A stretch of 38,514 nt of DNA, taken from assembly GCA_023667395.1 (NCBI GenBank), contig JAMPAC010000001.1:1-38514 (forward strand). The letters are read 5' to 3'. Each line of letters begins with the position of its first letter. Position 1 is the first letter of the stretch. Both the position numbers and the translations under genes were made by a program. The notes below the pieces were generated by a model that ran no database searches, was not told where the DNA came from, and saw nothing but the letters and a program-made list of their open reading frames with translations. Positions 1 to 38,514 of the stretch are shown piece by piece. This DNA comes from Blautia sp. GTDB taxonomy: Bacteria > Bacillota > Clostridia > Lachnospirales > Lachnospiraceae.

Positions 1-59
1 TCTAATCACTTATCATAGGAGATCTTAATTTACAGAAATTATTTCACACACTCTTTTTC

Positions 60-77
60 GGCACCGTTTTGGCACCG
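60..77. repeat. Paired heptamer repeat, putative arm site of a neighbouring element
   Basis: GGCACCG occurs twice, separated by TTTT. The 7-4-7 architecture matches the GTAGCCA pairs at 321-338 and 12801-12818 but with a different heptamer. It sits about 35 bp beyond the tuf-like terminator, as the 12801 pair does relative to the real tuf terminator. It is therefore a likely arm-type integrase site of a different element to the left; this is inference. Confidence 0.5.
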
Positions 78-112
78 CTCACAATATTTTCATTGATCCA
101 TAATCTCAAAAA

Positions 113-138
113 GGGCTTTCCGATTTCTCGGAAAGCCC
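113..138 (-). terminator. Terminator of the displaced tuf 3' end
   Basis: The arms GGGCTTTCCGA and TCGGAAAGCCC are perfectly complementary around a 4-nt loop. On the minus strand a T-rich run follows. The hairpin lies 25 nt past the tuf-remnant stop codon, mirroring the tuf terminator at 12851-12880, and the stems share the AGGCTTTC-type core. Confidence 0.75.
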
Positions 139-162
139 CATAAAATATAGCCTTTTTACTGA

Positions 163-216
163 TTACTCAATAATGCTAGCCACTCGTCCAGACCCAACAG
201 TACGTCCACCCTCACG
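163..216 (-). pseudogene. tuf: Displaced 3' end of tuf (last 17 codons plus stop)
   Basis: Read on the minus strand, these 54 nt encode [17 protein letters not shown] and a TAA stop, identical in protein to the end of the tuf gene at 12903-12956. Twelve nucleotides differ and all changes are synonymous. Upstream in the same frame one isoleucine codon (217-219) still matches, then similarity is lost and a stop appears. This is what is expected when an integrative element inserts in the 3' end of tuf and pushes the earlier 3' end aside. The synonymous divergence means the two copies come from different tuf lineages. Confidence 0.8.
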
Positions 217-320
217 GATTAAGTCAGAGTAACCTCATGCGACGAATAGCGCATTTTCCGGCCCTTTAGTCATCATATTTTTCCGAGAATATATCTTTTC
301 TCTGTATTTTCAAAATTTCT

Positions 321-338
321 GTAGCCAATTTGTAGCCA
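321..338. repeat. Paired heptamer direct repeat, left end of the tuf element
   Basis: GTAGCCA-ATTT-GTAGCCA. A near-identical 20-bp copy (one mismatch) lies at 12801-12820 at the other end of the element. In the circular form the two would flank the tuf-derived core at about 100-150 bp on each side. That is how arm-type sites of tyrosine integrases are placed. Their role is inferred. Confidence 0.6.
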
Positions 339-364
339 CTCCCGCATAGGGGATAATAAACTAT

Positions 365-1462
365 CTACAAATCCGTCCCTTCTTCTATCCATTCCTTTAA
401 CTTCTTCTGAAGCTCCTTCTTATCAGGTAAATACAATTGATACTCCGACGCATAAATATTGGCATCATCTGGTAATGTAATTTCTACAAGAGCATCATCC
501 TTTTCCTTACATAACAGAATACCTACCGTTGGATTTTCCTCCGGCAATTTCTCATATTTGTCATAATAATGTACATACATGAGCATCTGTCCCAAATCCT
601 GATGTGTAAGTTTATCAATCTTCAAATCTATCAGCACATAGCACCGTAAAAGTCTGTTATAGAACACAAGATCCACATAATAGTTATCTTCCTTAAATGT
701 AAATCGCTTCTGCCTTGCTTCAAATAGATAGCCTTTGCCCAATTCCAACAAAAATTTTTGCAATTTATTGATAATTGCAGTCTCCAAATCAGATTCCACA
801 TATTTTGCTTTTTCATCTAACCCAAGAAATTCAAGCACAGTAGGTTGTTTCACAATATCCTGTGGTTTTGTTATCACATTGCCTTCAGACGCAAGCCGTA
901 TTACCTCGTCCTTTTCCCTGCTCAATGCCAGCCTTTCATAAAGGCTCGAATTATATTGTCTTTGCAGTGTTCGTATTCCCCATGCCTCATTTGTTGCTTC
1001 TATTTCATAAAATTTTCGTTCATTTTCATCTTTAATGCGCATCAGTTGAAGGTAATGAGACCACGGAAGTGTGAACGGCAATTCTTTTTCAAAAAAGCTA
1101 AACACTGTTTCGGATTTTTCCACAGCAAATTTCCGAAACACTGTTTCGGAAATTCTGTCTTGATATGTAAGGAAAAAATGTCTGGCATTCTCCAATGTAT
1201 CTACCGAAAATCCTCTTCCATACTGCTCAGTCAGAGCTTCCGAAAGGCTTTTAATCACTCGCTTACCATATTTAGCTCTGCTTTCACCTTGTTGCTGTTC
1301 TTCCACAATCCATCTTCCAATGGAATAAAATGTCATTAGTTGAATGATGTTAATCTGCTTTGCTGTAATTCCTCTTGCGTATTCGACTAAATCTATTGAA
1401 TTTTGGCACAGTTTATGCAATGACTTATCTGTATCTATTTTTTTCGGTAAATCCTTTTCCAT
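365..1462 (-). CDS. YhcG/DUF1016 family PD-(D/E)XK nuclease
   Basis: This 365-residue protein has the two-part build of the DUF1016 (YhcG) family. An N-terminal helical half (about 20-190) is followed by a C-terminal PD-(D/E)XK nuclease fold, with YYVDL (Asp264) and IDLK (Asp279, Lys281) as the probable catalytic set. The start ATG follows GGAGG at good spacing. It lies 93 nt downstream of the helicase gene, last in the defence block, so it may be co-transcribed. A TATAAT about 40 nt upstream lacks a good -35. Residues 105-121 contain a duplicated SETVF motif encoded by two copies of a 12-bp repeat. The family is frequent in defence and mobile regions. The molecular role here is unknown, and I cannot say whether it acts with the Gabija-type genes or alone. 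Confidence 0.85.
   Translation of the reverse strand: MEKDLPKKIDTDKSLHKLCQNSIDLVEYARGITAKQINIIQLMTFYSIGRWIVEEQQQGESRAKYGKRVIKSLSEALTEQYGRGFSVDTLENARHFFLTYQDRISETVFRKFAVEKSETVFSFFEKELPFTLPWSHYLQLMRIKDENERKFYEIEATNEAWGIRTLQRQYNSSLYERLALSREKDEVIRLASEGNVITKPQDIVKQPTVLEFLGLDEKAKYVESDLETAIINKLQKFLLELGKGYLFEARQKRFTFKEDNYYVDLVFYNRLLRCYVLIDLKIDKLTHQDLGQMLMYVHYYDKYEKLPEENPTVGILLCKEKDDALVEITLPDDANIYASEYQLYLPDKKELQKKLKEWIEEGTDL
1103..1152. repeat. 12-bp direct repeat with overlapping palindrome inside the nuclease gene
   Basis: CACTGTTTCGGA occurs at 1103-1114 and 1139-1150, exactly 36 nt (12 codons) apart, and encodes the doubled SETVF motif. The second copy lies in a perfect 11-bp-arm palindrome at 1130-1152 with a 1-nt centre. 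The in-frame period suggests the region could gain or lose units. Confidence 0.7.
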
Positions 1463-1555
1463 GATTCAGCCTCCAGTTCAATTTTTTAGAATTATAAACA
1501 AATGCTCCTCTTACAATATTTTTAATCTTAGTCTGTACCGAACCAAATACCACTT

Positions 1556-3172
1556 TTAAGTGGTTGTTGCTGTTTGTTCATTGAAAATTCTCGCCAATGT
1601 TTCTTCCACTATTCCTGACTCCCCTTCATAAACCACTTTCAAGTTTTTTATAGCCCTCGTCACCACAACATATAAAAGATTTCTAGCCTTCTCATAGTCT
1701 CCTATTGGTATCTTCTCATCAAGCGAAACATAATCCTCCAAAAATTTTTTTATGAAAACCCTGTCCTCTACACTTGTACCAAACCCGTCCTCTATCACAA
1801 TCAACACATTTTCAAATTCCAATCCCTTTGTTCCATGATAAGTATGATATACAATCTCTTCCTGTTCTTTCCTTTCGACATAGTAAAACCACTTTTCAAA
1901 CTCTTTTATATTAATAGCCAACAATTGCTTGACCCTATCTAAATCCATATCTTCTATATTTGCTTCCGTCCTTTCATCCTGCACACGATTTGAATCCAAT
2001 GCCTGCACCAAGAAAGCAATAATGTAGGGATAAGTTACTTTTTCCGTATCCAATACTGCCTCTATTATCATCTTGACATCTACATCTCCATGAACATAAC
2101 ACTCACACATTTTATTTATTATATCGCCTAATGTATCCCCCTTTATCCCCATTAATTGCTGTTTTATATCTTTCAGTTTCTGAATATCCAAATTGATATA
2201 TTTTGTTATATCTCCATACAATATTTCTTCGACTGGCGTTTCATCTTCCTGAATATCCGTATACAATTTAAGTATACGGTATAAAAAAGCCGCCGCCCTC
2301 CCCAGTTTCTCCCTATCATTTGATAACAGTTCTGTATTCAACTGCTTATAATTCGATCCTGAATATGCTTTAGCTCCCTTAAATACATTATATATATCCG
2401 AAATTCCAGTCTTCTCTGCAACCTCTTCATTTTTTAGCAGGAAACAATGTATCTTCTTATCCGCTTCATTTTTCCATTCGTTTCTACATTTTTCCAGCAC
2501 AGCATCAAAACTATGTCCAACGCAATATTCAACTTTCCCACCTTTACAGTCCGCAAAGATAGACTCCTGCTGCAATCCATCCAACCTGATTTTATTTGCC
2601 ACTGCGATGATTTCCTCATAAGAACGCCGATTGAATTGCTTGTATACTTTCTTAAGTCCAAGGTGCTTTTCTAAAATCCTTTCCCCAATCCCATAATCAT
2701 AAATGCTTTGTACTGAATCTCCATAGTATCCTATAAAAGCCGTATGCTCTATTTCTTTTCCTCGATTTTCCAGCACTGCCATGATTTTCACTACTTCTTC
2801 AGCAGTATCTTGATATTCATCAATAAAAATATATGGGTATTTGTCAATTATAATTTGTTGGAGACCCGGATACTGCACCACCATTTTTTCACTATACTCA
2901 AGCAATGTATCATGGCTTATTCTCATTCTGTATAGTCGATCTTGATTATATCTGGCATTATATTCAACCTTCCTATACCCTTGTTCCTTTGAATTCATCT
3001 TGGCAAGACATTCTCTATTCCGCCTTATTGCGTATATTTTAGTGACAATTTTTTTAAAATTCCCCACATTACTCATCAATTGTCCATAACCCGGTATAAA
3101 TGCTTTGTAAAAGTCATTAAATGATTTCGCATTTAGACATACCCTTGGTAAAATTCCTCCCTGTGTTCCCAT
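1556..3172 (-). CDS. UvrD-like helicase (GajB-type), C-terminal part after frameshift
   Basis: This frame encodes most of a superfamily 1 helicase: motif II FIDEYQDT, motif III-like IGYYGDSVQSIYD, a motif V region YHTYHGTKGLEFENV and motif VI LLYVVVTRAIKNL. It lacks the Walker A motif, which sits in the preceding frame at 3133-3642. The two frames overlap around 3133-3172, and homologous sequence appears to resume near the residues LNAKSF, so the coordinate start is only the first codon open in this frame. A joined product would be about 695 residues. I infer a one-base frameshift (natural, programmed or assembly error) rather than two genes. Next to an OLD-family gene, a UvrD-like helicase is the hallmark of class 2 OLD (Gabija) systems. 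Confidence 0.75.
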   Translation of the reverse strand: MGTQGGILPRVCLNAKSFNDFYKAFIPGYGQLMSNVGNFKKIVTKIYAIRRNRECLAKMNSKEQGYRKVEYNARYNQDRLYRMRISHDTLLEYSEKMVVQYPGLQQIIIDKYPYIFIDEYQDTAEEVVKIMAVLENRGKEIEHTAFIGYYGDSVQSIYDYGIGERILEKHLGLKKVYKQFNRRSYEEIIAVANKIRLDGLQQESIFADCKGGKVEYCVGHSFDAVLEKCRNEWKNEADKKIHCFLLKNEEVAEKTGISDIYNVFKGAKAYSGSNYKQLNTELLSNDREKLGRAAAFLYRILKLYTDIQEDETPVEEILYGDITKYINLDIQKLKDIKQQLMGIKGDTLGDIINKMCECYVHGDVDVKMIIEAVLDTEKVTYPYIIAFLVQALDSNRVQDERTEANIEDMDLDRVKQLLAINIKEFEKWFYYVERKEQEEIVYHTYHGTKGLEFENVLIVIEDGFGTSVEDRVFIKKFLEDYVSLDEKIPIGDYEKARNLLYVVVTRAIKNLKVVYEGESGIVEETLARIFNEQTATTT

Positions 3173-3642
3173 ACAGTCTCTTCAAATATCCTCCTGTCTT
3201 CCTCCAATAATTCCCTGTAAACCCTGAAAGTTTTCTCATCCCTTATGTCTTCTGTTAATGTAAAAATATCTCTTTTAAGTTCTGCCTCCACTTTCTCTTT
3301 ATGAATGGACAATAACTGTTCTTGATAAGGCGCTATCAGTTGCCATAGCCTTTCATGAATGGTTGACACCACAACCCGCCTGGAATTCCCAAGTTGGTTC
3401 TTTATATGCTTAGCAGCAACATTCGTATAAGTGATACACATAATCTGTTGATTGTTCTCTTCAAGTATTTGCCCATACTTTTTTATAACATATCGGAGGG
3501 ATTCTATTAATGCATATGTTTTTCCCGCACCGGCTCCCGCGTTAAATACTAAACTTTGCTTTTCATCAATATACGAAAAAAGTTCTTTTGTAATCTCATC
3601 TTCCTGTTTTCTTTTCGCCGGATCTACTTTATTCAGCCCCAT
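3133..3642 (-). CDS. UvrD-like helicase (GajB-type), N-terminal part with Walker A
   Basis: This 169-residue frame holds the start of a superfamily 1 helicase. Walker A is NAGAGAGKT at about residues 34-42, followed by a motif Ia region (CITYTNVAAKHIKNQL). It ends at a TAA, while the rest of the helicase continues in the -1 frame downstream. Its ATG overlaps the 3' end of gajA by 14 nt, indicating translational coupling. A truncated product ending here would lack motifs II to VI and could not be an active helicase. I see no canonical X XXY YYZ slippery heptamer at the junction. Confidence 0.75.
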   Translation of the reverse strand: MGLNKVDPAKRKQEDEITKELFSYIDEKQSLVFNAGAGAGKTYALIESLRYVIKKYGQILEENNQQIMCITYTNVAAKHIKNQLGNSRRVVVSTIHERLWQLIAPYQEQLLSIHKEKVEAELKRDIFTLTEDIRDEKTFRVYRELLEEDRRIFEETVWEHREEFYQGYV

Positions 3643-5860
3643 ATGAATTCCCCTGTCCTAATTTTTCACTCAACCATTCCAACCCTTGTTTGATGTAATT
3701 TGGTAATTCAGGTCGCTTATCTTGCTCTGTAACTAGCGCATACAACAGTTTACTTGCAAATTCTCCCTTTGCATTTGATAATTTTACTTGCCATTCATAT
3801 GATCTCTGTTTATTCTGTTCATAGTCGGGAATTCCATTTTTCTCCACAATCTGCTGATAAGTTCCTTTTTTAATATCCTTCAAAATAGCGTTTAAAATCT
3901 CATTATCCGCATTAGTAAGAATAAATGCCTCCTCAAAGCTTGTGGGAAAATATTCTCCAATTTTCCCTTGGTATGTAACATAGATGTTACCTTTCTCAAT
4001 AAATGGTCCTAGCTTTGACAGATCCGTGGAATTATCATTAAAATATTTTATTGTTCTATTTGTTGTCGATTGCCCTTTCAAATCCGTAATTTGAGTAAAC
4101 TCTTTATTTTTTTCTCCATCGTCACTTTCTTTACGAACTATATCAAGGTCAGTTACAATCACTGCCGGAATTCTTAATCTTTCTAAAAGATTTTTATACA
4201 GAAACGCATGTGCACCATTAATGCCAAATATGGATACATATCGTTTATTTAGTTTCGACTCCTGCTCAAGATAAAAAGGCAGGATAGTTTCTTCCGCAAA
4301 ACCTTCTACCAAAATTACAGCATCAGCAAAAAACAATTCCGACACCTTATATTTTATATGCTTTTTCAAAAATTCAAAATCTTTCTCTCTATCTTTTTCA
4401 TCTTTTGTATCTGGCATAACGGATTCATTATCAAGATTTTGGGCGCAGGCACACCCATCCTCCTCATATACATAGCAAATATCATTGAGCGATTTTCCCA
4501 TATGAATTTTGCTGTTTAAGACATGTGAAGAATGTGTTGTGATAAATAACTGGCTATTCAGTTTCTTTTCTCTTGTATTGACTAATTCCCATAATGCATC
4601 ATTGATGTTTTTAATAAATAGTTCCTGCATCTGAGGATGCATAAAAGATTCCGGCTCTTCAATTGCAATTAAATTAATCTTGCTGTTATGTTTTTCATCG
4701 GGATAATGTTCCATATAGTCTATCAATTCGGCGACTATTTTTACTAAATGTGTATACCCCAGGCCGAATTGCCCTTCTGGGATATTCATCCCTTTTTCCA
4801 CATACGCATAACTCAGTAGGCCTCTGACCAGCTTTTCTTCGGTTATATTTGAACTCAGATCCACCTTCATTATGTCAGAGGTTACTATTTTGCCAATGGC
4901 ATTATTAATTCCATCCGAATGATGCTTTTTAATATTTTCAGTCAAGCTATCATTTATAGCATCTATATTCTCATTTAATTCCTTCTTTTTATCTGATACA
5001 ATCTTTTCATACCTATAAGAGATTATTTTATTAAATGCCACAGATAATTCTTCATCCTTTTTTACATTATTCGCCTGTATAAACTTTATATCCATCACAT
5101 TGGATAATTTAAATTTGTCACCTACTTCCTCCAACTGCTGCTCTGCCTCGCCCTCTTCCCTGTGCATTCGATAGTATTTTATCTGAAAACGAACTTTTTC
5201 CAATTCTTTTAGCAAAATTTGAAATTCTTTTCCATTATCCAATTCCTTATCTTTCGCAGCGTTTCGACTTTTTTCATTTATTTTAGCCAAGGCAGCTTTC
5301 ATCACATCATAAAACTCCCCTTTTTCTGTCACCTCATATCGTAATACTATGTCCAATTTGTCTTCGTCAATATCTTTAAGAAGCATAAAGGGGATCAAAT
5401 TTGTGAGTAAATCGTCACTATCCTCTTCAAACGCAATTGTCACAACAAATTCCATGAATGGAGGCTCAATTACCGTTTTCGCTCCCGTTTCTTGCGTTTC
5501 CTTATAGGATGCTTGATATTTATCAAAGCATTCTTTCAAATACTGGAAGTTGAAATCACTGACTTGAAGGCCTTCTGTTTCGTTATTTTTTATTATTTTC
5601 AAAAGAGCATGAACGATAGAAGTCTTGCCAGCATTATTTTTACCCACAATTAGTGTTGTTGCCGATGCCACATCAATTTGAGACTTAGCTTTGCCCTCCT
5701 CTGCTCCAGATGCGACATCTTTTTGAGGATTAGCTTTACTCTTCTCAGCTTCCGATGGTGTCATTTTCCCACGTACCCCATCAGAGTTTACAAACATAAC
5801 CGTATTATTCTTTTCTCGATATTTCCTAAAATTCTTCATTTGAAAACTCTTTAAATACAT
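3629..5860 (-). CDS. OLD-family ATPase/TOPRIM nuclease, GajA-like
   Basis: This 743-residue protein has the OLD-family layout. An ABC-type ATPase comes first, with Walker A GKNNAGKTS at 73-81, a Walker B region NLIAIEEPESFMHP near 393 and a downstream TTHSSHVL histidine switch. A TOPRIM nuclease domain follows, with VILVEGFAEE near 515 and VTDLDIV near 570. With a UvrD-like helicase overlapping its 3' end, it fits class 2 OLD proteins, the GajA subunit of Gabija defence, a nucleotide-gated DNA nuclease. It is longer than the Gabija GajA I remember (about 580 residues). Residues 36-65 are an unusual charged tandem repeat between the first beta strand and the P-loop. It starts 54 nt after res on the same strand and may be transcribed with it. 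Confidence is high for the family and moderate for a functional Gabija system. Confidence 0.88.
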   Translation of the reverse strand: MYLKSFQMKNFRKYREKNNTVMFVNSDGVRGKMTPSEAEKSKANPQKDVASGAEEGKAKSQIDVASATTLIVGKNNAGKTSIVHALLKIIKNNETEGLQVSDFNFQYLKECFDKYQASYKETQETGAKTVIEPPFMEFVVTIAFEEDSDDLLTNLIPFMLLKDIDEDKLDIVLRYEVTEKGEFYDVMKAALAKINEKSRNAAKDKELDNGKEFQILLKELEKVRFQIKYYRMHREEGEAEQQLEEVGDKFKLSNVMDIKFIQANNVKKDEELSVAFNKIISYRYEKIVSDKKKELNENIDAINDSLTENIKKHHSDGINNAIGKIVTSDIMKVDLSSNITEEKLVRGLLSYAYVEKGMNIPEGQFGLGYTHLVKIVAELIDYMEHYPDEKHNSKINLIAIEEPESFMHPQMQELFIKNINDALWELVNTREKKLNSQLFITTHSSHVLNSKIHMGKSLNDICYVYEEDGCACAQNLDNESVMPDTKDEKDREKDFEFLKKHIKYKVSELFFADAVILVEGFAEETILPFYLEQESKLNKRYVSIFGINGAHAFLYKNLLERLRIPAVIVTDLDIVRKESDDGEKNKEFTQITDLKGQSTTNRTIKYFNDNSTDLSKLGPFIEKGNIYVTYQGKIGEYFPTSFEEAFILTNADNEILNAILKDIKKGTYQQIVEKNGIPDYEQNKQRSYEWQVKLSNAKGEFASKLLYALVTEQDKRPELPNYIKQGLEWLSEKLGQGNSYGAE
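5664..5753 (-). repeat. Two 45-bp tandem repeats within the GajA-like gene
   Basis: Units 5664-5708 and 5709-5753 are imperfect 45-nt copies encoding SEAEKSKANPQKDVA and SGAEEGKAKSQIDVA. The boundary is in frame. They form a hydrophilic insert just before the strand that leads into Walker A. Confidence 0.8.
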
Positions 5861-5913
5861 ATCTGTTGTCTCCCCTTTAATTACTCCATTGAATTCCTAT
5901 CTCAAATCCATAT

Positions 5914-8625
5914 TTACAACCCTCTCACAATCTCCATAAACCTCTCATGCGAGTACGCCCCCGCATACTCCGGCTTCTTCGTCTCATACACCATGAAATA
6001 CTTATATATCCTGCCCAGCTGGGAAGCCTTTGCCGCCCAGGTTGCTCCGATCTCTGCCTTTTCCTTTGACTCATCATTCTTCAGATGATCGCCTTTTGTT
6101 TCCACCAGGAGCACCTTCCCTTTCTCCGTCATGACAATCAGATCGGGATAAGCCGTTACCGCCCCGTTAATGGCAAAGCCACTTCTGGATATATTGCGGT
6201 GCCACCATCTGATATTGGGCAGGGCAGACAATTCCCACGCGACCCTGCTTTCATATCCATTCACATCTTCCTCCGCTGTATAAAGGGATTTTGGTATGAC
6301 ATCGTTCACCTTTGCCGCGGTAATACCGGCGGCAAAGGAATACAGGGGCTGGCATGAAATCATATCCTGCTCGATCCACTTTTCAAAAGTATCCTTCGCA
6401 TGGGCAGCCAATAGCTGCCTCACCTTATCATATATCTTTTGGATATACAGATAATCCGACTGCTCCAGGTCGGTCAGCTGGTCCTCCGTCATATTCTGCA
6501 TGACCCTGGAAACATACTCATCCAGTTCAGCATCATTCACCGCATTGATCCTGGAGATGCGCTTTATGATCCTTTCCTTGCAGATCCTCCTTTTCTTCTC
6601 CGAAGGCTGGGCATCGAACCACTCCTTCATATAGGCGCTTTCAAAGCCCTGCAGCTGCCACGCCTTGGGACTGGAATTTTCGCCTTCTTCCACATCCACC
6701 TGTGCCATCTCCACGTCCAGCATGGAAAAATCAATTTTTGTGTCTTTATCTAAAAGGGTGAAGCCGACATACAAGTCCTCTTTTTGTAACAAACAGTATT
6801 CTTCCGCACTAAACAGGCTCGGCGCATCGGGCAATGCAAACTGGGGCAGTCTGAGGGCAAGTGCCTCCTCCCGAAACTCTGCCCTGATCGGATATGTTTT
6901 CATGACATCCCTCACCTCCGGCGGAACATCCTCCATGGAATCTCTATCATCTGAAGCAATGTCTTCCCAACAGGCACTTTCCTCTTTCTCGGCCGTCTGG
7001 AAAATGTCATCCAGTTCGGCGGAAATTCCGGAAACAGCCCCCTTATGATCCGCCTCAAAAACGGTATCTTCGCACAATGCCCGGGTAACCTGTTCTTTTA
7101 ATCCATCCGTATAAAAAATCGGTTCCTCGGTTGAAATTGCCTGTCTTTCTTCATGCTCCGGCTTAATTTCTGCTTCCCCTGTCGCAAATGTCATCTGCTC
7201 CAGTTCCGTCTGCGGGGTTCCCGCATCCTGTTCCGTCATGGGAGAGTCATCTCCTGCCCTGTAATCCTTATCGCTAAACCCGGCAACCTTTAACCCATCC
7301 ACAACCTTATTGCATGTGGCAAAGAAATCTGCCGAGGAAGTGATGACATAGGACAGATTCAGCACAGCGCTTTCGTTCTTCTTTGTATTGGGCAGCCGGA
7401 GGATCCTTCCTATGATCTGCTCCACGTCAACCACGGAGCTTCTATTTGCTATGGTAGCCAGAATATAGGCAAACGGACAATCCCAGCCTTCTTTCAGCGC
7501 ATTTACTGTTATAATGTAGCGGATCGGGCATTCCCGCGACATCAGATCCTGGTTCCTGATATCGTCCTTGTCAGCAGTCTTTATCGCAATCTCTTTCTCC
7601 GGTATCCCCATCTCCACCAATTCTTTTTTTATTTTCTCATAGGTGCTACTGTTCTCATTTGTATTCGCTTCGGCCTGGAACAGCACGATCGGGCGGATGT
7701 ACTTACCGCCCATACTTTCCAGCCGTTTCGCTTCATTCTCCAGTCTTTTGCGCAAGCCAATGGCAGTCAGCAGCACATCTCCCTGGCTCTTTCTGTTGTA
7801 TACAATAACGGGCAGCTTGACCATCTCTTCCTTTTTCAGCTGCCTCGCGTCCACAAAAGATATGATATTGCTGCCCTGTTTCGGCGTGGCCGTCAGGTCC
7901 AGCACGAACGACGGGTTAAAATTCCGGAGCATTTCAATGCTCAATGTGGAAGTGGCATGGTGGCTCTCATCCACAATGATGACCGGATTCAATTGACGGA
8001 TCACCTGGATCAGCGCCGTCTCGTCTGCTCCCTCCAGCAGATCAGCTTTATCTGCGCGGTATTTGCTGAAGGAAACTAAACTGCCATTTTCCTGGTAAGC
8101 TTTCCGTCCCTCTTTTTTACTTGTCCGGAAGGAATCGTAACTCAGCACAAAAACAGACAGGTGTTCCATTACCTCGGTCGGGTTGAATTTCTGCCCCGTC
8201 ATAAGCTGCTCTTTTCCATATACTTCAACCGCGCCGGAAAAATCCAGGTCTATCTTCTGCCTGTAAAAATGGGTGCTGTCCTGCAATGTTTTGATCGTCT
8301 GCTTCAGTATGGCATCCGACGGCACAAGCCAGACCACCGCTTTCGGGTGCCTGCCCGGCATGGAATCAAAGATGGGCTTGATGGCATTTGCCGCCAGGAA
8401 CGTCTTTCCGCCGCCTGTAGGCACTTTCAGACATACCTGGGGAACGCCTGGGAGCGTCGTTTTATAACATGGCATGGTCCCGGGCAGATTGAGCGCACTG
8501 ACTTCCACACCTTTTTCTTCCCATAAGGTGTTGTAAGCCAGTTTTATGTTCTGCTTTTCTGTCAGCAGGGTCAGGAAACGCTCCAGGTCTCCCATCACTT
8601 TCTTCTGATAAGTCTTCAGTTCCAT
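5914..8625 (-). CDS. res: Type III restriction enzyme Res subunit
   Basis: The ATP-dependent restriction subunit of a type III restriction-modification system. It forms a complex with Mod, translocates or slides along DNA and cuts away from the recognition site. A superfamily 2 helicase core carries Walker A PTGGGKT near residue 71, DESHH near 218 and LTATPK near 245. A C-terminal PD-(D/E)XK nuclease has PDLIVM followed by LVETKGD near 835. I chose the ATG at 8625 because GGAGGG precedes it and MELKTYQKK begins the conserved N-terminus. The frame also opens at a TTG at 8658. The gene starts 33 nt after mod and is probably co-transcribed with it. At about 903 residues it is in the usual size range. 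Its base composition looks clearly richer in GC than gajA just downstream. Confidence 0.92.
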   Translation of the reverse strand: MELKTYQKKVMGDLERFLTLLTEKQNIKLAYNTLWEEKGVEVSALNLPGTMPCYKTTLPGVPQVCLKVPTGGGKTFLAANAIKPIFDSMPGRHPKAVVWLVPSDAILKQTIKTLQDSTHFYRQKIDLDFSGAVEVYGKEQLMTGQKFNPTEVMEHLSVFVLSYDSFRTSKKEGRKAYQENGSLVSFSKYRADKADLLEGADETALIQVIRQLNPVIIVDESHHATSTLSIEMLRNFNPSFVLDLTATPKQGSNIISFVDARQLKKEEMVKLPVIVYNRKSQGDVLLTAIGLRKRLENEAKRLESMGGKYIRPIVLFQAEANTNENSSTYEKIKKELVEMGIPEKEIAIKTADKDDIRNQDLMSRECPIRYIITVNALKEGWDCPFAYILATIANRSSVVDVEQIIGRILRLPNTKKNESAVLNLSYVITSSADFFATCNKVVDGLKVAGFSDKDYRAGDDSPMTEQDAGTPQTELEQMTFATGEAEIKPEHEERQAISTEEPIFYTDGLKEQVTRALCEDTVFEADHKGAVSGISAELDDIFQTAEKEESACWEDIASDDRDSMEDVPPEVRDVMKTYPIRAEFREEALALRLPQFALPDAPSLFSAEEYCLLQKEDLYVGFTLLDKDTKIDFSMLDVEMAQVDVEEGENSSPKAWQLQGFESAYMKEWFDAQPSEKKRRICKERIIKRISRINAVNDAELDEYVSRVMQNMTEDQLTDLEQSDYLYIQKIYDKVRQLLAAHAKDTFEKWIEQDMISCQPLYSFAAGITAAKVNDVIPKSLYTAEEDVNGYESRVAWELSALPNIRWWHRNISRSGFAINGAVTAYPDLIVMTEKGKVLLVETKGDHLKNDESKEKAEIGATWAAKASQLGRIYKYFMVYETKKPEYAGAYSHERFMEIVRGL

Positions 8626-8658
8626 AGGTTCCCTCCAGGTGCATCTGCCCAAACACAA

Positions 8659-10260
8659 TCACAGATTTACGATATCCCTTGGTATCTTCTTAAAAGATAT
8701 ATTGTGCTTCTGCAATTCTTTGTCCGATATTGCGCACTGATCCGCATAGATGACATAGCTTTCAGCCTTTGTTTTGACCGTCCTCAAAAAAGTCCTGTCC
8801 AGGGTCGTAGGCACATCTTTTTCATAATAAAAGTAATATGCCACATCCCCGTCTGTTGCCAGAAAATATTGATTATCATCCTGCCCGGTATCAGGCAGCG
8901 GCTTCTTCGTTTCCGTATGCCATATGTATCCCCGGATACTCTGCAGATCCATGTCAGGATTCAGGGTGCCATTTTCAAGCATCAGCCGCTCGCCTAATTC
9001 ATAAAAGCTGAAACTTCCGCCTGTGCCTTCCACGGCGTTTTTGCCCTCCCCGTATCCATCGATCACCCTTTTCACACGTTCCGCAGTGATGCTGTCCGCA
9101 TAGTCTTCCCTCTCGATCAGGATAAATCTGCGGTTGCCGCCGTCCGCCTTGTTCATGTTGAGGACAGCATGAGCCGTGGTGCCGGAACCGGCAAAGGAAT
9201 CAAGGATCATATCGTCCTCATCTGTAATAATCCTTATGATTCGTTCAATCACATCGATTGGCTTCGGGTAATCAAAAACCTGTTTATTAAATATGGTTTT
9301 CACGTCTATCGATGCTTTCTTGTTTCCTTCGATATTAACCCATAAATTTCCAACCTGTTTCTTCCGTCCTTCTAAATAAAATTTCTGATAGACTTTCCAG
9401 CCTTCCCTGTCCTGTTTCCACTCAATTCGATTTTTCCTGACTAATTCTTCGTATGTTGCCAGTTGACAACGCCATCTGCTTTCATATCCGCCAGGGGAAA
9501 CAGGATATATTTGACTTCCATCTGGCGCCGATATCGGATAAAACATTGTAGGTCTATCCTCTCTCCTGTCCTCTCCACCGGTTTTTCTTAATGGCCTGAT
9601 CAGATATTGGCCATATTCATCTGCAAGATTATATATTTTTGCGCTTTCTTGATCAAATGGTAATCCAATAAAAGAAGTAAGACTGCTTTTTGCATAAACC
9701 AAAATATAATCTATTTCACTTGCAATAATAGTATTGCCTTGGCCTGTCGGTGTTCCTGTGTTCCTAATAATTTGGCTTTTAAAATTTCTCGATCCAAATA
9801 TTTCATCACATACCATTTTAAGCTGTGCCACTTCATTATCATCAATACTGATAAAAATTGCTCCATCCTCTGCCAACAATTTATGCAACAGTCTCAGCCT
9901 TGGATACATCATGCAGAGCCACTTATCATGGCGTGATAAATCTTCCCCCTCTTTTCCTACAACTTCCCCCAACCATTTCTTTATTTTAGGATCATTGACA
10001 TTATCGTTATAGACCCATCCCTCGTTTCCCGTATTATACGGCGGATCAATATAAATACACTTAATCCTTCCCGCATACTCCGGCAGCAAGGATTTCAATG
10101 CTTCCAGATTATCTCCATGAATAATTTTATTTTCACTTCCATTATCTTCAATATGCCGACCATTCAAGTCATAACTATACACTCTGTTCAATACACGATA
10201 GGGCACATCCATGTGATGGTTTATTACTTTTTCTTTTCCTATCCATTCTAATGTGGGCAT
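8659..10260 (-). CDS. mod: Type III DNA adenine-N6 methyltransferase Mod subunit
   Basis: The modification and specificity subunit of the type III system. The motif order is that of beta-class N6-adenine methyltransferases. The catalytic DPPYNTGN (motif IV) comes near residue 73 and the AdoMet-binding DSFAGSGTT (motif I) near 355, with the target-recognition region between them. The protein is 533 residues, on the short side for Mod. GGGAGG lies before the ATG, and a promoter at 10346-10374 gives a leader of about 80 nt. The first two thirds of the gene (above about 9250) look AT-rich, whereas the end and the following res look GC-richer. That suggests a recombined recognition domain. The target sequence cannot be predicted. 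Confidence 0.92.
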   Translation of the reverse strand: MPTLEWIGKEKVINHHMDVPYRVLNRVYSYDLNGRHIEDNGSENKIIHGDNLEALKSLLPEYAGRIKCIYIDPPYNTGNEGWVYNDNVNDPKIKKWLGEVVGKEGEDLSRHDKWLCMMYPRLRLLHKLLAEDGAIFISIDDNEVAQLKMVCDEIFGSRNFKSQIIRNTGTPTGQGNTIIASEIDYILVYAKSSLTSFIGLPFDQESAKIYNLADEYGQYLIRPLRKTGGEDRREDRPTMFYPISAPDGSQIYPVSPGGYESRWRCQLATYEELVRKNRIEWKQDREGWKVYQKFYLEGRKKQVGNLWVNIEGNKKASIDVKTIFNKQVFDYPKPIDVIERIIRIITDEDDMILDSFAGSGTTAHAVLNMNKADGGNRRFILIEREDYADSITAERVKRVIDGYGEGKNAVEGTGGSFSFYELGERLMLENGTLNPDMDLQSIRGYIWHTETKKPLPDTGQDDNQYFLATDGDVAYYFYYEKDVPTTLDRTFLRTVKTKAESYVIYADQCAISDKELQKHNISFKKIPRDIVNL

Positions 10261-10345
10261 TTTTCATCCTCCCAAGTACATTAACTCCTGCGTATATTGA
10301 ATCAGTCCGCATATTTTGCCCCGCTATTTTCATTTAGCACTTTCC

Positions 10346-10374
10346 ATTATAGCCTATTTCCCTAGATGCGGCAA
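10346..10374 (-). promoter_or_regulatory. Promoter of mod-res (and probably the defence block)
   Basis: On the minus strand TTGCCG (10369-10374) and a perfect TATAAT (10346-10351) are separated by 17 bp. Transcription would start near 10340, about 80 nt before the mod ATG. The first stem-loop of the palindromic cluster begins 6 bp upstream of the -35. Confidence 0.7.
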
Positions 10375-10379
10375 GCAAT

Positions 10380-10510
10380 GTTTCGGAATATCCTTTTGGG
10401 ATATTTCGAAACACACTCCCGCACCAAAGTGCGCTCGTTTTGCTTGTTGGGGACACCCCAAGCCCCGACAAAAATGTGTTCCACATTTTTGTGAACACAC
10501 CTTGCGGTGT
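10380..10510. other. Cluster of five stem-loops: candidate oriT or structured RNA
   Basis: Within 131 bp there are five inverted repeats: 10380-10412 (14-bp arms, one mismatch), 10420-10433 (CGCAC/GTGCG), 10442-10463 (GCTT-bulge-GGGG paired with CCCCAAGC), 10468-10492 (11-bp perfect arms ACAAAAATGTG/CACATTTTTGT) and 10497-10510 (ACACC/GGTGT). A competing pairing, TGTGTTC (10475-10481) with GAACACA (10493-10499), would exclude the fourth stem. Packed palindromes with short unpaired linkers resemble transfer origins of mobilisable elements, which would suit an element with no relaxase of its own. A structured RNA or replication site is also possible. Confidence 0.5.
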
Positions 10511-10751
10511 AGCTTTTGAACTGATAACTTTCTATTTTTTCAACCTTACCGAATCTCAGCCCACAAAAAATTTCTCATCTGTTCCGCAAATACTTGTAAC
10601 TGCTCTATGACCCCAAAATAATTTATGTTTCTTCAGGGGTTGACTCTCATCAAATATGCTTATTCTAAAAATATTCTCCTGAATATAAGCATCTACAATG
10701 TTTCCTGCTCATCTTATCTATCCTTTAACGGTTAATAACTTCAATAACAAA

Positions 10752-10787
10752 CAGGTCTGATGTTTTAAACTTTCTACATCAGACCTG
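10752..10787 (-). terminator. Terminator downstream of int
   Basis: The 12-bp arms CAGGTCTGATGT and ACATCAGACCTG are perfectly complementary around a 12-nt loop. On the minus strand TTTGTTATTG follows. It lies 46 nt past the int stop codon. Confidence 0.75.
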
Positions 10788-10832
10788 CCCGCTCAAATTA
10801 TTAGTAGTCAATTGCGCCTTTCCATATGTACT

Positions 10833-11921
10833 TTATTGATCACCTGTCCCATTTGCCGAATCACTCCACTGCCGGTCAAGCATCTCCGCCACTTTTTCCT
10901 GCTCCGACGGATATAAGTGCCCATAAGTGTTCAGTGTAATTTTAATATCCTTATGTCCCAGCCGCTCCTTAATGATCATCGGCTGCACACCTCTATGAAT
11001 CAGATACGCACAATGGGAATGCCTTACATCATGAACGCGAATCTTTTTCACTCCCGCCTTATCAGCATGATTCTTGATTACATGCTGCACTGCCTCCGGA
11101 ACAATCGGAAATATTCTCTCATCAGCAGGAATCTGATACAATGCATTCACATATGTCCTAATCTCCTCCGCTAAAAACTTTGGAATCACCACTGTCCTGA
11201 TTGACTCATCTGTCTTAGGCTTTGTAATCTCATCCTGTCCCTTATGCCGAAAGTATGTTTTCGTTATAGATATCGTATTCTTTACAAAATCAATATCAGC
11301 TTTTGTCAATGCCAGAGCCTCGCCAATCCTGCAGCCACTGTAAAAGAGAAGATCAAACAGCACATGATATCTGCTTCCACTTTCAAAAGTTGCAACAAAC
11401 TGATTGAACTCATCAATTGTCCAGAATTGTAATTGCTTCTTGTCAGCATCCGACTTGCCCATTCTTTTAACCTTGGCGCAGGGATTATCTTTTAACCCAT
11501 AAATCCTTGCAGCATGATTAAAGAGCGCCGTCAATTGATTCTGCAGCATCCGATTGTATGTTTCCTTAAAGCCAAGGTTACGAATACTGTTCTGCCATTG
11601 GATAATATCAGATGGTGAAATATGATCCAGCGCCTTATTGCCCAGGGTCGGAATGATATGATGTTCGATCATATATTTTTTATTCCTCACCGTGCGCTGT
11701 TTTAACTCCCCCTCTTTATCCCTGAAATAAATATCCACAAAGTCTGCCAGCTTCATATTCATATCTGTCTTAGAAGCAAGCTGCATGGAATGTTCCCACT
11801 CCAGCGCTTCCTTTTTAGTGGCAAATCCCCGTTTTTTCTTGTGTTTCTTTTGACCCTGCCAATCTTCCACCCAAATCTGTGAGGTCCATGTACCTTTTTC
11901 AGAATCTTTTGATACCGCCAT
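10833..11921 (-). CDS. int: Tyrosine recombinase (site-specific integrase)
   Basis: A tyrosine integrase of the Tn916/phage type. It has an N-terminal arm-binding domain (about 1-55), a SAM-like core-binding domain (about 60-165) and a catalytic domain. The catalytic residues are visible: Arg in GCRIGEAL near 200, His and Arg in HDVRHSH near 300, His in LGHKDI and Tyr in NTYGHLYP. The ATG at 11921 was chosen because the upstream extension begins with TTG inside the G-rich ribosome-binding region. It probably integrates and excises the element at the tuf 3' end, since its gene lies on the tuf-proximal side of the element. Its ribosome-binding area contains a run of eight G (C at 11927-11934). 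An excisionase-like gene lies 19 nt upstream. Confidence 0.93.
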   Translation of the reverse strand: MAVSKDSEKGTWTSQIWVEDWQGQKKHKKKRGFATKKEALEWEHSMQLASKTDMNMKLADFVDIYFRDKEGELKQRTVRNKKYMIEHHIIPTLGNKALDHISPSDIIQWQNSIRNLGFKETYNRMLQNQLTALFNHAARIYGLKDNPCAKVKRMGKSDADKKQLQFWTIDEFNQFVATFESGSRYHVLFDLLFYSGCRIGEALALTKADIDFVKNTISITKTYFRHKGQDEITKPKTDESIRTVVIPKFLAEEIRTYVNALYQIPADERIFPIVPEAVQHVIKNHADKAGVKKIRVHDVRHSHCAYLIHRGVQPMIIKERLGHKDIKITLNTYGHLYPSEQEKVAEMLDRQWSDSANGTGDQ

Positions 11922-11940
11922 CCTGTCCCCCCCCAATATC

Positions 11941-12123
11941 TTATTTTCTTATATAGAATCTTTCGTTCCAATATGTCCTTGGTATTTTAGCCCGAATTGT
12001 CATATATCCTGCCGTCTGCAGCTCCAAATTAAGTTGTCGGATAATGCGGTATGCCGCCGGTTTAGATATATCCAATTCTTCCATGACATCCTCGACCGTC
12101 ATCATATAATTTGTTTTTCTCAT
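11941..12123 (-). CDS. Small helix-turn-helix DNA-binding protein, excisionase-like
   Basis: A 60-residue basic protein. Its first half, TVEDVMEELDISKPAAYRIIRQL, looks like a winged or MerR-like helix-turn-helix that recognises DNA. Its size, basic C-terminus and place immediately upstream of int fit a recombination directionality factor (Xis). ATG at 12123 is preceded by GGAGGG. It could alternatively be a small transcription regulator. Read divergently from the XRE gene at 12311, it shares a 187-bp regulatory region with it. Confidence 0.7.
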   Translation of the reverse strand: MRKTNYMMTVEDVMEELDISKPAAYRIIRQLNLELQTAGYMTIRAKIPRTYWNERFYIRK

Positions 12124-12310
12124 TCAACCCTCCTTTCCATTGTTCCGTATTACGAGTTGCGTATTCGTAGCATCTTTATTGCATTACTTGTTTCGTAATT
12201 TGTCAACGAGTTATTTAATTTTACCGTAATAGTACGAATCGCATATCTTTTTATCCAGTGTTATAATTGTAGACAGGAATTTATCAGTTTTGAGAAAGGG
12301 ATTCTTGTTC
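12124..12310. promoter_or_regulatory. Divergent control region between xis and the XRE repressor
   Basis: This AT-rich region separates the divergent genes. For the plus strand an extended -10 (TG-T-TATAAT, 12259-12267) precedes the XRE start. Two related half sites in opposite orientation, TGCGTATTCGTA and TACGAATCGCAT, flank the middle and could be operator sites for the XRE protein. No strong minus-strand promoter for xis-int was identified. Confidence 0.45.
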
Positions 12311-12511
12311 ATGGGATACGGAAAAAACTTGAAAGAAATCTTAGATCGAAAAAATATGACGGTAAAAGAACTTGCCCGCCGTGCCGGTATTGCACCGACG
12401 ACAATATATTCTATTATTCAAAGGGATGCGGCCATACGCTTTGACACAGCTCTCAAAATATCTAATATCCTTGATATTCCTATTGATTCCATATGCAAAG
12501 ATAATCCCTAG
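12311..12511 (+). CDS. XRE-family repressor, ended by an in-frame amber codon
   Basis: The product is a 66-residue XRE/Cro helix-turn-helix protein. NLKEILDRKNMTVKELARRAG and APTTIYSIIQ span helices 1 to 3, and the dimer part ends near DIPIDSICKDNP. The ATG at 12311 is preceded by AAAGGGA; the frame opens earlier at a TTG (12290). It is the likely master repressor of the element, read divergently from xis-int. The frame stops at TAG (12509-12511), yet the same frame stays open for another 87 codons that look coding (see 12512-12775). The gene is therefore probably a nonsense-truncated 154-residue regulator. The DNA-binding part is intact and might still function. Confidence 0.75.
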   Translation: MGYGKNLKEILDRKNMTVKELARRAGIAPTTIYSIIQRDAAIRFDTALKISNILDIPIDSICKDNP

Positions 12512-12775
12512 GACGATATTGAAACTTTACCGGCACTTCCATCTGACAGTGAAAAATGGAATATTGACATCCATAAAAACAGTTATATATCAGACCGCAC
12601 CGCCCGCATCCTAAAAAAATTTGATTATACGGAGCTGCCTATGGTTGATGAATTGATTGCCGATTTATATGTGTTAGATGATGCGACCAGACGTGATTTG
12701 TTTGAATATATTAAGATACTGAAGAAAAATCATACTTCTCCTGAAAGAGCAGCGGATTTAAAAGACATAAAGTAG
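12512..12775 (+). pseudogene. C-terminal part of the XRE regulator beyond the amber codon
   Basis: Directly after the TAG at 12509-12511 the same frame runs for 87 codons to a TAG at 12773-12775. It is charged and helical in character, with segments such as YISDRTARILKKFDY, LPMVDELIADLYVLDD and RRDLFEYIKILKK. This looks like the C-terminal domain of a longer XRE repressor. There is no ribosome-binding site for independent translation near the break. Read-through, suppression or a simple null mutation are all possible. Confidence 0.65.
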
Positions 12776-12800
12776 CACGTCGAGATAAAAATAAAGTATC

Positions 12801-12820
12801 GTAGCCATTTTGTAGCCACT
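12801..12820. repeat. Paired heptamer direct repeat, right end of the tuf element
   Basis: GTAGCCA-TTTT-GTAGCCA followed by CT, matching 321-340 except for one base. Its second heptamer is part of the hairpin at 12814-12839. Confidence 0.6.
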
Positions 12821-12839
12821 TTAGTTCTCTAAAGTGGCT
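12814..12839 (+). terminator. Hairpin after the XRE gene
   Basis: Perfect 11-bp arms AGCCACTTTAG/CTAAAGTGGCT surround a 4-nt loop. Only a short TT follows on the plus strand, so it is a weak terminator candidate. It may instead belong to the attachment-site architecture. Confidence 0.45.
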
Positions 12840-12850
12840 TTCCACGTAAA

Positions 12851-12880
12851 AAGGCTTTCGGAAAAACCCCCGAAAGCCTT
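12851..12880 (-). terminator. Terminator of the rpsL-rpsG-fusA-tuf operon
   Basis: The arms AAGGCTTTCGG and CCGAAAGCCTT surround an 8-nt loop. On the minus strand TTTTT follows. It lies 22 nt past the tuf stop codon and is mirrored at 113-138. Confidence 0.85.
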
Positions 12881-12902
12881 GATTTTACTGAATTAATTAC
12901 AA

Positions 12903-14093
12903 TTACTCAATGATAGAAGCAACCCTACCAGACCCTACAGTCCTGCCACCCTCACGAATAGCAAACGTCAGACCCTGCTCCATAGCGATAGGATGGATCA
13001 ACTCGATAGTCATCTCTACGTTATCGCCAGGCATACACATCTCGGTACCCTCGGGCAGTGCACAAACGCCGGTAACGTCGGTTGTTCTGAAGTAGAACTG
13101 AGGACGGTAGTTGTTGAAGAAAGGTGTATGACGGCCACCCTCATCCTTGGTCAGGACGTAAACCTGCGCGGTAAACTTTGTGTGGCAGGTAACAGTGCCG
13201 GGCTTTGCGAGAACCTGTCCTCTTTCGATCTCTGTTCTCTGGACACCACGCAGCAGTGCGCCGATGTTATCACCAGCCTGTGCCTGATCAAGCATTTTGC
13301 GGAACATCTCAATACCGGTTACGACAGTCTTCTTGGTCTCTTCCCTGATACCGATGATCTCCACTTCCTCGTTCAGCTTCAGTGTACCACGCTCTACACG
13401 GCCGGTAGCAACAGTGCCACGACCGGTAATGGTGAATACGTCCTCTACAGGCATCAGGAAAGGCTTGTCAGTATCACGCTGAGGATCGGGAATGTAGGTA
13501 TCCACGGTCTCCATCAGTTCCATGATCTTATCGCCCCACTCGCCGCTGGGATCTTCCAGAGCTTTCAGAGCGGAACCCTTGATAATGGGACAGTCATTGA
13601 AGCCATACTCCTCCAGCTGCTCAACAACTTCCATCTCAACCAACTCAAGGATATCGTCATCAACATCAGGGCTGTCGCACTTGTTCAGGAATACAACGAT
13701 ATAAGGAACGCCTACCTGACGAGCCAGAAGGATATGCTCCTTGGTCTGAGCCATAACGCCGTCGGTAGCAGCTACAACCAGGATAGCGCCATCCATCTGA
13801 GCAGCGCCGGTGATCATGTTCTTTACATAGTCAGCATGGCCGGGGCAGTCAACATGTGCATAATGTCTCTTCTCGGTCTGGTACTCTACGTGTGCGGTAG
13901 AAATGGTGATACCACGCTCTCTCTCTTCAGGAGCCTTATCAATGTTCTCGAAATCTACTTTCTCGTTACCTGCTACTCTCTCAGCCAGAACCTTGGTGAT
14001 CGCAGCTGTCAGGGTTGTCTTGCCATGATCCACGTGACCAATGGTACCAATGTTACAATGGGGCTTTGTTCTGTCAAATTTAGCTTTAGCCAT
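12903..14093 (-). CDS. tuf: Elongation factor Tu
   Basis: The GTPase that delivers aminoacyl-tRNA to the ribosome. All G motifs are present ([20 protein letters not shown]) and the 396-residue length is standard. GGAGG precedes the ATG. It is last in the str operon and also has its own promoter at 14190-14218. The leader between that promoter and the ATG holds an inverted repeat GAAGCGC/GCGCTTC. Its last codons are the integration target: positions 12903-12956 have a synonymously diverged twin at 163-216. The extreme 3' end was therefore probably supplied by the integrated element. Confidence 0.98.
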
Positions 14094-14189
14094 TATTGAA
14101 ATCCTCCTTAACTAATAAAACATATTGTTATTTTTTCCTCGCCGAAGCGCATTTACGCACACTCGGCGCTTCATAACTCGGCTACTCCC

Positions 14190-14218
14190 ATTATATGGAA
14201 TATACCGGATTTTTTCAA
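14190..14218 (-). promoter_or_regulatory. Internal promoter for tuf
   Basis: On the minus strand TTGAAA (14213-14218) and TATAAT (14190-14195) have a 17-bp spacer. It lies between fusA and tuf and would give a leader of about 90 nt. A separate palindrome AGAATACA/TGTATTCT lies upstream at 14240-14257; it has no T-run and is not a typical terminator. Confidence 0.75.
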
Positions 14219-14303
14219 GCTGTTTTTTACTTTTTCGGAAGAATACATGTGTATTCTTTCACGAACCTGGTAAATCTTAATCGCGTTCTTTGTTATTCTA
14301 AAT

Positions 14304-16469
14304 TTACTTGGTTCCTTTTGCAGCCAGGACTTTCTCCTGGACACTCTTGGGAACGGGCTCATACTTTTCAAAGAACATGGAGTAGTTGCCGCGACCCTGC
14401 GTCCTGGAACGGAGATCTGTGGAATAACCGAACATCTCGGCAAGGGGAACGAACGCGCGAACCATCTTGCCTCCGCCGATATCCTCCATGCCTTCCACAC
14501 GTCCACGGCGGGAATTCAGGTCGCCGATCACGTCGCCCATATATTCCTCAGGCATGGTGACTTCCACTTTCATGATGGGTTCCAGCAGCACAGGAGCCGC
14601 TTTCTGCATGGCATCCTTGAAAGCCATGGAACCTGCAATGTGGAATGCCATCTCAGAGGAGTCAACCTCATGATAGGAACCGTCAAATACATTTGCGTGA
14701 ACGCCCAGTACGGGGAATCCGCCAAGGATACCTGCCTGCGCAGCCTCCCTGATGCCTTCGCCAACCGCCGGGATATATTCCTTGGGAATGGAACCGCCCA
14801 CCACGGTGGACTCGAACAGCAGTACAGGGGGCTCGTTGATCAGGATATTTGCCTTGGGATCAAACTCAAACTTCTCACAGTTCGCCTCCAGGGGCTCAAA
14901 TTTCACTTTACAATGACCATACTGGCCGCGGCCTCCGGTCTGCTTTGCATACTTGGAATCCACTTCCACAGCCTTGGTAAACGCTTCCTTGTACGCAACC
15001 TGGGGCGCGCCCACGTTAGCCTCTACCTTAAACTCGCGGAGCAGACGGTCAACGATGATCTCCAGATGAAGTTCACCCATACCTGCGATAATGGTCTGTC
15101 CTGTCTCCTGATTGGTGTGTGCACGGAATGTAGGATCCTCCTCCGCCAGCTTTGCAAGAGCCTCGCTCATCTTACCCTGGCCTGCCTTGGTCTTGGGCTC
15201 GATAGCAAGTTCGATAACGGGCTCGGGGAATTCCATGGACTCCAGGATCACAGGATGCTGGTCATCACAGATAGTATCGCCTGTGGTGGTGAATTTAAAA
15301 CCAACCGCTGCCGCAATATCACCGGAATAAACCTTATCCAACTCCGCACGCTTATTGGCATGCATCTGAAGGATACGTCCCACACGCTCTTTCTTATCTT
15401 TCGTCGCGTTCAACACATAGGATCCGGAATTCATGGTACCGGAATATACACGGAAGAACGCAAGCTTTCCTACGAAAGGATCCGCCATGATCTTGAATGC
15501 CAGCGCGGCAAAGGGCTCGTCATCGGATGAATGTTTCTCCACCTCGTTGCCGTTCAGATCGACACCCTTGATAGCAGGGATATCTGTAGGAGCGGGCATA
15601 TACTCAAGGATCGCGTCCAGAAGCTTCTGAACACCCTTATTGCGGTACGCGGAACCGCAGCATACGGGCACCGCCGTACACTCGCAAGTCGCCTTACGCA
15701 GGACTTTCTTCAATTCCTCTACGGAAGGCTCTTCGCCCTCCAGGTACATCATCGTAAGATCATCGTCCAGTTCGCAGATCTTCTCGATCATCTCACCGCG
15801 GTACAGTTCTGCATCATCTTTCATATCTCCGAGGTCATCGGATACAGTGATGTCCTCGCCCTTATCATCATTATAGATGTAAGCTTTCATCTCGAACAGA
15901 TCGATAATGCCTTTGAAATCATCTTCTTTTCCAATAGGAAGCTGTAGGATAATGGCATTTTTACCAAGTCTTGTTCTGATCTGATCTACTGCGCCATAGA
16001 AATTCGCGCCCAAGATGTCCATCTTGTTGATGAACGCCATACGGGGTACGTTGTAGGTATCAGCCTGACGCCAGACGTTCTCGGACTGGGGCTCTACGCC
16101 GCCCTTTGCACAGAAGACGCCCACGGCGCCGTCCAGTACGCGAAGGGAACGCTCTACTTCGACAGTAAAATCAACGTGGCCAGGAGTGTCAATGATATTG
16201 ATACGATGCTCCAGCGCGCCTTCCATGGGCTTGGTCTCTTTTTCCAGAGTCCAATGGCAGGTCGTAGCCGCTGAAGTGATGGTAATGCCTCTTTCCTGCT
16301 CCTGCTCCATCCAGTCCATGGTGGCAGTGCCTTCATGAGTATCACCGATCTTGTAGTTCACACCAGTATAATACAGGATACGCTCGGTCAATGTGGTCTT
16401 GCCAGCATCGATATGGGCCATGATCCCGATATTCCTGGTTCTCTCTAACGGATATTCTCTTCCAGCCAA
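14304..16469 (-). CDS. fusA: Elongation factor G
   Basis: The translocation GTPase, 721 residues. G motifs near the N-terminus ([21 protein letters not shown]) and the domain IV/V sequences ([31 protein letters not shown]) are clear. GGAGG precedes the ATG. It is longer than typical EF-G (about 690-705). Part of the excess is an insert of roughly 15 residues around 530-545 in domain IV, between KFEP and FESTVVGG, a place where most homologues are shorter. It is third in the rpsL-rpsG-fusA-tuf operon. Confidence 0.98.
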
Positions 16470-16517
16470 GATTTTTTCCTCCTAACTTATTTTTAAAACA
16501 TATCAGCGCTGCTGCGC

Positions 16518-17024
<507 letters not shown>

Positions 17025-17136
17025 TCATCGGTACTCACATGTGTTTCCCCAAGTGTTCGTGCTGTATATCTGTATGACAGAATTCCAACACTTTCTTAGT
17101 TTCGTTCAGATTTGTCCCGAATCTCCTTTGAAGCAA

Positions 17137-17562
17137 TTATTTCTTCTTTACTTCCTTGGGTCTCTTAGCGCCGTACTTGGAACGGGCCTGCTTTCTGTTC
17201 GATACGCCTGCGGTATCAAGGGTACCACGGATAATGTGATACCTTACGCCGGGCAGATCCTTTACTCTGCCGCCGCGGATCAAAACAACGCTGTGCTCCT
17301 GCAGATTGTGTCCTTCACCGGGGATATAGCTTGTAACCTCGATTCCGTTGGAAAGACGTACTCTGGCGATCTTTCTAAGAGCTGAGTTAGGCTTTTTGGG
17401 AGTGTCAGTCTTTACAGCGGTACACACGCCGCGCTTCTGGGGAGCGGATACATTGGTCGCCTTCTTGTGAAGGGAATTGTACCCTCTCTGGAGAGCAGGC
17501 GCTGTGGACTTCTTTGCTGATGTCTGACGTCCTTTTCTTACTAACTGGTTAAATGTTGGCAT
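17137..17562 (-). CDS. rpsL: 30S ribosomal protein S12
   Basis: A decoding-centre protein, 141 residues. The conserved streptomycin-region lysines ([11 protein letters not shown] and [11 protein letters not shown]) are wild type, so no classical streptomycin-resistance substitution is seen. AGAGGTGA precedes the ATG. It is the first gene of the str operon, driven by the promoter at 17650-17678. The ribosomal protein L7Ae-like gene often found upstream of rpsL in Firmicutes is absent here. Confidence 0.97.
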
Positions 17563-17625
17563 TCTGTTTCACCTCTTTCTAAATTGTACTGTGGTTATCC
17601 GCACACGGCTTTGCTCACAAAAAAA

Positions 17626-17669
17626 GGGCATCCGCACGCATGCTTTATTAGTATAGCCGCTTACGGATG
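17626..17669 (-). terminator. Terminator of rmlD overlapping the rpsL promoter
   Basis: On the minus strand GCATCCG (17663-17669), lying in the rpsL promoter spacer, can pair with CGGATGC just before CCTTTTTTT. Only transcripts reading through from rmlD would contain both arms. Transcripts starting at the rpsL promoter lack the left arm and would escape termination. Confidence 0.55.
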
Positions 17670-17678
17670 CATTGTCAA
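17650..17678 (-). promoter_or_regulatory. Promoter of the rpsL-rpsG-fusA-tuf operon
   Basis: A consensus-like promoter on the minus strand: TTGACA (17673-17678) and TATACT (17650-17655) with a 17-bp spacer. It begins 16 bp after the rmlD stop codon. Confidence 0.85.
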
Positions 17679-17693
17679 TCATTTTTTGTAAAA

Positions 17694-18539
17694 TTATTGC
17701 TTTAATTCTGCTATATAGCGCTTCAGGGCATCTTCCCATGCGGGCAGCCTCTCGAAGCCGTTCTCCGTCAGCTTCTCCTTGCTCATGCGGCTGTTCATGG
17801 GACGGTTCGCTTTCGCCCCGTATTCCGCCGATGTGACCGGAATCACTTTCACATTCAGCCCCGCCTCCCTGAAAATGGCGCAGGCAAAATCATACCAGGA
17901 ACAGAAACCCTCGTTGGTGGCGTGGTACACGCCGTACTTTTCCGTCTGCACCATATCCACCAGCAGCCTGGCAAGATCATAAGTATAGGTAGGAGAGCCA
18001 AACTGGTCGTTGACCACCGTGACGGTATCATGGGTCTCCGCCAGCTTCAGCATGGTCTTTACGAAATTCCTGCCGTTAATGCCGAATACCCATGCGATGC
18101 GCACAATAAAATACTTTTCCAGAATTTCCTGTACCGCCAGTTCCCCCTCGTACTTGGTCCGCCCGTACACGCTTCTGGGGGCGCACTCATCCTCCGGCTC
18201 CCAGATATGCTCTCCCTGTCCATCAAACACATAATCGGTGCTGATGCAGATCATTTTAATATCCAGAGTTTTACAGACTTCCGCAATATTCCGGGGCCCA
18301 TCAGCGTTTACCTTCCGGCATGCCTCCGGGTTCTCCTCAGCAGCGTCCACCGCCGTATATGCGGCACAGTGGATCACCGCATCCGGCGCGGCTTCTCTGA
18401 TTACCCTGTCCACGCAGGCGGCATCCGTGATATCCATTTCCTGAATATCCACACCTATGGCTTCCATGCCGCGTTTTTCCAGTTCATTGACTACGTCATG
18501 CCCCAGCTGCCCCCTTACTCCTGTAACCAATACCCTCAT
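17694..18539 (-). CDS. rmlD: dTDP-4-dehydrorhamnose reductase
   Basis: It catalyses the last step of dTDP-L-rhamnose synthesis for cell-surface glycans. It is a short-chain dehydrogenase with NAD(P)-binding VTGVRGQLG near the N-terminus, STDYVFDG, the active-site YGRTKYEGE (YxxxK) and DQFGSPTYT, all typical of RmlD/RfbD. I chose ATG at 18539 because GGAG lies six bases before it; another ATG is at 18551. It has about 281 residues, normal for the family. It lies between rpoC and rpsL, an unusual place. No other rhamnose genes are adjacent, but other surface-sugar genes (glf, rfbGH) lie further right. Confidence 0.93.
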   Translation of the reverse strand: MRVLVTGVRGQLGHDVVNELEKRGMEAIGVDIQEMDITDAACVDRVIREAAPDAVIHCAAYTAVDAAEENPEACRKVNADGPRNIAEVCKTLDIKMICISTDYVFDGQGEHIWEPEDECAPRSVYGRTKYEGELAVQEILEKYFIVRIAWVFGINGRNFVKTMLKLAETHDTVTVVNDQFGSPTYTYDLARLLVDMVQTEKYGVYHATNEGFCSWYDFACAIFREAGLNVKVIPVTSAEYGAKANRPMNSRMSKEKLTENGFERLPAWEDALKRYIAELKQ

Positions 18540-18603
18540 AACTGTCTCCATTCTTTTACAACAGGGGCAATGCCATACGGCATCGCCCCCAAATCATATT
18601 GTA

Positions 18604-22365
<3,762 letters not shown>

Positions 22366-22408
22366 TCATGGCACTCCCTTCTATTTTCAAATTCACCCGG
22401 CTCAAAAC

Positions 22409-25400
22409 TTACTCGTAGTCGTCCTCGCCGCCGAAATCATCCGCATCCATCTCAAACGCGTCGTCATAAGCATCATCCTCATCGTCCGCGCTTACCAGTT
22501 CTCCGCTCTCTTCATCAAACTCCTGCGCCTGATAGCCCATCTCGCCCAGGGAACCGTTGTCATAGTCGTCATACTTGCGGTCGTCGCCCATCTCATAGCG
22601 GTAATCCGTATCGCCGTAGTCAATGGCCTCCATGATCTCAACTTCCGTCTGGTCGTCACGGAGAACCCTTACGTCCAGACCCAGCGCCTGCAATTCCTTG
22701 AGCAGCACCTTAAAGGACTCCGGTATTCCGGGTTCAGGGATGTTATCGCCCTTAATGATCGCTTCATACGTCTTTACACGTCCCACCACATCATCAGACT
22801 TCACCGTCAGGATCTCCTGCAGCGTATAGGACGCGCCGTAAGCCTCCAGGGCCCATACCTCCATCTCCCCGAAACGCTGGCCGCCAAACTGCGCCTTGCC
22901 GCCCAGGGGCTGCTGTGTTACCAGGGAGTACGGTCCCGTGGAACGGGCATGGATCTTGTCGTCAACCAGATGATGCAGCTTCAGGTAATGCATGTGTCCA
23001 ATGGTTACGGGGCTGTCAAAATATTCTCCGGTACGTCCGTCGCGCAGACGAACCTTGCCGTCCCGGGAAATGGGCACTCCCGCCCACACTTCCCTGTGAT
23101 CCCTGCCCTTTGACAGGTATTCCACCACTTCAGGAAGCAGTTCCTCACTGTGTCTGCTCTCAAAAGTCTCGCCGCCCCACTCCCTGCCGTCCGCAGTAGT
23201 GGTTCTGCCCTCCTCTTTCCACTGTGCCGCCTCCTCGGCGTCAAAAGGAAGATTTACATAATCGTTGGCCAGATCCAGGGTATCCATGATATCCTTCTCG
23301 TTTGCGCCGTCAAATACGGGTGTAGCCACGTTAAAGCCAAGCGCCTTAGCCGCCAGGGAAAGATGGATCTCCAGTACCTGTCCAATGTTCATACGGGAAG
23401 GCACGCCCAGGGGATTCAGCACAATATCCAGGGGACGTCCGTTGGGCAGATAGGGCATATCCTCCACGGGAAGCACGCGGGAAACCACACCCTTGTTGCC
23501 GTGACGGCCTGCCATCTTATCGCCCACGGAAATCTTCCTCTTCTGCGCAATATAAATACGGACTGCCTGATTTACCCCGGGAGACAATTCGTCGCTGTTC
23601 TCCCTGGTAAACACCTTGGCATCCACCACAATACCATACTCGCCGTGAGGCACTTTCAGGGAGGTATCACGAACCTCTCTCGCCTTCTCGCCAAAGATTG
23701 CCCGAAGCAGCCTCTCCTCTGCGGTAAGTTCCGTCTCCCCCTTGGGGGTTACCTTACCCACAAGGATGTCGCCTGCACGAACCTCCGCGCCGATGCGGAT
23801 GATACCCCTGTCATCCAGATCTTTCAGCGCATCGTCGCCGACACCGGGAACATCCCGGGTAATCTCCTCGGGACCCAGCTTGGTATCCCTGGCTTCCGCC
23901 TCATATTCCTCAATGTGCACGGAGGTATAAACATCATCCTGCACCAGTCTTTCACTCAAAAGGACAGCGTCCTCATAATTATAGCCCTCCCAGGTCATAA
24001 AACCGATCAGGGGGTTTTTGCCCAGGGCCAGTTCGCCCATGGAAGTGGAGGGTCCATCCGCGATCACCTGACCCTCTTCCACATGGTCGCCCTTAAATAC
24101 AATGGGCTTCTGGTTGTAGCAGTTGGACTGATTGCTTCTGGAGAACTTGCTCAAATGATATTCTGCTTTTTCCCCATCATCACAGGTCATACGGATCAGT
24201 CTGGAAGACACATAGTCAATCGTGCCTGACTTCTTCGCCAGAATACAGACGCCGGAGTCCACCGCTGTCTTTGTCTCCATACCGGTTCCCACCGCAGGGG
24301 CGTCCGTCAGCAGAAGAGGCACTGCCTGACGCTGCATGTTGGATCCCATCAGCGCGCGGTTGGCGTCGTCATTCTGCAGAAAAGGGATCAGCGCAGTCGC
24401 CACGGAAAACACCATCCGGGGCGATACATCCATGTAATCGAACATGGAACGGGGATACTCCTGTGTCTCCTCGCGGTAACGGCCGGATACACTGTTACGG
24501 ACAAAGTGACCGTCCGCATCCAGGGCCTCGTTCGCCTGCGCCACATGGTAATTATCCTCTTCGTCGGCGGTCATGTATACAACCTCCTCCGTAACCCTGG
24601 GATTATTAGGGTCGCTCTTATCCACTTTGCGGTACGGAGCCTCCACAAAGCCATATTCATTGATCCTGGCATAGCTTGCAAGGGAGTTGATCAGGCCAAT
24701 GTTGGGACCTTCAGGGGTCTCGATGGGGCACATTCTCCCGTAATGGGAATAATGCACGTCACGAACCTCGAATCCGGCGCGATCCCTAGACAGACCGCCG
24801 GGACCCAGGGCGGAAAGACGCCTCTTGTGGGTCAACTCACCCAGAGGGTTATTCTGATCCATAAACTGGGACAGCTGGGAAGATCCGAAGAACTCTTTTA
24901 CCGCAGCCGTAACGGGTTTGATATTGATCAGGGACTGGGGAGAAATATCCTCCGCGTCATGGGTGGTCATACGTTCGCGCACCACTCTCTCCATTCTGGA
25001 CAGGCCGATACGGTACTGATTCTGGAGCAGTTCGCCCACCGCACGGATACGCCGGTTGCCCAGATGATCAATATCGTCATCATTGCCCAGGCCGTACTCA
25101 AGATGCATATTATAATTGATGGAAGCAATGATATCTTCCTTTGTGATGTGCTTCGGAACAAGTTCGTGCACATTCTTTTTGATCGCTTCCGCCAGCTTCT
25201 CAGGATCCCCGCTGAACTCATCAAGAATCTGCTTCAGCACAGGATAATACACGCGCTCATGAATGCCGAAATCCCGGGGATTGCAGTCCACAAAGCTGGT
25301 CAGATCCACCATCATGTTGGAAAGGACCTTGACATTCTTCTCCTCTGTCTGTACATATACGAAAGGAACGGCCGCATTCTGGATCGTGTCAGCCAGTTCC

Positions 25401-26347
25401 ATGGTCATCTTGTCGCCTGCCGATGCCAGCACCTCGCCCGTGGAGGGATCCACCACGTCAGCCGCCAGGATCTGATGCCTGATCCTGTTCCGGAATGCCA
25501 GCTTCTTATTGAATTTATATCTGCCAACCTTGGCCAAATCGTATCTTCTGGGGTCAAAGAACATGGCGTTGATCAGGCTTTCCGCACTTTCAACGCTTAA
25601 GGGTTCACCGGGGCGGATCTTTTTGTATAACTCTAACAGACCCTCCTGATAATTCTCAGCAGTGTCCTTGCCAAAACTTGCTTCAATCTTCGGCTCGTCG
25701 CCAAACAATTCACGGATCTCATCGTTGGTGCCAACGCCCAGGGCGCGGATCAGCACAGTAACGGGAACCTTACGGGTCCTGTCCACGCGGACATAAAACA
25801 CGTCGTTGGAATCAGTCTCATACTCCAGCCAGGCGCCGCGGTTGGGGATAACGGTACAGGAAAAGAGCCTCTTGCCGATCTTGTCGTGCCCCACGCCATA
25901 ATAAATGCCGGGGGAACGAACCAGCTGGCTTACGATGACACGCTCCGCGCCATTGATCACAAATGTGCCGGTCTCGGTCATCAGCGGAAGATCGCCCATA
26001 AAGATCTTATGCTCGCTGATCTCTTCCTTTTCCTTATTGTACAGACGAACCTTGACAGTCAGGGGCGCCGCATAGGTGGCATCCCTTTCCTTGCATTCTT
26101 CAATCGAATATTTCACGTCGTCTCTACACAGTTCAAAATCCACAAATTCCAGGCTCAAAGAACCGCTGTAATCAGCAATAGGAGAGATATCGTCGAAGAC
26201 TTCCTTCAGACCCTCGTCCAAAAACCACTGATAGGAGTCCTTCTGGACTTCAATCAGGTTGGGCATCTCCAGAACCTCTTTCTGTCGTGCATAACTCATA
26301 CGCATAACCCTGTTACCGGCCATGGGACGTATTCTGTTCTTTTCCAT
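22409..26347 (-). CDS. rpoB: RNA polymerase beta subunit
   Basis: The beta subunit, about 1312 residues. The rifampicin region [29 protein letters not shown] is wild type at the usual resistance positions. [18 protein letters not shown] and the C-terminal [19 protein letters not shown] are conserved. ATG at 26347 was preferred over 26353 because GGGGTGA is correctly spaced for the former and too close to the latter. The C-terminus carries an acidic extension (rich in Asp/Glu, ending GGEDDYE). The leader is about 220 nt and structured. Confidence 0.98.
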
Positions 26348-26384
26348 TGACATTTCACCCCGTTCTTTCTGATTTAGTTCCTAT

Positions 26385-26515
26385 TCACAGCTCCGCTGTT
26401 CATAGCAACAATATGCACACAAAATGAGCAAGGAACGCTCATTTTGGCGCCTGCTGCCTCGGATTTTGAGAAAAACACCTCAAAATTCCTCACGGAATAA
26501 GGACTGTGAACAATA
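26385..26515 (-). repeat. Palindrome-rich unit in the rpoB leader
   Basis: The segment carries nested inverted repeats: ACAGC-TCC-GCTGT near the gene, AATGAGC-AAGGAAC-GCTCATT, the palindrome GGCGCC, and a GGATTTTGAG/CTCAAAATTCC stem. CTGTTCATAGCAA near one end and CTGTGAACAATAA near the other are similar. This layout resembles a dispersed palindromic repeat that inserted in the leader. Alternatively it is a conserved regulatory fold. Confidence 0.4.
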
Positions 26516-26575
26516 ACCTGCTTATGCCATGTTGCAATATACGCAGACATAGTTCCGCACAATAGTGCACTATCC

Positions 26576-26604
26576 ATGTTATCACAAATGGGGGTGAGGG
26601 TCAA
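26576..26604 (-). promoter_or_regulatory. Promoter of rpoB-rpoC
   Basis: On the minus strand TTGACC (26599-26604) and TAACAT (26576-26581) are separated by 17 bp. It sits after the rplL terminator, so rpoBC can be transcribed independently of rplJL. Confidence 0.65.
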
Positions 26605-26651
26605 GCATAAATTTTTCAATAATCAAAGTGTCCAATTACACAATATGACGC

Positions 26652-26685
26652 AAAAACAGTTTGAGCCTGTGCACAAACTGTTTTT
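26652..26685 (-). terminator. Terminator downstream of rplL
   Basis: The 12-bp arms AAAAACAGTTTG/CAAACTGTTTTT surround a 10-nt loop, with T-runs on both strands. It lies 31 nt past the rplL stop codon and may attenuate or end rplJL transcription. Confidence 0.8.
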
Positions 26686-26716
26686 ACGTTGTCATATAAC
26701 CATTTATTTTATCGGA

Positions 26717-27091
26717 TTACTTCAATGTAACCTTAGCGCCAACTTCCTCAAGTTTCTTCTTGATCTCCTCAGCGTCAGCCTTGGAAGCAGCTTCCTTTAC
26801 AACCTTGGGAGCGCCGTCTACCAGATCCTTGGCTTCCTTCAGACCCAGTCCGGTTATCTCGCGGACAGCCTTGATGACTTTAACTTTCTCTGCCCCAACC
26901 TCGGTCAGTTCCACATCGAACTCATCCTTCTCTTCCTCAACTGCTGCCCCTGCGCCGGGCGCCGCCATAACAACGCCTGCTGCTGCAGATACGCCGAACT
27001 CCTCCTCGCAAGCCTTTACCAGTTCGTTTAACTCTAATACGGTCATCTCCTTGATCTGGTCGATCAATTCCTGAGCGGTCAATTTAGCCAT
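26717..27091 (-). CDS. rplL: 50S ribosomal protein L7/L12
   Basis: The stalk protein that recruits translation GTPases, about 124 residues. It has an N-terminal dimer domain ([21 protein letters not shown]), an Ala/Gly-rich hinge and a conserved C-terminal domain ([28 protein letters not shown]). ATG at 27091 follows GGAGG; the in-frame ATG at 27106 includes that ribosome-binding site and is not the start. It follows rplJ in one operon. Confidence 0.97.
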
Positions 27092-27158
27092 TTTCTTTTC
27101 CTCCATTTTCTGAAATTGATGTGTGATAACTTATGTTGCAAAATGTAGCCTGCCTCTG

Positions 27159-27665
27159 TTACTCAGCGGCCGCTGCGGACGCCCCGCCTTTTTCCGCCAG
27201 CTGGTTCATAACGCGGGCGAAGTTGGTAATGGGGCTCTTCATGCTGCCAAGCAGCCTGGAAATAAGCACTTCCCTGGAAGGAATGCTGGCGATGGCAGCC
27301 ATGCCTTTCGCATCATATACCGTGCCTTCCACAATACCGGCCTTGATCTCAAGCTTGTCAGCAGTCTTGGCGAACTCCGCCAGGATCCTCGCGGGTGCGG
27401 TTGCGTCCTCGGTAGAGATCGCGACTGCGCTGGGGCCTTCCAGATACTGGGTCAGGCCTTCACATTCCGTACCCTTAAACGCGCGGGCCATGAAAGTGTT
27501 TTTGTACACCTTGTAGGTGATGCCTGCCTCGCGCAGATTCTTGCGAAGCTGCGTGTCCTGCTCAACGGTAAGGCCACGGTAATCCACCAGGACCACAGAC
27601 TGGGCATCCTTGATATTGGCGGCAATCTCGTCTACAATGGGCGCTTTTAATTCAACCTTTGCCAT
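27159..27665 (-). CDS. rplJ: 50S ribosomal protein L10
   Basis: The stalk base protein that carries L7/L12 dimers, 168 residues. The N-terminal rRNA-binding domain (VVLVDYRGLTVEQDTQLRKNLREAG) and C-terminal helix are typical. AAGGAGG precedes the ATG. It is preceded by its own promoter and an L10 leader with an attenuator hairpin, the classic autoregulatory arrangement in Firmicutes. Confidence 0.97.
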   Translation of the reverse strand: MAKVELKAPIVDEIAANIKDAQSVVLVDYRGLTVEQDTQLRKNLREAGITYKVYKNTFMARAFKGTECEGLTQYLEGPSAVAISTEDATAPARILAEFAKTADKLEIKAGIVEGTVYDAKGMAAIASIPSREVLISRLLGSMKSPITNFARVMNQLAEKGGASAAAAE

Positions 27666-27714
27666 TTCTTTACCTCCTTATAGAATATAGTGGGTTTCCC
27701 CTGCCGAAAGGAGT

Positions 27715-27851
27715 TTGCTTTATAAGAAAAGCCTCCCTGAAGACAGGGAGGCATAAAGTCTTACTGAAAACTCTTTCCTCGGTAGGCGCTGCGCTTATCC
27801 CCGTCTCTGTGAGACTATGGGACCTACTGTCTTCGGCATTGTCATATGACC
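27715..27851 (-). ncRNA. Ribosomal L10 leader (autoregulatory 5' UTR)
   Basis: The leader between the rplJ promoter and rplJ contains the kinked-stem sequences expected of an L10 leader (GACAGTAGGT near its 5' end and GCGCAGCGCCTACCGAGG further on). A terminator hairpin follows at 27731-27752. In this known class, binding of the L10-L12 complex promotes termination. Assignment is from position and pattern, not a covariance search. Confidence 0.75.
27731..27752 (-). terminator. Attenuator hairpin of the L10 leader
   Basis: GCCTCCCTG and CAGGGAGGC form a 9-bp stem with a 4-nt loop. On the minus strand TTTTCTTAT follows. It is placed between leader and coding region, so it acts as a conditional terminator. 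Confidence 0.85.
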
Positions 27852-27857
27852 TTATAC

Positions 27858-27886
27858 AGAATACTATAAGATTCTGTGTTTGTCAA
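27858..27886 (-). promoter_or_regulatory. Promoter of rplJ-rplL
   Basis: A consensus TTGACA (27881-27886) and TATTCT (27858-27863) with a 17-bp spacer on the minus strand, starting 22 nt downstream of the rplA stop codon. Confidence 0.85.
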
Positions 27887-27907
27887 TTGTTTTCATCCGG
27901 CTGTTCC

Positions 27908-28597
27908 TTAGAATTTTGTCACATTTACTTTCACGCCGGGGCCCATGGTGCTGGCCAGAGTGATGCTTCTCAGATACTGTCCTTTCACTGCGCTGGGTCT
28001 TGCTTTCACAATGGCATCCATCAGCGCCTTAAGGTTCTCCTGAAGGGCCTCGTCCGTAAAGGAAACCTTGCCTATGGGAACATGAACGATATTGGTCTTA
28101 TCCAGCCTGTACTCGATCTTACCTGCCTTGATATCTTTGACAGCCTTGGTCACATCCATGGTAACCGTGCCCGCCTTGGGGTTGGGCATCAGACCCTTGG
28201 GTCCCAGGATCTTACCGAGGCGGCCTACGATACCCATCATATCGGGTGTTGCCACTACCACGTCGAAATCCAGCCATCCGTCGTTCTGGATTCTGGGGAT
28301 CAGTTCCTCGCCGCCAACATGCTCGGCGCCGGCTGCTTCCGCCTCGGCAATCTTGTCGCCTTTCGCAATCACCAGGACCCTGACTTTCTTACCTGTTCCG
28401 TTGGGCAATACTACCGCGCCACGGATCTGCTGCTCCGCATGACGTCCGTCACAACCGGTCCTGATATGCACTTCAATGGTCTCATCAAACTTTGCCGGGG
28501 CTGCTTTCTTCACCAAAGCGATCGCCTCTTCCGGATCATAGAATACGCTGCGGTCTACAAGCTTTGCTGATTCGGTATATTTCTTACCACGTTTCAT
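27908..28597 (-). CDS. rplA: 50S ribosomal protein L1
   Basis: The L1-stalk protein, 229 residues, also the usual translational repressor of the rplKA operon. Typical parts are [16 protein letters not shown] at the start and [16 protein letters not shown] in the middle. I placed the start at 28597 because GGAGG lies just upstream and the preceding 15 residues are not L1-like. It follows rplK by 55 nt. Confidence 0.97.
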
Positions 28598-28652
28598 TAT
28601 CTTACCTCCTAGGTTCCAGCGACAACTTTTGTTGTCTCCCAATTATGAATAG

Positions 28653-29078
28653 TTAGTCTTCTACTACAATACCCATGCTGCGTGCAGTGCCTGCGATCAT
28701 GCTCATGGCCGCTTCAATGCTTGCCGCGTTCAGATCCGGCATCTTCATCTCCGCAATCTCCTGGACCTTGGCCTTGGAAATGGTAGCCACCTTGGTCTTG
28801 TTAGGCGTTGCGGATGCGGTCTTGATGTTACATGCTTTCTTTAACAGCACTGCTGCAGGGGGGGTCTTCGTAATGAAACTGAACGACCTGTCTGCATATA
28901 CAGTAATGACTACGGGGATGATCAAATCGCCCTTGTCCGCTGTCCTTGCGTTGAACTGCTTGGTAAATTCAACGATGTTCACGCCGTGCTGGCCTAACGC
29001 GGGGCCAACAGGGGGAGCCGGTGTAGCTTTGCCGGCAGGAATCTGTAATTTAATGTATCCTTCTACTTTCTTTGCCAT
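28653..29078 (-). CDS. rplK: 50S ribosomal protein L11
   Basis: The protein of the GTPase-associated centre, 141 residues. It has the conserved [23 protein letters not shown] near the N-terminus and the usual C-terminal TARSMGI. The start at 29078 follows AGGAGG; the open frame upstream is not L11-like. First gene of rplK-rplA. Confidence 0.97.
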
Positions 29079-29254
29079 TTTGGCACCTCCTATAATGTGG
29101 TAAACCGTCGCGGCCCGCTGATGCCGGCCTGTGTGCAACGGTAATCCGGCGCAGGGAACCTTTTGTTCTCCTGCTCCCACTTTACTGCCTGGGGCTTACG
29201 CCCCATGTATATCATGCCGTCGATCCCTCTCCGGCAGAAATACCATAATCTTCG
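29079..29254 (-). promoter_or_regulatory. Leader of rplK-rplA
   Basis: This 176-nt gap after nusG contains a strong hairpin TGGGGC-TTAC-GCCCCA (29190-29205) and further GC-rich complementarity near rplK. L1-binding leaders that repress rplKA are known in many bacteria, so such a site is plausible here. I did not identify a clear promoter. Confidence 0.35.
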
Positions 29255-29773
29255 TCAAAGCTTTCTGACCTCCGCAAAACTGATCTCCACAGGGGTCTCC
29301 CGGCCAAACAGTTCCACGTTGATGGTGGCCGTCTGCTTCCCATGATCCAGCTTCTGCACAATGCCGACGGTGTCTTTCCACACGCCCGCCACAACGGCGA
29401 TGCTGTCTCCCTCCACAAAATCAATGGAGACATTTTCGGTCCTGATGCCCAAGGGCTTCATCTCCGCCTCGGTCAGGGGAACAGGCTTGCTTCCCGGCCC
29501 CACGAATCCGGTTACACCGCGGGTATTGCGGACCACATACCATGTATCGTCGTTCATTTCCATATTGAGAAGCACATATCCGGGGAACATCTTCTTCTGG
29601 ACAGTCTTCCTGGCGCCATTCTTCATTTCCACCACATCCTGCAGGGGAACCCTTACTTCAAGAATCTGCTCCGCCAGGTGCTTGTTGTTCTCAATGGTCT
29701 TCTCAATATTGGCTTTGACCTTGTTCTCATATCCTGAATAGGTATGAACCACATACCATTTTGCCTCTGCCAT
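29255..29773 (-). CDS. nusG: Transcription elongation/antitermination factor NusG
   Basis: The NusG/Spt5 factor, 172 residues. It has an N-terminal NGN domain (KWYVVHTYSGYENKVKANIEK, MFPGYVLLNMEM, TRGVTGFVG) and a C-terminal KOW domain (EGDSIAVVAGVWKDTVGIV). GGGTGA lies upstream of the ATG. It starts 15 nt after secE in the rpmG-secE-nusG operon. Confidence 0.97.
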   Translation of the reverse strand: MAEAKWYVVHTYSGYENKVKANIEKTIENNKHLAEQILEVRVPLQDVVEMKNGARKTVQKKMFPGYVLLNMEMNDDTWYVVRNTRGVTGFVGPGSKPVPLTEAEMKPLGIRTENVSIDFVEGDSIAVVAGVWKDTVGIVQKLDHGKQTATINVELFGRETPVEISFAEVRKL

Positions 29774-29788
29774 ACGATCACCCTCGCT

Positions 29789-29992
29789 CTAAATCGATGT
29801 TAAAAAATTCACGCCACATTTGGCTATATAATCAATAATGGCAATGATCACTCCGACAACTACCGAGATTGCGACTACAGCCACAGACTGTTTTAATGTG
29901 GACTTCCTATCCGGCCATGCTACTTTCTTAAATTCAGTTTTTACGCCCTGGAAAAAACTGGGACGCGACTGCTTTTCTGCGGAATCTCCCAT
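29789..29992 (-). CDS. secE: Preprotein translocase subunit SecE
   Basis: The short single-membrane-span form of SecE, about 67 residues. The amphipathic FFQGVKTEFKKVAWPDRKST is the family signature, followed by one transmembrane helix (VAVVAISVVVGVIIAIIDYI). ATG at 29992 follows GGAGG; the TTG four codons earlier lies within that site. It partners with SecY and is co-transcribed with nusG. Confidence 0.95.
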   Translation of the reverse strand: MGDSAEKQSRPSFFQGVKTEFKKVAWPDRKSTLKQSVAVVAISVVVGVIIAIIDYIAKCGVNFLTSI

Positions 29993-30015
29993 TTCAACCT
30001 CCAATTTGAGAACGA

Positions 30016-30165
30016 TTACTTGGTTTCCTTGTGTATCGTATGCTTCCTGCAGAAACGACAGTATTTCCTGAGCTCCATTCTGTCAGGATGAGTCTTCTTA
30101 TCCTTGGTAGTATTGTAGTTACGCTGCTTGCATTCTGTGCAGGCCAATGTTATTTTTGTACGCAT
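30016..30165 (-). CDS. rpmG: 50S ribosomal protein L33
   Basis: A 49-residue L33 with both zinc-ribbon pairs, CTEC and CRFC, so it is the zinc-binding (C+) form. ATG at 30165 follows GGAGG; the open frame extends 12 residues further but without family similarity. First gene of rpmG-secE-nusG, 23 nt before secE. Confidence 0.95.
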
Positions 30166-30234
30166 TTCGCTACCTCCATATGTTTTGTAAAAAAAGAGCA
30201 TAAAAAAAAGACCTGAATCTTATCTCGTTTACTT

Positions 30235-30263
30235 ACTATAACACAACCTTCCTGCCCCGTCAA
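30235..30263 (-). promoter_or_regulatory. Promoter of rpmG-secE-nusG
   Basis: On the minus strand TTGACG (30258-30263) and TATAGT (30235-30240) have a 17-bp spacer, about 60 nt before rpmG. Confidence 0.8.
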
Positions 30264-30409
30264 CTGATTTTTTGCTGTTTTTTCCATCAGGCTCTTGTTT
30301 CTGTCTACGTAAAATGTTATAATTCAACTATAATGTAAGGGCATGGAACTGCCGATAACATAATATGGACGCTTGCATAAAATAGGGAAAGGGAAGGAGG
30401 CAGCGTACA

Positions 30410-31714
30410 ATGAGCATGGCATTAAATGCAGTATACAATAATTATCTCTCCACGTATACGCCCAAGGCGGTGACAAAATACGACACGCATAAGAAGAGCG
30501 AACTCCGTAAAGTTTATAATTCTATTGTAAAGATGAACAAAGACGCTCCCTGGTACCTTCCCACCACCAGCAGGCAGACCCAGCAATACGCAGTGGACCT
30601 GAAAGAAAATGCCAGGGATCTGCACAATACCATTGCACAACTTGGCGGACTGGAAGAAGGCAACAGCCTGCTGAGCAAGAAAAGCGCTTATTCTTCTGAT
30701 GAAAATATTGTGAAGGCTGCCTATATCGGTCCCCAGAGATCCAAGGATGAGATTCCCGACCTGCAGATGGAAGTGAGGGCGCTTGCCTCCTCGCAGGAAA
30801 ATCTGGGCTATTTTCTTCCTGATGAAAAAGTTTCCCTGGCGCCGGATACCTATTCTTTTGACGTAGGCGTCAATGATATGAACTATGAGTTCCAGTTTAC
30901 CATCGGTGAATCCGAAACAAACCGTGAGGTTCAGGAAAGGCTGGCACGCGTGATCAACAATTCCGATATCGGCCTGAAAGCGTCGATAGCGGAATCCGAG
31001 GGACGCACCTCGCTCAGGCTGACTTCCGAGTCTACCGGCCTGGGGCCGGGACGGTCGCAGATATTTACCGTCAGCGATTCCCATACCAGCAAAGTTTCCG
31101 GCGCCGTTGACTATTTCGGATTGGATTACGTCAGCAGGGACGCTTCCGACGCACAGTTCCTGCTCAATGGGGAGGAGCGCACTTCCTCTTCCAATCACTT
31201 TACCATCGGCAAAATGTTTGACGTCCAGCTGACTGGCATCAGTCCGGAAAATGAACCGGTTCAGATCGGGTTAAAGACAGATCTGGAATCCCTGACAGAC
31301 AATGTGACGCATCTGATCAGCGGGTATAACGATTTTCTCCGAGCCGCTTCCACTTATCTGGATTCCCAGGCACAGAGCAGGAAGCTGGTTCAGGAATTTA
31401 AGGGGATCGCCGCCGTATACCGCCCCTCCATGGAATCCATGGGTGTGGACATTGCGGAGGATGGCACGCTTAACGTAAACAGGGATCAGCTGAAACGATC
31501 CGCGCTGCAGTCGGATAATATCAACGAAACCTTTGCCTACCTGAAAAACTTTTCCACAACGCTGCTGCGCAAGAGCGACCAGGTATCCCTGAATCCCATG
31601 GATTACGTGGATAAGACCATGGTGGCCTACAAGAATCCCATTGCAAGCCGCAACTATGTAAGCCCTTATTCCACCAGCGCATACACCGGCATGATGTTCA
31701 ACAGCTATTGCTGA
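30410..31714 (+). CDS. FliD-like (flagellar cap/HAP2-related) protein
   Basis: This 434-residue protein has no signal peptide or membrane span. The part at about 290-370 (NVTHLISGYNDFLRAASTYL, then a VDIAEDGTLNVNRDQL segment) resembles the C-terminal region of flagellar hook-associated protein 2 (FliD). The middle (DTYSFDVGVNDMNYEFQFTIG and the following repeat) is compatible with its beta-rich domains. The N-terminal 100 residues are helical and do not look like the standard FliD N-terminus. No other flagellar gene is nearby. AGGAGG lies nine bases before the ATG; a possible TATAAT is about 80 nt upstream. It is monocistronic and ends at the terminator at 31729. Treat it as a FliD-related protein of unknown role. 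Confidence 0.6.
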   Translation: MSMALNAVYNNYLSTYTPKAVTKYDTHKKSELRKVYNSIVKMNKDAPWYLPTTSRQTQQYAVDLKENARDLHNTIAQLGGLEEGNSLLSKKSAYSSDENIVKAAYIGPQRSKDEIPDLQMEVRALASSQENLGYFLPDEKVSLAPDTYSFDVGVNDMNYEFQFTIGESETNREVQERLARVINNSDIGLKASIAESEGRTSLRLTSESTGLGPGRSQIFTVSDSHTSKVSGAVDYFGLDYVSRDASDAQFLLNGEERTSSSNHFTIGKMFDVQLTGISPENEPVQIGLKTDLESLTDNVTHLISGYNDFLRAASTYLDSQAQSRKLVQEFKGIAAVYRPSMESMGVDIAEDGTLNVNRDQLKRSALQSDNINETFAYLKNFSTTLLRKSDQVSLNPMDYVDKTMVAYKNPIASRNYVSPYSTSAYTGMMFNSYC

Positions 31715-31728
31715 CAGGAAAATAAAAG

Positions 31729-31758
31729 AAGCTTCCCGCATTCTTTTGCGGGAAGCTT
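31729..31758. terminator. Bidirectional terminator
   Basis: The 12-bp arms AAGCTTCCCGCA/TGCGGGAAGCTT surround a short loop and have T-runs on both strands. It serves the plus-strand FliD-like gene and the minus-strand glf gene, whose stop codon is immediately adjacent. Confidence 0.85.
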
Positions 31759-31759
31759 T

Positions 31760-32899
31760 TTATGTCTCCTGTCTGCTCCGTAATTCAGCCTGCGCCATTT
31801 TCAACGCCCCGGCGATCACCTTGTCCATATCATAATACCGGTACTGCCCCAGCCTGCCTCCGAAGATCACATTCTCCTCAGCTGCCGCCAGTTCGCTGTA
31901 CTTCTCATAAAGCGCCATGTTTTCCCGGTCATTGACAGGATAATAAGGTTCCCTGCCCTTTTCCCATGCGGACGGGTACTCCCTGGTGATCACAGTGCCC
32001 TTTCCGGCTCCAAACTCAAAGTGCTTGTGCTCGATGATACGCGTGTAAGGAACCGCCCTGTCCGTGTAATTGACCACCGCATTCCCCTGGTAATTATCGC
32101 ACCCTTCCATGAACTCCTCTTCAAAGCGGAGGGAACGATACTGCAGTTCGCCCAGGCAGTAGTCAAAATACTCGTCGATCATGCCGGTGTAAAGTATCCG
32201 GTCAAAGGTGTCCGGTTCCCCACTTTCCCTGTTTTGCTTCAGGAAGTCCCGGTAAGATATCCCCAGCCTGACGGGCGTATCTTCCAGAAGCTTTGCAACG
32301 ATCTGCGTATAGCCTCCCACAGGGATCCCCTGATACCTGTCGGTGAAATAATTATTATCATAGGTAAATCGTACCGGCAGACGCCGGATGATGAACGCAG
32401 GCAGTTCTCTACAGCTTCTGCCCCACTGCTTTTCCGTATAGCCCTTTACCAGCTTCTCATAGACATCCCTGCCCACCAGGGAAAGAGCCTGTTCCTCCAG
32501 GTTCGCAGGCTCTGCGCCATCTCCCGCCGCCATTTTCCGCTGCTCCTCTATCACGGCTTTCGCCTCGTCCGGAGTCCTGACGCCCCACATTTTGCTGAAA
32601 GTATTCATATTAAAGGGCAGATTGTAAAGTTCATCCCGGTAGACCGCTATCGGCGAATTGACGTAATGATTGAATTCGGCAAACTGATTGACATACTCCC
32701 AGACCGACCTGTCAGAAGTATGAAAAATATGGGCCCCATATTTGTGTACCTGGATGCCGTTCCACTCCTCCGTATAGATATTACCGCCTATATGGGCACG
32801 CCTGTCTATGCAATAACAGCTCCTGCCCGCCGCTTTTACCGCATGGGAAAAAACCGCGCCAAAAAGGCCGGTTCCCACAATCAGATAGTCATATCTCAT
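31760..32899 (-). CDS. glf: UDP-galactopyranose mutase
   Basis: The flavoenzyme that interconverts UDP-galactopyranose and UDP-galactofuranose for cell-surface polysaccharide. FAD-binding VGTGLFGAVF lies at the N-terminus. HIGGNIYTE, GAHIFHTS, the arginine-containing YTEKQWGR and GGRLGQYRYYDMD near the C-terminus are all diagnostic. The 379-residue length is normal. Its start ATG overlaps the stop of the upstream XRE gene by 4 nt (ATGA), so the two are translationally coupled. Confidence 0.95.
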   Translation of the reverse strand: MRYDYLIVGTGLFGAVFSHAVKAAGRSCYCIDRRAHIGGNIYTEEWNGIQVHKYGAHIFHTSDRSVWEYVNQFAEFNHYVNSPIAVYRDELYNLPFNMNTFSKMWGVRTPDEAKAVIEEQRKMAAGDGAEPANLEEQALSLVGRDVYEKLVKGYTEKQWGRSCRELPAFIIRRLPVRFTYDNNYFTDRYQGIPVGGYTQIVAKLLEDTPVRLGISYRDFLKQNRESGEPDTFDRILYTGMIDEYFDYCLGELQYRSLRFEEEFMEGCDNYQGNAVVNYTDRAVPYTRIIEHKHFEFGAGKGTVITREYPSAWEKGREPYYPVNDRENMALYEKYSELAAAEENVIFGGRLGQYRYYDMDKVIAGALKMAQAELRSRQET

Positions 32900-33246
32900 T
32901 TACTTTTCTTGCCTTTTGCCTTGTACTTATCAATCTGGACAAAATCATCCATCAACTCCAGGATCTTGTCCCGTCCGTTCTGGTTCAGCTTGATATAATA
33001 CTGCATTACCCTGTTCTCCAGAAGCTGCGCCCCCAGGGATGTGTCCCTCTCCAGAGAGGAGAAGTCAACCGGGTTCAGGCTCAGTTTGTCACACATCCTG
33101 ATCACGGTGCCGTAAGCCATGCCCTCGATCCCACGTTCCAGCGCCGTCACCAGAGTACTGTAAGGAATACTCATCTCCATCGCGAACTGACGCACACTGC
33201 GATACTGCCTTAAAATTTCTTTCTTCAAAATTTCTGCTTTTGTCAT
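32896..33246 (-). CDS. XRE-family helix-turn-helix protein coupled to glf
   Basis: A 116-residue protein with an N-terminal XRE helix-turn-helix (SVRQFAMEMSIPYSTLVTALERG, about 16-40) and a C-terminal helical tail ending in a lysine cluster. GGAGG precedes the ATG, and the promoter lies at 33288-33316. It forms a two-gene operon with glf and could control it or itself. Target and signal are unknown. Confidence 0.8.
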   Translation of the reverse strand: MTKAEILKKEILRQYRSVRQFAMEMSIPYSTLVTALERGIEGMAYGTVIRMCDKLSLNPVDFSSLERDTSLGAQLLENRVMQYYIKLNQNGRDKILELMDDFVQIDKYKAKGKKSK

Positions 33247-33287
33247 TTTCTTTCCTCCATACTCGAAATAATTAAGTATATAGGAAT

Positions 33288-33316
33288 AATATACGATATT
33301 CCGTGTTTATTTTCAA
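33288..33316 (-). promoter_or_regulatory. Promoter of xre-glf
   Basis: On the minus strand TTGAAA (33311-33316) and TATATT (33288-33293) are separated by 17 bp, with about 40 nt to the ATG. The plus-strand gene at 33497 is divergent; its promoter is less clear (a TATAAA near 33445). Confidence 0.7.
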
Positions 33317-33496
33317 GTACAATCCTGAATTTTTAAGAAATTCCTTTAAAAAATTTTATCCAAGCGGAAAATTTCACCGGAATTGGGATGCGATTTCCTG
33401 GCCGGTTCCCACAAATATGTCATAATCGGTGCGTTTCGGGTACTGTATAAAACTTAAAATAGGTCATAGCAGACTTATGATGAAAGGGAATTGTCC

Positions 33497-34192
33497 ATGA
33501 ACGATACTTATGACTCCGTACTGCGGAGATTAAGGGAAGAGCGCGAGCGCAGAAATCTGACGCAACGGCTGCTGTGTTACTGCATGAAGATACAACAGAG
33601 CCATTTCAGCAGGGCTGAAACAGGCCAAAGACGTTTTTCCTACCATGAACTGAAACAGCTGTGTGCCACTGATGTGGACATGCTTTATATCTTTACCGGC
33701 AAAAGAACCCTGCGTCAGGGGGAATTCCTGCAATGGCCGGAACTCAGCCCGGATGAATCGATCTGTCTTCTGAGCACGGTATATACCCTGGCATGCTTCA
33801 CATGGTCCGCAGACCATGGCAGGACTCCTTTCGATGAGATCAGGCAACAGTTGGAATATATCCAGTGCGGGAATTGGAGAAACGGAAACCGGAACAACAT
33901 ATTCCTGTACACACGGAACCGCTGCGGCTATACCCAGGAAAAAATGGCTGACGCCCTGGGGGTGGATATCAAGAAACTCCGCATGCTTGAAAAAGGGCGG
34001 CTGCTTCCGGACAGCGAACTCATCTGGAAAATGTACGATCTGTTCCATGTATCTCCCGCCTTTATCCTGAAAGACCCGAAAGGATTGTTAAACGAATTGA
34101 ATTATATACTGGACCTGGTGGAAGACAGCGACCGGGAGATCATGCTGCTGATCCTAAAGAATGAATACCGGCTGGTACATGGGACACAATGA
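33497..34192 (+). CDS. Double XRE-type helix-turn-helix regulator
   Basis: This 231-residue protein appears to contain two XRE-like helix-turn-helix domains. The first (about 7-60) covers LRRLREERERRNLTQRLLCYCMKIQQSHFSRAE. The second (about 135-190) has the classical form RNRCGYTQEKMADALGVDIKKLRMLEKGR. The linker is rich in Trp and Cys. ATG at 33497 is preceded by AAAGGGA; a TTG lies two codons earlier. It precedes the zinc-ribbon and TIR genes on the same strand by about 110 nt, and may regulate them. No enzymatic domain is seen. Confidence 0.75.
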   Translation: MNDTYDSVLRRLREERERRNLTQRLLCYCMKIQQSHFSRAETGQRRFSYHELKQLCATDVDMLYIFTGKRTLRQGEFLQWPELSPDESICLLSTVYTLACFTWSADHGRTPFDEIRQQLEYIQCGNWRNGNRNNIFLYTRNRCGYTQEKMADALGVDIKKLRMLEKGRLLPDSELIWKMYDLFHVSPAFILKDPKGLLNELNYILDLVEDSDREIMLLILKNEYRLVHGTQ

Positions 34193-34306
34193 ACAAAATG
34201 CCCTTCACAATACATTTTTATCGCAAAAAGCATTTACTTTTTTGAGGAATGGTATTATTATTTGTTATATAGAAATGCGATTATTTTAATGTCAGGAGGG
34301 CGTCTA

Positions 34307-35038
34307 ATGTCTTGTTTCCTAATGCACAGCTGGGGTAACTGGGAAAAGTTATCCGGCGTATGTGAAGAAAAATGTACCTGCACAAAGTGCGGAAAAGAAA
34401 AAAAGAGAAGTATCGAACACAGTTATGGAAAATGGGCTGCGACATCTGAACCATGTCGGCAGGAACGTTTTTGCACCTGGTGCGGAAAACAGGAGAAGAG
34501 AACCGTACATACATTTTCCGGGGAGGACTATACCATGGAAGACGCTTCCTGCACCACTATGCAGACATGCACCGTATGCGGCGCCAAAAAGATATATTAT
34601 AACCGCCATGAATTCACCGACTGGGACTATAAAAACAACAACTCCTGTATCATGGTCAGGTACTGCAGACGCTGCGGATTAATGCAGTATGGCGAGGAAA
34701 AGCATCAATGGCGCAATTCCGTCATAGTAGACGGAGCCCCGAAACCCAAACGCGGCGGCTCCACCTATTATCATTGCCTGGAGAGCGCGATACAATATAC
34801 AGATGCCCAGATCAGCAAACATGAGGATTTTCTGAAAAATATTTCCTACAACGGAGATGAAAACATCAAGATAAAGCATATCGAACAATTAGACGAACTG
34901 CGACTGAAGAAAATAAAATACGATGGCAGGCTGAAAAACTGCAATCACAGTGTATTGGGCGATATTTGCGAGCGCTGCTGGAACGTGATCAACTGGGGAA
35001 TTACAGAAGAGGATATCAAGAAAAGTGTTGCAGACTAA
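34307..35038 (+). CDS. Cys/His-repeat zinc-ribbon protein of unknown function
   Basis: This 243-residue protein is a string of four zinc-binding repeats of about 31 residues (7-38, 38-68, 68-101, 101-133). Each runs from a His followed by an aromatic or Trp, through spaced Cys, to CxxC(G) and the next His. The Cys positions include 19/25/28, 50/56/59, 82/88/91 and 114/120/123. A helical, lysine-rich segment follows (about 155-210), and a last Cys cluster (212, 221, 224) closes the protein. ATG at 34307 is chosen because CAGGAGGG precedes it. Its 3' end overlaps the TIR-like gene by 14 nt, so they are translationally coupled and probably work together. I do not recognise a named family. It could be a nucleic-acid or protein-binding sensor. 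Confidence 0.75.
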   Translation: MSCFLMHSWGNWEKLSGVCEEKCTCTKCGKEKKRSIEHSYGKWAATSEPCRQERFCTWCGKQEKRTVHTFSGEDYTMEDASCTTMQTCTVCGAKKIYYNRHEFTDWDYKNNNSCIMVRYCRRCGLMQYGEEKHQWRNSVIVDGAPKPKRGGSTYYHCLESAIQYTDAQISKHEDFLKNISYNGDENIKIKHIEQLDELRLKKIKYDGRLKNCNHSVLGDICERCWNVINWGITEEDIKKSVAD

Positions 35039-35780
35039 CCACTTCATCAACAACGAGGCCATATGCTCCCTGAGCGGCAAAATACAGCGTCTGTTCGGCA
35101 GCGGCGCCGTATGGGACTGCTTCTGCGAATGTCTGTCATTTGCGCAGAACGGCGAGACGCTGCTCTTAGAAGAAAGCCGCCGCAAACTGCGTCAGGAGAA
35201 AGACAGGTTCCTTGCCCATCAGGCTGTATATATTCCTGCCCAGGTCTTGCGATATGAGCAGGCAATACAGGAGGCGGAAAATATGTTTAATAAAATGGAA
35301 TCCATACCGGCCGCCGGAAATAACTCCAAAAAAGTTTTCCTGGTCCATGGCCGCAATATGCAAATGAAAAAGGAAATCAAGGCGTTCTTCTATGAGATCG
35401 GCTTTGAACCCATTATCTTAAGCGAACAGGTCAATGGCGGCAAAACAGTGATCGAGAAGTTTGAAGAGTACGCGGAGCAGGCAGCATTCGCTGTTATCAT
35501 GCTGTCCCCTGATGACGAAGGCGGTTCCAGAGGGCAGCTTCCGCGTCCCCGCGCCCGTCAAAACGTCATCCTGGAACTGGGCTATTTTATCGGCAGGCTG
35601 GGACGTTCCAAAGTACTCCTGTTCCGCCCGGCTGATGAAGAGTTCGAAGAGCCCTCCGACATTTCAGGATACTGCTTTATCAATTATGATTCCAGTGAAA
35701 AATGGAAACTGGAAGCAGCCAAAAATATCGCTTCCATGGGATATCATATTGATCTGCATAAGATAACGATGGGGGAATGA
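35025..35780 (+). CDS. TIR-like nucleotide-binding/NADase-type protein
   Basis: This 251-residue protein has a C-terminal TIR-like domain (about 102-240): KKVFLVHGRN, IGFEPIILSEQVNGGKTVIEKFEEY, AVIMLSPDDEG, RARQNVILELGYF and RSKVLLF. This is the pattern of the TIR-like family (Pfam PF10137 type) found in CBASS Cap12 and Pycsar effectors, where it degrades NAD. Glu184 in NVILELGYF is the likely catalytic residue. The first 100 residues are a helical domain of unknown function. The start is a GTG at 35025 inside the upstream zinc-ribbon gene. I see no STING, cyclic-nucleotide-binding or cyclase domain, so activation must differ. Probable effector of a defence module. Confidence 0.82.
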   Translation: MLQTNHFINNEAICSLSGKIQRLFGSGAVWDCFCECLSFAQNGETLLLEESRRKLRQEKDRFLAHQAVYIPAQVLRYEQAIQEAENMFNKMESIPAAGNNSKKVFLVHGRNMQMKKEIKAFFYEIGFEPIILSEQVNGGKTVIEKFEEYAEQAAFAVIMLSPDDEGGSRGQLPRPRARQNVILELGYFIGRLGRSKVLLFRPADEEFEEPSDISGYCFINYDSSEKWKLEAAKNIASMGYHIDLHKITMGE

Positions 35781-35799
35781 ACCGTCCGGTCATTCCCCC
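35771..35799. terminator. Hairpin at the 3' end of the TIR-like gene
   Basis: GGGGGAATGA-ACCG pairs with CGGTCATTCCCCC (one bulged base). The stem includes the TIR stop codon. There is no clear T-run, but its place between convergent genes suggests it blunts transcription or protects the mRNA end. Confidence 0.5.
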
Positions 35800-35870
35800 A
35801 TGTAATCATTCCCTGAATTGCCTGTGCTGCCTGTATTCTTCAGGGGAACATCTGTTTTGATGATCACTGA

Positions 35871-36935
35871 TCAGGAATGAAAATATTCTTCGATCTGCCT
35901 CCTCATCACGTCCACGATATCCCCGGCGTTCAGGTATTCCTGCCACCATTCCGCTGTCTTTACGATCATTTCTTCCCGTCCCCATACAGGACTCCATCCC
36001 AATCTGCGTTTGATCTTGGAACAGTCCAGTTTCAGGAAACGCGCCTCATGGGGGCCGCCATCACCCAGATGCTTCCATTCCGTCCTATTTCCCGACAATC
36101 TTTCCCACTGTCGGCACAGGTTTGTCACCAGCCCGCCAGTGGTCAGGCAGGATTCCTCCCGGGGACCAATATTATAGCAGTCCGCATATTCCCTGTCCTC
36201 ATACTGCTTCTGCGCGATCAGCAGATAGGCCGTCACCGGTTCCAGCACATGCTGGTACGGCCTGACCGAATAGGGATTGCGCACAATGATCTCCCTGTTT
36301 TCCTGAATGGCCCTGAAGCAGTCCGGAACGATCCTGTCCGCCGCAAAATCTCCGCCGCCAATCACATTGCCCGCCCTTGCGGTGGAGATGGCTGTCCTGC
36401 CATCCGCAAAAAAGGAATTGCGGTAACTGTCTGTCACCAGTTCCGAACAGGACTTACTGTTGGAATAGGGATCATACCCGTTCAGTTCCTCATTCTCGCG
36501 ATAACCCCAGTCCCACTCTCTGTTCTTATACACCTTATCAGTGGTCACATTCACGAAGGATCTCACCGATGGCGTCGTCCGCACGCACTCTAATACATTG
36601 ACCGTTCCCATCACATTTACATCATAGGTGTATACCGGATCCCTGTACGATTCCCTAACGATCGGCTGCGCCGCCATATGGATCACTATCTCCGGCTGCG
36701 CCTGTGCGAAAACAGACCGCAGATGTTCCAGGTCCCTGATATCCCCCTCGATGGAATCCATTCTGTCCTCCATATGGGAAAGGGCAAACAGGCTGGGCTC
36801 CGTGGGCGGCTTCAGCGCATATCCTGTGACCTCCGCTCCCAGCTGCAGCAAAGTCTGGCACATCCATGTGCCTTTAAACCCGGTATGGCCTGTGACCAGG
36901 ACTTTTTTCTTTCTGTAAAATGCAATGTCCACCAT
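35871..36935 (-). CDS. rfbG: CDP-glucose 4,6-dehydratase
   Basis: It converts CDP-glucose to CDP-4-keto-6-deoxyglucose in the pathway to CDP-linked dideoxyhexoses. It is an extended SDR with NAD-binding VTGHTGFKG near residue 14, the family's MAAQPIVRESYRDP, TTDKVYKN, and the catalytic YSNSK (YxxxK form). Length 354 is normal. It starts 3 nt after rfbH, with the ribosome-binding site inside the rfbH end, so the two are coupled. Confidence 0.94.
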   Translation of the reverse strand: MVDIAFYRKKKVLVTGHTGFKGTWMCQTLLQLGAEVTGYALKPPTEPSLFALSHMEDRMDSIEGDIRDLEHLRSVFAQAQPEIVIHMAAQPIVRESYRDPVYTYDVNVMGTVNVLECVRTTPSVRSFVNVTTDKVYKNREWDWGYRENEELNGYDPYSNSKSCSELVTDSYRNSFFADGRTAISTARAGNVIGGGDFAADRIVPDCFRAIQENREIIVRNPYSVRPYQHVLEPVTAYLLIAQKQYEDREYADCYNIGPREESCLTTGGLVTNLCRQWERLSGNRTEWKHLGDGGPHEARFLKLDCSKIKRRLGWSPVWGREEMIVKTAEWWQEYLNAGDIVDVMRRQIEEYFHS

Positions 36936-36938
36936 ATA

Positions 36939-38288
36939 TTACGCTTCCCTCTCCGCTCCCAGGATCCGATCTGCCATATAATCCAGCATCTCGTCTGTCA
37001 TTCCCGGGTATACCCCGATCCAGAAAGAATCCCGCATGATCCGGTCAGATTCTCTCAAATCGCCCACGGTCCGATACCCTGTTCCGGCTTTTCGCATTTC
37101 GTCAAAACAGGGCTGCTTCGTCAGATTGCCCGCAAATAACATACGAGTCTGCACTCCTCCCTGTTCCAGATAACGTACAATACGGTTCTTGTCCACTCCA
37201 TCCCGACAGGTGATCAGATAGCCGAACCAACTGGGATCGGAATTTTCACACGGCTCCGGCAGGATCAGCCGATCTGACGCTTCCTGCAGCCTTTCTGAAA
37301 GACGCGCAAAATTCCTGCGCCTTGCCGCAGCAAAAGACGGCAGTTTCTCCAGCTGCGCACATCCCACCGCCGCCTGCATATCCGTAGCTTTCAGGTTATA
37401 TCCGAAATGGGAATAGACATACTTATGATCATATCCCATTGGCAGCGCCCCATACTGTCTGTCAAAACGGTGACCGCAGAGGTTATCCTGCCCGGACGCA
37501 CATACACAGTCCCGTCCCCAATCCCTCATGGAACGGATGATCCTGTTCAACAGCGCATTGTCCGTGTATACAGCCCCGCCCTCTCCCATGGTGATATGAT
37601 GGGGCGGATAAAAACTGGAAGTTCCGATATCTCCGACCGTTCCCGTAAACTTCCATTCTCCGTCTATAAAATACCGGCTTCCCAGGGCGTCACAGTTATC
37701 CTCTACCAGCCACAGGTGATATTTACGGCAAAAATCCCTGACTGCCTTCAGGTCAAAGGGATTTCCCAATGTATGCGCCAGCATGACTGCTTTCGTTTTC
37801 TCCGAAACGGCCTGCTCCAACATGGAAGCATCAATATTATACTGGGGAATTGTCACATCCACAAACACCGGAATCGCTCCGTATTGCAGCATAGGAGTCA
37901 CGGTGGTGGGGAATCCTGCTGCCACAGTGATCACCTCATCGCCGGGCAATATCCGCCGTTCTTCCAGCAGCGGGGAAGTCAGCGCCATGAACGCCAGCAG
38001 GTTCGCGGAAGAACCGGAATTCACAACACTGCAATATCCGATCCCCAGATATTCTGCGAACTCTTTTTCAAACCGGGCCGTATACCGCCCTGTGGTAAGC
38101 CAGAATTCCAGTGCGCTGTCCACCAGATTGACCATCTCCGCCTCATCGTAGACACGCCCCGCATATGGGATTCTGTCGCCTGGTTTATATTCTTTTGTAT
38201 TGTGATATGTCTTATGATACTCTTCTACCAGGGTCAGTATTTCTGCCCTGGCCTGTGATTCGCTTTTATTTTCAAACACAAATTTCAT
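36939..38288 (-). CDS. rfbH: CDP-4-keto-6-deoxyglucose-3-dehydrase (RfbH/E1)
   Basis: The pyridoxamine-phosphate and [2Fe-2S]-dependent dehydrase that removes the C3 hydroxyl of CDP-4-keto-6-deoxyglucose. The aminotransferase fold is clear (GSSANLLAF, AGFPTTVTP, EDNCDALGS). The usual Schiff-base lysine is replaced by histidine in SSFYPPHHITMGEGG, the hallmark of RfbH/AscC enzymes. Cysteines for the iron-sulphur cluster occur in DCVCASGQDNLCGH. 449 residues, near the usual size. It leads a CDP-sugar operon with rfbG; no reductase (E3) or later gene is in the window. Confidence 0.94.
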   Translation of the reverse strand: MKFVFENKSESQARAEILTLVEEYHKTYHNTKEYKPGDRIPYAGRVYDEAEMVNLVDSALEFWLTTGRYTARFEKEFAEYLGIGYCSVVNSGSSANLLAFMALTSPLLEERRILPGDEVITVAAGFPTTVTPMLQYGAIPVFVDVTIPQYNIDASMLEQAVSEKTKAVMLAHTLGNPFDLKAVRDFCRKYHLWLVEDNCDALGSRYFIDGEWKFTGTVGDIGTSSFYPPHHITMGEGGAVYTDNALLNRIIRSMRDWGRDCVCASGQDNLCGHRFDRQYGALPMGYDHKYVYSHFGYNLKATDMQAAVGCAQLEKLPSFAAARRRNFARLSERLQEASDRLILPEPCENSDPSWFGYLITCRDGVDKNRIVRYLEQGGVQTRMLFAGNLTKQPCFDEMRKAGTGYRTVGDLRESDRIMRDSFWIGVYPGMTDEMLDYMADRILGAEREA

Positions 38289-38338
38289 CCTTTCCGCACG
38301 CGTCCTGCAGATGTGTCAAGTGCGCCAGATCATAAGCC

Positions 38339-38514
38339 CTACATCCCAATCAGCACCTTTTTTCCGCAGAATGCAAACCCGTACTTCCTTATCCTCCCCT
38401 GCGGGATCCCTTTCGCCACAAGGGACGCCTGGTAATCTTTCTCCTCGATCTGCCTCAGAGCCTCCCGCACCGTGTCCGACAGTTCCTTTTCCTCCTCGTC
38501 CTGCACCTTGAATT
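38339..38514 (-). CDS. 3' end of an AAA-ATPase-like/PD-(D/E)XK protein (partial)
   Basis: Read in from the right edge, these 58 codons encode an acidic helical stretch followed by YQASLVAKGIPQGRIRKYGF and AFCGKKVLIGM, ending at TAG. This is the usual C-terminus of the AAA-ATPase-like proteins with a C-terminal PD-(D/E)XK nuclease domain (DUF1703) that are common in gut Clostridia and Bacteroidetes. The start and the ATPase part lie outside the window, so only the family is suggested. Confidence 0.65.
   Translation of the reverse strand, partial: FKVQDEEEKELSDTVREALRQIEEKDYQASLVAKGIPQGRIRKYGFAFCGKKVLIGM

Follow-up and report, generated by a model that had tools for sequence, protein, structure and literature searches.

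Does the overlap between two short genes in a Blautia genome, one coding for a protein with cysteine/histidine repeats and the other for a protein with a TIR-like domain, reflect a working partnership in anti-phage defence, or only the accident of neighbourhood? Both genes lie in the window, which means here the whole stretch of 38,514 nucleotides analysed from contig JAMPAC010000001.1 (assembly GCA_023667395.1), where they form a cassette of 1.5 kb (Table 1). The preliminary description had reported two open reading frames sharing 14 nt, and this overlap could be placed at 35025–35038, the GTG start of the TIR gene lying inside the zinc-repeat gene. No clear ribosome site was read in the sequence at this GTG. 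Because of the overlap and of this missing signal, the TIR gene is probably translated by coupling to the zinc-repeat gene, and the two genes very likely share one message. The hairpin at the end of the TIR gene has no T-run and is absent from the output of the terminator scan. This layout already bears on an alternative to partnership, in which a lone TIR protein of the PDC-S35 type would stand behind an unrelated zinc-repeat gene and would use its own helical N-terminal arm as sensor: the shared nucleotides tie the translation of both genes, and the TIR gene itself lacks a clear ribosome site, two features that argue against independence.

Table 1. Coordinates of the two genes and of their features in the window.
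Feature	Positions	Strand	Basis and remarks
Shine-Dalgarno AGGAGG	34294..34299	+	read in sequence; 7 nt ahead of the zinc-repeat ATG
Zinc-repeat protein gene	34307..35038	+	ATG 34307, stop ends 35038; 243 aa
Putative zinc-repeat array, 4x C-x5-C-x2-C-x8/9-H	34325..34705	+	motif count and repeat alignment; residues 7-133
Helical hairpin of the zinc-repeat protein	34763..34936	+	single-sequence model; residues 153-210
C-terminal Cys knuckle C212/C221/C224, with H214	34940..34978	+	sequence reading
TIR protein gene	35025..35780	+	GTG 35025, stop ends 35780; 251 aa
N-terminal helical region of the TIR protein	35046..35300	+	model; residues 8-92
PF10137 (CAP12-PCTIR_TIR) domain	35331..35690	+	profile match; residues 103-222
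Glu184 codon	35574..35576	+	equivalent of catalytic Glu84 of SfSTING
Strong hairpin	35766..35803	+	-23.9 kcal/mol; spans the TIR stop codon

The four repeats of the first protein are real and strict (C19/C25/C28/H38, C50/C56/C59/H68, C82/C88/C91/H101 and C114/C120/C123/H133), in agreement with the initial count: among 20,000 shuffles of the sequence, 105 contained one copy and none contained two or more. The C-terminal knuckle, which the initial count did not include, is additional to them. The label "zinc-ribbon", which had been attached to the array, is a name derived from the Cys/His spacing only; no profile match accompanies it, the array came out of single-sequence modelling in an unusable state (mean pLDDT 43), and metal binding is to be taken as putative. 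The only long stretch modelled above a pLDDT of 70 comprises residues 161–200 (pLDDT 71–84). No credible family match was obtained in Pfam, NCBIfam, PADLOC, PHROGs or the PDB (to E 10), the best Pfam score (E 0.044) being below the family cut-off. The hydropathy maximum over 19 residues is 0.43; since no stretch is thus hydrophobic enough for a signal, the protein is probably cytosolic.

By sequence comparison, the zinc-repeat protein looks close to unique, which means that comparison can say little about it. Close-match scans found no relative, neither among the genomes of 84,980 species, where 9 stretches fitted the patterns, nor in viral contigs, whether the query was the window protein (4 stretches), a two-row alignment (27 stretches) or the piece from a second genome, G093, discussed below (3 stretches). 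The same was true of plasmids searched to E 1, also with the G093 piece, and of phages searched to E 0.05. With the window's genome counted, matches occurred in 6/101 and 6/138 genomes of the genus, and in 3/397 genomes of the family and 3/291 of the class. Beyond the window and G093, these correspond to large or secreted-looking repeat proteins (L004, L006, L007, L009, L010, L209, L220, L221, L223 and L224), to a lipoprotein-like ORF of 347 aa (L008), to an ORF of 856 aa viewed in part (L222) and to a protein of 186 aa with two CxxC and no array (L210). Several of the matching repeat-protein ORFs extend past the fetched stretch, their start not being visible. One match to the G093 piece (L218) was rejected, as it lies in a different frame of a 484-aa ORF. 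Three of the larger proteins, from related bacteria (L006, L010 and L209, with 5, 14 and 5 strict copies), have the same repeat spacing as the window's array. The C-x5-C-x2-C-x9-H repeat is therefore not new, but to meet it in a small protein that lacks a signal is unusual: these three proteins and the lipoprotein-like L008 are ORFs of 347–684 aa in which a hydrophobic stretch lies close to the start, unlike the window protein. No TIR link was seen for any of the four.

The second protein matches PF10137 with an E value of 3e-36 and 124.4 bits (cut-off 24.7), over positions 1–118 of the 119 in the profile. Its RARQNVILELGYF motif begins at residue 176, the Glu being residue 184, as had been read at the outset. 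R178, N180, E184 and D212 align to the active-site positions of structure 7un8, where, according to PMC9402430, the catalytic Glu acts together with a neighbouring Arg and Asn and with an Asp of the opposite protomer. Across the profile-found PF10137 places, the Glu is kept in 23/23 and the Asp in 21/23, and the nearest structure to the window's TIR is that of a defence TIR. The assignment to the Cap12/PycTIR type made in the preliminary description is upheld, with these residues in place; NADase activity is predicted, and the protein very probably is an NADase effector, of a type common in bacterial defence.

The pair differs in several respects from the systems to which such TIR domains belong. 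Cap12 of CBASS carries a STING domain, whereas in the window's protein Pfam finds the TIR domain alone, which reaches the C-terminal end of the model and follows a helical arm some 100 residues long; the NCBIfam Cap12 model gives 38 bits for a cut-off of 450. No match to the SMODS CD-NTase profile (PF18144) was found in the window's genome, which is 94% complete, nor among the neighbours scanned. PycTIR of Pycsar has, as here, a C-terminal TIR domain behind an N-terminal part (profile E 4e-18, residues 95–241), but the Pfam scan found no cyclic-nucleotide-binding domain in the window's TIR protein, and no pyrimidine cyclase lies among the neighbouring genes scanned. The absence of an adjoining cyclase or STING and of a cyclic-nucleotide sensor, noticed from the start, thus holds in these scans. 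For Thoeris, no ThsB profile was among the matches of the window's TIR with E up to 1. A strong profile match is to PDC-S35 of PADLOC (PDLC05005, E 2e-60, residues 55–247 against positions 73–262 of 264), which we take to be a one-gene candidate, and this match covers the TIR domain with some of the sequence ahead of it; here, residues 1–54 are left unmatched and the zinc-repeat gene overlaps the TIR gene. Fusions with a Cys4 ribbon-like domain, recognised by its Cys pattern, ahead of the TIR are seen in L034, L046 and L185. Unlike the window's pair, each is one polypeptide, with one ribbon and a helical part and without a tandem C-x5-C-x2-C-x9-H array. These three (L034:1420-2403 and L046:1435-2313 on the minus strand, L185:4617-5531 on the plus strand) share a similar-looking helical N-terminal part with the Cys4 motif. 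The titles and abstract openings of the literature consulted, mostly non-subscription papers, contain no description of a zinc array paired with a TIR.

The lone-TIR alternative finds support in the TIR relatives. PF10137 TIRs occur in 21/392 genomes of the order and relatives of the window's TIR in 11/397 genomes of the family, the window's being counted in both; among 72,556 plasmid records, 1166 match the window's TIR. As judged by eye, the N-terminal parts of these TIRs vary (receiver-like, ribbon-like, AbiJ-like and others), and the PADLOC candidate PDC-S35 goes by a single name. In the model, the arm of the window's TIR consists of helices 8–24, 29–41 and 45–92, the first 40 residues having pLDDT values of 43–61; profile matches begin within it, at residue 33 or 55, and phmmer found no relative of it among 153 TIR relatives, a small set (best E 3). 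Two receiver-like cases, L042:1117-1905 and L043:1111-1905, are PF10137 TIRs fused to a seeming response-regulator receiver domain, with Asn in place of D212. A second PF10137 protein of the window's own genome, of 183 aa (G000:C122:27770-28123; L002, L214), has an integrase-like ORF, so named by eye, at a distance of about 0.6 kb.

The neighbours of these relatives were surveyed in 159 TIR loci, namely the best 80 of at least 578 genome loci and 79 of 134 viral-contig relatives, some of the latter being from one contig or near-identical; the stretches span at most 6 kb outward from the match and are shorter at contig ends. No array like the window's was found anywhere in them (0/159), nor within 1.5 kb in the order and family loci (n=33, about 27 distinct places besides the window). 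Close relatives of the TIR thus do not have the zinc array as a recurrent partner, and the proposal of a recurring module marked by the zinc protein is not supported in the form given. A filter for Cys-rich ORFs retained 11, in 10/159 loci; L165 and the L105 neighbourhood were examined whole, the others judged by their first residues. L165 was rejected as an array homologue as its Cys pattern differs, and L111 (800 aa, nine CxxC) as the repeat is absent; several others look like spurious high-GC frames. In only 44 of the 144 relatives with sufficient upstream DNA does a same-strand ORF end 25 nt or less from where the TIR gene starts, so most TIR relatives seem to need no upstream partner.

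Some of them do have one. Of the 153 PF10137-type TIR genes that could be read, 17 are preceded by a gene for a protein of 93–128 aa, all of one family, with 16 overlapping the TIR gene by 1–50 nt and one abutting it (for example L105:5261-5545), and this recurring two-gene arrangement is present in genome and viral contigs alike. A coupled partner is thus usual in one branch of TIRs, a different partner from that of the window. The same arrangement, together with the order of partner then effector and the overlap in the window itself, could also suggest a pair resembling a toxin and its antitoxin, the zinc protein, made first, silencing a toxic TIR until phage takeover removes it. We consider this improbable: the zinc protein has no antitoxin profile match in Pfam, NCBIfam or PADLOC, it showed no DNA-binding domain through which it might regulate itself, and antitoxins are usually smaller than its 243 aa.

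The best sequence evidence for a real partnership between a zinc array and a TIR is one broken gene. A 5-kb contig of G093 carries the only other small, non-secreted-looking relative of the zinc-repeat protein in 138 genomes of the genus (E 4e-9), split among frames by decay or assembly error. The order after its array is that of the window, with an HQW and Y-C-E-A stretch, then a Cys knuckle, the scores of which were reached by 16 and 54 of 5000 shuffles, respectively. Directly after the knuckle, within the same open piece, comes a stretch matching TIR profiles: ThsB at 2.1e-4, SAVED-TIR at 0.0013, three more ThsB profiles at 0.0074–0.015 and Pfam TIR_2 at 0.0056, the last below its cut-off; the fragment has no match in the PDB. 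In the search that gave the ThsB and SAVED-TIR scores, a piece of the array reached 0.0024 against a cyclase profile, probably by chance, and scores near 0.002 are therefore weak by themselves in G093. A PDDEXK_9 ORF lies upstream, and glycosyltransferase-like ORFs, recognised by eye, follow. The expectation that homologues of the zinc protein stand beside TIR-like genes is only half refuted: none of the 159 TIR loci bears it out, yet in G093 a same-genus relative does precede a TIR-like fragment, a further point against the lone-TIR alternative, which we regard as possible though rather unlikely. If the G093 match is not due to chance, zinc arrays would be tied to two different TIR families. 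A tentative extension, which we do not favour, is that tandem C-x5-C-x2-C-x9-H arrays, otherwise seen in secreted-looking proteins, were recruited into the cell as sensors controlling more than one TIR family. It is with equal reserve that the array would then be seen as a separate, overlapping gene with a Cap12-type TIR in the window, and as joined to a Thoeris-like TIR in G093.

The genomic site was also considered. A block formed by nusG, secE, rpmG, a FliD-like gene, Glf and a small XRE gene (window 29255–33246) is largely kept in the genus, and beyond the small XRE the content varies, with genes for glycans or flagella, a C5 methyltransferase and other genes recognised by eye. The strong variability of the region next to the block makes the site a candidate hotspot for insertion; in L263, from another genome of the genus, a C5 DNA methyltransferase-like ORF and large ORFs follow the small XRE (by eye). 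nusG was present in 36/41 genomes, and stretches were fetched from 20 of the 35 besides the window's. In twelve the small-XRE anchor is visible, followed by a further 1.9–15.3 kb, and none of these carries a zinc or TIR gene; the remaining eight have neither, L269 being on the wrong nusG side and L258 ending inside Glf at a contig end. The GC content, 43–50% over the pair against 50–55% in the genes on its right-hand side, hints modestly at insertion. The early remark that this is a surface-polysaccharide locus prone to variable insertion proved apt, as sugar-nucleotide genes adjoin the pair, and other defence genes lie a few kb away. Just past the window end, a PtuA-like AAA ATPase ORF of 240 aa (for a profile of 411 positions) stands beside type I RM genes HsdS, HsdM and HsdR, all on the minus strand (G000:C111:38660-45483; L215:660-7483). 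The tandem-HTH gene upstream of the pair (33491–34192) was rejected as a component: its relatives occur in 30/138 genomes of the genus, the window's included, and 12 regions of the 46 matches listed contain no ORF of at least 70 aa with more than one CxxC. A role outside defence would be the regulation of the adjoining glycan or flagellar glycosylation genes, the TIR domain being a nucleoside-type hydrolase. This is very improbable, given the retained active-site residues, the defence TIR as nearest structure and the absence of the pair from all 12 anchored loci. A defence role of the locus is considered likely.

The reading that we put forward, about evenly poised between true and false, is a two-gene abortive-infection module in which the zinc protein would be the sensor or the restraining partner of the TIR. 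Its parts, as sequence and model show them, are a TIR protein with the NADase active-site residues and a helical N-terminal arm, and a zinc protein that has no secretion signal and carries the putative metal-binding array, a helical hairpin and the knuckle. The array would bind nucleic acid or protein made or altered by the phage; the helical hairpin would bring the TIR arms together, or release them, with TIR oligomers forming and consuming NAD+. Oligomerisation is the trigger in the relatives TIR-STING and PycTIR, according to PMC9402430 and PMC11224242, and by analogy it may be so in the window's TIR. That the zinc protein is a working partner is slightly favoured; for an NADase effector, a defence role and a working zinc partner to hold all together, the balance is even. 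The pairing is thus interesting but unproven.

To our knowledge, triggers are known for few of the many lone or small-operon TIR effectors. Abortive infection by TIR proteins is already known, and the zinc-array partner would be a new variant of it. If the proposed partnership is true, a dedicated metal-array partner would represent a new kind of TIR trigger, and a repeat type of secreted-looking proteins would be linked to intracellular immunity.
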